From Roseococcus microcysteis (GTDB lineage: Bacteria; Pseudomonadota; Alphaproteobacteria; Acetobacterales; Acetobacteraceae), in the NCBI RefSeq assembly GCF_014764365.1, contig NZ_CP061718.1, positions 3,922,501-3,986,500 on the forward strand: a DNA stretch of 64,000 nucleotides, given 5' to 3'. Positions 1-64,000 of the stretch are shown here, one piece after another; position 1 is the stretch's first letter, and each line of letters starts with the position of its first letter. Position numbers and translations under genes: made by a program. The notes below the pieces were generated by a model. The model did no database searches. It worked only from the letters and a program-made list of their open reading frames with translations, and had not been told where the DNA came from.

Positions 1-1
1 G

Positions 2-319
2 GGCATCCAGCACCCGCTGGCGCGCTGCTGGGCGCATCTGGAGGCGGCGGAACTCATGGTGATGAAGGCGGCCGCCCTCTATGATGCGGGGCGTGAGTGC
101 GGGGCGGAATCCAACGCCGCGAAATACCTGGCCGCCGAGGCCGGCTTCTCCGCCGCCGAGACCGCGGTGATGACCCATGGCGGCATGGGCTATGCCCAGG
201 AATACCATGTGGAGCGCTATCTGCGCGAAAGCCTGATCCCGCGCATCGCCCCCGTCAGCCGCGAACTCATCCTGAGCCACATCGCCGAGCGCGTGCTGGG
301 CCTGCCCAAATCCTATTGA
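2..319 (+). CDS. acyl-CoA dehydrogenase, C-terminal part (5' end outside window)
   Basis: Only the last 105 codons are present; the reading frame is open to the left edge. The segment matches the C-terminal helical domain of acyl-CoA dehydrogenases: it reads HPLARCWAHLEAAELM, then a conserved THGGMGYAQEYHVERYLRE stretch, which is the FAD/substrate-lining region before the final helix, and ends IAERVLGLPKSY. These flavoenzymes oxidise acyl-CoA thioesters to enoyl-CoA in the cytoplasm. The substrate cannot be told from this fragment. The gene ends six bases before the convergent lyase gene at 326. Confidence 0.85.
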   Translation, partial: GIQHPLARCWAHLEAAELMVMKAAALYDAGRECGAESNAAKYLAAEAGFSAAETAVMTHGGMGYAQEYHVERYLRESLIPRIAPVSRELILSHIAERVLGLPKSY

Positions 320-325
320 GAAGCC

Positions 326-1231
326 CTATTCCAGCCCCGGCAGCCGGCTCGCCACCAGCGATCCGTCCAGCGCCTCATGCTCGGAATAGCCCAGCACCTC
401 GTAGAGCTGCGCGCGCGTCTGCAGCCGCGGCAGCATGGCGGCGATGGAGCCGTCACGCGCCAGCGTCGCATAGACCTCCGTCAGCGTGGCGGCTTCGGCG
501 CGGAAGGCCGTGGCGGGCCAGATCACGATCCGAAAGCCCCAGGCCTCGAACTGGTCGGCGGTGAACATCGGCGTGCGGCCGAACTCCGTCATGTTGGCCA
601 GCAGCGGCACGTCGAGCGCGGCGGCGAAGCGGCGGAAATCCTCCTCCCGCGCCAGGGCCTCGGGGAAGATCGCATCGGCCCCCGCGCGGACATAGAGCTG
701 CGCGCGCGCGATGGCGGCCTCGATCCCCTCCTGCGCCACGGCGTCGGTGCGCGCCATGATGCGGAGGTGCCGGCGGGCGCGGCGGGCGGCGGCGATGCGC
801 TCGGCCATCTCCTCGGGCGCGCAGAGCTTCTTGTCATTCAGGTGGCCGCATTTCTTGGGCTGGTGCTGGTCCTCGATCTGCACGGCGCCCGCGCCCGCCG
901 CCTCCAGCTCCCGCACCGTGCGCATCACGTTGAGCGGCGGGCCGAAACCCGTATCGGCGTCCACCAGCACGGGCAGGCCCGTGGCGCGCACCGTGGCGCG
1001 GGTGAAGAAGCAGAGTTCCTCCAGCGACACCAGGCCGAGATCGGGCAGGCCCAGCAGCGAGGAGGTGGCGCCGCCCGAGATGTACAGCGCCTCGAACCCC
1101 GCCCGCTTGGCCAGGATGCCGCCCATGGGGTGCGGCGCGCCGGGCATGCGCAGGATGCCGGGCCGCGCCCAGAGTTCGGCCATGCGCAGCCCCGCGGGCG
1201 TCTCGGGCTCCGGCCCCAGCAGCCAGGTCAT
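326..1231 (-). CDS. isocitrate lyase / PEP mutase family C-C lyase (methylisocitrate- or dimethylmalate-lyase-like)
   Basis: A 301-residue protein of the PEP mutase/isocitrate lyase superfamily, which makes or cleaves C-C bonds next to a carboxylate through a Mg-enolate (methylisocitrate, 2,3-dimethylmalate or oxaloacetate are typical substrates). Seen: the metal-site motif DADTGFG at residues 91-97 and the catalytic-loop motif KKCGH at 126-130, whose Cys is typical of true lyases rather than phosphonomutases. Its start overlaps the tctA stop by four bases (ATGA), so it is the last gene of the tctCBA operon and probably acts on the imported carboxylate. It is a paralogue of the gene at 5047-5913. 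The exact substrate is not determinable here. Confidence 0.85.
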   Translation of the reverse strand: MTWLLGPEPETPAGLRMAELWARPGILRMPGAPHPMGGILAKRAGFEALYISGGATSSLLGLPDLGLVSLEELCFFTRATVRATGLPVLVDADTGFGPPLNVMRTVRELEAAGAGAVQIEDQHQPKKCGHLNDKKLCAPEEMAERIAAARRARRHLRIMARTDAVAQEGIEAAIARAQLYVRAGADAIFPEALAREEDFRRFAAALDVPLLANMTEFGRTPMFTADQFEAWGFRIVIWPATAFRAEAATLTEVYATLARDGSIAAMLPRLQTRAQLYEVLGYSEHEALDGSLVASRLPGLE

Positions 1232-2732
1232 GCGGCGGCCTTCCGGCGGGCACGCCGCCGCGCCAGCAGCGGCGGCAGCACGATGGACAGCACCAGCAGC
1301 GCGGCCAGCACCAGCGTGATGGGCCGGTCCAGCACCATGGAGATGTCCCCGCCCGTAATCTGGTAGCTGCGGAGCAACTCGCCCTCGGTCATGCGGCCCA
1401 GCAGCAGGCCGATGACGGCGGCGGGGATGGAATAATCGTAGCGCTTGAACAGCCAGCCGATGCCGGCAAACACCAGCAGCGTGTAGGGCCCCTGCATGTC
1501 GCCCGTCAGGCCGAAGCTGCCGAAGGCCGCCAGCACGAAGACGCAGGGCACCAGAAGTGCCAACCGCACGCGCACGATCAGCGTCAGCGCCTGCAACAGC
1601 ACCAGCCCCACCCCAGCAGCAGCACCGCCTGCGCGATGTTGGCGAGAATAATAGTGTAGACGAGGTCCGCGTTGTCGGTCAGGAAGCGCGGCCCGCCGGT
1701 CACGTTGTGCATGGCGAAGGCGGCCAGCAGCACCGCCGTGCCGCCACCCCCCGGAAGGCCCAGCGCGAAGAGGCTGACCATGGACCCGCCCTCGGAACTG
1801 CTGTTGGCGGATTCCGCCGCCACCACGCCCGTCGGGTTCCCGGTGCCGAAGCTCTCGGGCTCGGGGTCGCGCCGGCGCGCATCGGCATAGGAGACGAGGT
1901 TCGACACCGAGGAACCGATGCCCGGCACCGCGCCCACCACCACGCCCAGGATGGAGCCGCGCAGCAGCGTCACGGGCCGGCGCAGCGCCATGCCCATGCC
2001 CGCCAGCACGCGCGAGACCCGCACCGTGCGCTGCCCGCTGTCCTGCACCAGGTAGCCGCGCTGCGACATGGCAAAGAGTTCGGAGGCCGCGAACATGCCG
2101 ATCATGGCCGGCACCACCGCGATGCCGTCGATCAGGAAATCCACGCCCATGGTGCCGCGCAGCACCCCGTTGGAACTCATCCCCACCGTGCCCAGCAGCA
2201 GGCCGAAGACGCCGGCCAGGATGCCGCGCGCCATCTGGGACCCGCGCAGGGAGGCGATGAGCGTCAGCCCCCACAGCGCCACCATGAACATCTCGGTGGG
2301 GCCCATGGCCAGCACCAGGCCCGAAAGCGGCTTGATGAGCACCAGCAGCACGACATAGCCGATGGCCGTGCCGATGCACGAGGCCGCGAGCGCGATGCCC
2401 AGCGCCTCGCCGTGCTGGCCGTTGCGCGCCATGGGGAAGCCGTCGAAGGCGGTGGCGACGGCGGAGGAGGTCCCCGGGATGTTCATCATGATGGCCGAGA
2501 CGCCGCCGCCGAACATGCCGCCGGTGAAGATGGCCGTCAGGAAGAACATGGCCGAGGTGAAGTCCATGAACAGCGTCGTTGGCAGGAAGACGGCCATGGC
2601 CATGCTGGTCTGCAACCCCGGCACGCAGCCGAAGACGAGGCCGATGGCCAGCCCCGGAATCATCAGCAGCCACGGGTTATAGGAGGCGAAGAGCAGCCCG
2701 AAGGCGCCCGAGAGGGCGGCGAGGTCTATCAC
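1228..2732 (-). pseudogene. tctA: tripartite tricarboxylate transporter large permease TctA, frameshifted in this sequence
   Basis: TctA is the large membrane subunit (about 12 helices, about 500 residues) of the Bug-dependent tripartite tricarboxylate transporter. The first 370 or so codons (GTG start at 2732, 4-bp GTGA overlap with tctB) encode a typical TctA, including the GxVxGAVPGIGSS and LGLPGGGGTA regions. The frame then breaks near 1606-1614, where two G4 runs (coding strand) are separated by one T. Restoring one G joins the frame ending at 1228, which supplies the missing C-terminal helices (AALTLIVRVRLAL onward) and gives 501 residues, the family length. A homopolymer miscall is the likeliest cause; true inactivation is the alternative. 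Confidence 0.85.
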
Positions 2733-3178
2733 AGCAGCAGCGTCGGAATGGGGTAGGGCACCAGGGCCCGGAAGGAGAGCGTGGCCAGCACGGCGAAGAC
2801 CGCGGGCACCACCAGAAGCTGCACGGGCCGGCGCTCGCCCTCCACCAGAAGGGCGGCGGCGACGAAGACCGCGCTGCCGACATCGAAGCCCACGACCGGC
2901 AAGGTGATGATGTAGAGGGCGAAGAGCCCCATCAGCGCCGGCGCGCGCCCCAGCGGCGCGTCATCCCCCCGCGCCGCCCGCCCGCGCAGGATGCCGATGG
3001 CGATCAGCGCGCAGAGCCCGAGCGCCAGCAGCGCGGCGGGCAGGATCAGGATGAGGTTGTCAGTGGTGGGCGAGGCCTGGATGGCGTCATGCAGATAAAG
3101 GCCCACCACGCCCGCGATGAGCACGACCAGGGCCAGATGGCCCCAGTCCAGCCCTCGGCGCCCCGCTCCCTCCGCCAT
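2729..3178 (-). CDS. tctB: tripartite tricarboxylate transporter small permease TctB
   Basis: A 149-residue membrane protein with four predicted hydrophobic segments (around residues 10-30, 43-65, 80-100 and 110-145), the size and topology of the small TctB subunit. TctB pairs with TctA in the inner membrane to import the carboxylate delivered by the periplasmic TctC receptor. The ATG at 3178 was chosen because it lies five bases after the tctC stop and starts the hydrophilic leader before the first helix; an upstream extension would only read back into tctC. The stop overlaps the GTG of tctA by four bases. Sequence conservation in this subunit is low, so position and topology carry most of the weight. 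Confidence 0.85.
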   Translation of the reverse strand: MAEGAGRRGLDWGHLALVVLIAGVVGLYLHDAIQASPTTDNLILILPAALLALGLCALIAIGILRGRAARGDDAPLGRAPALMGLFALYIITLPVVGFDVGSAVFVAAALLVEGERRPVQLLVVPAVFAVLATLSFRALVPYPIPTLLL

Positions 3179-3183
3179 GGCGT

Positions 3184-4170
3184 TCAGCGCCCCACATCCT
3201 TGTAGCGCTCGATGATCTCGAAGGTCTGGCGCATGATCTGCGTGGTGCGCTCCGGCCCCACCCAATCGGCGCCGATGCGGTTGGTGCGGAAATGCGCCTG
3301 GGCCTCGGGCTTGGCCAGCGCGGCCTCGTAGGCGCTGACGAGCTTCTGCCAGCGGTCGGGGTGGCTGGTGCGGAAGCTGGCGCGCGTGGCGAGGCCGCGG
3401 ATGGAGCCGGAGAGGATGGGCACCTCCACGTTCAACGGGCGCAGCGCCTCGTTCACCGTGGGCACGTCCTCCCAGCCCTCCACGCGGCGGTCATGGATGA
3501 CGGCGAGCGGCCGCACCAGTTCGCGGATGCCGGCGCTGCCGTCACCGCCCAGGATGGTGAAGTCCACCTGTCCGCCCGCCGCCGCCGCGCGCGCCGCCGC
3601 CCCGCTGTCATAGGTGACGATGCGCAGGTTGCGCGCCGGGATCTGCAGGGCATCGAGCAGGATGTAGACATTGAGCTGCCCGCCCGAGGAGGGCACCACG
3701 CTGACGCTGTGCCGCCCCGGATTGTCGCGGATGGAGGCCATCAGCGCCGCCAGGCTGTCCACGCCGATGTCGCGCTTGGCGGCGATGAGTTCCCAGTCCG
3801 ACCATTGCGCGTTCACGAAGGCGAAGTCGTCCAGCGTGTAGGGCGCGCGGGTGTGGATGATGCTGGTCTGCATGTAGGGCGACATGGCGGTGGCCAGCAT
3901 GGTGTAGCCGTCATCGGGCTGGGTGCGCACGAAGGCCGCCGCCACCTGCCCGCCGGCACCCGGCCGGTTCACCACGGTGATGGGCTGGCCCAGCTCCGGC
4001 GCCAGGAACTGCGCGATGCCGCGGGCGGTGCGGTCCGCGCTGCCGCCGGGACCGAAGCCGCAGATGAAGGTGATGGGACGGACGGGCCAGGCGGCCTGCG
4101 CCTGGGCCGTCCCGGCAAGCGCCAGGCCGCCACCGGCGGCGAGAAGGTTGCGGCGGGGCAGCTGGACCAT
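3184..4170 (-). CDS. tctC: Bug/TctC-family tripartite transporter substrate-binding protein
   Basis: Periplasmic solute receptor of the Bug family (328 residues). The N-terminus has a twin-arginine-like export signal (PRRNLLAAGGG, then a hydrophobic stretch ending TAQAQA). It is followed by the characteristic WPVRPITFI start and the FGPGGSADRTAR ligand loop, where Bug proteins bind a carboxylate of the ligand. Start ATG 4170 is preceded by a good GGGAG ribosome site; a longer reading has no such site. This is the only one of five Bug receptors in the window that sits next to its own TctAB permease. Its ligand is presumably the acid processed by the adjoining lyase and aconitase-family enzymes. 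Confidence 0.93.
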   Translation of the reverse strand: MVQLPRRNLLAAGGGLALAGTAQAQAAWPVRPITFICGFGPGGSADRTARGIAQFLAPELGQPITVVNRPGAGGQVAAAFVRTQPDDGYTMLATAMSPYMQTSIIHTRAPYTLDDFAFVNAQWSDWELIAAKRDIGVDSLAALMASIRDNPGRHSVSVVPSSGGQLNVYILLDALQIPARNLRIVTYDSGAAARAAAAGGQVDFTILGGDGSAGIRELVRPLAVIHDRRVEGWEDVPTVNEALRPLNVEVPILSGSIRGLATRASFRTSHPDRWQKLVSAYEAALAKPEAQAHFRTNRIGADWVGPERTTQIMRQTFEIIERYKDVGR

Positions 4171-4205
4171 GGGGGCTCCCTTTCCCGGCGATCTATGTCG
4201 CCAGT

Positions 4206-4215
4206 TTGTTGACAA
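4206..4215. promoter_or_regulatory. candidate GntR-family operator between tctC and gntR
   Basis: The divergent 172-bp spacer between tctC and the GntR gene holds the inverted repeat TTGT-TG-ACAA, matching the short TTGT-NN-ACAA symmetry seen at many FadR/FCD-type GntR operators. The eight bases TTGTTGAC recur at 4305-4312, close to the GntR start. TTGACA inside the first copy could also serve as a -35 box. Position between the two divergent transcripts suits control of both, but no binding evidence exists. Confidence 0.4.
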
Positions 4216-4342
4216 TCCTGGCCTTCTCGGCGGCCAGGACATTTCTTGCGCCGGAAGGCTAACCGCCACGTGGAATTCCTGTCAAACCAGCCATTGTCCG
4301 TGGCTTGTTGACCTGGATGCGGGGCGCGCGAATACTGGGGGC

Positions 4343-5050
4343 GTGAAGCCTGCTGATGTCCCGCCTTTTCCTGAGCCGCCCATTCTGTCGACAAATGCCG
4401 ATGGGGCGCCGCTTTCCGACCTTGCCTATCGCCACCTGGCGGAGGCCATCATCCGCGGCGACATCCCCCCCGGCGCCAAGCTGAGCGAGCCCGATCTCTC
4501 CCGCCGCCTCGGCATCAGCCGCGGCCCGCTGCGCGAGGCGGTGCGGCAATTGGAGGAACGCGGCCTGGTGCGCCGCCGCCCGCGCGCGGGGGTGACGGCG
4601 GTGCGGCTTTCGGCCGCGGAAATCCTCGACCTTTTCATCGCGCGGGAACCGCTGGAGGGCATGGCCGCGCGGCTCGCCGCCGAACGCGCGACACCGGCCG
4701 ACATCGCCCGCCTGCGCGCCATCCTGCGCGAGGAGGAGGAGGATCCGCGCGGCACCAACCGGCGCTTCCATGCCGAGGTGGCGCGGCTTTCCGGCAGCGC
4801 GCGCATCCTGGCCATCCTGGAGAGCGACCTCTACCGCCTCATCCGCAACTGGAACCACGGCACGCGCATCGCGGCCGGGCGCGGCGCCCGCGCGGCCGAG
4901 GAACACCGCCGCATCACCGACGCCATTGCCGACCATGACGGCGAGCTGGCCGAACTGCTCACGCGCCGCCACATCGCGGCCGCGCGCGCCGTCATGCATG
5001 CGAGCCTGCTGGCCGGAAGGCCCCATGACACGAGGGAGGAAGAGGCATGA
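4343..5050 (+). CDS. GntR family transcriptional regulator, FCD (FadR) subfamily
   Basis: A 235-residue regulator. Residues 25-90 form the winged helix-turn-helix (LAYRHLAEAIIRGDIPPG, then SRRLGISRGPLREAVRQLEERGLV), and the remainder is the all-helical FCD ligand-binding domain (FHAEVARLSG, then HRRITDAIADHD), which usually binds an organic acid through metal-coordinating histidines. GTG 4343 is chosen as start: it follows a G-rich stretch and gives the normal short leader before the HTH; no in-frame ATG fits. It overlaps the downstream lyase gene by four bases and is divergent from tctCBA, so it probably senses the imported carboxylate or a breakdown product and controls both transcripts. 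Confidence 0.9.
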   Translation: MKPADVPPFPEPPILSTNADGAPLSDLAYRHLAEAIIRGDIPPGAKLSEPDLSRRLGISRGPLREAVRQLEERGLVRRRPRAGVTAVRLSAAEILDLFIAREPLEGMAARLAAERATPADIARLRAILREEEEDPRGTNRRFHAEVARLSGSARILAILESDLYRLIRNWNHGTRIAAGRGARAAEEHRRITDAIADHDGELAELLTRRHIAAARAVMHASLLAGRPHDTREEEA

Positions 5051-5913
5051 CCGCATCACCCGGGGCGCGGCTGCGCGCCCGCCTGGCCCAGGGCCTGCCC
5101 ACCGTGGCGCCGGGCGCCTATGACGGGCTTTCGGCAAGGCTGGTGGCGGAGGCCGGCTTCCCCGCCCTCTACGCCAGCGGCGGCGCCATCGCGCGCAGCC
5201 TGGGTGTGCCCGACCTCGGCCTGCTCGGCATGGAGCAGGTGGTGGAGCGCGTGGCCGCGATGTGCGACGCGGTGGACATCCCCGTCATCGCCGATGCCGA
5301 TACCGGCTATGGCAATGCGCTGAACACCCAGCGCGCAATGCAGGCCTTCGAGCGCGCGGGCGTGGCGGCGATCCATCTCGAGGACCAGCAGTTTCCCAAG
5401 CGCTGCGGGCATTACGAGGACAAGTCGCTGGTCTCCATCGCCGAGATGGCGGGCAAGCTGCGCGCCGCCCGCGACGCGGCGCGCGACCCCGATTTCGTGC
5501 TGATCGCGCGCACCGATGCCATTGCCGTGGAGGGGCTGGACGGTGCCCTGGCGCGCGCCCACGCCTATCGCGAGGCGGGCGCGGACGTGATCTTCGTCGA
5601 GGCCCCGACCAGCCTGGAGCAGATCGAGCGCATCGCGCGCGAGGTGCCGGGCCCCAAGCTCATGAACATGTTCCATGGCGGCAAGACGCCCATCGTGCCG
5701 GCGGAGGAGCTGGCGCGCATGGGCTATGGCATCGTCATCATCCCCTCCGACCTGCAGCGCGCCGCCATCCACGCCATGCGCGCGACGCTCGCGGCCATCG
5801 CGCGGGACGGCACCAGCATGGCCATGGCCGAGCGCATGGTCTCCTTCACCGAACGCGAGCGCATCATCGGCACGCATCACTGGCTCGAGCGCGACGCGCG
5901 CTACGGCGCCTGA
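5047..5913 (+). CDS. isocitrate lyase / PEP mutase family C-C lyase (PrpB-like)
   Basis: A 288-residue enzyme of the isocitrate lyase/PEP mutase superfamily. DADTGYG at residues 83-89 supplies the Mg-binding aspartates and KRCGH at 118-122 carries the catalytic cysteine. Both, plus the length, fit methylisocitrate lyase (PrpB) or 2,3-dimethylmalate lyase, which release pyruvate or succinate by retro-aldol cleavage. It is translationally coupled to the GntR gene (ATGA overlap) and followed 20 bp later by an aconitase-family dehydratase and PrpF, the usual partners of a methylcitrate-type pathway. No methylcitrate synthase (PrpC) is present. The relation to the paralogue at 326-1231 is unclear: one may cleave the product, the other a stereoisomer or homologue. 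Confidence 0.88.
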   Translation: MTASPGARLRARLAQGLPTVAPGAYDGLSARLVAEAGFPALYASGGAIARSLGVPDLGLLGMEQVVERVAAMCDAVDIPVIADADTGYGNALNTQRAMQAFERAGVAAIHLEDQQFPKRCGHYEDKSLVSIAEMAGKLRAARDAARDPDFVLIARTDAIAVEGLDGALARAHAYREAGADVIFVEAPTSLEQIERIAREVPGPKLMNMFHGGKTPIVPAEELARMGYGIVIIPSDLQRAAIHAMRATLAAIARDGTSMAMAERMVSFTERERIIGTHHWLERDARYGA

Positions 5914-5933
5914 ACAACACCGGGGAGAGAAAC

Positions 5934-8590
5934 ATGGCGGCGGAACGCGACAGCCTGGGCGCCAGGCGCGACATCCGGCTCGGCGAGCATGTGTGGCGGG
6001 TGATGAGCCTGGAGGCGGCCGAGGCCGCGGGGGCGGGCCCGCTCTCACGCCTGCCGCGCAGCCTCAAGGTGCTGGCGGAAAATGTGCTGCGGCACGAGGA
6101 CGGGCTGGTCATCGGCGCGCCCCAGCTCGCGGCGCTGAAGACATGGGGCGAGGCGGGCGCGGTGGGGCAGGAGGTGCCCTACCACCCCACCCGCGTCGTG
6201 ATGAACGACAGCGGCGGCCTGCCCGCCATGGCCGACCTCGCCGCGCTGCGCGACGCGGTGGTGCGCGCCGGCGGTGACCCCCGCCGCATCAACCCGCGCG
6301 TGCCGGCGGACATGGTGGTGGACCATTCCATCATGGTGGACCACGCCGGCAGCCCGGATGCGGCGCAGCGCAACCTCGACCTGGAATATGAACGCAACGC
6401 GGAGCGCTACCGCTTCCTGCGCTGGTGCCAGGGCGCGTTCGACAATTTCCGCGTGGTGCCGCCGGGCAACGGCATCCTGCACCAGGTGAACCTCGAAAGC
6501 TTCGCCCGCTGCGTCTGGACCGAGACGCGCGGCAACCAGCGCTGGGCCTTCCCGGAGACGCTGCTGGGCACCGACAGCCACACGCCCATGATCAACGCGA
6601 TCGGCGTCTTCGGCTGGGGGTGGGCGGCATCGAGGCGGCGGCCGCCATCCTGGGCCAACCCATCGGCATCGTCCTGCCGCGCGTGGTGGGCTGCCGCCTC
6701 ACGGGCGCGCTGCCCCGCGGCGTCACCGCGACCGACGCCGTGCTGATGGTGACGCAGAAGCTGCGCGCCGTGGGTGTGGTCGCGACCTATGTGGAGTTCT
6801 TCGGCCCCGGCCTTGCCGCGCTGAACGTCTTCGACCGGGCGACGCTCGCCAACATGGCGCCCGAATACGGCGCCACCATGGGCTTCTTCCCGGTGGACGC
6901 GCAGACCATTTCTTTCCTGGAGATGACCGGCCGCGGCGGCGACCATGCGCACCTGGTCGAGAGCTATTGCCGCATGCAGGGTCTCTGGCACGACGCGGCG
7001 GGCGTCCAGCCCGACTATGCCGAGGTGGTGGAGATTGACCTCTCCGAGGTCGAGCCCAGCGCCGCCGGCCCCCGCCGCCCGCAGGACCGCGTGGCGCTGC
7101 CCCGCATCCGCGACAGCTTCGAGGCGGCCTTCCCCCCGGCGCCGGAGGCCGCGGGCCGGCTCTCCGACGGCGCGGTGGTGATCGCGGCCATCACCTCCTG
7201 CACCAACACCTCCAACGCGCAGAACATGCTCGCGGCGGGGCTGCTGGCGCGCAAGGCGGTGGCGCGCGGCCTTACCGCGAAGCCATGGGTGAAGACCTCG
7301 CTTGCCCCCGGCTCGCGCGTGGTGGCGGATTACCTGGAGGCCACGGGGCTGCAGGCGCCGCTGGACGCGCTGGGCTTCCACCTGATCGGCTTCGGCTGCA
7401 CCACCTGCATGGGCAATTCCGGCCCCCTGCCGCCCGAGACCGAGGCCGCCATCGAGGCCGGGCAGACCACCGCCGTCGCCGTGCTGTCCGGCAACCGCAA
7501 CTTCGAAGGCCGCATCCACACCCAGGCGAAGGCGAACTACATCATGAGCCCGCCCCTGGTCGTGGCCCATGCGCTGGCCGGCACGGTGCGGATCGACATG
7601 ACGCGCGAGGCGCTGGGCACCGACCGGGACGGCAAGCCCGTCTTCCTCGCCGATATCTGGCCGAGCCCCGAGGAGATCGCTCAGGCCGCCGCCGTGGCGC
7701 TGAACGCGCCCCGCTTCACCAATCGCTACGCCACCGTCTTCCAGGGCGATGCCCGCTGGGAGGCACTGCCCAGCCCCCAGGGCGACACCTTCCCCTGGGA
7801 GGGCGAGAGCCTCTACCTCAACGAACCGCCCTTCCTGCGCGAGGTCCCGCGCGAGGCGGCGGCCATCCCCGACATCACCGGTGCGCGGGCCCTGGCGCTG
7901 CTGGGGGATTCCATCACGACCGACCACATCTCGCCGGTGGGCATCATCACGCCCGGTTCGGCGGCGGGGCAGTATCTGATGTCGCTGGGCGTGCCGCCCG
8001 CCGAGTTCAACTCCTTCGCCGCGCGCCGCGTGAAGCACGAGGTGATGATCCGCGGCACCTTCGCCAACATCCGCATCCAGAACCGGCTGGCGGGCGGGCG
8101 CGCGGGCGGCTGGACGCGGCATGAACCCTCCGGCGAAATCCTGCCCGTCCATGAGGCCGCCGAACGCTATGCCGCCGAGGGCGTGCCGCTGGTGGTGGTG
8201 GCCGGCCAGGACTACGGCGCGGGCTCCTCGCGCGACTGGGCGGCCAAGGGCACGCTGCTGCTGGGGGTGCGCGCCGTGATCGCCAACGGCTTCGAGCGCA
8301 TCCACCGCGCGAACCTGGTCTATATGGGCGTGCTGCCGCTGGAACTGCCCGCGGGGGTCACGGTGGAGACGCTGGGCCTGGACGGGACCGAGCGCTGGGA
8401 CATCGCGGGCATCCACCCCGCGCCCGAGCCCGGCGCCGGCCTGCCCGCGCGCCTGCACCGGGCCGATGGGCGCGTGGAGGAACTGATCCTGCGCTGCCGC
8501 CTGGACACCCCCTTCGAGGCCGAATGCTTCCGCGCCGGCGGCATCCTGCCCCGCGTGCTGCGCGCCTCCCTGGTGCGGGAGGCCGCATGA
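5934..8590 (+). pseudogene. acnD: aconitase-family hydratase, probably Fe/S-dependent 2-methylisocitrate dehydratase AcnD; frameshifted in this sequence
   Basis: An aconitase-family protein of about 885 residues. Seen: TDSHTPMINAIGVFGWG near residue 225; the cluster ligands SCTNTSNAQN and GCTTCMGNSG, giving the three cysteines for a [4Fe-4S] centre; GDSITTDHISPVG; and the C-terminal YGAGSSRDWAAKG substrate motif. The frame breaks at the G5 run 6616-6620: one extra G restores GWGVGGIEAAAAILGQP and a single full-length frame. AcnD is preferred over housekeeping AcnA because PrpF follows with a 4-bp ATGA overlap and a PrpB-like lyase precedes. Dimethylmaleate hydratase of the same superfamily is an alternative. 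RBS GGGGAGA precedes ATG 5934. Confidence 0.85.
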
Positions 8591-9758
8591 GCCAGGATTT
8601 CCTCCGCGCCGTCTTCATGCGGGGCGGCTCCAGCAAGGGCGTCTTCTTCCACGCGGCCGACCTGCCGGCCGACCGCGCGGTGCTCGACCCCATCCTGCTG
8701 GCCGTGCTGGGCAGCCCCGACCCCTATGGGCGGCAGATCAACGGGATGGGGGCGGCATCTCCTCCCTGTCCAAGGCGGTGGTGATCGGCCCGCCCACGCA
8801 CCCGGAAGCCGATGTGGACTACACCTTCGCCCAGGTGGCGGTGGACCGGCCGGAGGTGGATTGGTCGGCCAATTGCGGCAACCTCTCCTCGGCCGTCGGC
8901 CCCTTCGCGGTGGATGAGGGGCTGGTGCGCGTGGAGGACGGACCCGAGGCGCTGGTCCGCATCCACCAGGTCAACACGCGCCGCATCATCCATGCGCGCT
9001 TCCCGGTGCGGGGCGGCCGCGCGGTGACGCAGGGCGACTACGCCATCGCGGGCGTCTCGGGCACCGGTGCCAGGGTGCGGCTCGATTTCCTGAACCCCGG
9101 CGGCACGCGCGGAAGCGGCCTGCTGCCGAGCGGCGCGGCGCTGGACATGATCGAGGTGGAGGGCGCGCCCCCCGTCCGCGCCAGCCTGATTGACGCCGCC
9201 AGCCCCGCCATGTTCGTGCCGGCGGAGGATCTCGGCCTGACCGGCGCCGAGACGCCGGACGAGATCGAGGCGAAGCCCGGTTTGATGGCGCTGCTCGACC
9301 GGCTGCGGCGCGCGGGCGGGGTCCGGATGGGCCTCGCGGCCACGCCCGATGCCGTCCCCCTCGCCGCGCCCCGCATCGCGCTGCTCGCTTCGCCCGTGGC
9401 CGCGCGCGCGCTGGATGGCAGCACCATCGCGGCCGAGGCGCAGGACATCGCGGTGCGGATGCTCTCCATGGAGCGCGTGCACCGCGCCGTGCCGATGACG
9501 GGAGGGCTCGCACTCGGCATCGCCTGCCGCGTACCGGGCACGGTGGCGGCGCTGCTGGCCCGCCCGGGCACCTTGCAGGCGGAGGAGGTGCGGGTGGCCC
9601 ACCCCTCGGGTCTCGTCAGCGTGGGGGCGGAACTGCGCGTCGGCGCCGATGGCGCGCCGCATGCCGAAAGCGCCGTGGTGTTCCGCACCGCGCGCCGGCT
9701 GATGCAGGGCGAGGTGGCGGTGCCGCGCGGCCTCATGCCTGGTCCCGCCATGCGGTGA
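8587..9758 (+). pseudogene. prpF: PrpF-family 2-methylaconitate isomerase; frameshifted in this sequence
   Basis: PrpF-family proteins isomerise 2-methylaconitate or related unsaturated tricarboxylates by proton transfer; AcnD-type dehydratases need them. The N-terminus (RAVFMRGGSSKGVFFHAADLP) is diagnostic. The frame breaks in the G5 run at 8748-8752; adding one G turns GMGAASPP into GMGGGISSLSKAVVIGPP and joins the remaining 325 or so codons, which contain NCGNLSSAVGPFAV and end at 9758, to give 390 residues, normal for PrpF. It is translationally coupled to acnD. 3-methylitaconate isomerase belongs to the same family and cannot be excluded. Confidence 0.85.
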
Positions 9759-9772
9759 GGCCGTGAGGCCTC
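9757..9772 (+). other. short GC hairpin overlapping the prpF stop
   Basis: GAGGCC, loop GTGA, GGCCTC forms a perfect 6-bp stem that begins inside the prpF stop codon. It is followed by a C-run rather than a T-tract, so it is not a canonical intrinsic terminator, but it could stabilise the 3' end of the gntR-prpF message. Confidence 0.3.
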
Positions 9773-9930
9773 GCCCCCCCATGAAGCCCCGGGGCCTTGG
9801 CGGACCCCGGACCCGGCGTCGCACCCGGCGGGCATGAACCCCGGCGTGCCGCGCTTGATCCAGCGCCGACTTCGCGCGAACGTGACGGCCAACAAGGAAT
9901 TGTCGGCCGAGGCTTTCCTCGCCCCATCTG

Positions 9931-9980
9931 GCGTCTGATCGTCTGCGGCGGAATCGCCGGAGGCGTGAATCAGCCGCTCG
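9931..9980. repeat. dispersed palindromic element, single copy 1
   Basis: Core 9935-9973: outer arms CTGAT / ATCAG, a second helix, and an inner hairpin GGCG-GAAT-CGCC. It matches the 53-bp tandem repeat at 44621-44885 and the copy at 40639-40690. The inner loop differs (GAAT here versus GAA) while the stem is kept, and the second helix is CGTC/GGCG here versus CCGC/GCGG elsewhere, still able to pair with one G-T wobble. It resembles REP-type intergenic palindromes. Confidence 0.6.
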
Positions 9981-9986
9981 GCAAAG

Positions 9987-10024
9987 CCTGGGGCGTGATC
10001 GGCGAATGGTGATCACGCCCCAGG
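9987..10024. other. strong intergenic hairpin with 14-bp perfect stem
   Basis: CCTGGGGCGTGATC (9987-10000), a 10-nt loop, and its exact reverse complement GATCACGCCCCAGG (10011-10024). No T-tract follows on either strand. It lies directly beside the dispersed palindrome and 65 bp upstream of the Bug gene. It could be a protein-binding site, a bidirectional transcription barrier, or an mRNA leader structure. Confidence 0.5.
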
Positions 10025-10088
10025 GCCGGCATCCGGTTCAAGACCAAGGCACGGCGATCACGCCGAAGCCATGACTGGGGAAACGTCC

Positions 10089-11072
10089 ATGAAGTTCCAT
10101 CGTCGCTCCACCCTTGCCCTCGGCCTCGCGGGCCTTTCGGCGCCCGGCCTCGTGCGGGCGCAGGGAAGTTCCGGCTGGCGGCCGGCGCGGCCCGTGCGCC
10201 TCATCGTGCCCGCGGCACCTGGCGGGTCCAACGACATCCTGGCCCGCATCATCGCCGAGCCCGCCAGCCAGATCCTGGGCCAGCCCGTCCTCATCGAGAA
10301 CCGCGCCGGCGCGGGCAGCGTCATCGGCACCGAGGCGGCGGCGCGTGCGCCGGCCGATGGGCATACGGTGCTGATCAACAGCTCCCTCGCCACCCTGCCG
10401 GCCGTCGTCGCCAACCTGCCCTATGACACCATGGGCGATTTCGAGGGGGTGGCGGTGGCCGGCTTCTCGCCGCATCTGCTCGTGGTGAATGCCGCCGTGC
10501 AGGCGCGCACGGCCGAGGAGTTCCTGGCCCTTCTGCGCGCCAATCCCGGCCGGCTGAACTACGCCTCGGCCGGGCCCGGCAGCGGCCCGCATATCGGCGG
10601 CCTGGTGCTGATGGCGCGGATGAACGTGCAGGCCGAGACGGTGCATTACCGCGGCGGCGGCCCCGGCATCGCGGCGCTGGTCTCGGGCGAGGCGCATTTC
10701 GGCACGCCGACCATGGCCTCCGCCATCGCCCAGGTGCGCGGCGGCGCCCTGCGCGCCCTGGCGGTGCTGGCGGAGGAACGCAGCCCCGCCCTGCCGGACG
10801 TGCCTAGCGCCCCGCAGGCGGGCATGCCCGGCGTGATCCATGAGGAGTTCTTCCCCATCCTGGCGCCGAAGCGCACGCCCCCCGCGGCGCTGGCCGCACT
10901 GAGCGAGGCCTTCCGCCAGGCCATCCATCGCAGCGCCGAGCGGGTGAACGAGATGACGGGCGTCGCGGCCCGCCCCGGCTATGAGACCAGCGCGCAGGTG
11001 ATGGCCCTGGTGCAGTCCGGTATCGAGAACTACACGCGCCTGCTCAGGGCGGCGGGTGTGCAGCCGACGTAA
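10089..11072 (+). CDS. Bug-family tripartite transporter substrate-binding protein (orphan)
   Basis: A 327-residue periplasmic receptor of the Bug/TctC family. N-terminal twin-arginine-like signal (FHRRSTLALGLAG, cleavage near VRAQG), then RPVRLIVPAAPGGSNDILARIIA, the ligand-loop signature, and conserved PDGHTVLI and PGRLNYASAGPGSGPH segments. ATG 10089 is preferred over ATG 10071 because GGGGAAAC sits seven bases upstream and the signal peptide then has the usual length. No tctA/tctB genes adjoin it. Such orphan receptors are thought to borrow a shared permease or to act in sensing. The ligand is unknown; the neighbouring acnD/prpF genes make a di- or tricarboxylate plausible. Confidence 0.92.
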   Translation: MKFHRRSTLALGLAGLSAPGLVRAQGSSGWRPARPVRLIVPAAPGGSNDILARIIAEPASQILGQPVLIENRAGAGSVIGTEAAARAPADGHTVLINSSLATLPAVVANLPYDTMGDFEGVAVAGFSPHLLVVNAAVQARTAEEFLALLRANPGRLNYASAGPGSGPHIGGLVLMARMNVQAETVHYRGGGPGIAALVSGEAHFGTPTMASAIAQVRGGALRALAVLAEERSPALPDVPSAPQAGMPGVIHEEFFPILAPKRTPPAALAALSEAFRQAIHRSAERVNEMTGVAARPGYETSAQVMALVQSGIENYTRLLRAAGVQPT

Positions 11073-11114
11073 GGCGCCATTGTCCGTGGGCGGGGGCGGT
11101 GTTCGCGCCCCTGA

Positions 11115-11525
11115 TCAACCTGTTGGGCGGCCGTTCATGCGCTGGCCCAGGCGGTCTCCGAGCCAGGCGCCGGCCAGCCATGTCGCGGCGGAGACCGCCA
11201 CATAGCCCAGGGCGAGCGCCCATTGCCCGGCTTCGAGCAGCCGGATGCTCTCCAGGCTGAAGACCGAGAAGGTGGTGAAGCCGCCGCAGAACCCCGCCAT
11301 CACGCCGTGGCGCATGGCGGGTGTCGCGAAGAGGCGGCCATCGGGCCCGGTCAGCGCGGCGTAGAGGCCGATCAGGAAGGAGCCCGCCACGTTCACCCCC
11401 AGCGTGGCGAAGGGAAAGGCCGGCCCCAGCAGCGCGATCCCGGCCAGGGCGCAGAGATGGCGCGCCACCGAACCCAGCGCGCCGCCGAGCGCGATGGCGA
11501 GATAGAGACGGGGCCCCGGTGCCAT
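11115..11525 (-). CDS. crcB: fluoride channel subunit CrcB (second of a pair)
   Basis: A 136-residue four-helix membrane protein of the CrcB/Fluc family, which forms a dimeric fluoride export channel in the inner membrane. Seen: GGALGSVARHL at the N-terminus, GVNVAGSFLIGLY in helix 2 (with the polar N of the pore) and GFCGGFTTFSVFSLE in helix 3, the phenylalanine-box and Na-site region. It starts four bases after the stop of the upstream crcB paralogue (11530-11922). Tandem divergent copies like this usually form an antiparallel heterodimer in which each subunit has fixed topology. No fluoride riboswitch was recognised upstream. Confidence 0.92.
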   Translation of the reverse strand: MAPGPRLYLAIALGGALGSVARHLCALAGIALLGPAFPFATLGVNVAGSFLIGLYAALTGPDGRLFATPAMRHGVMAGFCGGFTTFSVFSLESIRLLEAGQWALALGYVAVSAATWLAGAWLGDRLGQRMNGRPTG

Positions 11526-11529
11526 CCGT

Positions 11530-11922
11530 TCAGCCCCCGGACAGAAGCAGCCCGGCCCGGTGACCGGCCAGGGCCGCCGCCAAGCACAGGCCGAGCGAGC
11601 CCATGACGTTCCACGCCGCCCGCCCGCCCTCGCCGGCGTGCAGCAGGGCCAGCGTCTGCAGGCTGAAGGAGGAGACGGTGGTGTAACTGCCCAGGATGCC
11701 GATCACGAGCAGCAGCCAGGTCTCGCGCCAGCCCTCGGCCACACCCTCCGCGTGCAGGAAGGCCGCGGCCAGCAGCCCGATCATCGCCGCGCCGCTGACA
11801 TTCACCACCAGCGTGCCCCAGGGAAACCTCTCGCCCAGGCGGCGGGCGATGACGCCGGAGAGCCAGAAACGCGCGCAGGCCCCGAGGGCACCGCCCAGGG
11901 CGACGAGAACAAGGCCGATCAT
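11530..11922 (-). CDS. crcB: fluoride channel subunit CrcB (first of a pair)
   Basis: A 130-residue CrcB-family protein with four predicted helices. It has GGALGACARFWLSG at the N-terminus, TLVVNVSGAAMIGL in helix 2 and a diverged helix-3 motif GILGSYTTVSSFSLQ, where the usual TTFS becomes TTVS. ATG 11922 is chosen because the longer GTG reading adds a hydrophilic, non-conserved leader. It probably pairs with the downstream CrcB (11115-11525) to build one fluoride-exporting channel with one phenylalanine-box altered. The gene lies 88 bp downstream of the CitE-like lyase on the same strand and may be read by its own promoter. Confidence 0.9.
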   Translation of the reverse strand: MIGLVLVALGGALGACARFWLSGVIARRLGERFPWGTLVVNVSGAAMIGLLAAAFLHAEGVAEGWRETWLLLVIGILGSYTTVSSFSLQTLALLHAGEGGRAAWNVMGSLGLCLAAALAGHRAGLLLSGG

Positions 11923-11955
11923 CCCGCAAGGACCGGGGCGGATGGCGGATGACGC

Positions 11956-11979
11956 ATGGTGCGCCGACGCTTGCACCAT
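11956..11979. other. intergenic hairpin upstream of crcB pair
   Basis: ATGGTGC and GCACCAT form a perfect 7-bp stem around a 10-nt loop in the 88-bp gap between the CitE-like gene and crcB. No T-tract follows. It does not contain the conserved elements of the fluoride (crcB-motif) riboswitch. It may mark the end of the upstream transcript or be a coincidence. Confidence 0.25.
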
Positions 11980-12010
11980 CCGGGCCGGCGCCGGAAGTGA
12001 CGGGGACAGG

Positions 12011-12871
12011 TTATCGCGCGCGCGCCAGCACCTTCCGCGCGCGGTCCACCACCGGCAGGTCGATCATCTGCCCCTCGAAGGCCACGGCGCCCTTGCCTTC
12101 CGCGATCGCGGTGTCGAAGGCGGCGATCAGGCGCCGCGCGCGTTCCACCTCGGCCGGCGAGGGGCCGTATTCCTCATTGATCGGCGCCACCTGCGAGGGG
12201 TGGATGCAGGCCGCGCAGCCGAAACCCAGCCGGCGCGACCGCCGCAGCGAGGCGCGATAGGCCTCCAAATCCGAGAAATCCGCGAAGGCGCCGACCGAGC
12301 CCATGGGCAGCACCCCCGCCGCCCGCGCCGCCGCCACCACCTGCATGCCGAAGGCGTAGAGCGCATCGGCGCCCGGCTCGGCCTCCAGCTCGGTGCAGAG
12401 ATCCTCGGCGCCGACGCCGATGGCCGCCACGCGCGGGCTGGCGCGCGCGATCTCGGGCAGCAGGGGAAGGGATTCCGCCGTCTCCACCACCGGGATGAGG
12501 CGGGTGTGGCCGTCCGGCATTCCCAGCGCGGCCTCGCGCGCCGCCACCACCTCTTCCAGCAGCCGGACATGCTCGGGGCCCATGGCCTTGGGCAGCATCA
12601 GTGCCGTGACCTCGGGCATCACGGCGGCCTGGATGTCGGGGATGGCCAGTTCCAGCGGGCGATTGATCCGCACGCAGACCTCGACGCCGCCGCCGCGCAC
12701 CTGGCGCGCGGCGGCCGGCAGGGCGGCGCGGGCTGCCTCCTTGCCGTTGGGCGGGATGCTGTCCTCGAGATCGAGGATGATCACATCCGCGCCGCGCGTG
12801 TGGGCGCGCGCCACGAATTTCTCCGCCGTGACGGGCACGAACAGAAGGGAACGCCAGTTGGGGGCGGGCAT
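12011..12871 (-). CDS. HpcH/HpaI aldolase / CitE-like acyl-CoA lyase (citramalyl- or malyl-CoA lyase type)
   Basis: A 286-residue TIM-barrel lyase of the HpcH/HpaI-CitE family. Seen: RSLLFVPVT at the N-terminus; DVIILDLEDSIPP, an early barrel motif; RINRP; LPKAMGPEHV; VVETAES and GAEDLCTELE, the acidic metal ligands; and GCAACIHPSQV near the end. Members cleave malyl-CoA, citramalyl-CoA or HMG-CoA-like thioesters to acetyl-CoA plus a 2-oxoacid. It is the last gene of a five-gene operon with CoA-transferases and a MaoC-like hydratase, so citramalyl-CoA lyase is the favoured role (inference). ATG 12871 shares one base with the upstream stop; GTG 12874 with a GTGA overlap is the alternative start. 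Confidence 0.88.
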   Translation of the reverse strand: MPAPNWRSLLFVPVTAEKFVARAHTRGADVIILDLEDSIPPNGKEAARAALPAAARQVRGGGVEVCVRINRPLELAIPDIQAAVMPEVTALMLPKAMGPEHVRLLEEVVAAREAALGMPDGHTRLIPVVETAESLPLLPEIARASPRVAAIGVGAEDLCTELEAEPGADALYAFGMQVVAAARAAGVLPMGSVGAFADFSDLEAYRASLRRSRRLGFGCAACIHPSQVAPINEEYGPSPAEVERARRLIAAFDTAIAEGKGAVAFEGQMIDLPVVDRARKVLARAR

Positions 12872-14073
12872 CACGCCTCCTCGCTGAAGGCGGCGCCGGT
12901 CTTCATCATGGTGGCGATGCTCTCCTCGTCATGGCCCAGTTCGCGCAGGATCTCGGCCGTGTCGCGGCCGAGGCGCGGGGCGGGGATGGTCTCCTCGCGC
13001 ATGCCGCCGCTGAAGCGGTTGGCAATGCGGGTGCGGCGGATACGGCCTTCGGTCGGGTGGTCGTCCTCTTCCCAGAAGCCGACTTCCGACAGGTGCGGGT
13101 CGTCGAGCAAATCCTCGATGCGGTTGTAGCGCGCGGCGGGCACGTCGGCGGCGGCGAGGATATCCAGCCATTCCGCCGTGGTCTTCTCGCGCAGCGCCGC
13201 CGCGCGCAGTTCGAAGAAGGCGGCGGCGTTCTCGCTGCGCGCCTTGGGCGTGTTGAAGCGCGAGTCGTCCCGAAGCTCCGGTTTCCCGATGGCGGCGAAG
13301 AAGGCGAAGGCCTGGCGGTTGTCGTTCGGGTGGGCGGTGATGAAGCCGTCCTTCGTCGGCAGCGGGCGGTAATAGGGGCTGAGCAGCCGCTCATCGCCGG
13401 CGGGGCCGAGGGGCGGTTCGAAGGTCGCCGCGCCCAGATGCTCGCTGGCGACGAAGCTCGCCATGTTCTCGAACATGGGCACCTCGACGGCCTCGCCCAC
13501 GCCCGTGCGCTCGCGCCGATACAGCGCGAAGCCGATGCATTGCGCCGCGATCAGGCCCGCGATGTGGTCGGTCATCACCATGGGCACGAAGCGCGGCTCG
13601 CCCGTGGAACGCTCGAAGGCGCCCGCCACACCGGAGAGCGACTGGATCACGGGGTCATAGGCCGGCCGGTTGAAATAGGGCCCGCCGCGGCCGAAGGCCT
13701 GGATGGAGCAATGGATCAGCCGCGGGTTCAGCGCCGAGAGCGTGGCGTGGTCCAGCCCCGCGCGCTCCAGCCCCGCCGGGCGCACATTGGTCACGAAGAC
13801 ATCCGCCCGCGCCAGCAGCGCGCGCAGCGCCGCCGCGCCCTCGGGCTGTTTGATGTCGAGGCCGATGCTGCGCTTGTTGCGGTTGAAGTTGATGAACTTG
13901 CCGCTCATGGCCGGTGAGCGGCTGCCGGCGGCGAGGTAGCGCAGGATGTCGCCGCCCGGCGCCTCCACCTTGATCACCTCGGCGCCCTGATCGGCGAGCG
14001 TCCGCGTGGCGATGGGCCCGACGACCACGGTGGTCAGGTCCACCACCCGCACGCCGTCGAGCGGCCCGCTCAT
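12871..14073 (-). CDS. CaiB/BaiF family III CoA-transferase
   Basis: A 400-residue family III acyl-CoA transferase. N-terminal LDGVRVVDLTTVVVGPIATRTLADQGAEVIKVE is the CoA-binding start typical of the family. RSIGLDIKQPEG and DVFVTNVRPAGLERAGL follow, and FVPMVMTDHIAG holds the probable catalytic aspartate that forms the aspartyl-CoA anhydride. It moves CoA between carboxylic acids in the cytoplasm. It sits between the MaoC-like hydratase and the CitE-like lyase with 4-bp and 1-bp overlaps, so it most likely activates the acid that those enzymes hydrate and cleave, using succinyl- or acetyl-CoA as donor. A second family member (16288-17457) opens the same operon. Confidence 0.9.
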   Translation of the reverse strand: MSGPLDGVRVVDLTTVVVGPIATRTLADQGAEVIKVEAPGGDILRYLAAGSRSPAMSGKFINFNRNKRSIGLDIKQPEGAAALRALLARADVFVTNVRPAGLERAGLDHATLSALNPRLIHCSIQAFGRGGPYFNRPAYDPVIQSLSGVAGAFERSTGEPRFVPMVMTDHIAGLIAAQCIGFALYRRERTGVGEAVEVPMFENMASFVASEHLGAATFEPPLGPAGDERLLSPYYRPLPTKDGFITAHPNDNRQAFAFFAAIGKPELRDDSRFNTPKARSENAAAFFELRAAALREKTTAEWLDILAAADVPAARYNRIEDLLDDPHLSEVGFWEEDDHPTEGRIRRTRIANRFSGGMREETIPAPRLGRDTAEILRELGHDEESIATMMKTGAAFSEEA

Positions 14074-14945
14074 GCGAAGTGCAGTTCCATCTGCGCGCAG
14101 AGGGCGCCCCCGGCATCGGCCACCCAGGCCGACATGGCATCGCCCGCCACCGCGCCACCCGCGAGCGTCACCGTGTCGCCCACCGAGATGGGCCGCGTCA
14201 GCCGCGCGGTGAAGGAAGCGAGCCGCCGCCCGCCCGTCCGCGCCATGGCGGCGTCCAGCAGCAGCTGCATGGTCAGCCCGCCATTTTGCACCAGGGCGGG
14301 ATAGCCCTCGACCTCGCGCGCATAATCCGCGTCGTAATGGATGCGGTGCGCGTTCCAGGTGATGGCGGAATAGCGGAACACCAGCGTGCTCGGCAGGTGC
14401 TGCACCTGGCTCCAGGCGGCGTCGGTCGGCGCGGGCTGGCCGGCATTGACGGGCGAGGCCGCGCCGGGCGCCACCGCCTCGCGGTAGAGCGCGTCGAACT
14501 CGTCCACCGCCACCGGACGGTCGCCCACGGTGAAGGTGTGGCGCATGGTCAGCACGCAGATGGTGCCGGTGCGCGCCTGCTTGGGCTCGATCACGGCCAC
14601 CTCGGCGCGCTTGGTCAGCACCTCGCCCACGCGGAAGCCGCCCTGCAGCTGCACGCGCCGCCCCGCGCCCATGCGGCGGGGCAGGGGGATGGGCGGCAGC
14701 ACCACGCCAGGCTCAGGGTGGCCATCGGCGCCGATCTCGCCCTGCCGCGCGCTCTCGGCGCAGAAGAGGCTGAACCAATGCGCCGGCACCTCGGCCCCGC
14801 TCGGGAAGGCGCTCGGGTCCATGTCCAGCATGGCGGCGATGCGGCGCATCACGGCGGGTGTGACGTCATCCTCGATGGTCCAGCTGCGGCCGAGCCATTC
14901 CTCGCGCACCCGCGCCACGCGCGCGGCGAAATCATCGGCACTCAT
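14070..14945 (-). CDS. MaoC/hot-dog (FAS1-like) dehydratase, mesaconyl- or itaconyl-CoA hydratase-like
   Basis: A 291-residue double hot-dog protein resembling mesaconyl-C4-CoA hydratases. The N-terminal half has VPAHWFSLFC and PLPRRMGAGRRVQLQGGFRVGE, and the C-terminal half has FRYSAITWNAHRIHYDADYAREVEGYPALVQNGG, where the N-A-H-R-I-H-Y-D segment is the catalytic Asp/His pair region of this subgroup. It reversibly adds water to an enoyl-CoA. ATG 14945 was chosen because it overlaps the upstream MmgE/PrpD stop (ATGA); upstream extension has no family similarity. Position directly upstream of a CoA-transferase and a CitE-like lyase supports hydration of mesaconyl- or itaconyl-CoA to citramalyl-CoA. 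Confidence 0.85.
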   Translation of the reverse strand: MSADDFAARVARVREEWLGRSWTIEDDVTPAVMRRIAAMLDMDPSAFPSGAEVPAHWFSLFCAESARQGEIGADGHPEPGVVLPPIPLPRRMGAGRRVQLQGGFRVGEVLTKRAEVAVIEPKQARTGTICVLTMRHTFTVGDRPVAVDEFDALYREAVAPGAASPVNAGQPAPTDAAWSQVQHLPSTLVFRYSAITWNAHRIHYDADYAREVEGYPALVQNGGLTMQLLLDAAMARTGGRRLASFTARLTRPISVGDTVTLAGGAVAGDAMSAWVADAGGALCAQMELHFA

Positions 14946-16291
14946 GCGCGGCCTCCGCCCAGCGCGGCCAAGGCGGGCAGGGTCTCCAGCCGGGAAAGTT
15001 GGTCCAGCAGCGCGCCGCCGCCATTCCAGCCGCGGGTGCAATCGGCGAATTTCGCGTGCAATTCGGCTTCCTCCATGGGGTTCTGCGCGGCGCCGCGCGG
15101 GAAGCGGATTTCGCCGCTGTCCAGCACATCGCCGCGCGTCGTGTGGACCACCACGCGGTCCGTCTCGGCGAAGGCGGGTTCCAACGGGCAGCGCGTGTCG
15201 CGCGTCGTGATCCGCAGCTTGGGAAAGAGGGCGCGCACCTCCGGCCGGGCCACGAAGCCATCCGTCAGTTCCGCGAGGCCCACGCGGCGCGCCACGACCG
15301 CCGAGGCCACGGCGAATTCCAGGCTGAACTTCGCCTCCAGCCCCGTGCGCGGCGCGTGGTTGCGCAGCATGGAAGCCTGGGTCACGCCGATATGGGCCTC
15401 GACCGCCGCCACATCCGCCGCGCGCAAATCATGCCGCGCCACCAGCTCCAGCACGCCATCAATCGTGCGGTGGGTGGCGTAGCACATGGGGTAACGCTTC
15501 ACGTTCAGCCCGGTCTCGCGGATGCGCAGTGTCTCGCCCAGCTTGACCGGCGCGTCGCGGTCCGCGCGCCCCTTGGGCGAGAGCGCGGCGAGGAAGCCCG
15601 CATGATGCTCCATGGCGTCGGACGAGGCGGTGAAGCCCCGCGCCGCCAGCCGCACCGCCTCCACCGCCGAGGCCGCCGCGCGGCCCGCATGGAGCGGCTT
15701 GGTCATGCTGCCGAAATTGGCCACGAGCCCGCCCGCCAGGCTGCCCGCCAGCGCCACGGCCTGCGTGGCCCGCGCCGCGTCCAGCCCGTGCAGCGCGGCC
15801 AGCGCGGCGGCGGCGCCCACCGTCCCGAAGACGGCGGTGGGATGCCAGCCCTTCTCGTGCAGCCGGTCCGGCTCGCGCGCGATGAGTTCGGCCCAGACCT
15901 CATAGCCCACCAGATAGGCGGCCATGGCGCGCGCGCCGGAAGCACTGATGCGCTCGGCCTCGGCCAGGATGGCCGGCACCAGCACGGTGGACGGGTGCCC
16001 ACCCAGCGCCACGTCGTCATAGTCCAGCGCGTGCGCCGCCGTGCCGTTCACCAGCGCCGCATCGGCCGCATGGGCGCGTTCCGCCCCCAGCAGCACGGAG
16101 GCCTCGGCGGCGGTGGAGCCGCGCTCGGCCAGATGGGCGCGCAGCAGCGCCACGGCGGGTTCCTCGCGCCCCGCGACCATGGTGCCCAGCGTGTCGATGA
16201 AGGCCGCGCGCAGCAAAGGCAGCAGGTCGGCGGGCGGCGCCTGGGGCGCGCTGGCGGCATAGGCGCCGATGGCCTGGGTCAGTCCGGTCAT
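14942..16291 (-). CDS. MmgE/PrpD family protein (2-methylcitrate dehydratase / cis-aconitate decarboxylase fold)
   Basis: A 449-residue MmgE/PrpD-family enzyme. Seen: DTLGTMVAGREEP, NGTAAHALDYDDV (highly conserved active-site segment), GHPSTVLVPAILA, GWHPTAVFGTVGAAAA, MTKPLHAGRAA and KRYPMCYATHRTID. Known members include 2-methylcitrate dehydratase PrpD and cis-aconitate decarboxylase, which makes itaconate. The start at 16291 overlaps the upstream CoA-transferase stop by four bases, and its own stop overlaps the hydratase start, so it is firmly part of the CoA-dependent operon. If it is a decarboxylase of the cis-aconitate type, the operon would form and degrade itaconate; this is inference, since the subfamily cannot be fixed by eye. 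Confidence 0.87.
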   Translation of the reverse strand: MTGLTQAIGAYAASAPQAPPADLLPLLRAAFIDTLGTMVAGREEPAVALLRAHLAERGSTAAEASVLLGAERAHAADAALVNGTAAHALDYDDVALGGHPSTVLVPAILAEAERISASGARAMAAYLVGYEVWAELIAREPDRLHEKGWHPTAVFGTVGAAAALAALHGLDAARATQAVALAGSLAGGLVANFGSMTKPLHAGRAAASAVEAVRLAARGFTASSDAMEHHAGFLAALSPKGRADRDAPVKLGETLRIRETGLNVKRYPMCYATHRTIDGVLELVARHDLRAADVAAVEAHIGVTQASMLRNHAPRTGLEAKFSLEFAVASAVVARRVGLAELTDGFVARPEVRALFPKLRITTRDTRCPLEPAFAETDRVVVHTTRGDVLDSGEIRFPRGAAQNPMEEAELHAKFADCTRGWNGGGALLDQLSRLETLPALAALGGGRA

Positions 16292-17457
16292 GCGGGAGCT
16301 CCCTTGGGGGTGTCGTCCAGCAGGGCGTTGTCGGCGCCGCGCGCGGGGACGGGGCCGCGCGGGGCGGGGCGCGCGCCGTCGAAGGCCACGGGCAGGCCGA
16401 TGGCGTGGACGCCCGTGCCGGGCAGGTTCTGCAACAGGCCGAGTGCCCGGGTCTGCGGGTGGTCCAGCATCTGTCCCACATCCTGCACCGGCGCGCAGGG
16501 AATGCCGGCCGCGTCCAGCCGCGCCACCCAATCGGCGGTGGGGCGACGGGCCATCTCGGCCTCGATCAGCGGGTAGAGCACCGCCTGGTGTGCCACGCGG
16601 TCGGGGTTGGTGGCGAAGCGCGCATCCTCCAGCCATTCGGGCCGTTCCAGCACCCGGGCCAGCGCGCGGAACAGCGCGTCATTGCCGGCGGCCACCACCA
16701 GTTCGCCATCGGCGGTGCGATAGGCGCGGTAGGGGACGATGCCCTGCGCGCCCGAGCCCTGGCGCTCCGGCGCCTCGCCCGAGGCGAGAAATTGCGCGAC
16801 CGGCACGCTCATCCAGGCCGCTGCCGTTTCGAAGAGCGACACGTCCACCACGCCGCCCTTCCCGGTGGCGGCGCGGCGCTGAAGCGCGGCCAGGATGCCG
16901 ATCACGGCCCACATGCCCGTGCCCATGTCCACCATGGAGACGCCCACGCGCACGGCGGGCCGCCCGGCCTCGCCCGTTACGCTCATCAAGCCGCCAAAGG
17001 CCTGCATCAGCGGATCATAGCCCGGCGCCTGCGCGAGCGGCCCCACGCGGCCGAAGGCGCCGAGATTGCAGCAGACGAGCGAGGGCTTCATGGCCAGCAG
17101 CGCCGCATCGCCCAGCCCCAGGGATTCCGCCTGGCCCGGGCGCATGTTCTGCAGCACCACGTCGCCACGTTCCAGCACCAGCGCCTTGAGGCGCGCCATC
17201 GCACCCGCGTCGCGCAGGTCAAGGCAGAGCGAACGCTTGCCCCGGTTCAGCGTCTGGAAGATGGCGCTCTCGCCCTCCTGGAAGGGCGGGCCCCAGCGGC
17301 GGGCGTCATCGCCCGCCGGCTTCTCCACCTTGATGACCTCGGCGCCCATGTCGCCCAGGATCTGGCCGGCGAAGGGGGCGGCGACGCTGTGGCCGAACTC
17401 GAAGACGCAAAGCCCCGCCAATGGCAAGGCCGCGCCTGTTGCGCGTGGTTCCGTCAT
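16288..17457 (-). CDS. CaiB/BaiF family III CoA-transferase (first gene of operon)
   Basis: A 389-residue family III CoA-transferase. It has LCVFEFGHSVAAPFAGQILGDMGAEVIKVEKP at the N-terminus, RGKRSLCLDLRD, DVVLQNMRPGQAESLGLG, and VGVSMVDMGTGMWA with the likely catalytic Asp. It shares the family fold but clearly differs from the paralogue at 12871-14073, so two acids, or activation and recycling steps, may be served. It is the promoter-proximal gene of the leftward operon and is divergent from a Bug receptor gene at 17633. The 175-bp spacer shows no clear operator. Hypothesis: C5-dicarboxylate:succinyl-CoA CoA-transferase. Confidence 0.9.
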   Translation of the reverse strand: MTEPRATGAALPLAGLCVFEFGHSVAAPFAGQILGDMGAEVIKVEKPAGDDARRWGPPFQEGESAIFQTLNRGKRSLCLDLRDAGAMARLKALVLERGDVVLQNMRPGQAESLGLGDAALLAMKPSLVCCNLGAFGRVGPLAQAPGYDPLMQAFGGLMSVTGEAGRPAVRVGVSMVDMGTGMWAVIGILAALQRRAATGKGGVVDVSLFETAAAWMSVPVAQFLASGEAPERQGSGAQGIVPYRAYRTADGELVVAAGNDALFRALARVLERPEWLEDARFATNPDRVAHQAVLYPLIEAEMARRPTADWVARLDAAGIPCAPVQDVGQMLDHPQTRALGLLQNLPGTGVHAIGLPVAFDGARPAPRGPVPARGADNALLDDTPKGAPA

Positions 17458-17632
17458 GCGACGCGGACCGTTTCCCCGGAAGTCTTGCCCGAAGCTTCCC
17501 CCCGGCCCCGCCCCCCGTCAACCGCGCGCCCCTTTCGAAGGGCGTGCTCCTCCGCCTAGACTTTGCCCGGCGCCGGAACCACGGCGCGCAGGACGCCCGC
17601 CCATGCAGGCGTGGCGCATGGAGGAGACGTTC

Positions 17633-18610
17633 ATGGAACGCAGGACCTTGCTGCGCGGGGCCGCGCTGGCCCCCCTCGCCCTGGCCACCCCGGGCCTGGC
17701 CGTGGCGCAGAGCTTTCCCGCCCGGCCCATCCGCCTCATCATCCCCTGGCCGGCGGGCCAGGCCACCGACATCATCGGCCGGCTGATCGCGGAGGGGCTG
17801 ACGCCGCTGCTCGGCCAGCCCGTGGTGCCCGACAACCGCGCCGGCGCGGGCGGCACCATCGGCACCGACAACGTGGCCAAGGCGGCGCCCGATGGGCACA
17901 CGCTGCTGGCGGCCTCCTCCGGTCCGGTCAGCGTGGCGCCCCTGCTGCGGCGACTGCCCTTCGACGTGGAGCGTGACCTCGCACCCGTCGCCATGGCGGG
18001 CAATTCGCCCTACCTGCTGGTGACGCGGCCGGGCTTCCCGGCGACGAACATGCAGGAATTCATCGCGGCGGTGCGGGCGGCGCCCGGGCGCTACACCTTC
18101 GCCTCCTCCGGGGCGGGCGCCACGGCGCATCTGGTGTCCGAGGCCATCAACCGCCGCCTCGGCTTCGAGGTCACGCATGTGCCCTTCACCGGCAGCGCGG
18201 CCGGCGTGGCCGCGGTGGCGGGCGGGCATGTGGATTATGTGGTCGAGACGCTGGCCGCCACGCAGCCGGTGATCCGCTCGGCCAACCTCCGCGCGCTGGG
18301 CATCTCGCTGCTCAATGGCAGCACCCTCGCGCCCGACGTGCCGCCGCTCTCGCGCGTGGCGGGGCTGGAGGGTTTCGACCTTGGCGCCTGGCTCGGCCTC
18401 ATGGTGCCCGCGCGCACGCCCGCGCCCATCGTCACGCGCTTGGCGGACGCGATGCGCGAGGTCATGCGCAACGAGACGCTGCTGCAGCGCATGGCGGCCG
18501 CCGGCGTGGAGCCCACCTATCGTGACACCGAGGCCTTCGCCGACAATCTGCGCGCCCAGCGCGAGGTGTTCAGCGACGTGATCCGGCAGGCGAACATCCG
18601 CATCGAGTGA
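17633..18610 (+). CDS. Bug-family tripartite transporter substrate-binding protein (orphan)
   Basis: A 325-residue Bug receptor. Twin-arginine-like signal MERRTLLRGAALAPLALATPG with cleavage near AVAQS, then FPARPIRLIIPWPAGQATDIIGRLIAEG, the ligand loop, and PVVPDNRAGAGGTIGTDNVAKAAPDGHTLL. ATG 17633 follows a GGAGGAGA ribosome site. It is divergent from the CoA-transferase/MmgE/MaoC/CitE operon, the usual arrangement for a receptor supplying the acid that such an operon degrades. No tctAB genes are near. Its ligand would therefore be predicted as a C4-C6 dicarboxylate. Confidence 0.92.
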   Translation: MERRTLLRGAALAPLALATPGLAVAQSFPARPIRLIIPWPAGQATDIIGRLIAEGLTPLLGQPVVPDNRAGAGGTIGTDNVAKAAPDGHTLLAASSGPVSVAPLLRRLPFDVERDLAPVAMAGNSPYLLVTRPGFPATNMQEFIAAVRAAPGRYTFASSGAGATAHLVSEAINRRLGFEVTHVPFTGSAAGVAAVAGGHVDYVVETLAATQPVIRSANLRALGISLLNGSTLAPDVPPLSRVAGLEGFDLGAWLGLMVPARTPAPIVTRLADAMREVMRNETLLQRMAAAGVEPTYRDTEAFADNLRAQREVFSDVIRQANIRIE

Positions 18611-18695
18611 CGGCGCGCTCACCGCCGCGTTGACAGGGCCCGAGGCGGGGGCAAGCCTGCGCGACCAGCCTGCCCACCTGGTCCGGAGACCGCCC

Positions 18696-19979
18696 TTGCC
18701 CCCGCACACCCGGCGCCCGCTGCCGCCCAGCCTCTATGCCGACACCGCCGTCGCGGCGCCGGATACGCCGCCGCTGGAGGGTGAGGCCCAGGCGGATGTC
18801 TGCGTCATTGGCGGCGGTTTCACCGGCCTCTCCGCCGCGCTGCACCTGGCCGAGGCGGGCGCCTCCGTCATCGTGCTGGAGGCGCAGGAGCCGGGCTGGG
18901 GTGCCTCCGGCCGCAATGGCGGCCAGGTGAACCCCGGCCTGAAGCATGATCCCGATGTGGTGGAGCGCGATTTCGGCCCCGATCTCGGCGGGCGGATGCT
19001 GGCGCTGTCCTATGGCGCGCCCGATGCGCTGTTTGCCCTGGTCCGCCGCCACCAGATTCCGTGCGAGGCGCGGCAGGAGGGCACGCTGCGCGCGGCCATC
19101 GGCGCCCGCGCGGCCGAGGAGGTGCGGCACAGCGCCGAGCAGGCCGCCCGCCGCGGCTGGCCCGTGACCTTCCTGGACGCGGCGGAAACGGCGGCGTTGA
19201 CCGGCACGGCGCGCTACACCGCCGCCATGCTGGATGCGCGCGGCGGCGACGTGCAGCCGCTCTCCTATGCGCGCGGCCTGGCGCGGGCGGCGATGGGGCA
19301 GGGGGCGCGGGTGCATGGCGGCAGCCCGGCCACGAAGCTCTCACGCGCCGGCGAGGGCTGGCGCGTCGAGACGCCGCAAGGCGCGGTGCGGGCCGCGCAG
19401 GTGGTACTGGCCACCAATGGCTACACCGATGACCTCTGGCCCGGGCTGCGGCGCAGCGTGGTGCCGGTGTTCAGCTCCATCCTCGCCACGGCGCCGCTGC
19501 CCGAGGAGGTGGCGCGCGGCATCATGCCGCGGCGGGCCTCCCTCTATGAGGCCGGGCGCATCACCACCTATTACCGCATGGACCGGCAGAACCGCCTGGT
19601 CATCGGCGGGCGAGGGCCGCAGCGGCCGCTGCCGGGGCCGGATTCCATCCGCTACCTGGCGGATTACGCGCAGAAGCTCTGGCCCGTGCTGCGTGGCGTG
19701 GAATGGACCCATGGCTGGAACGGGCAACTCGCCATCACCGCGGACCACTACCCCCACCTGCACGAGCCCGCGCCGGGGCTGATCGCGGCCCTCGGCTACA
19801 ATGGCCGCGGCGTGGCGATGGCGACGGCCATGGGCGCGCAGATCGCGCGGCGGCTGAAAGGGGAGGAGGTGGACATGCCCATCACCGACATCCGCCCCAT
19901 GCCCTTCCACGGTTTCTGGAAGCTGGGCGTGGCGGCGCGGGTCTGGCAGGGGCGCGTGCTGGACCGGCTGGGGCTTTAA
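18696..19979 (+). CDS. FAD-dependent oxidoreductase, DAO family (gamma-glutamylputrescine oxidase-like)
   Basis: A DAO-fold flavoprotein of about 427 residues similar to PuuB/OrdL oxidases. Seen: dinucleotide-binding motif VCVIGGGFTGLSAALHLAEAGASV, EAQEPGWGASGRNGGQVNPG (FAD ribityl/phosphate region), TNGYTDDLWP, and the C-terminal ALGYNGRGVAMATAMG flavin contact. Such enzymes oxidise secondary amines or amino acids with H2O2 production. The start is uncertain: TTG 18696 follows CGGAGA at a suitable distance and gives the family length; TTG 18630 is possible, and no in-frame ATG is near. It ends six bases before the convergent FAD oxidase at 19986. Confidence 0.85.
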   Translation: MPPHTRRPLPPSLYADTAVAAPDTPPLEGEAQADVCVIGGGFTGLSAALHLAEAGASVIVLEAQEPGWGASGRNGGQVNPGLKHDPDVVERDFGPDLGGRMLALSYGAPDALFALVRRHQIPCEARQEGTLRAAIGARAAEEVRHSAEQAARRGWPVTFLDAAETAALTGTARYTAAMLDARGGDVQPLSYARGLARAAMGQGARVHGGSPATKLSRAGEGWRVETPQGAVRAAQVVLATNGYTDDLWPGLRRSVVPVFSSILATAPLPEEVARGIMPRRASLYEAGRITTYYRMDRQNRLVIGGRGPQRPLPGPDSIRYLADYAQKLWPVLRGVEWTHGWNGQLAITADHYPHLHEPAPGLIAALGYNGRGVAMATAMGAQIARRLKGEEVDMPITDIRPMPFHGFWKLGVAARVWQGRVLDRLGL

Positions 19980-19985
19980 CCCGCG

Positions 19986-21173
19986 CTAGGACACCGCGCC
20001 GCTGCCGAAGGCGCCCAACAGCGCCGCACCCTCGGCGAAGCGCGTGGCGCGATAGGGGTCCAACGGCAGGTCGGGCGGCAGGCCCAGCGCCGCCTGGGCC
20101 AGCATCCGCCCCACCATGGGCGAGAGCTTGAACCCGTGCCCGCTGAAGCCGAAAGCCACCAGCAGCCCCTCGATGCCGGGCAGGGGCCCCAGCACCGGGT
20201 TCCAATCGGGCGTGGTGTCGTAGAGCCCGGCCCAGGCGCGCACGAAGCGCCCATGCTCCGCGAAGCGCGGCATGCGGTGGGCGAGCTGCGCGCCCACCTC
20301 CGCCACCCAATCCATCGGGATGTCGCCGGTGCCGCCATCAGGGTCGGCCACCTCGTCGCCGGCATCGCCCGCACCCACCAGGATTTCCGCGCCCGCATGG
20401 GGGCGGCAGTAGAGCATCAGCGGAGAGGCGAAATCCTTCAGCACCGGCAGCGCCCTCGTATAGGGCGCATCGGCCGCGAAGCTGGCCACCAGATGGCGGG
20501 AGGCGTGGCAGGGAATTTCCGCCTCCGCCCAGCCGCGCAGCAGTGGGCTCCAGACATTCAGCGTGCTGATGACGACGCCGGCGGCGATGTCGCCCGCCGC
20601 GGTGCGGACGCCGCGCACCCGTCCGCCCTCGCGCAGCAGGCCGAGCACCGGCGTGCCCTGGCGGATCACGGCGCCCTGGCGGCGGGCGGCGCGGGCGAAG
20701 GCCTGGGCGGTCATGTAGGGGTCGGCGAAGCCCGCCTCTTCCTCGTATCCGCAGAGCGCGATGTCCGAGAGGTCGAGCCAGGGGTGGATGGAACGCGCCT
20801 CGGCATGGTCCACCAGCCGCGCCGCGATGCCCAGCTCCTGTTGCGCCGCGATGGTCCGGCCCAGGGCTTCCGCCGCCCTGCCCTCTGGCGCCACGGCCAG
20901 GTAGCCGGTGCGGACCAGGCCGCAATCGGCCTCCTCATCCTCCAGCAGGGCCGGGAAATCCTGGAACATGGCCAGCGCCGCCCGCGCCACCGCCACATTG
21001 GGCCGCACCGAATAGTAGGTGCGAAGAATGCCGGAGGATTGCGCCGTGGTGCCGCCCGCGATGTCGCCCCGCTCCAGCAGCAGCACACGCCGGCAGCCGA
21101 GGCGCGCCAGGTGGAACAAGGTGGCGCAGCCCACCGCGCCGCCGCCCAGCACCACCGCGTCGAAGCTTTCCAT
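19986..21173 (-). CDS. FAD-dependent oxidoreductase, DAO family (sarcosine oxidase beta-like)
   Basis: A 395-residue flavoprotein with VVLGGGAVGCATLFHLARLGCRRVLLLERGDIAGGTTAQSSGILRT at the N-terminus, matching the monomeric or beta-subunit sarcosine/dimethylglycine oxidases. The C-terminal half has GLYDTTPDWNPVLGPLPG and VAFGFSGHGFKLSPMVGRMLAQ, the typical flavin-contact and substrate-carboxylate segment. Start ATG 21173 has GGGGCGG six to seven bases upstream; GTG 21179, overlapping the previous stop, is the alternative. It is the terminal gene of the operon that also holds the ABC importer, so it probably oxidises an imported N-alkyl amino acid or amine. Confidence 0.87.
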   Translation of the reverse strand: MESFDAVVLGGGAVGCATLFHLARLGCRRVLLLERGDIAGGTTAQSSGILRTYYSVRPNVAVARAALAMFQDFPALLEDEEADCGLVRTGYLAVAPEGRAAEALGRTIAAQQELGIAARLVDHAEARSIHPWLDLSDIALCGYEEEAGFADPYMTAQAFARAARRQGAVIRQGTPVLGLLREGGRVRGVRTAAGDIAAGVVISTLNVWSPLLRGWAEAEIPCHASRHLVASFAADAPYTRALPVLKDFASPLMLYCRPHAGAEILVGAGDAGDEVADPDGGTGDIPMDWVAEVGAQLAHRMPRFAEHGRFVRAWAGLYDTTPDWNPVLGPLPGIEGLLVAFGFSGHGFKLSPMVGRMLAQAALGLPPDLPLDPYRATRFAEGAALLGAFGSGAVS

Positions 21174-21175
21174 GC

Positions 21176-22476
21176 TCACCGCCCCAGCCTATCGCGCGCC
21201 TGCCACCAGGCGCTGAGCGCGCGGCGCAGCAGGGGCCGGGCGAAGAGGAAGGGCGTGCTGCCGGTGGGCACGTCGTCGAAGGCGGTGGCGCCCTCGGCCT
21301 CACCCAGCATTTGCAGCGCCGCCTTGTGGCCCAGATAGGGCATCAGCGCGACGCCGGAGCCATTGCAGCCCACGGCATACCAGACCCCTTCGCCATCCTG
21401 GCCGATGCCCGGCAGGTCACTGCGCGTCATGGCGACGTTGCCCGTCCAGACATGATCGAGCCGCAGCGCGCCAAGGCCCGGGAAGACGCGCTGGAGATGC
21501 CCGCCCAGCCGCGCCGCCGCCTCGCGCAGCGGGATGGGGTGCAGCGCCGCGCGGCCGCCCAGGATGATGCGCTCGCCATCCGGCGAGGGGCGGAAGTAGA
21601 GGTGCGAGGACGCCGTCTCCACCAGCATGCGCCCGTTCGGGATGAGCGCGCCCACGCGATTGGCGCCCAGCCTTTCGGTGGCGATCAGGAAGGAGGGCAG
21701 GGCCACCACGCGCCGTGCGACCGCGGGCGCGGGCCGCGCGCCGGAATAGCCATTGGTCGCGACCAGCACCGCCCCCGCGCGCACCGCGCCGCGCGGCGTG
21801 CGGACCAGATGGCCCGCGCCCTCCCGCATGATGGAAAGGGCGGGCGTATGCCCCACCACCCGCGCGCCCGCCGCCCGTACCACGGCCAGCAGCCCCTGGT
21901 GGAACAGCGCCGGGTGCAGCCCGCCATGCGAGGGGAAGAGCAGCCCGCCATGGTAGAGGTCGGAGGCGATTTCGCGGTGCTGTTCGGCGCGCGGCACCAC
22001 CTCGACGGGAAGGCCCACCTCGCGCGCGAGCAGCTCCGCCTCGCGTGCCAGCATCTCGTAGTCGGCGGGGGTGGCGGCACCGCGGAAACGGCCCATGCGG
22101 CGGAAGCGGGCGTCTATTCCCTCGCGCGTGATCAGCCCCGTGGCGAAGTCCAGCGCGGCCATGCCCTCGCGGATCAGCGCCTGGGCCTTGGGCCGGCCGT
22201 GGCGGGCGATGAGGGCCGAATAGCTCAGGCGATGCCCGTGGCCCACCATGCCGCCCGAGCGGCTCGACCCGCCGAAGCCCGCCGCCTCGGCGTCCAGCAC
22301 CAGCACCTCGCGTCCCGCGCGGGCCAGGGTGAGGGCGGCGGAAAGCCCCGCATAGCCCGCACCCACCACCACCACATCGGCGGCGTCTGGCAGGGGCGCG
22401 TCATCGGCCGCCTCGCGCGGGGCGGCCTCCCACCAATAGGGCGCCTCCTGCAGCGCGGAGAGGTCCAGCGTGGCGC

Positions 22477-22480
<4 letters not shown>
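21176..22480 (-). CDS. FAD-dependent oxidoreductase, DAO family (PuuB/OrdL-like)
   Basis: A 434-residue DAO-type oxidase. N-terminal APYWWEAAP, as in gamma-glutamylputrescine oxidoreductases, precedes VVVVGAGYAGLSAALTLARAGREVLVLDAE. GGSSRSGGMVGHGHRL follows, with VATNGYSGARPAPAV and VGCNGSGVALMPYLG near the end. ATG 22480 overlaps the stop of the ABC ATPase gene by four bases. Together with the gene at 19986 and the convergent one at 18696, three related oxidases stand side by side but are clearly diverged, suggesting different substrates or successive oxidations of one imported compound. Confidence 0.87.
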
Positions 22481-24308
<1,828 letters not shown>

Positions 24309-24312
<4 letters not shown>

Positions 24313-25154
24313 GATTCGCCCTTCAGCTTCGGGTCCACCGCGTCGCGCAGCCCGTCGCCCAACAGGTTCAACGCGAAGACGACGATGAGGATGGCCACAC
24401 CCGGCGCCATGGCCAGCCAATAGCTGTCCAGGATGTTCTCGAACCCCTCGCGGATCATGCCGCCCCAGGTCGGGATGGGCGGGCGGAGACCCAGGCCGAT
24501 GAAGGCGAGCGAGGCCTCGGTGCGGATGGCGCTGGCCAGCCACAGCGAGGACATCACCAGGATCTCCGCGAAGATATTGGGCAGGATGTGCAGGAAGAGA
24601 ATGCGCGCATCGGAATAGCCCAGCGCGCGGCAGGCCTCGACATATTCGCGTTCCTTCACCGCGATGGTGGGGGCGCGCGCGATGCGCGCGAAGGCCGGCA
24701 CCGAGGTGGCGGCGATGGCCAGGATGATGTTGGGCAGCGTCGGCCCCAGCATCGCGACCAGGATCAGCCCCAGGATCAGCGCGGGGAAGGCCAGCAGCAC
24801 GTCCATGGCCTGCATCACCACCACGTCGAACCGCCCGCCATACCAGCCGGCCAGCATGCCGATGAGCGAACCCACCAGCATGGCCGCGAGCGTGGAGGTG
24901 ATGCCAATGAACAGGCTGTAGCGCGCCCCGTGCAGCAGCCGCGACAGGATGCAGCGCCCGAACTGGTCCGTCCCCAGCGGATAGAGCGCGGAGGGGCCTT
25001 CGAGGCGCGCGAAGATGTCCTGCTCGATCGGGTCGTGCGGTGCGATCCAGGGGGCCAGCGCCGCCAGCGCCACCACCGCCAGCAGGACGATCAGCCCCGC
25101 CCATGAGGTCTTGTTGGTGTTGAAGGCGCGCAGGAGGGTGGTGGTGCCCGTCAT
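24309..25154 (-). CDS. Opp/Dpp-type ABC transporter permease (DppC-like)
   Basis: A 281-residue inner-membrane permease. The N-terminus NTNKTSWAGLIVLLAVVALAALAPW is the DppC/OppC first helix, and HDPIEQDIFARLEGPSALYPLGTDQFGRCILSRLLHGARYS is the conserved periplasmic segment. The EAA loop (REYVEACRALGYSDARILFLHILPN) contacts the ATPase. Five or six helices are predicted. It overlaps the DppB stop and the ATPase start by four bases each. It forms a heterodimeric channel with the 25151 permease for the solute delivered by the 26100 binding protein. Confidence 0.93.
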
Positions 25155-26089
25155 TTCAGCTTCACCCGTGGGTCGGCCGCCCCATAGGCGAGGTCGGTCA
25201 GCAGGTTCACGATGATGACGACGAAGGTGTAGATCACCATCATCCCCTGCAGCAGCGTGTAGTCACGCTGGTTCAGCGCGCCCACAATCAGCTTGCCCAG
25301 GCCCGGGCGGTTGAAGACGATCTCGGTCAGCACCGAGTTGCCGATCAGCACGCCGAGATACAGCCCCACGATGGTGATGATGGGGATCAGCGCATTGCGC
25401 AGCGCGTGCCGCCAGACGACGGCCCGCCAGGGCACGCCCTTGGCGCGGGCGGTGCGGACATAATCCTCGCCCAGCACCTCCAGCATGGCCGAGCGCGTGA
25501 CGCGTGTGATGTAGGCCGCCATGATGAGGCCGAGGTTGATGGCCGGCAGCGCCAGCGCCCCCAGCCAGGCCGAGAAGCTGCCGCCCTGGGTGGACATCAC
25601 CGGCGCCCAGCGCAGCTGGATGGCGAAGAAGATCAGCAGCAGGATGCCCGAGACGAAGGCGGGGAAGGACAGCCCCAGCAGGGACGCCAGCCGGATCACG
25701 TAGTCCGTCGCGCGGTTGCGGTTCACCGCCGCCCAGACGCCCAGAGGAATGCCCGCCGCGGCACCGATGACCAGTGCCGCCAGCGTGAGCTCGATGGTCC
25801 AGGGCAGGACCGCCAGCACCTCCTGCACCACGGGCCGCCCGGTGACGAGCGAGACGCCCCAATCGCCCCGCAGCGCGCCCCAGAGGAATTCGATGTATTG
25901 CACGCCCAGCGGCCGGTCGAGGCCGAGCCGCGTGCGCATGGCGGCGATGGCATCGGCCGTCGCCTGCTCGCCCAGGATGACCTGGGCGGGGTCGCCGGGC
26001 ACGACCCGGACGATGACGAACACCAGCGTCAGCACCGCCCAGAGCGTGACCAGGGCGAAGGCGCAGCGCCGCGCGATGAAGGTGCTCAC
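25151..26089 (-). CDS. Opp/Dpp-type ABC transporter permease (DppB-like)
   Basis: A 312-residue permease with six predicted helices. The N-terminus (IARRCAFALVTLWAVLTLVFVIVRVVPGDPAQVILG) is the DppB/OppB signature, and the EAA loop reads EDYVRTARAKGVPWRAVVWRHALRNALIP. It begins ten bases after the binding-protein stop and overlaps the next permease gene by four bases (ATGA). Expected to work with the 24309 permease, the fused ATPase and the 26100 binding protein to import a peptide-like or amino-acid-derived solute. Confidence 0.93.
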   Translation of the reverse strand: MSTFIARRCAFALVTLWAVLTLVFVIVRVVPGDPAQVILGEQATADAIAAMRTRLGLDRPLGVQYIEFLWGALRGDWGVSLVTGRPVVQEVLAVLPWTIELTLAALVIGAAAGIPLGVWAAVNRNRATDYVIRLASLLGLSFPAFVSGILLLIFFAIQLRWAPVMSTQGGSFSAWLGALALPAINLGLIMAAYITRVTRSAMLEVLGEDYVRTARAKGVPWRAVVWRHALRNALIPIITIVGLYLGVLIGNSVLTEIVFNRPGLGKLIVGALNQRDYTLLQGMMVIYTFVVIIVNLLTDLAYGAADPRVKLK

Positions 26090-26099
26090 GCGGCTACCA

Positions 26100-27647
26100 T
26101 CACCTCGTGAAGCGGGTGGTGTGCAGGATGGGCGGGGCCAGGTTCAGCGCGGCCCGCAGCTCGTAGCCCAGCTCGATGCTGTCGCGGTAGGCCCAGAGCT
26201 GCAGCTGCTCATAGATGGGAATGCCGCAGACCTCGGCCACGATCCGCTCCTGCGCCTCGCGCCAAAGCGCGTTGCGGCGCGCGGCATCGGTCTCGCTGCG
26301 CGCCGCGTCGATCTGCTCATCGGCCACGCGGCAATGGGAGAAGTTGGTCACCGCGGTCGGCGTCTGCACGATGGAGCGGCTGTGGAAGAACTGCGTCAGG
26401 TAGATGTCCGCCACCGGGAAGCGCGCCGCCTGGAAATGCACCACCTGCGAGAGGTTCTGACGGATCTGCTGGTGGAAGGTCGCGTGTTCCACCGGCGTGA
26501 TCTCGAGCGTGATGCCCGCGCGGCGCAGCTGCGCCTGGGCGGCCTCCATCACCGTCATCATGCCGGTCAGCGTGGTGTGGATGCTGCGGATGGTGATGCC
26601 GTTGGGGTGCCCGGCCTCGGCCAGCAGGGCGCGGGCACGGGCGATGTCGTGCGGCGGCAGCGGCACGGCCGCATGGCCCTGATAGCCGCGCGGCACCACG
26701 GATTCCGCGGCCACCGAGGTGTCGCGCCCGCGCAGCTGCACCACCTGGTCGCGGTTCAGCGCATGGGCGATGGCTTGGCGCACGCGGATGTCGTTCAGCG
26801 GCGGCATGGTCATGTTGAGGTGGATGACCGACATCTCGGCCGGCTGCATCGCCACCACGCGCACATTGGGCAGGGCGCGGGTGCGGGTGAACCAGTTCTG
26901 GTCCTGGCGGCCATAGATCATGTCCAGCTCGCCGGCCTGGAAGGCCAGGTCGCGCGCCGCGTCGGAGGGCACGAAGCGGAACATGATCTCGCGGATTTGT
27001 GGCGCGCCGCGGAAATACCCCTCATGCGCGGTCAGCCGGCCGAATTGCTGCGGCACGTATTCGGCGAAGGCGAAGGGGCCGGTGCCCACGGGGCGGCGGC
27101 GGAAGCCCTCATTGCCCATCTGCTCCACGGCCGCCTTGCAGACCATGAAGCCGCCCGCGTAGTTCATGACGACGCCGAGCAGGCTCGGCATGTTGTTCTT
27201 CAGCGTGATGCGGACGGTGTGGCTGTCCACCGCCTCGACGGTGTCGAAGGCGGTGTAGTCCGAGGAGAAGGCCGAGGTCTCGCGCGTGGCCGCGCGGCGG
27301 AGCGAGAAGACGGCATCCTCGGCCGTGAATTCGCCGAAGCCGTGGTGGCATTGCGCGCCGCGGCGCAGGTGGAAGGTCCAGGTCCGCCCATCGGCGGAGC
27401 TTTCCCAGCGTTCCGCGAGGTCGGGCTCCATGTTCTCGGGGCTCAGCTCACCGGGGCGCAGCCGCACCAGCCCGCTGAAGATGTGCTGCAGGAAGCCGCG
27501 CCCGGGCGTGGTGGAGTTGAGGTGCGGGTCGAGCACGCCCGCATCGGCGGAGGCGATGCCGATCCGCAAGGTGGTCTGCTGGGCCGAAGCCACCGCAGGC
27601 ACGAGCATAACCGCCGCGGCGAGCGCCGCAGCCTTCCACCAACCCAT
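26100..27647 (-). CDS. ABC transporter substrate-binding protein, family 5 (peptide/opine/nickel type)
   Basis: A 515-residue periplasmic binding protein of SBP family 5. A Sec-type signal (WWKAAALAAAVMLVPAVASAQQ) precedes TLRIGIASADAGVLDPH. The family-5 core is seen in AERWESSADGRTWTFHLRRGAQCHHG, RRRPVGTGPFAFAEYVPQQ and DIRVRQAIAHALNRDQVV. ATG 27647 is chosen because it directly precedes the signal peptide; the region upstream is the divergent promoter spacer. First gene of the importer/oxidase operon running to 19986. Downstream amine oxidases suggest an amino-acid-conjugate or N-alkyl amino acid as ligand (inference). Confidence 0.92.
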   Translation of the reverse strand: MGWWKAAALAAAVMLVPAVASAQQTTLRIGIASADAGVLDPHLNSTTPGRGFLQHIFSGLVRLRPGELSPENMEPDLAERWESSADGRTWTFHLRRGAQCHHGFGEFTAEDAVFSLRRAATRETSAFSSDYTAFDTVEAVDSHTVRITLKNNMPSLLGVVMNYAGGFMVCKAAVEQMGNEGFRRRPVGTGPFAFAEYVPQQFGRLTAHEGYFRGAPQIREIMFRFVPSDAARDLAFQAGELDMIYGRQDQNWFTRTRALPNVRVVAMQPAEMSVIHLNMTMPPLNDIRVRQAIAHALNRDQVVQLRGRDTSVAAESVVPRGYQGHAAVPLPPHDIARARALLAEAGHPNGITIRSIHTTLTGMMTVMEAAQAQLRRAGITLEITPVEHATFHQQIRQNLSQVVHFQAARFPVADIYLTQFFHSRSIVQTPTAVTNFSHCRVADEQIDAARSETDAARRNALWREAQERIVAEVCGIPIYEQLQLWAYRDSIELGYELRAALNLAPPILHTTRFTR

Positions 27648-27703
27648 GAGCCACCACCCATTATGTTCTTGATGCGTAGAGCATATGAAACCGCCCGCAT
27701 CCG

Positions 27704-27722
27704 CCGCAAGCAATGTTTGCGG
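27704..27722. promoter_or_regulatory. inverted repeat in divergent promoter region
   Basis: CCGCAA, a 7-bp spacer, then TTGCGG form a 19-bp inverted repeat in the 128-bp region between the divergent genes at 27647 and 27776. Position and symmetry suit an operator controlling both the importer operon and the enolase-superfamily gene. No regulator gene adjoins, so the binding protein is unknown. Confidence 0.4.
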
Positions 27723-27775
27723 GAACTCTCCCGCGATCCGCGCGCGAGGTGCTAAGCAGCGGCAGGGAGACGACC

Positions 27776-29215
27776 ATGAAATTCCGCATCACCGCGCTTG
27801 AGGCCTTCGAGTGGTCCTTCACGCTGCGCATGCCCTTCCGCTTCGGCGTGATCACGGTGCGCGATGGCATCCAGGCCGTCCTGCGCGCGCGCATCCGCAC
27901 CGAGGACGGCCAGGAGGGCGAGGGCATGGCGGCCGAGACGCTCGCCGCCAAGTGGTTCGACAAGGACCGCGCGCTGAGCGACGCGCAAAACCAGCACCAG
28001 CTGCGCCGCAGCCTGGAGATCGCGATGGCGGGCGCGTTGGCCGCCGATGCGGACACCGCCTTTGGCCACTATGCCACGGCGACGCGCTCCCACACCGAGG
28101 CCTGCGGCGCCGAGGGGCTGAACCCGCTGGTGGCAAGCTTCGGCCGTGCGCTCGTGGACCGTGCCGCGCTGGACGCGCTGCTGCGCCTGCGTGGCCTGGC
28201 TTTCCACGAAGGGCTGCGCGCCGGGATCACGGGCTTCGCGCCCGCCCGGCTCGATCCCGCGCTGGTCGGCTTCGACGCCGGGGCGATGCTGGCCGCCACG
28301 CGGGCACCCGCCCGCATCCATGCGCGGCACACCGTGGGCCTCGTGGACCCCATCACGGCGGCCGATGTGGAATCCCGCGTGAATGACGGCCTGCCGGAGA
28401 CGCTGGAGGAGGTCACCGCCACCTATCGCCATGGCTGGTGGAAGCTGAAGGTGGGTGGCGACCTCCGCGCCGATATTGACAGGCTGTGCCGCATCGCCTC
28501 CGTGCTCGACCGGCTGCACGGCTACCATGTCACGCTCGACGGCAACGAGCAGTATGAGGATGCCGAGGGCGCGCTGGCGCTGTGGCGCGCCATGCAGGCG
28601 GAGCCACGCCTCCGGCGCCTCGTGGCCTCGGTGCTCTTCATCGAGCAGCCGGTGAAGCGCGCCCGCGCGCTGGAGACGGGCATGGCGGCGCTGGCCGCCG
28701 AACGCCCCGTCATCATTGACGAGAGCGACGGGCCGCTCGATGCCTTCGTGGTGGCGCGTGGCCTCGGCTATGCGGGCGTGTCGAGCAAGAGTTGCAAGGG
28801 CATCTGGCGCTCCTTCCTCAACCTCGCGCGCTGCCGCGCCTGGAATGCGGAGGCGGGCGGCACGCGGCATTTCCTCTCGGGCGAGGACCTCACCACCCTT
28901 TCGGGCCTCTGCGTGCAGCAAGACCTGGCGCTGGTCAGCGCGCTGGGCCTGACCCATGTGGAGCGCAACGGGCACCACTTCATTGACGGCTTCAACGGAC
29001 AGCCGCGCGATGTGGCGGCGCGTTTCCTCGCCGCGCATCCGGACCTCTATGCGGACACCTCGCGCGGGCCGCGGCTGGCCATCCGCGAGGGGCTGCTCGA
29101 CATCGGCAGCCTCGCCACGCCGGGGCTGGGCAGCGCCGTGCTCCCCGATGTGGCGGCGATGCGCCCGATGGCGCGGGCGGAATGGCCGCCCGCGATCCCC
29201 TTCAGTTCACGGTGA
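27776..29215 (+). CDS. enolase-superfamily (mandelate racemase / muconate lactonizing type) enzyme
   Basis: A 479-residue protein with the two-part architecture of the enolase superfamily: an N-terminal capping domain (FEWSFTLRMPFRFGVITVRDGIQAVLRARI) and a barrel with HGWWKLKVGGDLRADIDRL, VTLDGNEQY (first metal ligand, Asp), LFIEQPVKR (second, Glu) and VIIDESDGP (third). SSKSCKGIWRSFLNLARC carries a lysine at the position of the second acid/base. These enzymes abstract the alpha-proton of a carboxylate. It is about 100 residues longer than ordinary dehydratases and has a long mid insertion, so it falls in an uncharacterised subgroup. ATG 27776 follows CAGGGAGA. Its 3' end overlaps the convergent Bug gene by 14 bp. 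Confidence 0.85.
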   Translation: MKFRITALEAFEWSFTLRMPFRFGVITVRDGIQAVLRARIRTEDGQEGEGMAAETLAAKWFDKDRALSDAQNQHQLRRSLEIAMAGALAADADTAFGHYATATRSHTEACGAEGLNPLVASFGRALVDRAALDALLRLRGLAFHEGLRAGITGFAPARLDPALVGFDAGAMLAATRAPARIHARHTVGLVDPITAADVESRVNDGLPETLEEVTATYRHGWWKLKVGGDLRADIDRLCRIASVLDRLHGYHVTLDGNEQYEDAEGALALWRAMQAEPRLRRLVASVLFIEQPVKRARALETGMAALAAERPVIIDESDGPLDAFVVARGLGYAGVSSKSCKGIWRSFLNLARCRAWNAEAGGTRHFLSGEDLTTLSGLCVQQDLALVSALGLTHVERNGHHFIDGFNGQPRDVAARFLAAHPDLYADTSRGPRLAIREGLLDIGSLATPGLGSAVLPDVAAMRPMARAEWPPAIPFSSR

Positions 29216-30176
29216 TGTTCGCCGCGCGCACCACGCGCCCCCACTTCTCCGTCTCGGCGCGCATGAAGCTGGCGAGTTCCTCGGGGGTGGAGCTCACCGG
29301 GTCCGCGCCCACCTGCGTCAGTCGCGCGCGCACGGCGGGGCGGGACAGCGCCTCGTTCAGCACCGCGTTCACCCGCCGCACCACCGCGGCCGGCGTGTTG
29401 GCCGGCGCCAGCACCGCGCCCCAGGAGGAGGCCTCGGCGCCCGGCAGGCCGATCTCGGCCACCGTCGGCACATCGGGCAGGGCAGGGTGGCGCCGTGCGC
29501 CCGTCACCGCCAGCGCCCGCACGCGCCCGCCCTGGATCTGCGGCAGGGCGCTCGGCAGCTGGTCCAGCATCATCTGCACCGTGCCGGCCACCGTGTCGTT
29601 CAGCGCGGGGGCCGAGCCGCGATAGGGCACGTGCTGGATGTCCACTCGCGCCACCTGCTTGAACAGCTCCACCACCGTGTGGGTCGAGGTGCCGTTGCCG
29701 CCCGAGCCATAGGAAATCTGCCCCGGCCGCGCGCGCAGCAGCGCCAGCAATTCCTGCGCCGTCTGCGCCTGCACCTGCGGGTTCACGATCAGCACATGGT
29801 CCGTCGCGAAGGCCATGCCGATGGGCGTCAGGTCGTTCAGCGGGTTGAAGCCCAGCTGCGCGTAGAGATGCGGGTTGATGGTGAGCGTGCCCGTCGTGCC
29901 CATCAGCAGGGTGTAGCCATCGGCGGGGCTGCGGACCACGTTCTCCATGCCCACATTGCCGCCGGCGCCGGTGCGGTTCTCGACCAGCACGGGCTGTCCA
30001 AGCTGCTCGGCCATGGGTTCGCCCAGCACGCGGGCCACGACATCGGTGGCACCCCCGGCCGCGAAGGGCACCACGAAGCGGATGCCGCGCGTGGGCGTCC
30101 AGGACTGCGCCAGCGCGGCCCCGGGCAGGATGAGAGCCGGCAGCGCAAGGGATGCGCGGCGGGTGATGTTGGACAT
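29202..30176 (-). CDS. Bug-family tripartite transporter substrate-binding protein (orphan)
   Basis: A 324-residue Bug receptor with a twin-arginine-like signal (ITRRASLALPALILPGAALAQS), RGIRFVVPFAAGGATDVVARVLGEP as the ligand loop, ENRTGAGGNVGMENVV, and PADGYTLLMGTTGTLTINPHLY. A strong AGGAGGAAA ribosome site precedes ATG 30176. It lies downstream of the Gfo/Idh-DUF993-isomerase operon on the same strand with a 51-bp gap, which suggests that it supplies the compound processed there. The spacer contains a small hairpin (GGCCG/CGGCC) but no T-tract. Confidence 0.92.
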   Translation of the reverse strand: MSNITRRASLALPALILPGAALAQSWTPTRGIRFVVPFAAGGATDVVARVLGEPMAEQLGQPVLVENRTGAGGNVGMENVVRSPADGYTLLMGTTGTLTINPHLYAQLGFNPLNDLTPIGMAFATDHVLIVNPQVQAQTAQELLALLRARPGQISYGSGGNGTSTHTVVELFKQVARVDIQHVPYRGSAPALNDTVAGTVQMMLDQLPSALPQIQGGRVRALAVTGARRHPALPDVPTVAEIGLPGAEASSWGAVLAPANTPAAVVRRVNAVLNEALSRPAVRARLTQVGADPVSSTPEELASFMRAETEKWGRVVRAANITVN

Positions 30177-30227
30177 GGTGTTTCCTCCTGTGATGCGTGC
30201 GGGCCGTTCGCGGCCTCTGTGGTGGTG

Positions 30228-31055
30228 TCAGTGGGTGGCGGCGTGGCGCTCCCGGATGATGCGAAGCACCTCCTCGGGGTCCTCGCCCCACCAGCGGCGG
30301 GAGAGAAGCTCCACCTCGGTAAATCCGGAATATCCGGCCGCTTCCGCCATGCGCCGGATGGCGGCGATGTCGATGACGCCATCACCCGGCATGCCTCGGT
30401 CGAAGACGAGGTCCGTCGTCGGCACCAGCCAGTCGCAGGCGTGGAAGGCGGCGATGCGGCCCTTGGCGCGCGCCATCTGGGCGGCGAGCTCCGGGTCCCA
30501 CCAGACGTGATAGACATCCACCGCCACACCCACGCCATCGCCCAGCGCCTCGCAGAGGTCGAGCGCCTGGCCCAGCGTGGACAGCACCGAGCGGTCCGCG
30601 CAGGTCATCGGATGCAGCGGTTCCAGCGCCAGCGTGACACCGGCGGCGCGCGCCTCGGGCAGGATCGCCTCCAGCCCCTCGCGCACCATCCGGCGCGCGC
30701 CCGGCAGGTCTTTCGAGCCGGGTGGCAGCCCGCCGCACACCATGACCAGGCATTGCGCGTGCAAGGCCGCGGCCTCGGCGATGGCGCGGCGGTTGTCCTC
30801 GATGGCGGCGGCGCGGCCGGCGGCGTCGGCGGCGGGGAACATGCCGCCGCGGCAGAGGCCCGTCACGGTCAGCCCCGCGTCACGGATCCGCCGCGCGGCG
30901 GCCTCGACACCCATGGCGTGCAGCACGTCGCGCCAGGGGGAGATGCCGGGAATGCCCTGCCGCGCGCAGCCCTCGATGCACTGCGCGAGGCCCCATTTCT
31001 CCTTCACCGTGACGGTGTTGAGCGACAGCGGCGGGGCGTTGTGCGCGCGATTCAC
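30228..31055 (-). CDS. sugar phosphate isomerase/epimerase (xylose isomerase-like TIM barrel)
   Basis: A 275-residue AP-endonuclease-2/xylose-isomerase-like TIM barrel. Metal-ligand motifs typical of the family are seen: VTLALEPLHPM (Glu), VAVDVYHVWWDPEL (Asp/His), IAAFHACDWLVP (His/Asp) and FTEVELLSRRWW (Glu). The GTG at 31055 is chosen as start: GAGGAGCG lies seven bases upstream and the protein then starts just before the first barrel strand. It is the third gene after Gfo/Idh and DUF993, a trio that recurs together and looks like a catabolic route for a modified sugar or polyol. The exact reaction is unknown. Confidence 0.83.
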   Translation of the reverse strand: MNRAHNAPPLSLNTVTVKEKWGLAQCIEGCARQGIPGISPWRDVLHAMGVEAAARRIRDAGLTVTGLCRGGMFPAADAAGRAAAIEDNRRAIAEAAALHAQCLVMVCGGLPPGSKDLPGARRMVREGLEAILPEARAAGVTLALEPLHPMTCADRSVLSTLGQALDLCEALGDGVGVAVDVYHVWWDPELAAQMARAKGRIAAFHACDWLVPTTDLVFDRGMPGDGVIDIAAIRRMAEAAGYSGFTEVELLSRRWWGEDPEEVLRIIRERHAATH

Positions 31056-31104
31056 GTTCCGCTCCTCGCCGCTTCGCGGCTGCGGTGCTGCACGATCGCG
31101 CGCA

Positions 31105-32262
31105 TCACGCCACCCCATGCAGCGCCAGCAGCGTGCGCATGCGCGACGCCGCCAGTTCCGGGTCACGCAGCAGCCCCGCCTTGTCCGCCAGCCGGAAGAG
31201 TTCAGAGAAATGCTGCAGGCTGCGCGTGCTCTGCTGCCCGCCCACCATCACGAAATGGTCCTGGTGGCCGTTCAGCCAGGCCATGAAGACCACGCCCGTC
31301 TTGTAGAAGCGGGTCGGCGCCTGGAAGATGTGGCGCGACAGCGGCACGGTGGGTGCGAGAATGTCGTGAAACGTCGAGAGGTCGTTCTTCGACAGCGCCG
31401 CCAGCGCACCTCCCACCGCCGGCGCGATGGGGTCGAAGATGCCCAGCAGTGCGTCGGAATGGCCCTCCGCGTCGCCGGCGATGAGTTCGGCGTAGTTGAA
31501 GTCATCGCCCGTATACATCCGCACGCCTTTCGGCAGGCGGCGGCGCATCGCGATCTCCTTCTTGTCGTCCAGCAGGGAGATCTTCACGCCGTCCACGCGG
31601 TCGGCATGGGCGGCGATGACCTCCAGCGCCACCTCCATCGCGGCCATGTGGTCGTGATGGCCCCAGTAGCCCTCCAGCGCCGGGTCGAACATCTCGCCCA
31701 GCCAGTGGATGATGACGGGCTCGCGCACCTGGCGCAGCACGCGGTCATAGACGCGCACATAGTCGTCCGGCCCGCGCGCCGCCTTGGCCAGCGCGCGCGA
31801 GGCCATCAGGATGATGCGCCCGCCTATGGCTTCCACGGCGGCGCATTGCTCCTCATAGGCGCGGATCACGTCGTCCACCGTCACGTCCGGGCCGGGGGTC
31901 AGATGGTCGGTGCCCGCGCCGCTCGCCATCACGGCACCCGGCGTGTGCTTCGCCGCGTCGAGGCTGAGGCGGATGAGTTGCTGCGCCGCCGTCCAGTCCA
32001 GCCCCATGCCCCGCTGTGCCGTGTCCATGGCCTCCGCGACACCGAGGCCCAGCGACCACAGATGCCGGCGGAAGGCGATGGTGCGGTCCCAGTCGATCTT
32101 GGCGTCGAGCCAGGGGTCCTGCTCGGCCATCGGGTCCGCCACCACATGCGCGGCGGCCAGCGCCACGCGCGGGAAGGGGGGTGTGGCGCGCGGAAACTCG
32201 CGCGGCGGCGAGAGGGTGTAGGCGGCAAGGCCCCCGGGCGTGGGCAGGTTCAGCGTGGGCAC
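31105..32262 (-). CDS. DUF993 family protein (dihydrodipicolinate-synthase-like TIM barrel)
   Basis: A 385-residue member of DUF993, distantly related to dihydrodipicolinate synthase-type aldolases. It begins VPTLNLPTPGGLAAY, contains MASGAGTDHL, IIHWLGEMFDPALEGYWG and DGVKISLLDDKKE, where the Lys of VKIS is placed like the Schiff-base lysine of DHDPS barrels, then RMYTGDDFNYAELI. Start GTG 32262 has GGAGG seven bases upstream and sits two bases after the stop of the Gfo/Idh gene. By analogy it may be an aldolase cleaving an oxidised sugar made by the Gfo/Idh dehydrogenase. That role is inferred, not established. Confidence 0.83.
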   Translation of the reverse strand: MPTLNLPTPGGLAAYTLSPPREFPRATPPFPRVALAAAHVVADPMAEQDPWLDAKIDWDRTIAFRRHLWSLGLGVAEAMDTAQRGMGLDWTAAQQLIRLSLDAAKHTPGAVMASGAGTDHLTPGPDVTVDDVIRAYEEQCAAVEAIGGRIILMASRALAKAARGPDDYVRVYDRVLRQVREPVIIHWLGEMFDPALEGYWGHHDHMAAMEVALEVIAAHADRVDGVKISLLDDKKEIAMRRRLPKGVRMYTGDDFNYAELIAGDAEGHSDALLGIFDPIAPAVGGALAALSKNDLSTFHDILAPTVPLSRHIFQAPTRFYKTGVVFMAWLNGHQDHFVMVGGQQSTRSLQHFSELFRLADKAGLLRDPELAASRMRTLLALHGVA

Positions 32263-32264
32263 GG

Positions 32265-33419
32265 TCAGGCCTCCAGCTTCGGCAGGTCCACCCAGCGGCG
32301 CTCCTTCCAGGATTGCAGCCCGGCCATGGCGAGCTGCACGCCCTTGGCGCCCGCCAGCAGGTTCCAGGGATAGTCCGGCACCTCGCCCGCGATGTGGCGC
32401 AGGAAGAGTTCCCACTGCACCCGGAAGCCGTTGGGATAGGGCTGGGTGTCGGGGACCTTCTGCCAGCCCTCGAAGAAGTTGATGGGCTGCGGAATGTCGG
32501 GGTTCCAGACGGGCTTGGGCGTGTTCACCCGCGCCTGCGTCCAGCAATCGGTCAGCCCCGCCACCGCGCTGCCATGGGTGCCGTCCACATGGAAGGTGAC
32601 GAGGTCATCGCGCCGCACCCGCGTGCACCAGGAGGAGTTGATGTGCGCGATCGCCCCGCCTTCCAGCTGGAAGGTGGCATAGGCCGCGTCATCGGCATCG
32701 GCGTCGTAGGTGCTGCCATCCTCCTGCACCCGCTTGGGGATGTGGATGGCGCCGAGGCAGGAAACGCTCTCGACATTGCCGAAGAGGTTGTCCAGCACAT
32801 AGCGCCAGTGGCACAGCATATCGAGGATGATGCCGCCGCCCTCGGCCAGCTTGTAGTTCCAGGAAGGGCGCTGCGTGGGCTGGAGGTCGCCCTCGAAGAC
32901 CCAGTAGCCGAATTCGCCGCGGATGCTGAGGATCTTCCCCAGGAACCCGCTGTCGATCACCATCTTCAGCTTGCGCAGCCCGGGCAGGAACAGCTTGTCC
33001 TGCACCACGCCATGCTTGATGCCGGCCTGCTTGGCGAGGCGCGCCAGCTCCAGCGCATCCTCCAGCGTGTCGGCCGTGGGCTTCTCGCAATAGATGTGCT
33101 TGCCGGCGGCGATGGCCTTGCGAATCAGCCCCGCGCGCATCTGGGTGGTGGCGGCGTCGAAGAAGATTTCGTCCTTCGGGTCGGCGAGGCAGGCGTCGAG
33201 GTCGGTGCTGACGCGCTCGATGTTGTGAGCCTTCGCCAGCGCTTCCAGCTTGCCGCGGTTGCGGCCGGTGATGACCGGGTCCGGCATAAGCGTATCGCCA
33301 TTGGCGAGCTTCACCCCCCCATCGGCCCGGATGGCCGCGATGGAGCGGATGAGGTGCTGGTTCATGCCCATGCGCCCCGTGACGCCGTTCATGATGAGGC
33401 CGATGCGGCGTTCCGCCAT
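32265..33419 (-). CDS. Gfo/Idh/MocA family oxidoreductase
   Basis: A 384-residue NAD(P)-dependent dehydrogenase. The Rossmann start is IGLIMNGVTGRMGMNQHL, an unusual nucleotide loop that includes TGRMG. AGKHIYCEKPTA is the classic EKP motif whose Lys serves in hydride transfer, and EGGGIILDMLCHWRYVLDNLFG is the family substrate segment. These enzymes oxidise a sugar or cyclitol hydroxyl, often as 3-keto sugar formers. It is the first gene of the operon with DUF993 and the isomerase; its start lies 18 bp from a perfect palindromic operator (33437-33458), and a TetR gene lies just beyond. Confidence 0.9.
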   Translation of the reverse strand: MAERRIGLIMNGVTGRMGMNQHLIRSIAAIRADGGVKLANGDTLMPDPVITGRNRGKLEALAKAHNIERVSTDLDACLADPKDEIFFDAATTQMRAGLIRKAIAAGKHIYCEKPTADTLEDALELARLAKQAGIKHGVVQDKLFLPGLRKLKMVIDSGFLGKILSIRGEFGYWVFEGDLQPTQRPSWNYKLAEGGGIILDMLCHWRYVLDNLFGNVESVSCLGAIHIPKRVQEDGSTYDADADDAAYATFQLEGGAIAHINSSWCTRVRRDDLVTFHVDGTHGSAVAGLTDCWTQARVNTPKPVWNPDIPQPINFFEGWQKVPDTQPYPNGFRVQWELFLRHIAGEVPDYPWNLLAGAKGVQLAMAGLQSWKERRWVDLPKLEA

Positions 33420-33436
33420 GGTCGCGTTTCCTTCCC

Positions 33437-33458
33437 GAAGTAACCAGGTGGTTACTTC
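33437..33458. promoter_or_regulatory. perfect 22-bp palindromic operator, likely for the adjacent TetR
   Basis: GAAGTAACCA and TGGTTACTTC are perfect 10-bp arms separated by GG. The site is 18 bp upstream of the Gfo/Idh start and downstream of the TetR gene, in a 70-bp spacer. Length, symmetry and its AT-rich core in a GC-rich background are typical of TetR operators. Overlap with the core promoter of the Gfo/Idh operon suggests repression. Confidence 0.65.
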
Positions 33459-33489
33459 AGCCGGAACGCGCCATCAGGTCAAGCGGCGA

Positions 33490-34122
33490 TCAGGGGCGCA
33501 GGTAGCCGAGCACGACCTCCACCGCATGCGCCTCACGCGCCGCCAACGCCTTCTCGCTGCCCAGGTCGGTGCCGAAGATGGTGGAGAGGGTGAAGCGGTT
33601 GGCCACCGTGAAGTGCCCCAGCGCCACGATGGAGAGGTAGAGCTGCAGGGGGTCCACGTCGCGCCGGAAGAGGCCCTCGGCCGCACCCCGCGCCAGCACC
33701 TCGCGCAGCCGCGTGGTCAGCGGCGAATAGAGTGCCGGCACATTGCCCGAGCGCCGCAGATGCGCCGCCGCATGGACGTTCTCCTGGTTCAGCAGGGCCA
33801 CGAATTCCGGGTGCCGCGCGGTGTAGCGCAGGTTGAAGGCCACCAGCCGCGCCATGGCCTCGGCGGGCGGCAGGTGGGCGACGTCGAGCTGCTCCTCCTC
33901 CTGCCGCTTGGCCGCGTAGGCGGCCTCCAGCACGGCCAGCCAGAGATCCTCCTTCGCGCCGAAATAGGCATAGAGCATGCGCTTGTTGGCGCCTGCGCGC
34001 GCCGCGATTTCGTCCACACGCGCACCCGCCAGGCCCTTGGCGGCGAATTCCGCCATGGCCGCGTCCAGGATGCGCTGGCGCGTGGCGGCCGCGCGCGGCG
34101 AAAGGGGCGGGGCCGCGTCCAT
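33490..34122 (-). CDS. TetR family transcriptional regulator
   Basis: A 210-residue TetR protein. Residues 12-60 form the DNA-binding domain (RQRILDAAMAEFAAKGLAGARVDEIAARAGANKRMLYAYFGAKEDLW), and the rest is an all-helical ligand domain of the size usual for AcrR/RutR-like members. ATG 34122 shares one base with the stop of the penicillin-acylase-like gene; GTG 34125 is the alternative. It is therefore co-transcribed with that hydrolase and lies directly upstream, on the same strand, of the Gfo/Idh operon whose promoter holds a perfect palindrome. The ligand may be a product of either neighbour. Confidence 0.9.
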   Translation of the reverse strand: MDAAPPLSPRAAATRQRILDAAMAEFAAKGLAGARVDEIAARAGANKRMLYAYFGAKEDLWLAVLEAAYAAKRQEEEQLDVAHLPPAEAMARLVAFNLRYTARHPEFVALLNQENVHAAAHLRRSGNVPALYSPLTTRLREVLARGAAEGLFRRDVDPLQLYLSIVALGHFTVANRFTLSTIFGTDLGSEKALAAREAHAVEVVLGYLRP

Positions 34123-36383
34123 CACGCGGTGGGCCGCAGCAACAGGCGGGATTCGGCGGCCGCATCCACCGCTTCGCGGCTGAACAGCAGCGGAACGGAT
34201 TCATCCCGCGCCCAGAGGGGAAACAGGTCCCGGTAATGCGGGCTGTCCGGATCGCCCGACTGGCCGGGGCTGTTGATGGTGAAGCTCTGGTCCCAATCGC
34301 CCACATCCAGCACCATGCGCCAGGACACGCCGGAGATGACGCGGAAATCCGAGGCCCGCCAGCCATTGTTGTTGATGGTGAGGTTTGACCCCCCGCGCGG
34401 CGCCGGCCCCACATCCAGCTTCGCCGCCAGCGCAGGCGCGAAGCGCGAGAGCGGGTGTTCGAAATAGCCCTGGTGCAGCGCGCCCCATTGCCAGGTGGTC
34501 GGGTCGTCGCCGAGGCGCTTCCTCGTATCCTCCCAGGCCGCGACCAGCGTCTCGCGCAGCAGCGCGTCGCGGCGCGCGGTGTCGGTTTCCAGCAGGTGCA
34601 GGACCAGTTGCGTGTCGGGCACGGCCACCATGGCCGCTACGCCGTCCGGCGCCCAATTCCGCATCACGCCGGGAACGAGGTGCCGCCCGAACCAGATCTC
34701 GAACAGCGCCGCCGGGCCGCTTTCCGCCGTCAGCCGATGGTCCCAGCCGGCCAGCAGCGCGAAGGCCGGGTGCGCGTCATCCAGCCCGGCCAGCAGCGCG
34801 CAGAGCCGCCGCGCGGGCACGCAGGTGGTGTCCGATTGCAGGGCCAGCGTCTCCGCCACCGACCAGCGTTTGTCGCCCGCCAGCGCCTCGGACAGCCGGG
34901 CATAGCGCGCGCCATCGGTCCATTCGAAGCCGGTGCGCCTGGTGGCGAAGTCATAGCCTTCGGGCAGGTTCATCTGGTTCGCGGTGCCGAGCCAGCCGCA
35001 TTCGGGGTTCTTCGCCCGCGGCAGGCCGGAGGAGCGCATGATGCCCTCCCATTCATGCCGCCCATCGCCCGGCACCGGCAGCAGGCCGTCCGAGGTCGTC
35101 CGCACCGGCACCATCCCCGCCGCGGCCCAGCCGATATTGCCCGCCACATCCGCCACCACATGGTTGCTGGAGGGCGCGCCCCAGCCTTCCAGCGCTTTCG
35201 TGTAGTCCTCGAAGCTGCGCGCCTTCAGGTAGTTCAGGCTGGCGAGATAGGCGGCGTTGCCCGGCAATTGCCACACGCTGCGCACCGCCCAGGCGCGGTG
35301 GCGCGACAGGTCGCGATGCAGCACCGGCCCATGGCGGGTGAAGCGCAGGGTCACGCGCCGGGGCGCCTCGCCGCGCACCGGAACCTCCTCCTCCACCAAG
35401 CGCATCCGCTCCCAGCCGCCTTCGTAGCGATAGAGGTCCGGGTCCTCGGCGTTCAGCTCATAGACGTAGAGGTCCTCCTGGTCGGTGGGATGGATGGTCA
35501 GCGAGAAGGCCAGCACGTCATTGTGCCCGAGGCTCACCCCCGGCACCGCCGGTTCCCCCGCGCCGATCACGTCGAGGCCTGGCGCCGTCAGATGCGTGAT
35601 GTAGCGCAGCGAAGGCTGTTCATGGACGCGGTGCGGGTCGCTCGCCAGGATCGCGCGGCCGGTGGTGGTGCGCGAGGGCGCCAGCGCCCAGTTGTTGCTG
35701 CCCTGGGCGTCCAGCGCCATGGGGTCGGTGGGCGTGCCATTGGCGATGGCGGCGGGGTCGGTCGCCAGCAGATAGGTCCGCATCACCTCGGGCGGCACTT
35801 CCTCCGCCAGCCAACCCTCGGGGATGATGACCGTCCAGTCGGGCTGGAGCAGCTTGTGGAAGCGGTCCGCCTCCATCCCGTGCCGGACGGCGATGTTGTT
35901 GCGCGTGACCTCGGCATCCAGGTTCCGCACCCGCGCATGGGTGCGGCAGCGCACCACGTCCTCGGGCGCCCAATGCGCGGGCTCAGTCCCCAGCAGGCGG
36001 AATTCCAGCGGCAGGCGTTCGGGCTCGCGCGCCACGAGGTCCACATAGGCGTTGATGCCGGCCACGAAGGCCGTGGTCCAGGCCTTCGCCTCCGGGCCGT
36101 ATTCGGCCCATTCGGCCTCCATGTCGCCGCGGTAGAGCAGCAGCCGCGCTGCCACGTCGCGCTCGACATAGGCGGCACCCAGATCGCCCGCCAGCAGGCC
36201 CAGGCCCCGCTTGCGCCAGCTGTCCATCTGCCACAGCCGGTCGCGCGCCGCCTGGAAGCCCTGGGCGAAGAAGGCGCCTTCCTGTGTCGCCGCGCGAATA
36301 TGCGGGATGCCCCAGCGGTCCATGATGATCTCGGCCTCGGCGGGCAGGCCGGGGAGGTGCAGGGTCTCGGTGGGGATGCTCAT
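34122..36383 (-). CDS. penicillin acylase family (Ntn-hydrolase) protein
   Basis: A 753-residue protein with the penicillin amidase layout: alpha-chain region (IIMDRWGIPHIRAATQEGAFFAQGFQAARDRLWQMD), a linker, then DAQGSNNWALAPSRT, in which Ser229 would become the N-terminal nucleophile after autoproteolysis. LASDPHR, PGVSLGHND (oxyanion region) and NLTINNNGWRAS also match. The family hydrolyses amides (beta-lactam side chains, acyl-homoserine lactones and others). No export signal is seen at the N-terminus (MSIPTETLHLPG), which is unusual since most relatives are periplasmic; cytoplasmic action on an imported amide is suggested. It is co-transcribed with TetR and divergent from the 36518 gene. 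Confidence 0.88.
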   Translation of the reverse strand: MSIPTETLHLPGLPAEAEIIMDRWGIPHIRAATQEGAFFAQGFQAARDRLWQMDSWRKRGLGLLAGDLGAAYVERDVAARLLLYRGDMEAEWAEYGPEAKAWTTAFVAGINAYVDLVAREPERLPLEFRLLGTEPAHWAPEDVVRCRTHARVRNLDAEVTRNNIAVRHGMEADRFHKLLQPDWTVIIPEGWLAEEVPPEVMRTYLLATDPAAIANGTPTDPMALDAQGSNNWALAPSRTTTGRAILASDPHRVHEQPSLRYITHLTAPGLDVIGAGEPAVPGVSLGHNDVLAFSLTIHPTDQEDLYVYELNAEDPDLYRYEGGWERMRLVEEEVPVRGEAPRRVTLRFTRHGPVLHRDLSRHRAWAVRSVWQLPGNAAYLASLNYLKARSFEDYTKALEGWGAPSSNHVVADVAGNIGWAAAGMVPVRTTSDGLLPVPGDGRHEWEGIMRSSGLPRAKNPECGWLGTANQMNLPEGYDFATRRTGFEWTDGARYARLSEALAGDKRWSVAETLALQSDTTCVPARRLCALLAGLDDAHPAFALLAGWDHRLTAESGPAALFEIWFGRHLVPGVMRNWAPDGVAAMVAVPDTQLVLHLLETDTARRDALLRETLVAAWEDTRKRLGDDPTTWQWGALHQGYFEHPLSRFAPALAAKLDVGPAPRGGSNLTINNNGWRASDFRVISGVSWRMVLDVGDWDQSFTINSPGQSGDPDSPHYRDLFPLWARDESVPLLFSREAVDAAAESRLLLRPTA

Positions 36384-36517
36384 GCGGCGGTGAATCCTGT
36401 CGGGGCCGCGCCATGCTGCGTCGGCCCGGAAGCGAAGCCCCGGTGTCCGGCCCTGTCAATTCATGCGGCAAGCCTGGCGCGCGATGTGCGAAGAAGGCGG
36501 CACGAGGAGAACACCGC

Positions 36518-37015
36518 ATGACCCTGACCACGCTGCGCCTGAAGGCCGAACCCGCCACGCCCGAATCCATCGCGCCTTACGGGACGCTGATCACCCCCGG
36601 CGAGGATGGCACACCCTACGGCCCCGCCGATGCGGCGCTGGAACTCGGGCGGGGCACGCCGCGGCTCTACATCATGCGGCTGAACCGCAAGCCGCTGCTG
36701 GTGCGCGGCATCACGCGCCACAGCCAGGTCACGCAATGCCTGGCGGCGATGGGCGGGCGCGACTGGTTCATCTGTCTCGCGGCGCCGCAAAACCCCGACG
36801 CGCCGGAAAGCCCCGACCCCGCGCGGATCGCCTGCTTCCGCATCGGCGGCGGCGTGGCGCTGGCATTGAAGCGGGGCACCTGGCATGCCGGCCCCTTCTT
36901 CGAGGCGGAGAGCGTGGATTTCCTGAACCTCGAACTCTCCGACACCAACGAGACGGACCACCACACGGTGCGGCTCGATCAGGAATTCGGCACGGTGATC
37001 GAGATCGTCCCCTAG
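36518..37015 (+). CDS. ureidoglycolate lyase-like (AllA superfamily) protein
   Basis: A 165-residue cupin-fold protein related to ureidoglycolate lyase: LRLKAEPATPESIAPYGTLITPGEDG, then YIMRLNRKPLLVRGITRHSQVTQCLAAMGGRDWFICLAA, and LKRGTWHAGPFFEAESVDFLNLELSDTNETDHH. The pattern of H-S-Q-x(5)-C in place of the canonical AllA motif, and the TDHHTVRL ending, place it in the wider family. In AllA, ureidoglycolate is split to glyoxylate and urea, but no other allantoin genes are present, so the substrate may differ. ATG 36518 follows GAGGAGA. Divergent from the penicillin-acylase-like gene. Confidence 0.82.
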   Translation: MTLTTLRLKAEPATPESIAPYGTLITPGEDGTPYGPADAALELGRGTPRLYIMRLNRKPLLVRGITRHSQVTQCLAAMGGRDWFICLAAPQNPDAPESPDPARIACFRIGGGVALALKRGTWHAGPFFEAESVDFLNLELSDTNETDHHTVRLDQEFGTVIEIVP

Positions 37016-37098
37016 CGCAGCCAGGCGAACAGCGCCGACAGCAGCACGACGAGCGCGCCAGTGAGGAGGGCCAGCCACAGGGCGGTCTTGCGTCGCAT
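37012..37098 (-). CDS. possible 28-residue small membrane protein
   Basis: A short frame (28 residues) starting at ATG 37098. It begins with basic residues (MRRKT), is followed by one continuous hydrophobic helix of about 20 residues, and ends AWLR. GAGGAGG sits at ideal spacing before the start, and the gene lies 13 bp downstream of the ferric-reductase-like gene on the same strand, as expected for a translated operon member. The stop codon overlaps the stop of the convergent AllA-like gene. The strong ribosome site and positive-inside single-span design are the evidence. No family was recognised. Confidence 0.5.
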   Translation of the reverse strand: MRRKTALWLALLTGALVVLLSALFAWLR

Positions 37099-37111
37099 GG
37101 GCGTCCTCCTC

Positions 37112-38434
37112 TCAGACGAGTTCGAAGATTTCGGTCTGGACGCGTGCGGGCTTCACACCCATCGCGTGCAGCGCGCCCTCGGCGGCGCGGGTCATCGGCG
37201 TGGGGCCGCACAGGAAATGGTGCAGGCGGGGGCGCGGCGCGGGCGGCAGATGGCGTTCCAGCATGGCCTGGTCCACGAAGCCCGTCTCGCCCGTCCAGCC
37301 CTCGGGCGGGTCTTCCAGGATGTGGACCAGGCGCAGGTCCATGCGGTCCCGCAGCGTGTCCAGCTCCTCGCGGAAGGCGACGTCCTCCCAGTTCTTGTTG
37401 CCGTAGAACAGCCAGAAGGGGCGGCGGTCGCCCTGGGCGGACAGGCTGCGCAGCATGCTCATGACCGGGGTGACGCCGACGCCACCCACCACGGCCACGA
37501 AGCCCTCCACGCCCGGTTGCATGGCGGGCGAGAAGACACCGAAGGGCGCGTCCAGATAGGCCGTCTCGCCGGGTTTGATCTCGCCGATCTTGCCGGTGAA
37601 GTCGCCCAGCTCCTTGATGCCGAACTCGACGCGCGGCAGGGCCTCGGGCGGGGAGAGGATGGAGAAGGGATGCTCGCGCAGCCCGAAGGGCGAGGCGCGC
37701 AGCGTCAGCCAGGCGAATTGCCCGGGCATGAAGCCCGTCAGCCCGCCATGACCCACCGGTTCGACGGCCAGCGTCCAGACCTTATTGCGTCCGGGCCGGA
37801 CCTCGATCACGCGCCAGGGCGCCCGCCGTTGCCGCCAGGGCTTCACCACCCGCAGCCACACCAGCAGGCCCAGCCAGCTCAACGTGACGGCCAGCCACAG
37901 CGCGCGCTTCAGCGGCGCCGCCGTGAAGTAGCCGATGCCGATGATGTGCGCGACGGCCGCCGCGAAGCCCAGCGTGGCGAAGATCACGTGCAGGTAGCGC
38001 CACAGCCCGTATTCAAGCCGCAGCGCCTTGCGCCATTCGGAGGTGACGACCGCGAGCCCGAAAAGCAGCAGCGCCGCCCGCCCCGCCGTCAGTTCCCAAT
38101 CCGCATAGCGCGGGTCGAAGGTCTCGCCCAGCGTGTGGGGATAGAGCAGCCAGAGCAGCGCGAAATGCAGCCCCGCCAGCCCCAGCGCGATCCAGGCCAG
38201 GTAGCGATGGAACAGGTAGATGATGTCAATGCCGAAGGGCGCGCTGAACTTGCGGATGCGCGAGGTCAGCGCGAACTGCACCCCCATCATGGCCATGGCC
38301 GCGAAGCCCGTCGCCATGGAGAAATTCCACCAGAAGGAACGCCCAGGCGGCACCTCGCCCAGGAAGAGCAGCGCCTGTGGTGCCAGCACCAGCACGAGAT
38401 AAAGCCCGATCCAGGCCGCAGGCCGCCGGCCCAT
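37112..38434 (-). CDS. ferric reductase-like transmembrane oxidoreductase with FAD/NAD domain
   Basis: A 440-residue flavohaem membrane protein. The first 210 residues carry about six helices with the histidine pairs expected for two haems (LFHRYLAWIALGLAGLHFALL and RYLHVIFATLGFAAAVAHI). The C-terminal half is a ferredoxin-reductase-like module: FAD motif REHPFSILSPP, NAD motif VVGGVGVTPVMSML, and CGPTPMTRAAEGAL. It transfers electrons from cytosolic NAD(P)H across the membrane, to ferric iron or oxygen in known relatives. ATG 38434 follows AGGAGGGGG. A tiny membrane ORF follows directly downstream. Confidence 0.88.
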   Translation of the reverse strand: MGRRPAAWIGLYLVLVLAPQALLFLGEVPPGRSFWWNFSMATGFAAMAMMGVQFALTSRIRKFSAPFGIDIIYLFHRYLAWIALGLAGLHFALLWLLYPHTLGETFDPRYADWELTAGRAALLLFGLAVVTSEWRKALRLEYGLWRYLHVIFATLGFAAAVAHIIGIGYFTAAPLKRALWLAVTLSWLGLLVWLRVVKPWRQRRAPWRVIEVRPGRNKVWTLAVEPVGHGGLTGFMPGQFAWLTLRASPFGLREHPFSILSPPEALPRVEFGIKELGDFTGKIGEIKPGETAYLDAPFGVFSPAMQPGVEGFVAVVGGVGVTPVMSMLRSLSAQGDRRPFWLFYGNKNWEDVAFREELDTLRDRMDLRLVHILEDPPEGWTGETGFVDQAMLERHLPPAPRPRLHHFLCGPTPMTRAAEGALHAMGVKPARVQTEIFELV

Positions 38435-38511
38435 ACGCGTTCCCCCTCCTGCGCGCCACGCGGCGCGGGTTGCAGGAGGGGAACACCCCGCGCGCCCCAG
38501 GGTTGCGAAAT

Positions 38512-39576
38512 TCAGCCGGCGCGGCCGTAGCCCTCGCGCAGCGACGCGCCGATCCCGTGCAGATCGAGCCCCGCCAGCAGTGGGTTGGAGGAGAGTTCCA
38601 TCCCCCACAGCGCCTCCATCACCGCGATGGTGGCGCGGGTGCGCGGCATCGCGACACCCGTCGCCTCGGCCAGCGCGGTGTAGAATGCGAGGCCATAGGG
38701 CACGTCCTCCGTCACATAGCGGGTGTCCATGCTGGCCGGGCCGTTCACCGTGGCGCCCTTGGCCTGGATGGCGGCGCCCATCTCGTGCAGCGGGCCGCGC
38801 GGCACGGCGGAGGCCCGGTGCAGCGATTCATCGAGGTCCGGCACGGCATGGCCAAAGGCGGCGGCGAGCGCCGCGCGTTCCCCGGCCAGCGCCTCCATCA
38901 GGCGGCAGGTCGCCTCGGTCATCATCCCGTATTGCGGCCAGGTCTCGCCCCGCTCGATGCGCGAGACATTGGCCAGCGCCAGGGCCGCATGGATGATGGG
39001 GTTGGCATTGGCCAGGGCGGGTTGCAGCGCATCGGGCGCCAGGGGGCATTCATGGCCGAACACGCTGTGCGCCAGCGCCGCCACCTCGGGCGCGGCCGCG
39101 GCGGGGAGGGCGGCCACATCCACCGCCGCCCGCAACCCGATGACGCGCACCCGGTCGGGCCCGATGCGCCGCGCCGTGCAGGGGGTGGTGGCCAGCGCCC
39201 CCACAGGCGCGCGGCGCGGCCCCGCCACGGAGGCCCAGAGCGCGTCGAAGGCCAGCGGCGCCAGCGAGGCGGCGGGCGAGACCAGCAGCGTCACGCCCGC
39301 CGGCAGCACCGCCGCGATGCGCGGCAGCACACCCGGGAAGGCATAGGCCGGCACGGCCAGCAGCGCGGCCTCGACGCCCTCCAGCGCCTCGGGCAGGGTG
39401 GCCGCCACGCGGACGGGCCAGCTTCCCGTCAGTGCCCCCTCGCTGTGCAGCAGCGGCCCCAGCCCGCGCGTGCCCGCGCCCGAGGGCGACCACAGCGCCA
39501 CCTCATGCGCGCGCGAGGCCGCCAGCGCCGCCGCCGCCGGCCCCACCGCCCCAGCCCCCAGAATCGCCAGCCGCAT
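38512..39576 (-). CDS. NAD/NADP octopine/nopaline dehydrogenase family protein
   Basis: A 354-residue two-domain dehydrogenase. The N-terminal Rossmann fold (LAILGAGAVGPAAAALAASRAHEVALWSPSG) is followed by the helical octopine dehydrogenase domain, with NANPIIHAALALANVSRIERGE (conserved substrate His) and MDTRYVTEDVPYGLAFYTALA. Family members interconvert opines with an amino acid and a 2-oxoacid, or act on related beta-hydroxy acids. It is divergent from a Bug receptor gene at 39659, with a palindrome between them, so it probably uses a compound that the receptor binds. Confidence 0.85.
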   Translation of the reverse strand: MRLAILGAGAVGPAAAALAASRAHEVALWSPSGAGTRGLGPLLHSEGALTGSWPVRVAATLPEALEGVEAALLAVPAYAFPGVLPRIAAVLPAGVTLLVSPAASLAPLAFDALWASVAGPRRAPVGALATTPCTARRIGPDRVRVIGLRAAVDVAALPAAAAPEVAALAHSVFGHECPLAPDALQPALANANPIIHAALALANVSRIERGETWPQYGMMTEATCRLMEALAGERAALAAAFGHAVPDLDESLHRASAVPRGPLHEMGAAIQAKGATVNGPASMDTRYVTEDVPYGLAFYTALAEATGVAMPRTRATIAVMEALWGMELSSNPLLAGLDLHGIGASLREGYGRAG

Positions 39577-39615
39577 GCCTCAGCCTCCATGTTGGGGAAG
39601 GAGCTTGGACGGTCG

Positions 39616-39628
39616 GGGAAAGTTTCCC
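39616..39628. promoter_or_regulatory. perfect palindrome between divergent genes
   Basis: GGGAAA-G-TTTCCC is a perfect 13-bp inverted repeat in the 82-bp spacer between the opine-dehydrogenase-like gene and the Bug receptor. TTGACC, a possible -35 element, follows eight bases later on the plus strand. Its placement suits an operator for both genes; the binding protein is unknown. Confidence 0.4.
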
Positions 39629-39658
39629 TAGTCTTGACCTGGACACAGGAGAACAGCC

Positions 39659-40639
39659 TTGGCCCTTTCCCGTCGCGCGCTGCTGGTCGCCCCTCCCGCG
39701 CTGGCCGCCACCCCGGCTTTGGCGCAAGGCGGCGCCTGGCCCTCCCGCCCCATCCGCATCATCGTGCCGGCGCCGGGCGGCGGCGGCACGGCGGACACGC
39801 TGGCGCGCATCTTCGCCAATGAGATGGAAAAGCGCCTGACCCAGCCTGTGGTCATCGAGAATCGCGGGGGTGCCGCGGGCAATGTGGGCGCGAACCTCGC
39901 CGCCCGCGCCGCGCCCGATGGCTACACCCTGCTCTGGACCTGGGCGGGCACGATGGCGACCAACCCCGCCCTCTACCGCGACATGCCCTTCAACCCGCAG
40001 ACCGACTTCACGCCCGTGATCCTGCTGGGCAGCGTGCCCAACATCCTGATCGTGAACAACGACTTCCCGGCGCGCAGCCTGGCTGAATTCCGCGATTACG
40101 CCCGCGCCAACCCCGGCGCCATCAACCATGGCACCACGGGCAATGGCTCCTCCATGCACCTGGCGGCGGAGCTGTTCGCCTCGCGCACCGACACGCGGCT
40201 GACCCATGTGCCCTACACCGCGCCGGCGGCGGCGGTGACGGACCTGCTCTCGGGCCGCATCCAGTCCATGTTCAACCTCGTCACCGGCGCGCAGCCGCTG
40301 GTGACCTCGGGCCGGGTGCGGGCGCTGGCCGTGCTGTCCGAGACGCGCGTGCCGCAACTGCCCGACGTGCCGACGGCGACGGAGCTGGGCATGCCAGGCC
40401 TCGCCTTCGGCACCTGGTTCTGCCTGATGCTGCCGCGCGGCGCGGAGCCGGCGCTGGTGGCGCGGCTCAACACGCTGGCGAACGAAATCCTGGCCGATGC
40501 CGGGGCGCGGCAGCGGTTGGAGGCGGCGGGCATGGCGCTGGATGGCGGCGGCACGCCCGAGCGGCTGCGCGACTACCTGGCCGCCGAAATCCCGCGCCAC
40601 GCCGAGCTGGTGCGGCTTTCCGGTGCGCAGCTGAACTAG
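39659..40639 (+). CDS. Bug-family tripartite transporter substrate-binding protein (orphan)
   Basis: A 326-residue Bug receptor. Twin-arginine-like signal SRRALLVAPPALAATPALAQ, then WPSRPIRIIVPAPGGGGTADTLARIFA as the ligand loop, ENRGGAAGNVGANLAARAAPDGYTLL, and PGAINHGTTGNGSSMHL. The start is TTG 39659, ten bases after AGGAGA; no in-frame ATG exists before the signal peptide. It is divergent from the opine-dehydrogenase-like gene. Its stop codon abuts a copy of the dispersed palindromic element. Confidence 0.92.
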   Translation: MALSRRALLVAPPALAATPALAQGGAWPSRPIRIIVPAPGGGGTADTLARIFANEMEKRLTQPVVIENRGGAAGNVGANLAARAAPDGYTLLWTWAGTMATNPALYRDMPFNPQTDFTPVILLGSVPNILIVNNDFPARSLAEFRDYARANPGAINHGTTGNGSSMHLAAELFASRTDTRLTHVPYTAPAAAVTDLLSGRIQSMFNLVTGAQPLVTSGRVRALAVLSETRVPQLPDVPTATELGMPGLAFGTWFCLMLPRGAEPALVARLNTLANEILADAGARQRLEAAGMALDGGGTPERLRDYLAAEIPRHAELVRLSGAQLN

Positions 40640-40690
40640 CGTCTGATCCGCGGAGGCGAAGGCCGGAGCGGTGAATCGGCCGCGCCGGCC
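40639..40690. repeat. dispersed palindromic element, single copy 2
   Basis: The core at 40643-40679 has CTGAT/ATCGG outer arms, CCGC/GCGG, GGA/GGA internal loop, and inner hairpin GGC-GAAG-GCC. Compared with the tandem copies at 44.6 kb the inner stem is shortened symmetrically and one outer pair becomes a G-T wobble, so pairing is kept. It exactly fills the gap between the convergent stops of the Bug and GNAT genes. Confidence 0.6.
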
Positions 40691-41166
40691 TAAATGGCCT
40701 TGCGGAGATACCTCACCCGCTTGCCATAGCGGTGGTCGAGGGATTCGCCCGCGATGGTGAAGCCCCGCCGCTCATGGAAGGCCATGCTGATTTCGTTCAG
40801 CGGTTCGAGGTTCACCTCGCAGACCAGCAGCGCGATCTTGTCGGCCCGCGCGATGGCGGCGAGGTCCTCATACAGCGCACTCGCGACACCCTTGCCACGC
40901 GCGGCGGGTGCCACCACCACGCGGTCCACATAGGCGAAATAGCTCTCCCGCGCGGTGAACCAGGCGTGGTTGGGGCCCTGGGGCGGCGTCGCGTGGTCGA
41001 AGGCCAGCAGGAAACCCGTGCCATCCGCCGTCATGCGGGCGGCATAGGCGTTGCGGAGCCTGCCCTCGAAGGCGTCGAGAGTCATTTCGTTCACCGCCTC
41101 GGCCTCGCTGTTGTTCAGGGCCAGAAGGGCGGGCAGGTCGGCCTCGGTGATGTCGCGAATCTGCAT
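40690..41166 (-). CDS. GNAT family N-acetyltransferase
   Basis: A 158-residue GNAT-fold acetyltransferase. It begins QIRDITEADLPALLALNN, includes YVDRVVVAPAARGKGVASALYEDLAAIA, whose R-G-K-G-V-A segment is the acetyl-CoA pyrophosphate loop, and ends FHERRGFTIAGESLDHRYGKRVRYL. The acceptor cannot be deduced. ATG 41166 is chosen because it starts at the first beta strand; no strong ribosome site is visible. It is divergent from the DUF3422 gene, with 88 bp between starts. Confidence 0.88.
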   Translation of the reverse strand: MQIRDITEADLPALLALNNSEAEAVNEMTLDAFEGRLRNAYAARMTADGTGFLLAFDHATPPQGPNHAWFTARESYFAYVDRVVVAPAARGKGVASALYEDLAAIARADKIALLVCEVNLEPLNEISMAFHERRGFTIAGESLDHRYGKRVRYLRKAI

Positions 41167-41254
41167 GGGGCCAATCTTCCATGGGCGGCGCGGCTTGCCC
41201 AGCGCCGTGACATCGTCATTCCCCCGGCGCCCGCGCCACGTTAGGTTTGCCCCG

Positions 41255-42505
41255 ATGACCTTCCCCACCCATCCGCAGCGCGAGGCGCTGGCGGGCGAAC
41301 TCCATGCCCGGCCGGCGATCCCGATCGAGCTGCCGGCGCGGCTGTCGCGGCTGGCCATGGCCAACCCCGACCGCGAGGCGGAGGACGCGCACCTGGCGGC
41401 CCTCTGCGCCCGGCACGGGGTGGTGCCGCCGCGGCCTGGCGCCTCCTGGTTCCTGGCGGATTTCGGCGCCTTCCGCCTGCGCTTCGAGCGCCACACGGAA
41501 TTCACCGGCTGGAACTTCCTGGCCCCCGGCGCCGATCCGGAGCACCCCTTCGCCCGCCCCGCCATCGCGCATCTGCCGCCCGACTGGCTGGCGAAGCTGC
41601 CGGGCCAGGCCATCGCCGCCACCCATATCGCGCTGGTGGACGCCAAGGTGGAGGCCTGCGGCTTCGTCACCGACAGCATCGCGGGGGCCGCCGTGGCCGA
41701 GCAGGTGGCCATGGTCTTCACCGATTTCCGCCTGCACCCGGACGGCTTCACGCGCATCCTGCTGGCGGGCGCGCCCAACCCCATCCTGGCCGGGCGCCTC
41801 GCCCAGCTGTTGTGGGAGATCGAGACCTACCGCGCCATGGCCCTGCTGGCCCTGCCGGCCGCGCGCGGGGTGGGGGCGGTGCTGTCCAACGCCTCGGCGC
41901 AATTCGCGCGCATCTCGGCGCAATTGCCCGCCTTGCATGATCTCTCGACCGAACGCGCCACGCTGGAGGAGCTGACCGAGGTGGCCGGCGAGATCGAGCG
42001 CGCCAGCGCCGACACCTCCGAGCGTTTCTCCGCCAGTGCCGCCTATCACCGCCTGGTGCTGCGCCGCCTGTCCGAACTGGGCGAGGTCCCGCTGCACGGC
42101 ATCCCGACGCTGAGCCGCTTCCTGGACCGGCGCCTGGAGCCCGCCATGGCGACCGTCTCGGCCACGGGCGCGCGCATCAGCGCGCTGTCGCTGCGCGGCG
42201 CGCGGCTGGTGGAACTGCTGCGCGCCCGGGTCGCCGTGGCGCAGGAGGAACAGGCGGAAAAGCAATTGGCCACACTCGCCGCCACCGGCCGCGCGCAGCT
42301 ACGCCTGCAACAGACGGTGGAGGGGCTCTCCGTCGCCGGCATCACCTATTACCTGCTGACCGTGATCGGCTACCTCATCAAGCCGCTGCCTTTCTGGGGC
42401 CAGGTGGGCACTACGGCCGAGATCATCATCGCGGCGCTGGTGCCTCTCATCGCCGCGCTGGTCTGGCTGAACCTGCGCAAGCGGCGGCTGGAAAGCGACC
42501 ACTGA
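41255..42505 (+). CDS. DUF3422 family membrane-anchored protein
   Basis: A 416-residue DUF3422 protein. The N-terminal [24 protein letters not shown] segment is the hallmark of the family, followed by a soluble helical region rich in coiled-coil heptads (about 230-370) and two C-terminal transmembrane helices ([21 protein letters not shown] and [18 protein letters not shown]). Relatives are common in proteobacteria and annotated as membrane-anchored proteins of unknown function. ATG 41255 gives the standard start MTFPTHPQR. It is convergent with the TlpA-like gene, seven bases apart. Confidence 0.9.
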
Positions 42506-42512
42506 CCCTGTT

Positions 42513-43058
42513 TCAGCCCGCGGCGACCGGCGAGGTCAGCCGCCGCACCGCCTCGACCAGCGGCGGCGCGTCCCACACCGCCTCGCCGGTAAGGCGCCCG
42601 CGCTCCATGCCGTCGCGGTCAATCAGCAGGGTGGTGGGAAGGCCGCGCGCGCCGGCACCCCGCGTGGCCGCCCCGCGGGGGTCGAGCCAGATGGCCAACC
42701 GTTGCAGCCCCAGCCGTTCGTAGAAGGCCTGCACCACCTCGCGCCCGCCCCGGTCGGAGGAGAGGGCGAGGACCTTGATGCGCTCCTCCGCCACGATGCC
42801 GGCGAGCCGGTCCAGCGCGGGCATCTCGGCCACGCAGGGCGGGCACCAGGTCGCCCAGAAGTTCACCACCAGCCCCTGGCCGGCGAAATCGGTGAAGGAA
42901 TGGGGCCGCCCTTCCGCATCGGTGAAGCTCACGGCCGGGGCAGGGCGGCTTTCCTCGCGCAGCCGCTCGATGCCGGTCTGGCTGTGTTGGGCAAGTGCCG
43001 CTTGCGCGGGCAGGATCGCGGGGGCAACAAGGGCCAGGCCCATCTGGCGACGACGCAT
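42513..43058 (-). CDS. TlpA-like thiol:disulfide oxidoreductase (periplasmic thioredoxin)
   Basis: A 181-residue exported thioredoxin-fold protein. The N-terminus [23 protein letters not shown] is a signal peptide, followed by [47 protein letters not shown] with the redox-active WCPPC motif, and [22 protein letters not shown], the cis-proline region. TlpA/ResA-type proteins reduce disulfides in the periplasm, for example in cytochrome c maturation. ATG 43058 is the first in-frame start; ATG 43043 is possible. Only 21 bp separate it from the divergent argH start, so the promoters must overlap coding sequence. Confidence 0.9.
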
Positions 43059-43079
43059 CAGCACGAAAGCGGCACTCCC

Positions 43080-44480
43080 TTGTCCATTCCCAACCAAACC
43101 GGAACCAACCAGCAATGGGGCGGGCGCTTCGCCGAAGGCCCCTCCGCCATCATGCAGGCCATCAATGCCTCGATCGGCTTCGATGCCAAGATGTGGCGCC
43201 AGGACATCCGGGGAAGCCTCGCCCATGCCGCCATGTTGGCGCATGTGGGCATCATTTCCAGCGAGGACGAGGCCGCCATCCAGAAAGGCCTCGCCGACAT
43301 CGCCGCCGAGATCGAGGCCGGGCGCTTCGAATGGTCCGAGGCGCTGGAAGATGTCCACATGAACATCGAGGCCCGGCTGACCGACCGCATCGGCGAGGCC
43401 GGCAAGCGCCTGCACACGGCCCGCAGCCGAAACGACCAGGTGGCGACCGATTTCCGCCTCTGGGTGCGCGATGCCATGGATGGGCTGGCGGCGCAGCAGC
43501 TGGAACTGATCCGCGTCTTCGTCCGCCGCGCCGAGGAACATGCTGGCACCATCATGCCCGGCTACACCCACCTCCAGCCGGCCCAGCCCACCACCTTCGG
43601 CCACCACCTGCTGGCCTATGCCGAGATGCTGTGGCGCGACCGGGGGCGGATGCTGGATGCGCGGGCGCGGCTGAACGAATGCCCGCTGGGCTCGGCCGCC
43701 ATGTGCGGCACGGGCTTCCCCATTGATCGCCACGCCACGGCGAAGGCGCTGGGCTTCGACCAGCCCACCCGCAACAGCCTGGACGGGGTGGGCAGCCGCG
43801 ACTTCGCCATGGAATTCCTGGCCGCCTGCGCCATCTGCGCCACGCATCTGTCGCGCCTTGCGGAAGAGATCGTCATCTGGACCAACCCCGCCTTCGGCTT
43901 CGTGACCCTGCCGGACAATCTGACCACCGGCAGCTCCATCATGCCGCAGAAGCGCAACCCGGACGCGGCGGAGCTGGTGCGCGGCAAGACCGGCCGCATC
44001 AATGGCGCGCTGATCGGCCTGCTGACGGTGGTGAAGGGCCTGGCCCTGACCTATGCGAAGGATTTGCAGGAGGACAAGGAAGGCGTCTTCGACGCGGCCG
44101 AGAGCCTTACCCTCTGCCTCGCCGCGACCGCCGCCATGGTGCGGGACATGCAGCCCAACATCCCGCGGATGGCGACCGCCGCCGGGGCGGGCTTCTCCAC
44201 GGCCACCGACCTCGCCGACTGGCTGGTGCGCGAATTGAAGCTGCCCTTCCGCGACGCCCACCACGTCACGGGGCGCCTTGTCTCCAAGGCGGAGGGCATG
44301 GGCGTGGACCTCTCGGGCCTGACCATCATGGAGATGCGCGAGATCGAGCCGCGCATCCATGAGGGTGTGTTCGGCGTGCTGTCGCCCGCGGCCTCGGTGG
44401 CCTCGCGCCGCAGCCATGGCGGCACGGCGCCCGACAATGTGCGCGCCATGGCGCGCGAATGGCAGGAGCGTCTGGGATGA
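43080..44480 (+). CDS. argH: argininosuccinate lyase
   Basis: Last step of arginine synthesis: argininosuccinate to arginine plus fumarate, in the cytoplasm. A 466-residue fumarase-superfamily enzyme with [22 protein letters not shown] at the N-terminus, [37 protein letters not shown] (catalytic His) and the signature [12 protein letters not shown] with the catalytic Ser loop. The start is TTG 43080: no ATG occurs before the conserved N-terminus, and no clear ribosome site is present, so the message may be leaderless or weakly initiated. It overlaps the downstream lipoprotein gene by four bases. In many alphaproteobacteria argH-lipoprotein is followed by lysA, which is absent here. Confidence 0.95.
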
Positions 44481-44617
44481 AGCGAGCCGTTCTGACCCTG
44501 CTGGTGCTGGCGCTGGCGGCGCCCATCCTGGCCGCCTGCGGCCGCGCCGGGCCACCGCGCCCGCCGGGGCCGCCTGACCAGATCACCTTCCCCAGGGTCT
44601 ATCCGGCGCCGCGGTGA
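44477..44617 (+). CDS. small LptM/YifL-type lipoprotein
   Basis: A 46-residue frame with a textbook lipoprotein signal: [21 protein letters not shown], where the lipobox ILAAC gives Cys21. It is followed by a short proline-rich tail ([25 protein letters not shown]). It is coupled to argH by ATGA. A tiny Pro-rich lipoprotein between argH and lysA is standard in this class, and the YifL/LptM group helps oxidative maturation of the LPS transporter in enterobacteria. Whether this homologue does so is not known. Confidence 0.8.
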
Positions 44618-44620
44618 GGC

Positions 44621-44885
44621 CAGCGCCTGATCCGCGGAGGCGGAACGCCGGAGCGGTGAATCAGTCGCCCAGCCAGCGCCTGATCCGCGGAGGCGGAACG
44701 CCGGAGCGGTGAATCAGCCGCCCAGCCAGCGCCTGATCCGCGGAGGCGGAACGCCGGAGCGGTGAATCAGTCGCCCAGCCAGCGCCTGATCCGCGGAGGC
44801 GGAACGCCGGAGCGGTGAATCAGCCGCCCAGCCAGCGCCTGATCCGCGGAGGCGGAACGCCGGAGGGGTGAATCAGTCGCCCAAC
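44621..44885. repeat. five tandem copies of a 53-bp palindromic element
   Basis: Units start at 44621, 44674, 44727, 44780 and 44833, each exactly 53 bp and nearly identical. Each contains CTGAT-CCGC-GGA-GGCG-GAA-CGCC-GGA-GCGG-TGA-ATCAG, which folds into an extended stem. The base after ATCAG alternates T, C, T, C, T, so the array probably grew by duplicating a 106-bp dimer. The last unit carries GAGGGG for GAGCGG and overlaps the final 13 bases of the dehydratase gene. The units abut without spacers. Confidence 0.9.
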
Positions 44886-45808
44886 AGGGTTCCGGGGTCG
44901 GTGTTCGCGCCGCAGACCAGCACGCCCACCCGGGCACCGGCCGGCGGCACCCAGCGGCCGGAGAGCAAGGCGGCCAGCGCCGTCGCCCCGCCCGGCTCGG
45001 CCACCACCCGCGCATCGTTCCACAGGCGAAGCTGCGCCTCGCGGATGGCGGCATCGGTGACCAGCGTCGGCACCAGCCGTCCCGCCCCGTGCAGATGCGC
45101 CGCCAGCGGGAACATCAGGGCCCCCACCTGGCGCGCGCCCAGGCTGTCCGCCGCCGCGCCGCCCACCGGGGCGGGCACGGGGCGCCCGGCGGCCAGTGCC
45201 GCGTGCAGGCAGGCGCAGCCCTCGGGCTCCACGGCCACCAGTGTGACGCCCGTGGCCAGGTGCCAGGCCGCCATGCCGCCGATCAGCCCGCCACCACCCA
45301 CCGCGACCAGAAGATGAGTGAGTTCCGGCGATTGCTCCGACCATTCCGCCGCCACCGTGCCCTGGCCGGCCAGGACCTCCGGCTGGTCATAGGCGTGGAT
45401 GAGCAACGCGCCGGTCTCGGCCGCGCGGGCTTCGCTGGCCTCGCGCGCCTGGTCATAGGCCGCACCCCCCACCACCAGACGCGCGCCGAAGCCCTGGATG
45501 CGCGCGCGCTTGGCCTCGGCCGTGATCTCGGGGACGAAGATTTCGGCCGGAAGTCCCAGCGCCTGGGCGGCGGCGGCCACCGCCGCGCCATGGTTGCCGC
45601 CCGAGGCCGCCACCACCCCCGCCGGGCCGGGCGGGCGGGCGCGCATGGCGTTGAAGGCGCCGCGTGGCTTGAAGCTGCCGGTCACCTGCAACTGCTCCAG
45701 CTTCAGCGTCACGCGCGGACCGAGGTCCAGTTCCATCACCGGGGTGCGCCGCACATCGCCCGCGATGCGGCGGGCAGCGGCCTTGATGTCGTCGGGCGTG
45801 GGGGTCAT
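44873..45808 (-). CDS. threonine/serine dehydratase (PLP-dependent, IlvA-like)
   Basis: A 311-residue fold-type II PLP enzyme. KLEQLQVTGSFKPRGAFNAM carries the Schiff-base Lys47, ASGGNHGAAVAAAA binds the substrate carboxylate, and AVGGGGLIGGMAAW is the phosphate-binding glycine loop. It deaminates threonine or serine to 2-oxoacids; it lacks the C-terminal ACT regulatory domain, as in catabolic or racemase-type members. The gene's last 13 bases, including the stop, lie inside the last copy of the 53-bp tandem repeat, so the array appears to have formed on or against its 3' end. Divergent from hprK. Confidence 0.9.
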   Translation of the reverse strand: MTPTPDDIKAAARRIAGDVRRTPVMELDLGPRVTLKLEQLQVTGSFKPRGAFNAMRARPPGPAGVVAASGGNHGAAVAAAAQALGLPAEIFVPEITAEAKRARIQGFGARLVVGGAAYDQAREASEARAAETGALLIHAYDQPEVLAGQGTVAAEWSEQSPELTHLLVAVGGGGLIGGMAAWHLATGVTLVAVEPEGCACLHAALAAGRPVPAPVGGAAADSLGARQVGALMFPLAAHLHGAGRLVPTLVTDAAIREAQLRLWNDARVVAEPGGATALAALLSGRWVPPAGARVGVLVCGANTDPGTLLGD

Positions 45809-45885
45809 CTCCCCGGCAGACCACGCCCGCGCGCACCGTGCAAGCCGCCCGGCGGTGCCGCTTCCGTCCCGGCCCCAATGCTGCC

Positions 45886-45898
45886 ATAAACCGTTTAT
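45886..45898. promoter_or_regulatory. AT-rich palindrome upstream of hprK
   Basis: ATAAAC-C-GTTTAT is a perfect 13-bp inverted repeat in a GC-rich spacer between the dehydratase and hprK, 22 bp before the hprK start. It could be an operator or part of the core promoter for the PTS gene block. Confidence 0.4.
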
Positions 45899-45920
45899 TC
45901 ACAAGTGACGGGCAGCCGGG

Positions 45921-46366
45921 ATGCTCCTGCACGGAAGCTGCGTGGCGCTGGACGGGGCGGGCATTTTGTTGCTGGCCCCCCAGGCGGCGGCAAGTCGGAT
46001 CTGGCGCTGCGCCTGCTGGGGCAGGGGGCGCTCTTGGTGGCGGATGATCAAGTCGAGATGTCCATGCACGGCGCGGCGCTGATGGCGGCCCCGCCCACCG
46101 CCCTGGCCGGGCGGCTGGAGGTGCGGGGGCTCGGGCTGCTCGAAGGCCTGCCCTGGGTGCGCGCGCGCCTTGCCCTGGCGGTCGAACTGGTGGCGCGCGA
46201 GGCCGTGCCCCGCCTGCCCGAACCCGCAAGCTGGACCGCGCTCGGCCATGCCATTCCCCTGTTGCGCCTGGACGGGCGCGCGCCCTCCGCGCCCGAGCTG
46301 CTGAAGCGCGCCCTGGACGTGCTGGCCGGCCGCCTGCGCCTGACGGCCGGGGCCTTCACCGCGTGA
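45921..46366 (+). pseudogene. hprK: HPr kinase/phosphorylase, short alphaproteobacterial form; frameshifted in this sequence
   Basis: Short HprK (about 148 residues), as in alphaproteobacteria, which lack the N-terminal domain. From ATG 45921: LLHGSCVALDGAGILLLA, then the frame breaks in the C6 run at 45976-45981. Adding one C gives APPGGGKSDLALRLLGQGALLVADDQVE, restoring the P-loop, and continues to 46366. HprK phosphorylates the regulatory serine of HPr. Its stop overlaps the rapZ GTG (GTGA), and HPr and EIIA lie just downstream, so the block is clearly one transcription unit. ChvG/ChvI sensor genes that often precede it are not present. Confidence 0.85.
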
Positions 46367-47352
46367 GCACGGATGCGAAACCCGTCCTGGTGCTGGTGAC
46401 GGGCCTCTCCGGCGCGGGAAAATCCTCCATCCTGCGCGTGCTGGAGGATCTGGGGCATGAGACGGTGGACAACCCGCCTCTCGCCATCCTGGACAGCTTG
46501 GTCGCCGGCAGCACGGCGCCCCTGGCGGCGTGCGTGGACATCCGCAGCCGGGGCTTCGACGCGGAGCAGGTGGTGGCCGCCATCGGGCGGCTGCGTGCGC
46601 GCCCGGGCCTCGACCTCACCCTGGTCTTCGCCACGGCGGAGGAGGCGGTGCTGCTGCGCCGCTACACCGAGACGCGCCGCCGCCATCCGCTGGCCACCGG
46701 CAAGGGCGGCGTGCAGGAGGGCATCGCGCGCGAGGCCGCGCTGCTGGCCCCCCTGCGCGAGGCCGCCGACCTGGTGATGGACACGACCGACCTGCCTTTG
46801 CCGGAACTCCGCCGCCTCATCGAGGCCCGCTTCCGCGCGCCCGGGGCGCCGGGGCTGAACATCCTGGTGCAGTCCTTTGCCTACCCCAAGGGATTGCCGC
46901 GCGAGGCCGACCTCGTCTTTGACCTGCGCTTCCTCCGCAACCCGCATTACGTGGACGCGTTGCGCCCCCGGACCGGGCAGGACCCCGAGGTCGCCGCCTA
47001 TGTCCAGGCGGACGAGGCCTATGCGGGGTTCTGGTCGCGGCTGACCGGTTTCCTGGAGCCGTTGCTGCCCCGCTATGTGGCTGAGGGAAAGAAATACCTC
47101 ACCATCGCGCTGGGCTGTTCCGGGGGCAGGCACCGCTCGGTCCACATGGCGGAACGGCTTGCGGACCATCTCAGCCGGCAGGGCTGGCGTGTTGATCTCG
47201 CGCATCGTGAACTGGGGGGCATTCGTGCTATGGAACATCCGGCGGCGCGCGGCACCGATGTCCCGGGGAATAGTCCCCCCAACCCCGCCCCCCTAGAAGA
47301 CCCGAAGACACATACCCCCCAGATGCCCCTTTACCCCGTCGAACCGCAATGA
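46363..47352 (+). CDS. rapZ: RNase adapter protein RapZ / nucleotide-binding P-loop protein
   Basis: A 329-residue protein of the RapZ (YvcJ) family. P-loop GLSGAGKSS at residues 14-22, Walker-B-like ETVDNPP, a mid-section AYPKGLPREADLVFDLRFLRNPHY, then the C-terminal GCSGGRHRSVHMAERLADHL, the metabolite/RNA-binding site. In enterobacteria RapZ directs small-RNA decay; in other bacteria it is commonly next to hprK and PTS genes, as here. The C-terminus extends about 35 Pro-rich residues beyond the usual end. GTG 46363 overlaps the hprK stop by four bases. Confidence 0.93.
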   Translation: MSTDAKPVLVLVTGLSGAGKSSILRVLEDLGHETVDNPPLAILDSLVAGSTAPLAACVDIRSRGFDAEQVVAAIGRLRARPGLDLTLVFATAEEAVLLRRYTETRRRHPLATGKGGVQEGIAREAALLAPLREAADLVMDTTDLPLPELRRLIEARFRAPGAPGLNILVQSFAYPKGLPREADLVFDLRFLRNPHYVDALRPRTGQDPEVAAYVQADEAYAGFWSRLTGFLEPLLPRYVAEGKKYLTIALGCSGGRHRSVHMAERLADHLSRQGWRVDLAHRELGGIRAMEHPAARGTDVPGNSPPNPAPLEDPKTHTPQMPLYPVEPQ

Positions 47353-47792
47353 TCGGCCTTGTCATCGTCACCCATGGGCGGCTCGCGCTGGAGCTGCGCC
47401 ATGCGATGGAGCATGTGGTCGGCCCGCAGAACGCCGTCGCCACCGTCTGCATCGGCCCTGAGGACGACATGGAGGGGCGGCGCGCGGACATCCGCGGCCG
47501 CATCGCGGAGGTGGACCAGGGCGATGGCGTGGTGCTGCTGACCGACATCGCGGGCGGCACGCCCTCCAACCTCGCCCTCTCGCTGGCCGAGCAACGGAAG
47601 GTGGAGGTGATCGCGGGGGTGAACCTTCCCCTCCTGGTCAAGCTCGCCAAGATCCGCGGCACCGAGCCGCTGGCGGAGGCGGTGGACCACGCGACCAAGG
47701 CCGGGCGAAAATACATCGCGAGCCAGTCCGATCTTTCGGGCTCAACCACAAATGGCCATCTAAAAGCCACAGGGAATGGGAACGTCGGATGA
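47349..47792 (+). CDS. PTS EIIA component, mannose/fructose family
   Basis: A 147-residue EIIA-Man domain protein. IGLVIVTHGRLALELRHAMEHVVGP gives the phosphorylatable His9, and VLLTDIAGGTPSNLAL is the active-site loop. No EIIB/IIC permease genes are nearby, so it is a regulatory phospho-relay output rather than a sugar importer, as is typical of alphaproteobacterial PTS. Start and stop overlap neighbours by four bases each, in the order hprK-rapZ-EIIA-HPr-EI. Confidence 0.93.
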   Translation: MIGLVIVTHGRLALELRHAMEHVVGPQNAVATVCIGPEDDMEGRRADIRGRIAEVDQGDGVVLLTDIAGGTPSNLALSLAEQRKVEVIAGVNLPLLVKLAKIRGTEPLAEAVDHATKAGRKYIASQSDLSGSTTNGHLKATGNGNVG

Positions 47793-48160
47793 ATGAATGG
47801 CCTTCCGAGGATGGTGCCGCCGTGCCCCAACCCCCCATCACCATGACCCCGGCCGAGCCAGGCCCCTGCGGCTGCGACCCCTCCGGCGGCATGGTGCTGC
47901 GCCGTACCATCACCATCCCCAACAGCCGTGGCCTGCACGCCCGCGCCGCCGCCAAGCTGGTGGCCCTGGCCGAGCGTTTCTCGGCCTGCGTCAATGTCAG
48001 CCGCGCCGGCCAGACGGTGCCCGCCTGCTCCATCATGGGGCTGATGATGCTGGGCGCCGGCCAGGGCAGCGAAGTGCTGGTCGAGGCCGAGGGCTGGGAC
48101 GCGCGCGAGGCGCTGGACGCCGTCGCGGGCCTGATCGAGGCCGGTTTCCATGAGGACTGA
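47789..48160 (+). CDS. ptsH: phosphocarrier protein HPr
   Basis: A 123-residue HPr with an extra N-terminal arm of about 35 residues (CGCDPSGG at its end). The HPr core starts at MVLRRTITIPNSRGLHARAAAKLVAL. His50 is the EI phosphorylation site. Ser81 in CSIMGLMML lies 31 residues later, exactly the His15-Ser46 spacing of canonical HPr, so it is the expected HprK target. ATG 47789 overlaps the EIIA stop by four bases. The C-terminus overlaps the EI start by 11 bases. Confidence 0.93.
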   Translation: MNEWPSEDGAAVPQPPITMTPAEPGPCGCDPSGGMVLRRTITIPNSRGLHARAAAKLVALAERFSACVNVSRAGQTVPACSIMGLMMLGAGQGSEVLVEAEGWDAREALDAVAGLIEAGFHED

Positions 48161-50057
48161 GCGCCGCCATGGCGGCCCCCCCATGGCGACTTCGCGTGAT
48201 GCCGGCCCCCCGGTGAAGCCCGAGGGCCCCGCCAAGCCCGAGGCGCCCCGCCAGGAGGAGCGCCGCCGCTCCCCCCGCGCCGCCGCGCCCGCCACCGCCG
48301 CGGAACAGCGGCTGACGGGCATTCCCGTCTCGTCCGGCATCGCGATCGGCGCCGTCTATGACACCTCGGAGGAGGTGGCCGAGACCCCCCGCCGCGCCAT
48401 CACCGAGGCCGAGGCCGATGCAGAGCGCACCCGCCTGTCGGAGGCCGCGGCGCAGTCGCGCAAGCAGGTCGCCAAGCTCAAGGGCCGCCTGGCCGTCCTG
48501 CCCGAGGAGGCGCAGGAGGAACTCGAACCCCTGCTCGACGCCTATATCCTCATGCTGGGAAATTCGCGCCTGCTGCGCGGCGCGCGCAAGCGCATCGGCG
48601 ACGAGCTGCTGGCCGCCGAGACCGCCGTGCATGACGAGGCCGATTCCATCGCCGCCGCCATCCTGGCCGCCAAGGACGACGACAAGGCCGGGCTGAACCG
48701 CCGCGCCGGCGAGGTGCGCGAGATTGCCCGCCGCCTCATTCGCAACCTCACCGCGACACCCTTCCGCAGCCTCAAGGGCGTGCCGGTCGGCGCCATCCTG
48801 GTGGCCGAGGAACTCACCCCCGCCGACGCCGCCCTGCTGGAGCCCGGCCGCATCGCCGCCGTCTGCACCGAGGAAGGGGGCGCCGATGGCCACACCGCCA
48901 TCATGCTGCGCGCGCTGGGCATCCCCGCCGTCATCGGCTGCCATGGGCTGACGGCCGCGGCCAAGCGGGGCGACCAGGCCGTGGTGGACGGGGCGGGGGG
49001 CTTCATCGCGCTGCACCCCTCCGCCGCGACGCTCGCCACCGCCAAGGAGGGCCTGGCCGCCCAGGCCAAGGAACGCACGCGGCTCGGCAAGCTCCGCCGC
49101 CTGCCGGCCGAGACGCTCGACGGGCAGATCGTGGAGCTGCAGGCCAATCTCGAAATCCCGGCCGAGCTTCCCCTGCTGGACCACGCCGGCGCCCAGGGCA
49201 TCGGCCTGCTGCGGACCGAGTTCCTTTTCATGAACCGCAAGGATCTGCCGGACGAGGACGCCCAGGTCTCGGTCTACCGCATGATCGTGGAGGCGATGGG
49301 CCATGACCCCGTCACCATCCGCGTCCTCGACTGGGGCGGCGAGAAGGAGATCGAGGCCCTGGCCGAAACCGTGCCCATGGCGGTCGGCCCCAACCCCGCG
49401 CTGGGGCTGCGCGGCATCCGCATGCTGCTGAAGCATCCGGAGCTGCTGGAGGAGCAGTTCGCCGCCATCCTGCGCGTGTCCAACCTCGGCAATGTGCGCG
49501 TGCTGCTGCCCATGGTGACCATCCCGGCCGAGGTGGCGGAGGCGCGCGAGATCTACGAGCGCGTCGCCCGCCGCCTGCGCCGCCGCGGGGAATCCCTGCC
49601 CGACAAGCTGCCCCCGCTGGGTGCGATGATCGAGACGCCGGGCGCCGCGCTCGCCGCCGACGCCATCGCGCTGGAGGCGGATTTCTTCGCCATCGGCACC
49701 AATGACCTCGCCATGTACACGCTGGCCGTGGACCGCGCCGAGATTGACGTGGCGCATCTCTACGACCCGCTGCACCCGGCCGTGCTGCGCCTGATGCAGT
49801 TCGCCATCGAGGCCGCGCTGCGCCTGCGCATGCCGGTCTCGGTCTGTGGCGAGATGGCGGGCAATCCGCGCCTGGTGCCGCTGCTGCTGGGGCTTGGCCT
49901 GCGCTCGCTCTCCATGAACGCCAGCGCCATTCCCCGGGTGAAGCAGGCGGTGCGCGCGCTGAACATTGACGACTGCGCCCGCTTCGCCCGCCGCGTGATG
50001 GAGCAGAGCGACCCCGCCCAGATCACCGAACTGGTCGAGAAGTTCGGGACGGCCTGA
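48150..50057 (+). CDS. ptsP: phosphoenolpyruvate-protein phosphotransferase, PTS enzyme I
   Basis: A 635-residue EI. After a charged, Pro/Arg-rich N-terminal extension of about 50 residues comes LTGIPVSSGIAIG, the usual EI start. EEGGADGHTAIMLRALGIP holds the phospho-His248, and the PEP-binding barrel has LLRTEFLFMNR, AMIETPGAALAADAI, IGTNDLAMYTLAVDR and VSVCGEMAGNP with the catalytic Cys. No GAF domain is visible, so it is EI-like rather than EI-Ntr. ATG 48150 is used; ATG 48183 would also retain the core. It phosphorylates HPr with PEP and here drives a regulatory relay. Confidence 0.93.
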   Translation: MRTERRHGGPPMATSRDAGPPVKPEGPAKPEAPRQEERRRSPRAAAPATAAEQRLTGIPVSSGIAIGAVYDTSEEVAETPRRAITEAEADAERTRLSEAAAQSRKQVAKLKGRLAVLPEEAQEELEPLLDAYILMLGNSRLLRGARKRIGDELLAAETAVHDEADSIAAAILAAKDDDKAGLNRRAGEVREIARRLIRNLTATPFRSLKGVPVGAILVAEELTPADAALLEPGRIAAVCTEEGGADGHTAIMLRALGIPAVIGCHGLTAAAKRGDQAVVDGAGGFIALHPSAATLATAKEGLAAQAKERTRLGKLRRLPAETLDGQIVELQANLEIPAELPLLDHAGAQGIGLLRTEFLFMNRKDLPDEDAQVSVYRMIVEAMGHDPVTIRVLDWGGEKEIEALAETVPMAVGPNPALGLRGIRMLLKHPELLEEQFAAILRVSNLGNVRVLLPMVTIPAEVAEAREIYERVARRLRRRGESLPDKLPPLGAMIETPGAALAADAIALEADFFAIGTNDLAMYTLAVDRAEIDVAHLYDPLHPAVLRLMQFAIEAALRLRMPVSVCGEMAGNPRLVPLLLGLGLRSLSMNASAIPRVKQAVRALNIDDCARFARRVMEQSDPAQITELVEKFGTA

Positions 50058-50063
50058 CGGTCC

Positions 50064-51110
50064 ATGGCCGGCCACCCCCTGAAGCGACGTGGCCTGCCGG
50101 TGCTGCTGCCGCTGCTGGGGGCCGGCGCCGCCCAGGCCGCGCATGCCACGGGGCCGGAGGCGGATTGGGACTGGCTGCGCGGCCGTTTCCTTGCCGCCGA
50201 GGGGCGCATGGTCCCGGCCAGCCGCCCCGAGGCCACGGAATCCGGCTTCCAGGCCGTGGGCCTGCTGGCCGCGCTGCACGCGAACGACCTGCCGCGCTTC
50301 GAGCGCATCCTCTCCTGGTCCCTCGCCACGCTGCGCCGGCCGGATGACCACCTCTGGGCCTGGCGGCGCGAGGAGGGGTCCACCGATTCCAACAACTCCA
50401 CCCATGCCGACCTGATGGCCGCCTGGGCGCTGGTCCAGGCGGGCGAGCGCTGGCGCCGGGCCGATCTGCGCCGGCAGGGCCAGGCCATGGCGCAGGACAT
50501 CCTGGCGCGCTGCCTGCTGCCTGGCGATGCACCCCTGCTGCTGCCCGCCGCCGGCGGCTTCTTCAACGCGCGGCGCGGGGTGCTGAGCCCGGGCAGCCTG
50601 GTTCTGCCCGCCTTTCCCGCCCTGGCCCAGGCCGCGCCCGACCGGCGCTGGGAGTATGTGCGGGCGGAGGCGCTCGCCCTCATCCGCCGGGCGCGCTTCG
50701 GCCCCTGGCTGCTTCTGCCGGACTGGCTGGAGCTGGACCGCTCCAATGCGCGCCTCGCCCTGGCCACGGGTTGGCCGCCCCGCTTTTCGGCCATCGCGGC
50801 CGGGGCGGTGCTGCATCTGTGCTGGGTCGGGCTGGGACGCGACCCGCCGGTCGCGGCGGCGCTGGCCTTCTGGGAAGGGCAGGGCGACATTCCCGCCTGG
50901 GCCGACCTGCGCGAGGGCCGCGTGGCGCCCACCCCCGGCCATGCCGGGCTGCGCGCCGTGGCGCGGCTGGCCGAGGCCGCCTCGCTTGGCCGGGGCACGA
51001 TGGACAGCCTGCCCGTGCTCTCCGACGCCGAGGACGAGGAGGCGGCGGGGCTCGTGCTGCTCTCCCGCATGGCGTGGCGCGACATAGGCCTCAGCCGGCG
51101 CGGCGAGTAG
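50064..51110 (+). CDS. GH8-family glycoside hydrolase homologue lacking both catalytic acids
   Basis: A 348-residue secreted protein of the glycoside hydrolase family 8 fold (signal peptide LPVLLPLLGAGAAQAAHA). It aligns well with the neighbouring GH8 enzyme, but the general-acid Glu of the S-E-G-x-x-Y motif is Gly61 (ESGFQAVGLL), and the first Asp of the (S/A)-T-D-G-D signature is His114 (NSTHADLMAAWALVQAGERW). With both acids missing, hydrolysis is unlikely; carbohydrate binding or a modulatory role is possible. It follows EI by six bases and converges on the intact paralogue with 20 bp of 3' overlap. No bcs cellulose-synthase genes are nearby. Confidence 0.85.
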   Translation: MAGHPLKRRGLPVLLPLLGAGAAQAAHATGPEADWDWLRGRFLAAEGRMVPASRPEATESGFQAVGLLAALHANDLPRFERILSWSLATLRRPDDHLWAWRREEGSTDSNNSTHADLMAAWALVQAGERWRRADLRRQGQAMAQDILARCLLPGDAPLLLPAAGGFFNARRGVLSPGSLVLPAFPALAQAAPDRRWEYVRAEALALIRRARFGPWLLLPDWLELDRSNARLALATGWPPRFSAIAAGAVLHLCWVGLGRDPPVAAALAFWEGQGDIPAWADLREGRVAPTPGHAGLRAVARLAEAASLGRGTMDSLPVLSDAEDEEAAGLVLLSRMAWRDIGLSRRGE

Positions 51111-52209
51111 GGTCTCCGTTCTCGGTCGAGGACAGGCCCAGCGACAGGTCGTGCCAGGCGATGCGCGAGAGCAGGGTAAGGGCGGCGGCGTAATAGTCCG
51201 GCGCGTCCTCGACCCGCGGCATGTCCTCCGGCCGGCCATGACCACGCTGCGCCGCCTCGGCCAGCCGCGCCACCGCGCGCACGCCGCTGGGCGCGGCGAA
51301 GGGCGCCTGCAGGCCGGTCTGCAGATCCACCCAGGCCGGCATCACGCCATGGGGCTGCTCCAGCCAGAAGCGCCGCGCCGCCGCCACCGCCGCCTTCTGG
51401 TGCAGCCCGGACCAGCAGAGGTTCAGCGGGATGCGCACGGCGTCGAAGGAGAAGCGGCCGGGCCAGCCCCGCGCCGGGATTCCCTGGCCCTCGCCGCTGG
51501 CCGGCAGTTCCAGCCAGTCGGGCGGCAGCCCCCATTGGCCGAAGCGCGCCTCGCGGATGATGGGCAGGAAATCCGTCTCGACGCGCCGCCAGGCGGGGTC
51601 GGGCGCCAGGAAGGAGAGGGCCCGCAGGGCGGGCAGGGTGTAGTAGGACAGGTTCAGGACCACCCGTTGCTCGTTGCGGAACCCGTAGGCGCCGGGCAGC
51701 AGCACCGCGCGCCGGCCCACCTGCGTGACGCAGCGGCGCAGGATGTCGCGCGCCATCTGCGTGGCGCGCGCGCGGTAGCGCGGAACCCGCCACTTGTCGC
51801 CCGCGATGGCCAGTGCCCAGGCGACGAAGATGTCGCCATCGGTGGCGTTGTTCATGTCGTTCACCGGCACATCCGTGCCGGGGCGCCAGCGCCAGGCCAG
51901 CAGGCTGTCATCCGGCCGGCGCAACGCCTCGACCGTCCAGTTCAGGATCTGGTCGAAGCTGCGCTGGTCATGGGCGCGGACGGCGGCGAGCAGGGCATAG
52001 CCCTGGCCCTCGCTGTGCGAGACATGGCCGTTTCCCGTGTCGAGGATACGCCCCGAAGGATGCAGGAAGCGCCGGGCGAAGGCGAACCAATCCGCCTCCA
52101 GGTCCATCCCGCCATGCGAGGCTTGGGCGGGTGCCGCGACGGCCGCGAGCATTCCGCCGAGGGCCGCGCGGCGCGAAAACGCCTCGATGCCCGGTGCCGG
52201 TCCAGCCAT
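51091..52209 (-). CDS. glycoside hydrolase family 8 enzyme (endoglucanase/BcsZ-like)
   Basis: A 372-residue GH8 enzyme exported by a twin-arginine-like signal (FSRRAALGGMLAAVAAPAQA). Catalytic residues are present: Glu67 in HSEGQGYALLAAV (general acid) and Asp124 in NATDGDIFVAWALAIAGDKW, a full match to the family signature. Length and layout fit BcsZ-type endo-beta-1,4-glucanases, which trim cellulose or a similar beta-glucan in the periplasm. ATG 52209 was chosen over GTG 52233 since it leads directly into the signal peptide. It overlaps the convergent, catalytically degenerate paralogue by 20 bp. Confidence 0.88.
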   Translation of the reverse strand: MAGPAPGIEAFSRRAALGGMLAAVAAPAQASHGGMDLEADWFAFARRFLHPSGRILDTGNGHVSHSEGQGYALLAAVRAHDQRSFDQILNWTVEALRRPDDSLLAWRWRPGTDVPVNDMNNATDGDIFVAWALAIAGDKWRVPRYRARATQMARDILRRCVTQVGRRAVLLPGAYGFRNEQRVVLNLSYYTLPALRALSFLAPDPAWRRVETDFLPIIREARFGQWGLPPDWLELPASGEGQGIPARGWPGRFSFDAVRIPLNLCWSGLHQKAAVAAARRFWLEQPHGVMPAWVDLQTGLQAPFAAPSGVRAVARLAEAAQRGHGRPEDMPRVEDAPDYYAAALTLLSRIAWHDLSLGLSSTENGDPTRRAG

Positions 52210-52297
52210 TTTGGCATGCAGATGGACGGCCACTTTTTGTTGCTCCGCCAGAAGGTTCCCCGAGCATAATCACAACCCTTGCGGGATTCCATGGGGG

Positions 52298-52318
52298 AAA
52301 ACACGCGCTTAACGCGCG
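52298..52318 (-). terminator. weak intrinsic-terminator candidate after the aldehyde dehydrogenase gene
   Basis: Read leftward, CGCGC-GTTAA-GCGCG forms a five-pair stem, followed by TG and TTTT. It lies 14 bp beyond the aldehyde dehydrogenase stop and before the GH8 gene on the same strand. The stem is short but pure G/C. Confidence 0.35.
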
Positions 52319-52331
52319 GTGGAGAAAAAAG

Positions 52332-53659
52332 TTACTGTGGCGGAAGCCCCACGAGCCGGCGAATGAGTTTCTTGGCCAAGCCACTGTGCGGCCTGTCGAA
52401 AAGCCGGGCCAAGCTCCAGCGCCCATGCCGCACGCGCGCACGCAGGTTGGAGAATTCGCGGAAGCCCGCCTCCCCATTGCGCCGCCCAAATCCCGATTCG
52501 CCAACCCCCCGAAGGGCAGGGCCGTGATGGCCGCGTATTCCAGCGCGCGCCCCGTGACGATGGCGCCCGAGCGCGTGCCGGCGGCCACCGCATCCTCTTC
52601 CGCGCGCGTGGCGCCGAAGAGGTAGATGGCGAGGGGATGCGGCCGCGACCGCACCCAGTCCAGCGCGGCGGCGAGGTCCGGGCATTCCTCCAGCGCGAGG
52701 ACCGGCCCGAAAATCTCCTCCCGCGCCAGATCGTCCGTGGCGGGTGCGAGGCCGATCCCCTCCGGCGCCAGCCACTCGATGCCGGCCGCGCCCACGATGC
52801 GGTCCAGCCGCGCCTGTTGCGTGATGTTGATGACCCGCGTGCCCGTCGGCCCCACGCCCGCTTCCTGGGCCGCGCGGCTGAAATCCGCGGCCCTGTGGCG
52901 CACCAGCAGAACGGTGTCGGGCGCGATGCAGGTCTGGCCCGCATTCACCGCCTTGGCCACCAGGATGTCCCGCGCGGCGCGGGCGAGGTCGGCCCCCGGA
53001 AGCACCAGGGCTGGGCATTTCCCCCCCAGTTCCAGCGTCAGCGGTGTGAGGTGCTGCGCGGCGGCGGCCATGACCTTGCGGCCCGTCTCGGTGCCACCGG
53101 TGAAGACCAGGTGGTCCCAGGGGGTGGCGGCGAAGTCGCGCGCTACCTCGGGCCCGCCCTCCACCACGAGGCCCATGCGTGGGCCGAGCGCCTCGGCGAT
53201 CACTTCGGTCAGAAGCGCGGCGCAGCGCGGCGTGTGCTCGGATGGCTTCAGCACCACCCGGTTGCCGGCGGCGATGGCGTCCAGCGCCGGCAGCAAGGCC
53301 AACTGAACCGGGTAGTTCCAGGGCGACATGATGCCCACCACGCCCTTCGGCACGCATTCCGTCCAGGCGCGGGCGGGCTGGAAGGGGAAGGGTACGGGCG
53401 CGCGCGCGGGGCGCATCCAGCGGGGCAGGTTCCGGCGCAGATGCGCCGCGGCGTCGGCGATGATCTTCACATCGGCCAGCAGCGTGTCCTCGGCGCTGCG
53501 GGCGCCGAAATCCGCATGGGCGGCGTCGGCGATGGCGGCGGCGCGGGACAGGACCGCGCGGGACAGGGCATCGAGGAAGGCGCGGCGCTGGTCGAGGCCG
53601 GGCGCGCCGTCCTCGGCTTCGGCGGCGCGCAGGGCGGCGAGGGCTTGGGCGGGCGTCAT
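52332..53659 (-). pseudogene. aldehyde dehydrogenase (coniferyl-aldehyde/AldH type); frameshifted in this sequence
   Basis: A non-membrane ALDH of about 442 residues: VPKGVVGIMSPWNYPVQLALLPAL, LVFTGGTETGRKVM, LTLELGGKCPALVL (catalytic Glu), VNAGQTCIAPDTVLL (catalytic Cys), EEIFGPVLALEE. Near the C-terminus the frame breaks in the run of six G (coding strand) at 52505-52510. With one G added it reads ALPFGGVGESGFGRRNGEAGFREFSN and ends at 52332, the normal GFREFS ending. Without it, the frame runs into the antisense of the GH8 gene. Last gene of the carotenoid region; in C30 pathways an ALDH of this kind turns the 4,4'-diapo-aldehyde into the acid. Confidence 0.85.
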
Positions 53660-53722
53660 GCGCCCCGATGGGTAGGGGAGGGCGCCGGGCTTGGGAAGCC
53701 CGGCATACCCGCACGCGCAGGT

Positions 53723-53929
53723 TTACCGCGCGCCGCGCAGGGCCAGCACGCAACCACCCAGGAACACCACGCCACCCGCGATCATGTACCACATGGTCTG
53801 GTCGGTGTAGCGACCGGTGAAGGTCTCGACCACCTGCTCCATGGGGGCCTGGGTCGCGTTCAGGCCGATGATGAAGAGCACCACGCCCAGCACGGCCAGG
53901 CCCGCGCCCAGGAGGAAACTCGCTCGCAT
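53723..53929 (-). CDS. DUF3185 small membrane protein
   Basis: A 68-residue protein with two transmembrane helices (SFLLGAGLAVLGVVLFIIGLNA and MWYMIAGGVVFLGGCVLALRG) linked by a short loop that contains FTGRYTDQTMWYM, which fits DUF3185. A GGAG site precedes ATG 53929. It lies between hpnE and the aldehyde dehydrogenase gene on the same strand, 63 bp from each. Function unknown; its constant hydrophobic design suggests a membrane accessory protein. Confidence 0.85.
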   Translation of the reverse strand: MRASFLLGAGLAVLGVVLFIIGLNATQAPMEQVVETFTGRYTDQTMWYMIAGGVVFLGGCVLALRGAR

Positions 53930-53992
53930 ATGATGTCGCTCCGGTTGTTGTGCGCTCTCAACACCCGGTAGGCGCGTGGGTTGCGGTGAATG

Positions 53993-55201
53993 CTAGCCGA
54001 TGGCGCGCGCCGCCGCCCGGCCCGAACACGCCGCGGCTTCGATGGTCGCGGGCAAATGCGGCCAGGTCCAGTCGCCGGCCAGCGCCAGGTTCGTCAGATG
54101 CAGCCGCTTCGGGCGCGGGATGGCGCCGGGGCGTTGGCGGGGCGTGGCGCGGCGTTCCTTCACCACGCGGCAGGGGGGCGTCGCCATGGGCCAGTCGCCC
54201 GGCAGTCGGAACGCCATCGCCGCGCGCAGGATTTCCGTCCAGGCGCGGGCGGCGAGCGTCTCCGCCTCCTCGCCCGCCTCGGCATCGCCCGCGCTGACGG
54301 TGACGGAGACGCCTTCCGGCCGCACCAGGATCCATTGGCAGAGCGCGCCCAGCAGCCCGATGAACCGCACCGGCCCCGGCCCCGTGCGGGCGAAATGCAG
54401 GTTCACGATGGGGGCATGGGCCTGGGGCGCGTCCACATGGGTCAGCAGGCGCGTGGCCTCCCAGGGGGGCAGGGCCAGCACCACGCGGTCCTGGGCGCCG
54501 AGGGGGATGCTGTCCTCGTGGAAATGCAGCGCCGTGGCGCGGCCGCCCGACTGGTCCAGTCGGCGCAGCCGGTTGTCGGGCACATAGCGCCCTCCGGCCT
54601 TCGTGATGGCGTCCAGCGCCGGCTCCACCAGATCGGGCCCCAGCCCGCGGCGCGCCACGAACAGCCGCGTGGCGCCCGGCGCGCCCAGCCGCCGCAGCAC
54701 CTGGCCCATGCGGCGGGAGGAGGCCTCCTGCGCCGGGGTGTTGAGCGCCGCGATGGTCAGCGGGTCCACGAAGCCGCGCAGGAAATCGGGGTGCGCGGCC
54801 ATGGCCTCGCCGATGGTGCGGTCGGGCACCGGGATGGCCATCCGCATCATCGCCGCCACGGCGCCGGCCGAGACGCCCGCCGGCCGCCGGTCCGCCCGCC
54901 ACCAGCCGAGCGGCGAGAGCGCCACCAGCCGCGCGGACCCATCCGCGAGGTCCAGCACAGGCAGGCCGTCGGGTTCGGGTTCGATCCAGCCTTCGCGTGC
55001 GCCGATCTCGTCGAGGAAGCCCAGCGCCACGCGGTTCGCGCCGATCAGCGCATGGGTGCCGTTGTCGGTGCCGTCGGGCAGGGCTCGGGCGCGGCCGCCG
55101 GCGCCGGGTGTCGCTTCGTGCAGCGTGACCTCGCGCCCCGCGCGGGCCAAAGCGAGGGCCGCGACCAGCCCCGCCACACCCGCCCCCACCACATGGATCA
55201 T
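53993..55201 (-). CDS. hpnE: hydroxysqualene dehydroxylase HpnE
   Basis: A 402-residue FAD enzyme of the HpnE family, which reduces hydroxysqualene to squalene. The N-terminal dinucleotide motif VVGAGVAGLVAALALARAGREVTLHEATPGAGGRARAL is followed by DNGTHALIGAN and PLTIAALNTPAQEASSRRMGQVL, as in squalene-associated desaturase-like proteins. ATG 55201 overlaps the stop of the HpnC-HpnD gene by four bases, matching the order hpnC-hpnD-hpnE. No squalene-hopene cyclase or other hopanoid genes are in the cluster. Confidence 0.9.
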   Translation of the reverse strand: MIHVVGAGVAGLVAALALARAGREVTLHEATPGAGGRARALPDGTDNGTHALIGANRVALGFLDEIGAREGWIEPEPDGLPVLDLADGSARLVALSPLGWWRADRRPAGVSAGAVAAMMRMAIPVPDRTIGEAMAAHPDFLRGFVDPLTIAALNTPAQEASSRRMGQVLRRLGAPGATRLFVARRGLGPDLVEPALDAITKAGGRYVPDNRLRRLDQSGGRATALHFHEDSIPLGAQDRVVLALPPWEATRLLTHVDAPQAHAPIVNLHFARTGPGPVRFIGLLGALCQWILVRPEGVSVTVSAGDAEAGEEAETLAARAWTEILRAAMAFRLPGDWPMATPPCRVVKERRATPRQRPGAIPRPKRLHLTNLALAGDWTWPHLPATIEAAACSGRAAARAIG

Positions 55202-56829
55202 GCGCCGCGCAGCCCGAGCGCGAAGGCCGCCATCTCGATCTTCTCGCGGCGGGAGAGGCGCGCGCGCGGCCGTGCCCCCGCGAAGCCGCGCGCGATCATG
55301 ATGTCGAGGATGCGCCGATAGGCCATCATCATCACCCGTGCCGGGTGCAGGGCGCGGATGTCGTGGCGCGGCAGTTCCGCCTCGGCGCGGGCGAAGCCCT
55401 GGCGGGCCTGTTCGGCCAGGCGCTCGCAGATGCCGGGAAAGGCCGGGTGCGCCACGATGGACCGCGCCGGCCCTTCCGGGATGCCCGCGGCGTCGAGCAG
55501 GCTGCGGGGGATGTAGACCCGTTCGCGCGCCGCATCCTCGTCCACGTCGCGCAGGATGTTGGTCAGCTGGAAGGTGTGGCCGAGGTCGAGCCCCCATTGC
55601 TCCGCGCCCGGGTCGCCGAAGATGCGCACGCTCATCGCGCCCACGCTGCCGGCGACGCGGCGGCAATAGAGGTCGAGCGCCGCTTCGTCCGGCAGGCGCA
55701 AATGGTCCGCGGCGTCCGTCTCCATGCCCGCGATCATGGCCTCGTATTCCGCCAGCGGCACGTCGAAGCCGATGCGCGCGAGGTGCAGTTCGCGCGAGAT
55801 GACGCAATCGGGCGCCGTCAGCTTGCCGCGCCAATCGGCCAGGAAGCGGCGCTTCTCCGTCTCCGGCATGGCGCCGTCCGCGATGTCGTCCACCGCGCGG
55901 CAGAAGGCATAGACGGCCCAGAGGGCGCGCCGCCGCTCGCCCTTCAGCGTCGCCATGCCGCGCGCGAAGGAGGAACCGGCGCGCTTCACGCGGCTGGCCG
56001 TCAGGTCCGGATCATGCGGGCCGGGCAGGGGGGCGGCCAGGAGTTCGCCTGCGAAGTCGAGCTTGCCCAGCGCCACCCGCCCCAGCACCGGGTCGGCGGC
56101 GCGCAGCCTTGCCAGCAGCCGCCGCGCGAGGCCGATGGTCATGGCGGACTGGATGGCCAACCGCCGCGAGGCCACCAGGCGCGGCAGGGCCTGGGCGCGG
56201 TCGAGCTGTTCCTCCACCCGGTCCAGCATGGCGTCCAGCACCTCGCGCCGCTTCGCGTTGCCGGGGGTGAAGAAGGCCTCCTCGCCGCCCGCCAGCGCCA
56301 TCCAGCTTTGCGGCACATAGACGCGGTCGAGCTTCGCGCGGTCGGGCACCAAATCCTGGAGGTGGTTCAGGATCTGCAGCGCGGTGCAGAGGGCATCGGC
56401 GCTGGCGCGCGATTCGGGCGTGTCGCTGCCATGCAGGCGCAGCAGCATGCGGCCCACGGGGTCGGCGCTGCGGGTGCAGTAGTCCAGCAGCGCGTCCCAA
56501 TCCGCGTAGCGGGCCTGCCGGGAATCCTGGCGGAAGGCCGACAGCATGAGCCGCGCTTCCTCCACCCCCACCCCCTCCGCATGCAGCCGCGCCGCCTCGG
56601 GCAGGGGCGTCCGCGGATCGTCCAGCGCCGCCTCCATGGCGTTGAGGCGGGCGAGCTTCTCGTCCGGGGTGAGGCTTTCGCTGTCCGCGATGTCATCCGC
56701 CGTGCGGACGAAGCGGTAGAAGGCCATGACCTTCCCGCGCACCCCCTTCGCCAGGATCAGCGAGGCGGTGGGGAAGTTCTCCGTATCGTGGTCGCGGTTG
56801 GGCGCGCCCGGGGCCTTGACGTCCGTCAT
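55198..56829 (-). CDS. hpnCD: HpnC-HpnD fusion: presqualene diphosphate synthase and hydroxysqualene synthase in one frame
   Basis: A 543-residue protein with two squalene/phytoene synthase domains. Domain 1 (about 1-262) resembles HpnC: ENFPTASLILAKGVRGKVMAFYRFVRTADDIAD and HLQDLVPDRAKLDRVYVP. Domain 2 (about 275-543) resembles HpnD: SSFARGMATLKGERRRALWAVYAFCRAVDDIADG and NILRDVDEDAARERVYIP. Both have their Asp-rich motifs. They join through a short Pro linker (LLAAPLPGPHDPDL) with no start codon usable for a separate HpnD. The linker sits on a G6 run (56028-56033); given homopolymer losses elsewhere, a missing base could make an artificial fusion. Together they would turn two farnesyl diphosphates into hydroxysqualene. 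Confidence 0.85.
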   Translation of the reverse strand: MTDVKAPGAPNRDHDTENFPTASLILAKGVRGKVMAFYRFVRTADDIADSESLTPDEKLARLNAMEAALDDPRTPLPEAARLHAEGVGVEEARLMLSAFRQDSRQARYADWDALLDYCTRSADPVGRMLLRLHGSDTPESRASADALCTALQILNHLQDLVPDRAKLDRVYVPQSWMALAGGEEAFFTPGNAKRREVLDAMLDRVEEQLDRAQALPRLVASRRLAIQSAMTIGLARRLLARLRAADPVLGRVALGKLDFAGELLAAPLPGPHDPDLTASRVKRAGSSFARGMATLKGERRRALWAVYAFCRAVDDIADGAMPETEKRRFLADWRGKLTAPDCVISRELHLARIGFDVPLAEYEAMIAGMETDAADHLRLPDEAALDLYCRRVAGSVGAMSVRIFGDPGAEQWGLDLGHTFQLTNILRDVDEDAARERVYIPRSLLDAAGIPEGPARSIVAHPAFPGICERLAEQARQGFARAEAELPRHDIRALHPARVMMMAYRRILDIMIARGFAGARPRARLSRREKIEMAAFALGLRGA

Positions 56830-57923
56830 GCCCCCTTTGTGGCGGTATAGGCGCGACCTTTCCAGCCCGCCTTGAGCCCCAAAGCGGAACGCACCAGCGC
56901 CGTCCACTGGATGGCCAGCGCCACCAGCACCGTCAGCGGGTGCAGCGGCACGGTCCACCAGGGTTCACCGGTGCGCCAGGTGACGGCGGCGCGCAGCGCG
57001 AACATCAGCAGGATGGTGATGGCCGCCTCCCAGCCCGGCAGCAGCGCCCAGGGCCACAGATGGGCGCCCGCCAGCAGCACCGTCCAGACGGGCAGGCCGA
57101 TCGGGGTGGCCATGCCCTCGCGCGCGTTCTTGATGAAGCCGCCCCAGGCATGGGCGAAGCCCTCATACATGCGGCAGGTGGCGAGCGGCGCGCCGTCCAC
57201 GATCTCGGTGTCATGGCCGCGCTCGCGGAAGAGGCGGGCCAGCGCGATGGCGTCGTGCAGCACGCCCTTGATGGTGGTGTGGCCGCCCGTGCCCTCATAG
57301 GCTCGGCGCTCGACCAGGATGAGCTGCCCGCAGGCGGCGGCGAGGGAGGGCTTGCGCTGGATGGCCCGGCCGCCGAAGGGCAGATAGCAGATCAGCAGGA
57401 AGTTGATGAAGGGCACGGTCAGCCCCTCGCCGATCGTCTTCATCTCCTGCCGCGGCACGCCGCTGATGAGGGCGATGTTCTTCGCCGCGCTGTGCGCGGC
57501 CATGGCCGCCGCGGCGTGCGGGGCCAGGCGCACATCGGCGTCAATGAAGAGGAGATGCGTGCCCGTCGCGGCCTCCGCCAGCCGGGCGCAGGCATGCACC
57601 TTGCCCGTCCAGCCCGGCGGCAGGGAGGGCGCGGCCACCAGCCGCACGCGGGCGTCGCGCGCCGCATAGGCGGCCACGATCTCGGCCGTGCGGTCGGTGC
57701 TGCCATCATCCATCACCACCACCTCGACCTCGCAGCCAGTGGAGGCCAGGGCGGCGTCGAGGCAGGTGGCGATGTTGCCTTCCTCGTTGCGCGCGGGAAT
57801 GAGGATGGAGACCTTGGTGCCCGCCGGAGGTTTTCCGGAAAGGCGCGGCATCAGCCGCAGGTTGATGATGCCGAAGATGACCGGCATCAACGCCAGCGCC
57901 AGGGCGATGTGGGCGAACTCCAT
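56826..57923 (-). CDS. glycosyltransferase family 2, CrtQ/HpnB-like
   Basis: A 365-residue GT2 with an N-terminal membrane helix and three C-terminal helices. Catalytic region: KVSILIPARNEEGNIATCLDAAL, VVMDDGSTDRT, LFIDADVRL (DxD motif) and MYEGFAHAWGGFIKN, corresponding to the QxxRW-type acceptor region. The arrangement resembles glycosyltransferases of C30-carotenoid clusters (CrtQ) and HpnB. It overlaps hpnCD by four bases and follows the acyltransferase by six, so it probably glycosylates the carotenoid carboxylate. HpnB-type function in hopanoid modification is the alternative, weakened by the absence of hopanoid genes. Confidence 0.85.
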   Translation of the reverse strand: MEFAHIALALALMPVIFGIINLRLMPRLSGKPPAGTKVSILIPARNEEGNIATCLDAALASTGCEVEVVVMDDGSTDRTAEIVAAYAARDARVRLVAAPSLPPGWTGKVHACARLAEAATGTHLLFIDADVRLAPHAAAAMAAHSAAKNIALISGVPRQEMKTIGEGLTVPFINFLLICYLPFGGRAIQRKPSLAAACGQLILVERRAYEGTGGHTTIKGVLHDAIALARLFRERGHDTEIVDGAPLATCRMYEGFAHAWGGFIKNAREGMATPIGLPVWTVLLAGAHLWPWALLPGWEAAITILLMFALRAAVTWRTGEPWWTVPLHPLTVLVALAIQWTALVRSALGLKAGWKGRAYTATKGA

Positions 57924-57929
57924 GGACCT

Positions 57930-58736
57930 TCAGGCTCCCGTTTGCCCGCGTGTCTCGTGCCGCGGATCGTGGCGCTGCCCCCGCAGCAGCGCGCGCGCAT
58001 ATTGCCAAGTCCCGTAGAGGCCGCCCATGCCTTTCCGGCCTTCGACGGCGATCTCGAACCGGGAAGGGTCGCGGCTGATGGCGTCCTCGGCCAGGCGGTC
58101 CATCACGGCGGTGCAGGCGGCGCGAATGTGCTCGGTGCGGGCGTCGCGGTCCATGGCCAGCAATTCGCGCGCATCGAGCGGGGGCCCGAAGGCGATCAGC
58201 GCCTCGCCGCGCTTCTCGCTCCAGTGCAGGTATTCCATGGCCTGGGGGATGATGAGCGCATCGGGCGCGATCTCGGCCAGGCGCGTGACACCGGGCGCGA
58301 GCGGCACCGGGCGTTCGCGCACATCGGCGAAGCGGCCTGGCGCGTTCATCCAGAGCATGTGGCGGGGGTCTTCCAGCACGGTCTTCGCGGTCTGAAGGAA
58401 GCGCACCGCGCCGCGCGCCGTGCCCTGCTCGATGCCGAAGACGCCGAGGCGCTTCATGAAGCGGTACTTTTCCAGCGCCGCCGCATCAATGGGCGTGAAG
58501 CCGGGGCGTTCCAGGAAGAAGCGCCGCATCATCAGCAGGATCAGCACGCCATCCCACCAGCCGGGATGGTTCATCAGGATGATGGCGGGCCGCCCGGGCG
58601 GCACCTGGGGCAGCCCCCATTTCGCCACCCGCAGCGCGGTGAAACTGCCCTGGAAGGTGCGCGTGAAGGCCACCTGGAAGAAGGCCATCATGCGCTCGGA
58701 GCGCAGGGCGACGGGAGACACGTCTTCCGCCGCCAT
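57930..58736 (-). CDS. lysophospholipid-acyltransferase-like (PlsC family) protein, candidate carotenoid acyltransferase
   Basis: A 268-residue acyltransferase. The PlsC HxxxxD motif appears as NHPGWWDGVLILLMM, and WMNAPGRFADVRERP takes the place of the usual E-G motif (F-P-E-G-T), here changed to N-A-P-G. The change fits a specialised acceptor. Two hydrophobic segments suggest membrane association. It lies between a desaturase and the glycosyltransferase with gaps of five and six bases. In C30-carotenoid operons an acyltransferase esterifies the sugar with a fatty acid; that is the predicted role here. Confidence 0.82.
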   Translation of the reverse strand: MAAEDVSPVALRSERMMAFFQVAFTRTFQGSFTALRVAKWGLPQVPPGRPAIILMNHPGWWDGVLILLMMRRFFLERPGFTPIDAAALEKYRFMKRLGVFGIEQGTARGAVRFLQTAKTVLEDPRHMLWMNAPGRFADVRERPVPLAPGVTRLAEIAPDALIIPQAMEYLHWSEKRGEALIAFGPPLDARELLAMDRDARTEHIRAACTAVMDRLAEDAISRDPSRFEIAVEGRKGMGGLYGTWQYARALLRGQRHDPRHETRGQTGA

Positions 58737-58741
58737 GGCGG

Positions 58742-60328
58742 TCAGGCGCCCAGCAGCTCGGCCTCGCGCCGGCCCGCCAGCTCCGCCTCGGGCGACATGC
58801 CGCGGCCGCCCAGGTCGCGGTCCAGGCTGTCCGCCGCGATCCAGCCCGACATCATCACCATGGGCATGCCGGGGCCCGGATGCGCGGCACCGCCGGCGAG
58901 ATACAGGCCCTTCACCGCGCGCGAGCGGTTGCCCGGCTTGAAGGCGCCCATATAGGCCCCGTGCGAGGCCAGCCCATAGATGGCCCCGTTCAGCACGCGG
59001 TAGCGCTCATGGATGTCCACCGGCGTGAGCCGGTGCTCGACCACAATGCGCTCCTCGATGTCGGGCATCGCGGCGGTGCGCTTCAGCTTGTCCAGGATCT
59101 TCTGGCGATAGCCGGGGAAGAGCTGGTTCCAGTCATGGTGCGGCCGCATATAGGGCGTGTGCACCAGGACATAGAGCGCCTCGCCACCCTCCGGCGCGCT
59201 GCTCGGGTCGGTGGCGGAGGTCGCGGCGAGGTAGGCCGTGGGGTCCGGTGCCGGTTCGCCCTTCTTGTAGATGGCGTCGAACTCCTCCTCCGCGTCGCGC
59301 GAGAAGACGAAGCAGTGATGCGCCAGGTGGTCATAGCGCTTGTTCAGGCCGAGATAGAGCACCACGCCCGAGCAGGCCGGCTCATAGCCCTTCTTGCCGT
59401 AGCTCTCGCCCGGCGCGCCGCCCACCAGCTCCTTGTAGGTGCGGATGGCGTCCATGTTGGAGATGACGGCGTCACAGGCGATGCGCTCGCCGGAGGCGAG
59501 CTTCACGGCGACGACCTTGCCGTTCTCGATGTCGAAGCCCGTCACGTCGCTGTTGGGGCGGAGGTCCGCGCCCAGCTCGCCCGCCAGCCGCGCCAGCCCC
59601 TCGGCCACGGCGCGCGTGCCGCCCACCGGGTACCACACGCCCTCGCTCGCCTGCATGTCGCCGATGGAAGAGAGGACGGCCGGCGCCAGATAGGGGTTGG
59701 AGCCGACATACTGGCAGAAATGGTCCAGCATCTGCGCCAGGCGTTCATCCGGCACATGGCCGCGGATGACCTTGGCCACCGTCTGGCCCATGCGCAGCGA
59801 GAGCACGTCGCGCAGGGTGGAGGGGCTGAAATTGGCCTTGAGGTCCAGCGTGTCGCCAATGCCCTCGACGGATTTCCAGAAGAAGAATTTTTCGGAGACG
59901 CCATGGAGGTGCTTGGCCACGTCCTGGAACTTCCGGTAGCCCTCCCCCAGCCCCTTGCCGGGGGCGAAGCGGTCCATGGCCTGGGCCATGGCGTCCACAT
60001 TCTCCATCAGGTCGATGCGGGTGCCGTCCTCGAAGAAGCAGCGCCATTGCGGGTCGAGGCGGATCAGCGGGATTTCCGTGTTCGGGTCGCGCCCCGCCTC
60101 CGCGATGACCCGGCGCAGCACGCGCGGCACGGTCAGGATGGTCGGGCCCATGTCGAAGCGGAAGGACCCGCTGCCATCGGGCGCGTCCAGGAAAAGCTGC
60201 GCCGCCTTGCCGCCGAGCCAGGGGTTCTTGTCCAGCAGCGTCACGCGGTGGCCGCGCGCGGCCGCGGTGACGGCGGCGGCGAGGCCGCCCAGCCCCGCCC
60301 CCACCACGACGACATGGGAGGTGGTCAT
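58742..60328 (-). CDS. CrtI/CrtN/CrtP-family carotenoid desaturase/oxidase
   Basis: A 528-residue FAD protein of the phytoene-desaturase family. It has VVVVGAGLGGLAAAVTAAARGHRVTLLDKNPWLGGKAAQL at the N-terminus, FRFDMGPTILTVPRVL, GVWYPVGGTRAVAEGLARLA, and GLYLAGGAAHPGPGMPMVMMSGWIAADSL, the family C-terminal signature. It overlaps the upstream paralogue (60325-61896) by four bases. Two non-identical desaturase-like proteins in one operon match a CrtN (desaturation) plus CrtP (terminal methyl oxidation) division of labour; which is which cannot be settled by inspection. Confidence 0.88.
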   Translation of the reverse strand: MTTSHVVVVGAGLGGLAAAVTAAARGHRVTLLDKNPWLGGKAAQLFLDAPDGSGSFRFDMGPTILTVPRVLRRVIAEAGRDPNTEIPLIRLDPQWRCFFEDGTRIDLMENVDAMAQAMDRFAPGKGLGEGYRKFQDVAKHLHGVSEKFFFWKSVEGIGDTLDLKANFSPSTLRDVLSLRMGQTVAKVIRGHVPDERLAQMLDHFCQYVGSNPYLAPAVLSSIGDMQASEGVWYPVGGTRAVAEGLARLAGELGADLRPNSDVTGFDIENGKVVAVKLASGERIACDAVISNMDAIRTYKELVGGAPGESYGKKGYEPACSGVVLYLGLNKRYDHLAHHCFVFSRDAEEEFDAIYKKGEPAPDPTAYLAATSATDPSSAPEGGEALYVLVHTPYMRPHHDWNQLFPGYRQKILDKLKRTAAMPDIEERIVVEHRLTPVDIHERYRVLNGAIYGLASHGAYMGAFKPGNRSRAVKGLYLAGGAAHPGPGMPMVMMSGWIAADSLDRDLGGRGMSPEAELAGRREAELLGA

Positions 60329-61896
60329 GTGTTCGCTCCTTGCGGCGCCAGGGCGGCGGGCCGTTTGCCGGCCGCCAGCGCCAAATCTTCCTGGATGAGG
60401 CGCGTGGTGATGCGCGCCCCCTCATAGATCACGGGCAGGCCCGAGCCCGGATGCGTGCCGCCGCCCACGAGGTAGAGGCCCTCGGTGTCGTTGAAGCGGT
60501 TGCGTGGCCGGAAGCTCAGCATCTGCATCAGGTCGTGGCTGAGGTTGAAGGTGGCGCCATAGCCCACCGAGAAATCATCCTGCCAGCCCTGGGGCGAGAC
60601 CACCCGCTCATACCGGATGCGGGATTCGAGGTCATGGATGCCCAGCGTCTCCAGCCGCTTGATGGCCAGGTCGCGGAAGGGCTTGGCCTCCTTCTGCCAA
60701 TCCGCGCCGAAGCGCAGGTTGGGCACGGGCACCAGCATGTAGAGGGCCGAATGGCCGGGGGGTGCCAGCGAGGGGTCCGTCACCGTCGGGTTCTGGACAT
60801 AGAGGCTCGGCACCGCCGGGATCACGCCGCTTTCGATCTGGCGGATGTTCTCCTGATAGGTCTCGGCCAGCAGGACGTTGTGGTGCGAGAGCTGCGGCAG
60901 CTCACCCTCGATGCCGAGGTAAAGCATGAAGGTGGAGCAGGAATAGCGCGCGCGCTCGATCTTGCGGTCGGACCAGGCCTTGCGGATGCGGTCGGGCACC
61001 AAGCGCGGCACCGCATGGGCGAAATCGCCATTGATGACGACGGCATCGGCCGGGATGTGCTGCCCGCCCACATCCACGCCCGTGGCGCGCCGGCCCTGGA
61101 AGGTGACCCGGTCCACGGGCGTGTTGAGCTTGATCTCGACGCCCAGCCGCTCCGCCACGCGGGCCATGGCGTCACTGACCGCGCCGCAGCCGCCACGCGG
61201 GTGATAGACGCCGTATTCGTACTCCAGGAAGCTCAGGATGGTGAACATCGAGGGGCATTTGAACGGCGACATGCCCAGATACTTGGTCTGGAAGCTGAAG
61301 GCGAGGCGGATGCGCGGGTCGCTGAAGTAACGCTTCAGGTCGTCATCCACCTGCAGATGCGGGCGCAGCTGCGGCAGGCTGCCCAGCACGTCGCGGCCCA
61401 GCATGCGCGCGGCGGTGCTGAAGGGCTGCTCCAGCACCGGCTTGAAGGCATCGAGCTTCCAGCGATTGTCCGCCATGAAGCGCCGCACGCCCTGCGCGTC
61501 CTGGGGCGCGATGGCGGCGATGGCGGCCTCCATCCGGTCCAGGTCGCCGGTCGCGTCCAGGACGGTGTTGGGCTTGCCCTCGAAGATCAGCCGGTATTGC
61601 GGGTCGAGCTGGATGAGTTCGATCTCGTCATCCAAGTCCGCGCCGCAGGCGGTGAAGATTTCGCGCAGGATTCGCGGGTAAAGAAAGAAGGTCGGCCCCA
61701 GGTCGAACTTGTAACCTTCCGGCGAGGTCAAGGTACGGGTGCGCCCGCCCACCACCTCATCCTTTTCGTACAGGGTCACGCGGGCGCCGGTGGCGGCCAA
61801 TTGCATTGCCGCCGCGAGACCCCCGGGCCCCGCGCCAATGATGGCGATGCTGGGACGGGGGCGCCGCAGGGCGGGAGCGGGAAGTGATGCGTTCAT
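60325..61896 (-). CDS. CrtI/CrtN-family carotenoid desaturase (first gene of the pigment operon)
   Basis: A 523-residue desaturase. SIAIIGAGPGGLAAAMQLAATGARVTLYEKDEVVGGRTRTL is the FAD start, then KFDLGPTFFLYP, YEYGVYHPRGGCGAVSDAMARVAERLGVEI and GLYLVGGGTHPGSGLPVIYEGARITTRL. It is only distantly like its neighbour at 58742. ATG 61896 starts a short polar leader before the FAD motif. The 86-bp spacer to the upstream acyl-CoA dehydrogenase must hold the promoter of the operon, which runs at least to hpnE. Predicted to desaturate squalene-derived C30 chains; an oxidase (CrtP) role is the alternative. Confidence 0.88.
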   Translation of the reverse strand: MNASLPAPALRRPRPSIAIIGAGPGGLAAAMQLAATGARVTLYEKDEVVGGRTRTLTSPEGYKFDLGPTFFLYPRILREIFTACGADLDDEIELIQLDPQYRLIFEGKPNTVLDATGDLDRMEAAIAAIAPQDAQGVRRFMADNRWKLDAFKPVLEQPFSTAARMLGRDVLGSLPQLRPHLQVDDDLKRYFSDPRIRLAFSFQTKYLGMSPFKCPSMFTILSFLEYEYGVYHPRGGCGAVSDAMARVAERLGVEIKLNTPVDRVTFQGRRATGVDVGGQHIPADAVVINGDFAHAVPRLVPDRIRKAWSDRKIERARYSCSTFMLYLGIEGELPQLSHHNVLLAETYQENIRQIESGVIPAVPSLYVQNPTVTDPSLAPPGHSALYMLVPVPNLRFGADWQKEAKPFRDLAIKRLETLGIHDLESRIRYERVVSPQGWQDDFSVGYGATFNLSHDLMQMLSFRPRNRFNDTEGLYLVGGGTHPGSGLPVIYEGARITTRLIQEDLALAAGKRPAALAPQGANT

Positions 61897-61982
61897 GCCT
61901 GGGCTGTTCTTGTGCTGCGCATCAACATGCTGTGTTGGCGCGAGGGCGCAAGCCCCCGATTGTTCACAACCACTTCTTTCCC

Positions 61983-63575
61983 CTAAGCGATCAGCGCCAG
62001 GACTTCGTCGGCCCCGGCGATTTCCTGGCAATGCGCCACGGCGCGGGGCAGCAGCCGCGCCATGTAGAAGCCCGCGATGGGGCCATAGGCGGGGTCCAGC
62101 CGGGCGGCGCGGGCGAGCTGTGCCGCGCCCAGGAACCAACCACAGGCTTCAAGATAGGCGGTGGCGGTCGCCGCCACCTCGGCCGGGCCGGCGCTCAGGA
62201 TGCGGCGGGTGGCCCCCTCCAGCGCCTCGGCGGCGGGGGCGAGGCGCGCATCCTCCGCCACGGCGGCGGCCAGCATGGCGCGCAGCGTGGCCCCCTGGTC
62301 GCGCGGCAGCTTGCGGGTGACGAGGTCCAGCGCCTGGATGCCGTTCGTGCCCTCATAGATGGGGCAGATGCGCGAATCGCGCAGCACCTGGGCGGCGCCC
62401 GTATCCTCCACGAAGCCCATGCCCCCATGCACCTGCACGCCGAGCGAGGCCGCGGCCACGCCCCGGTCCGTGCACCAGGACTTCACGATGGGCGTCAGCA
62501 GGGCGAGCTTTTCCTCCGCCCCCGCCACGCCGGCCCGCGCCGCATCGGCCGCGACGCAGGCTTCCAGGGCCAGGAACCGCCCGGCCAGGGTGGTGGCCCG
62601 CATCTCGGCCAGCATCCGCGCCACATCGGGGTGGCGGGCGATAGGCTTGCCGCCCTGCTCGCGCCCCTCGGCATAGGCGGTGGCCAGGTGCAGCGCCCGC
62701 GCCCCGGCCGCCACCCCCTCGATGCCGACCTGGAGGCGGGCATTGTTCATCATGGCGAACATGGCGGGCAGGCCGCGATGGGGCTCGCCGATGAGTTCCG
62801 CCTCCGCCCCCTCGAACAGCATGATGCAGGTGGGCGAGGCATGGATGCCGAGCTTGCGCTCGATCCCCCCGCAGCGCACCGCGTTGCGGCTGCCATCCGC
62901 CTTCAGCTTCGGGCAGGCGAAGAGCGAAATCCCGCGCGACCCCGCCGGCGCCTCCGGCAACCGGGCCAGCACCAGGTGCAGGGTGTTCGCGGCGAGGTCG
63001 TTCTCGCCATAGGTGATGTAGATCTTCTGGCCGTGCAGGGCGTAGCGGCCATCGCCCAGCGGCTCCGCCCGGGTGCGGACGGTGGAGAGGTCACTGCCCG
63101 CCTGGGGCTCGGTCAGGCACATGGTGCCATTCCATTCGCCCGAGACCAGCGGCGGCAGCAGGCGCCCGGCCTGGTCCTCCGTGGCGTGGCGTTCCAGCAG
63201 CTCGATGGCGCCCCAGGTCAGGGTGGGGCAGAGGCTGAAGGCGTGGTCGGCCGTGGTCAGCAGCTCCTTCATGGCGGCCGCCAGCGCGAAGGGCAGGCCC
63301 TGGCCGCCATGGGCCTCGCCCGCCGGCAGCCCCTGCCAGCCGGCCTCGATCCACTTGGCGTAGATGTCGCGGTAGGCGGGAGGGCAGCGCACCTCGCCGC
63401 CTTCGAAGCGGGCGCCCTGGCGGTCCGCCTCCAGCCGGTGCGGCTCGACCACGCCCTCGGTGAATTTCCGCATCTCCTCCAGCAGGGCGGCCACGTCGTC
63501 GGCGCCCAGCACCTCCTCGGGGATGGGGTGCAGCCGGGTGAGGGCGAAGCGGATGTCGTCGAGCTGGCTGGTCAT
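61983..63575 (-). CDS. acyl-CoA dehydrogenase
   Basis: A 530-residue acyl-CoA dehydrogenase of the long, DmdC/FadE-like type. CLTEPQAGSDLSTVRTRA, IYITYGENDLAANTLHLVLAR, and a catalytic-Glu segment SRICPIYEGTNGIQALDLVTRKL are clear, as is VHGGMGFVEDTGAAQVLRD. It has the extra C-terminal domain of about 120 residues found in this group, but is somewhat shorter than the usual 590 or so residues. Its start overlaps the stop of an upstream FAD oxidase by four bases. The substrate is unknown. Confidence 0.9.
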   Translation of the reverse strand: MTSQLDDIRFALTRLHPIPEEVLGADDVAALLEEMRKFTEGVVEPHRLEADRQGARFEGGEVRCPPAYRDIYAKWIEAGWQGLPAGEAHGGQGLPFALAAAMKELLTTADHAFSLCPTLTWGAIELLERHATEDQAGRLLPPLVSGEWNGTMCLTEPQAGSDLSTVRTRAEPLGDGRYALHGQKIYITYGENDLAANTLHLVLARLPEAPAGSRGISLFACPKLKADGSRNAVRCGGIERKLGIHASPTCIMLFEGAEAELIGEPHRGLPAMFAMMNNARLQVGIEGVAAGARALHLATAYAEGREQGGKPIARHPDVARMLAEMRATTLAGRFLALEACVAADAARAGVAGAEEKLALLTPIVKSWCTDRGVAAASLGVQVHGGMGFVEDTGAAQVLRDSRICPIYEGTNGIQALDLVTRKLPRDQGATLRAMLAAAVAEDARLAPAAEALEGATRRILSAGPAEVAATATAYLEACGWFLGAAQLARAARLDPAYGPIAGFYMARLLPRAVAHCQEIAGADEVLALIA

Positions 63576-64000
63576 GCGGGCAGGCTCTCCTCTCCGGCGG
63601 CCCAGGCCGAGAAGCCCGCCGCGTCCTCGTTGCGCGCGATGGCGCGGGCGAGGCGAAGCCCCAGCACCGCGCCGAACTTGAAGCCATGGCCGGAGAAGCC
63701 GCTCATCACCCAGGCCCGCGGCGACAGGGGCTCGATGATGAAGCGCTCTTCATCCTCCACATCGTAGAAGCAGTTGGCACTGTCAACCAGCGTGAAGCCG
63801 TCCAGCCCGGGGATGCGGGCGCGGGCCAGGTCCAGGATGCGCGCCACCTCGCGCGGGTCGGCCTCGCGCGTGGGTTCGTCCGGGTCGCCCTGGCGGGAGA
63901 AGCTGTGGTCGCCGATCTTGAGCGGGGTGCCAGCCACGGGCGGCACCAGGTAGAAGCCGCCCGTCTCGCCCAGTTCCAGCACCATGGGGGCGCGTTCCCA
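63572..64000 (-). CDS. FAD-dependent oxidase, SolA/MTOX-like, C-terminal part (5' end outside window)
   Basis: The last 142 codons of a DAO-family oxidase; the frame is open to the right edge. GGFYLVPPVAGTPLKIGDHSFSRQGDPDEPTREADPREV and CFYDVEDEERFIIEPLSPRAWVMSGFSGHGFKFGAVLGLRLARAI match monomeric sarcosine/N-methyltryptophan oxidases, including the FSGHGFK flavin/substrate motif. It belongs to a separate transcription unit from the carotenoid genes and is coupled to the acyl-CoA dehydrogenase by ATGA. Confidence 0.85.
   Translation of the reverse strand, partial: WERAPMVLELGETGGFYLVPPVAGTPLKIGDHSFSRQGDPDEPTREADPREVARILDLARARIPGLDGFTLVDSANCFYDVEDEERFIIEPLSPRAWVMSGFSGHGFKFGAVLGLRLARAIARNEDAAGFSAWAAGEESLPA

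Follow-up and report, generated by a model that had tools for sequence, protein, structure and literature searches.

The window analysed here, a stretch of 64,000 nucleotides from Roseococcus microcysteis, carries on its minus strand a set of genes for CrtN, CrtP, a PlsC-type acyltransferase, a GT2 glycosyltransferase, a fused HpnC-HpnD, HpnE, a DUF3185 protein and an aldehyde dehydrogenase (ALDH), as assigned with NCBIfam and Pfam models (Table 1). This set is considered, with a probability of about 0.87, to be the squalene-route C30 carotenoid operon of Roseococcus, following an HpnCDE-CrtN-CrtP-ALDH-GT2-PlsC scheme with shared squalene, and its most likely product, made from squalene, is a red pigment with 30 carbons and attached sugar. 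Glycosylation as part of a C30 pathway that starts from squalene is supported by the desaturase tree, by synteny, by knockouts in orthologous loci and by the pigment chemistry of the nearest named relative. The assignment would provide genes, testable by knockout, for a C30 pigment that is said to join in light harvesting and was described from Roseococcus in the 1990s. The kind of pathway is already known, and the operon is a new case of it with a fused HpnCD built in. A literature search of titles and abstract openings found no work on the cluster among the matches listed; neither cluster nor fusion is claimed to be undescribed. These genomes may be covered by a squalene-route paper published in PNAS in 2022.

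In the proposed pathway, the fused HpnCD would convert two molecules of farnesyl diphosphate to hydroxysqualene by way of presqualene diphosphate, and HpnE would reduce hydroxysqualene to squalene. CrtN would desaturate squalene, CrtP would convert the end methyl groups to aldehydes and the ALDH would take these to 4,4'-diapocarotene-4,4'-dioic acid, after which GT2 would place glucose on both acid groups. A fatty acyl group would then probably be put on the sugar by the PlsC-like enzyme. Because no other HpnC or HpnD was recognised, a squalene-hopene cyclase encoded elsewhere probably draws on some of this squalene.

Organisation and conservation of the gene cluster

The first-pass annotation had described these genes as one leftward block with overlaps or gaps of under 10 bp from 61896 to 53993. 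All of the named genes were indeed found on the minus strand, with measured distances of -4, +5, +6, -4 and -7 bp, the last of which (HpnCD/HpnE) becomes -4 bp if HpnE starts at the ATG at 55201, a codon overlapping the HpnCD stop. A scan of positions 52100-62100 for sigma-70-like promoters gave 0 sites against 0.6 expected. The sequence of the stem-loop that follows the ALDH is found, identical, after the ALDH of the sister species too.

Table 1. Features of the putative C30 carotenoid operon and its borders, as positions in the window
Feature	Position	Strand	Evidence
CrtN-type desaturase (4,4'-diapophytoene/squalene desaturase clade)	60325..61896	-	TIGR02734 516 bits, cutoff 238; CrtN clade 100/100
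CrtP-type terminal oxidase, CrtI superfamily	58742..60328	-	TIGR02734 388 bits, cutoff 238; CrtP clade 100/99
PlsC-like acyltransferase (place of META1p3664 / crtO)	57930..58736	-	PF01553 27.9 bits, cutoff 23; HX4D motif, HPGWWD at residue 57; synteny
GT2 glycosyltransferase (place of META1p3663 / crtQ)	56826..57923	-	PF00535 77.8 bits; synteny
HpnC-HpnD fusion, 543 aa	55198..56829	-	TIGR03464 best stretch residues 13-266, TIGR03465 281-534; DDIAD in each half
HpnE hydroxysqualene dehydroxylase	53993..55201	-	TIGR03467 best model, 239.5 bits, below 283 cutoff
DUF3185 small protein	53723..53929	-	PF11381 67.6 bits
ALDH, one-base frameshift near 52,510 in this assembly	52332..53659	-	PF00171 192.9 bits
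Terminator-like stem-loop directly after ALDH, possible operon end	52304..52318	-	Such sites not commoner than in shuffles
Acyl-CoA dehydrogenase family protein adjoining operon	61983..63575	-	Pfam ACAD domains

Conservation was followed in 55 loci (L096-L150), all retrieved via crtP, with a match defined as >100 bits on the same strand and with several contigs ending within the cluster. The gene arrangement is not due to chance, because crtN, PlsC and GT2 were each matched in 54 of these crtP-retrieved loci, HpnCD in 44 and the ALDH in 37. The PlsC gene, which sits between crtP and GT2 in the loci whose gene order was listed, was also present in 24 of 25 further named loci, some contigs in both samples ending there. 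The order crtN-crtP-PlsC-GT2 is kept in the Roseomonas clade, Methylorubrum, Methylobacterium, Microvirga, Azospirillum and a Gluconobacter plasmid, except that in Microvirga crtN lies 1.5-5 kb away from crtP. The same operon is found in Roseococcus thiosulfatophilus RB-3, the closest named relative. Of the 55 loci, 36 have a gene of the acyl-CoA dehydrogenase family upstream of crtN on the same strand, whereas L151-L175 have none. DUF3185 was rejected as a pathway part or member of the conserved set, having a match at the locus (E <= 0.01) in only 1 of 80 loci, that of the sister species.

Synteny links the core of four genes to loci shown by others to yield glycosyl-acyl C30 diacids (PMC10448405) and a pigment whose precursor is squalene (PMC13274349). 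In Azospirillum brasilense Sp7, crtNPOQ (L215) has the same order of crtN, crtP, acyltransferase and glycosyltransferase, with identities to the window proteins of 57, 66, 43 and 50%, and deletion of either crtNPOQ or hpnCDE is reported to abolish the pigment, the former deletion also building up squalene (PMC13274349). Unlike in the window, hpnCDE of this strain is at a separate locus, and its adjacent ALDH is divergent (32% identical) and belongs to another clade. In Methylobacterium extorquens AM1, a glycosyltransferase, an acyltransferase, CrtP and CrtN act in the same roles (META1p3663-3665 and 3670); squalene is made by HpnCDE, the product is a glucosyl-acyl 4,4'-diapolycopenedioate, META1p3663 and 3664 were deleted and complemented, crtB was without influence on the pigment and no CrtO homologue was found (PMC10448405). 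The AM1 arrangement differs from the window in that hpnCDE are separate genes beside shc, crtN is a few genes off by its locus number, and no ALDH has been assigned.

Desaturases and the C40 genes of the genome

A tree of 60 CrtI-family proteins, with no S. aureus or planctomycete sequences in the sample, resolved four groups, namely CrtN (100/100), CrtP (100/99), C40 CrtI (100/100) and CrtD (100/100). The two window desaturases were placed in the CrtN and CrtP clades together with Methylorubrum and Azospirillum, apart from the C40 CrtI and CrtD of the same genome, and this phylogeny agrees with the earlier description of two different CrtI-family desaturases in a C30 gene set. Neither protein grouped with C40 CrtI or CrtD among the 60, and a C40 assignment was rejected on this tree.

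A C40 set is nevertheless largely present elsewhere in the genome, with crtB in a bch cluster, and with crtI plus a pair of crtD-like genes close to pufM and pufC (crtE was outside the search). Photosynthesis genes are also found, and by gene content the host is phototrophic. A 2023 phylogenomic paper credits Roseococcus (R. microcysteis) with CrtBDEFI genes, and C30, squalene and crtN are absent from its text (PMC10715153). That the window desaturases are C40 enzymes and the operon product C40 pigments could be argued from these C40 genes and this phototrophic gene content, but the tree gives full support to a split between the C40 CrtI and CrtD groups and the two proteins of the window, and 7 of 16 genomes (G183, G533, G534, G535, G537, G539, and G540) have crtN and crtP matches only and no C40 CrtI (E <= 1e-40), so that such an interpretation can be practically dismissed. 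The desaturases of the window are thus not of the CrtI/CrtD type of a C40 spirilloxanthin cluster, and the C40 genes located elsewhere do not explain them, although they could add a C40 pigment. The suggestion that the cluster would explain the pink colour of the presumed host fails as drawn: C40 and photosynthesis genes are present, so the colour need not be C30 alone.

Oxidation, glycosylation and acylation

The ALDH starts at 53659 and changes frame at the one-base shift, its final ~57 residues being in the frame that ends at 52332. The ORF 52332-53792 was rejected as the ALDH, as it is in another frame for most of its length. The gene is intact in both sister genomes, the sister copy having 441 aa. 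The shift falls within a homopolymer in an assembly of one contig, and the flanking sequence remains sister-like, pointing to an error in the reads or to a change of very recent date. The first-pass annotation had the cluster cover every step from farnesyl diphosphate to a glycosyl-acyl diapo-carotenoate; this is true of the lineage rather than of the given sequence, because the assembly as it stands breaks the ALDH reading frame, and the acylation step is a predicted one. It is unlikely that the ALDH was truly lost in the strain, leaving chain ends as aldehydes or requiring another dehydrogenase. No second ALDH ortholog was found in the genome at E <= 1e-30, and HpnCD occurs without an ALDH in 4 of 44 loci (L096-L150, with at least 7.5 kb downstream), one of which (L114) has a 66% ortholog on another contig. 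For AM1, no dehydrogenase is assigned to the acid step (PMC10448405). Against a true loss stand the homopolymer site with its sister-like flanks.

The motifs NAGQTC and LELGGK, which we take to be of the catalytic ALDH type, are retained and likewise weigh against loss. In two Methylorubrum genomes no clear ALDH ortholog was found, the best matches being 35% over ~200 residues (G531) and 43% over ~180 (G532), and the ALDH inside the cassette is a candidate type for the step missing in Methylobacterium. Roseomonas-type and Azospirillum-type ALDHs form separate groups (100/100 each) in an unrooted tree and may represent two recruitments, the tree being compatible with sister groups as well.

Both a glycosyltransferase and an acyltransferase adjoin crtP, and in L161 the homologues of GT2 and PlsC are bordered by the primer sites that mark the ends of META1p3663 and 3664. 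For R. thiosulfatophilus, the relevant passage of PMC12654162 names a C30 carotenedioate and its diglucosyl ester, with no acyl form. It is possible, if doubtful, that the same pathway ends here in a C30 diacid esterified with one or two glucose units but without an acyl group, the PlsC-like protein having a different lipid as substrate or acting only at times; PlsC also shows the lowest conservation within the four-protein core, 37-47% outside the Roseomonas clade. Its near-constant place between crtP and GT2 speaks for an acylated product instead, as does the AM1 counterpart, which acylates the glucoside (PMC10448405), and saponification in the old pigment work could have hidden acyl esters.

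Squalene supply and the hopanoid pathway

Two SQS_PSY domains lie in a single ORF, the HpnC-HpnD fusion. On its own, the HpnC half reaches 234 bits, short of the 250 cutoff, and the 321 bits obtained for HpnC are a whole-protein score adding two stretches, as is the HpnD score. Best models predict squalene formation by HpnC, HpnD and HpnE, with HpnE and the lone HpnC half below the NCBIfam cutoffs.

The staphyloxanthin genes crtMNPQO and aldH, cited in PMC10448405, have CrtM and dehydrosqualene as entry to the pathway. The logic of CrtN, CrtP, ALDH, glycosyl- and acyltransferase is alike in the window, but HpnCDE and squalene take the place of that entry and the acyltransferase family also differs. 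The PF00494 matches of the genome are CrtB of the bch cluster, HpnC, HpnD and a squalene/phytoene-synthase-family gene at 96.7 kb, and no CrtM was seen among them, as judged without a CrtM-specific model. The 96.7-kb gene (108 bits to PF00494, no NCBIfam match at E <= 1e-30) could conceivably be a second squalene source.

The predicted HpnC, HpnD and HpnE activities are those of the hopanoid operon hpnABCDEF; unlike that operon, the window has no match to a squalene-hopene cyclase. This absence had been taken to argue against a hopanoid role, an argument overturned at the level of the genome, where the one cyclase match (shc, 755 bits, at 1,192,266) is located with hpnA and hpnB in a 1.19-Mb hopanoid locus; a reading without hopanoids was rejected. 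No hpnCDE were seen at that locus, the window fusion is the sole HpnC/HpnD recognised in the genome, and no HpnCDE besides the window set was found there. Because of this cyclase and the lack of another HpnCDE, the window genes probably feed hopanoids as well.

It is somewhat favoured that hopanoid synthesis in this lineage no longer has an hpnCDE set to itself and relies on the fused squalene synthase in the pigment operon. One transcript would then set the squalene for both the C30 pigment, with its light-harvesting or protective role, and the membrane hopanoids. The operon would also be the genetic basis of the unusual C30 carotenedioate from which bacteriochlorophyll in Roseococcus is said to receive light energy, with the C40 genes kept. 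A role of HpnCDE mainly in hopanoid synthesis, their position in the pigment operon being incidental, could be drawn from the same 1.19-Mb locus and from the 4 of 28 family loci in which HpnCD-HpnE occur without crt genes. It is very improbable, given that Microvirga and a Salinarimonadaceae MAG also carry HpnCD and HpnE within their crt cassettes and that there are genomes (G104, G095, and G028) with the cassette but no cyclase match. A squalene supply common to pigment and hopanoids is pointed to by the 27 family genomes examined, 26 of which have one HpnC match each, the fused one (E <= 1e-50), and 21 a cyclase.

Layout of the operon

Within the 4.2 Mb single-contig genome, the window (bases 3,922,501–3,986,500) genuinely contains the gene set which the first-pass annotation had assigned to a glycosylated, acylated C30 carotenoid, with all genes in place (see table). 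From crtN through hpnE the intergenic gaps are −4, +5, +6, −4 and −7 bp, the last of these becoming −4 when the hpnE ATG at 55201 is taken as the start, while 63 bp separate hpnE from the DUF3185 gene and again the latter from the ALDH gene. The terminator-like stem is of a type not commoner in the sequence than in shuffles; an identical sequence lies 3' of the ALDH gene of the sister. The operon is a system of known kind, a well-conserved member carrying a built-in fused squalene synthase.

Features of the operon and of pigment and photosynthesis loci elsewhere in the genome
Feature	Position	Strand	Remark
Acyl-CoA dehydrogenase family gene	window 61983–63575	(−)	upstream of crtN
crtN	window 61896–60325	(−)	
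crtP	window 60328–58742	(−)	
PlsC-type gene	window 58736–57930	(−)	
GT2 gene	window 57923–56826	(−)	
Fused hpnC-hpnD	window 56829–55198	(−)	
hpnE	window 55201–53993	(−)	
DUF3185 gene	window 53929–53723	(−)	
ALDH gene	window 53659–52332	(−)	
Terminator-like stem	window 52318–52304		3' of ALDH
pufM, pufC, crtI, CrtD, second CrtD-like gene	genome, near 0.30–0.31 Mb		
bchE-crtB-bchO-bchD-bchI, 5-aminolevulinate synthase gene	genome, near 0.91 Mb		

The claim that the cluster is complete needs correction at one point: the ALDH gene is present but out of frame. Alignment to the sister copy (90% identity, 1,471 bases) revealed that the frame shifts by one base within a homopolymer run near 52,510, with the final ~57 residues running on in the other frame; in both sisters, G044 and G124, the gene is open across 441 residues. 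Real loss seems no likelier a cause than a read error. No second ALDH match was detected in the genome at E ≤ 1e-30. By sequence, the closest solved structures are a steroid aldehyde dehydrogenase (9nxl), a benzaldehyde dehydrogenase (5ucd) and class 3 aldehyde dehydrogenases. The ALDHs beside the cassettes (the crtN-crtP-PlsC-GT2 core, crtNPOQ) of Azospirillum, a Gluconobacter plasmid and loci L089, L090 and L092 formed a separate tree group, with 29–36% identity to the Roseomonas type in alignments of more than 250 residues and at most 44% in shorter ones. The two Methylorubrum genomes searched had no clear ortholog of the window ALDH, which agrees with this step still missing there.

Assignment of the desaturases and studied counterparts

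To assign the two desaturases, a maximum-likelihood tree was constructed from 60 CrtI-family proteins: five encoded in the window or elsewhere in its genome, 49 from 16 further genomes and six from four named plasmids. The 49 were taken from 51 matches, the two not used being CrtD-like ones of G056 and G536. It resolved CrtD (10 rows, 100/100), CrtP (20 rows, 100/99), CrtN (19 rows, 100/100) and C40 CrtI (11 rows, 100/100, Pantoea and Thermus included). The two window proteins were placed in the CrtN (60325–61896) and CrtP (58742–60328) groups, each nearest to Roseococcus thiosulfatophilus and apart from C40 CrtI and CrtD. The C30 pathway reading is right in substance. Long branches meet between the groups, which affects how the groups join and not the placement of the window proteins; flags were also raised for four long terminal branches and for five rows with an atypical composition, none of which is a window protein of this operon. 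As the tree is without staphylococcal and planctomycete sequences, the basis for calling the proteins CrtN and CrtP is synteny together with their counterparts in Methylorubrum and Azospirillum.

In Azospirillum brasilense Sp7, carotenoids are reported to be abolished by deletion of hpnCDE or crtNPOQ, the latter leading to squalene accumulation (PMC13274349). The annotated Sp7 locus (L215) has the same gene order as the window, with identities of 57% (CrtN), 66% (CrtP), 43% (PlsC) and 50% (GT2). For Methylobacterium extorquens AM1, the glycosyltransferase and acyltransferase are described as demonstrated through deletion and complementation, the product as 4-[2-O-11Z-octadecenoyl-glucopyranosyl]-4,4'-diapolycopenedioic acid and the pigment as uninfluenced by crtB (PMC10448405). 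Sites for the four end primers of META1p3663 and META1p3664 from that study flank the PlsC and GT2 homologues of locus L161, none with more than one mismatch; of the 25 Methylobacterium-type loci (L151–L175), four others matched one primer and 20 none, at up to two mismatches.

The closest named CrtP record among the best 80 of 525 named loci is that of R. thiosulfatophilus RB-3 (98%), whose operon has an identical gene order. In this species a C30 carotenedioate and its diglucosyl ester are said to act in light transfer, according to a review (PMC12654162). By gene content, the host itself is a phototroph. Its CrtD (307.5 kb) scored 631 bits (cutoff 580), and the CrtB in the bch cluster 395 bits, below its cutoff of 500. 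A 2023 phylogenomics study credits R. microcysteis with CrtBDEFI genes, a listing weighed against the C30 reading; C30, squalene and crtN do not appear in its text (PMC10715153). A second CrtD-like protein (about 301.6–303.3 kb; L047:3569–5272) scored 516 bits, below the same CrtD cutoff, and has a close counterpart in R. thiosulfatophilus; the matched stretches count two and one in-frame TGAs, respectively, and the ORF of the window's genome is open over 567 aa.

Squalene supply and hopanoids

A hopanoid role had been argued against from the absence of a squalene-hopene cyclase, but a 755-bit cyclase (cutoff 431) surrounded by hpnA, hpnB, hpnI and hpnJ lies elsewhere in the genome, and the argument needs correction. 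No hpnC, hpnD or hpnE was detected among the 10 ORFs scanned at that locus. PF00494 matches in the genome comprise the window's two, crtB and a gene at 96.7 kb, an inventory which makes a second squalene source unlikely. The last gene (96713–97399; L004, L006) is an unassigned member of the squalene/phytoene synthase family; it scored 108 bits against PF00494 and matched no NCBIfam model at E ≤ 1e-30.

The fused protein was followed across 27 family genomes that encode it, the host's among them. In 26 of these, HpnC has a single match (E ≤ 1e-50), which lies in a long open reading frame at the fused locus; a cyclase is present in 21 of the 27. These counts suggest that one fused protein likely supplies the squalene for both hopanoids and pigment in most of these lineages. 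Single-domain HpnC scores were 205–234 bits, below the NCBIfam cutoff of 250, and the 321-bit score of the fused protein is the sum of two stretches. No cyclase match was found in G104, G095, G028, G087 (84% complete), G115 (HpnCD cut by a contig end) and G005. The first three carry fused HpnCD with the cassette, and there squalene would serve the pigment alone; G005 carries fused HpnCD.

Distribution of the cassette

The 543-aa HpnCD query matched somewhere in 146 of 150 genomes of the family sample. Of the 29 non-own loci obtained, 28 were analysed, the remaining one lying on a very short contig; crtN and crtP adjoin HpnCD in 20, the contig stops short on the crt side in two, HpnCD-HpnE were the only genes detected of those searched in four, and the last two are operons of hopanoid type that include a cyclase and more divergent fusions (37–44% identity). 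Class-wide, eight of 385 genomes, counting the host's, had CrtP at E ≤ 1e-100.

The best 80 of 525 named loci from a crtP profile (matches above 100 bits counted) comprise 55 mostly from Roseomonas-clade Acetobacteraceae, with some loosely labelled MAGs (L096–L150), and 25 from Methylobacterium, Methylorubrum, Microvirga and kin (L151–L175). The former carry crtN, PlsC and GT2 (54/55 each), HpnCD (44/55), HpnE (40/55) and ALDH (37/55); in the 44 with at least 7.5 kb downstream, HpnCD and ALDH occur together in 33, ALDH only in four, HpnCD only in four and neither in three. The latter carry crtN (22/25), PlsC and GT2 (24/25 each), HpnCD (8/25) and ALDH (0/25). HpnCD is a single open piece in 42 of the 44 loci of the former group that carry it (two partial) and in all eight of the latter, so among these best 80 the in-cassette fusion is common to the Roseomonas clade, Microvirga (seven loci) and a Salinarimonadaceae MAG, and the Methylorubrum and Methylobacterium loci have the core without fused HpnCD.

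In 36 of the 55 L096–L150 loci, the acyl-CoA dehydrogenase family gene shares its strand with crtN and lies 81–229 bp (once 583) upstream of it; 24 matches to the window's DAO-type gene directly precede the dehydrogenase gene. The latter could be a pathway partner that has gone unrecognised, or simply a conserved neighbour. In L066 (G088) the acyl-CoA dehydrogenase gene, crtN, crtP and hpnE each match in at least two frames, suggesting that the assembly is error-prone.

Loci L092 and L095 (G163 and G295) carry HpnE, fused HpnCD, a diverged CrtP-like protein (44–48%) and an ALDH on the opposite strand, with no crtN match at either; a complete crtNPOQ cassette is present in G163 as well (L091). 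A DUF2141 gene lies directly 3' of the glycosyltransferase gene in both the Azospirillum locus L215 and L216, the Gluconobacter thailandicus plasmid NZ_CP043044.1, which is typed as conjugative and carries crtN-crtP-acyltransferase-GT-DUF2141-ALDH. The C30 pigment cassette may therefore be mobile.
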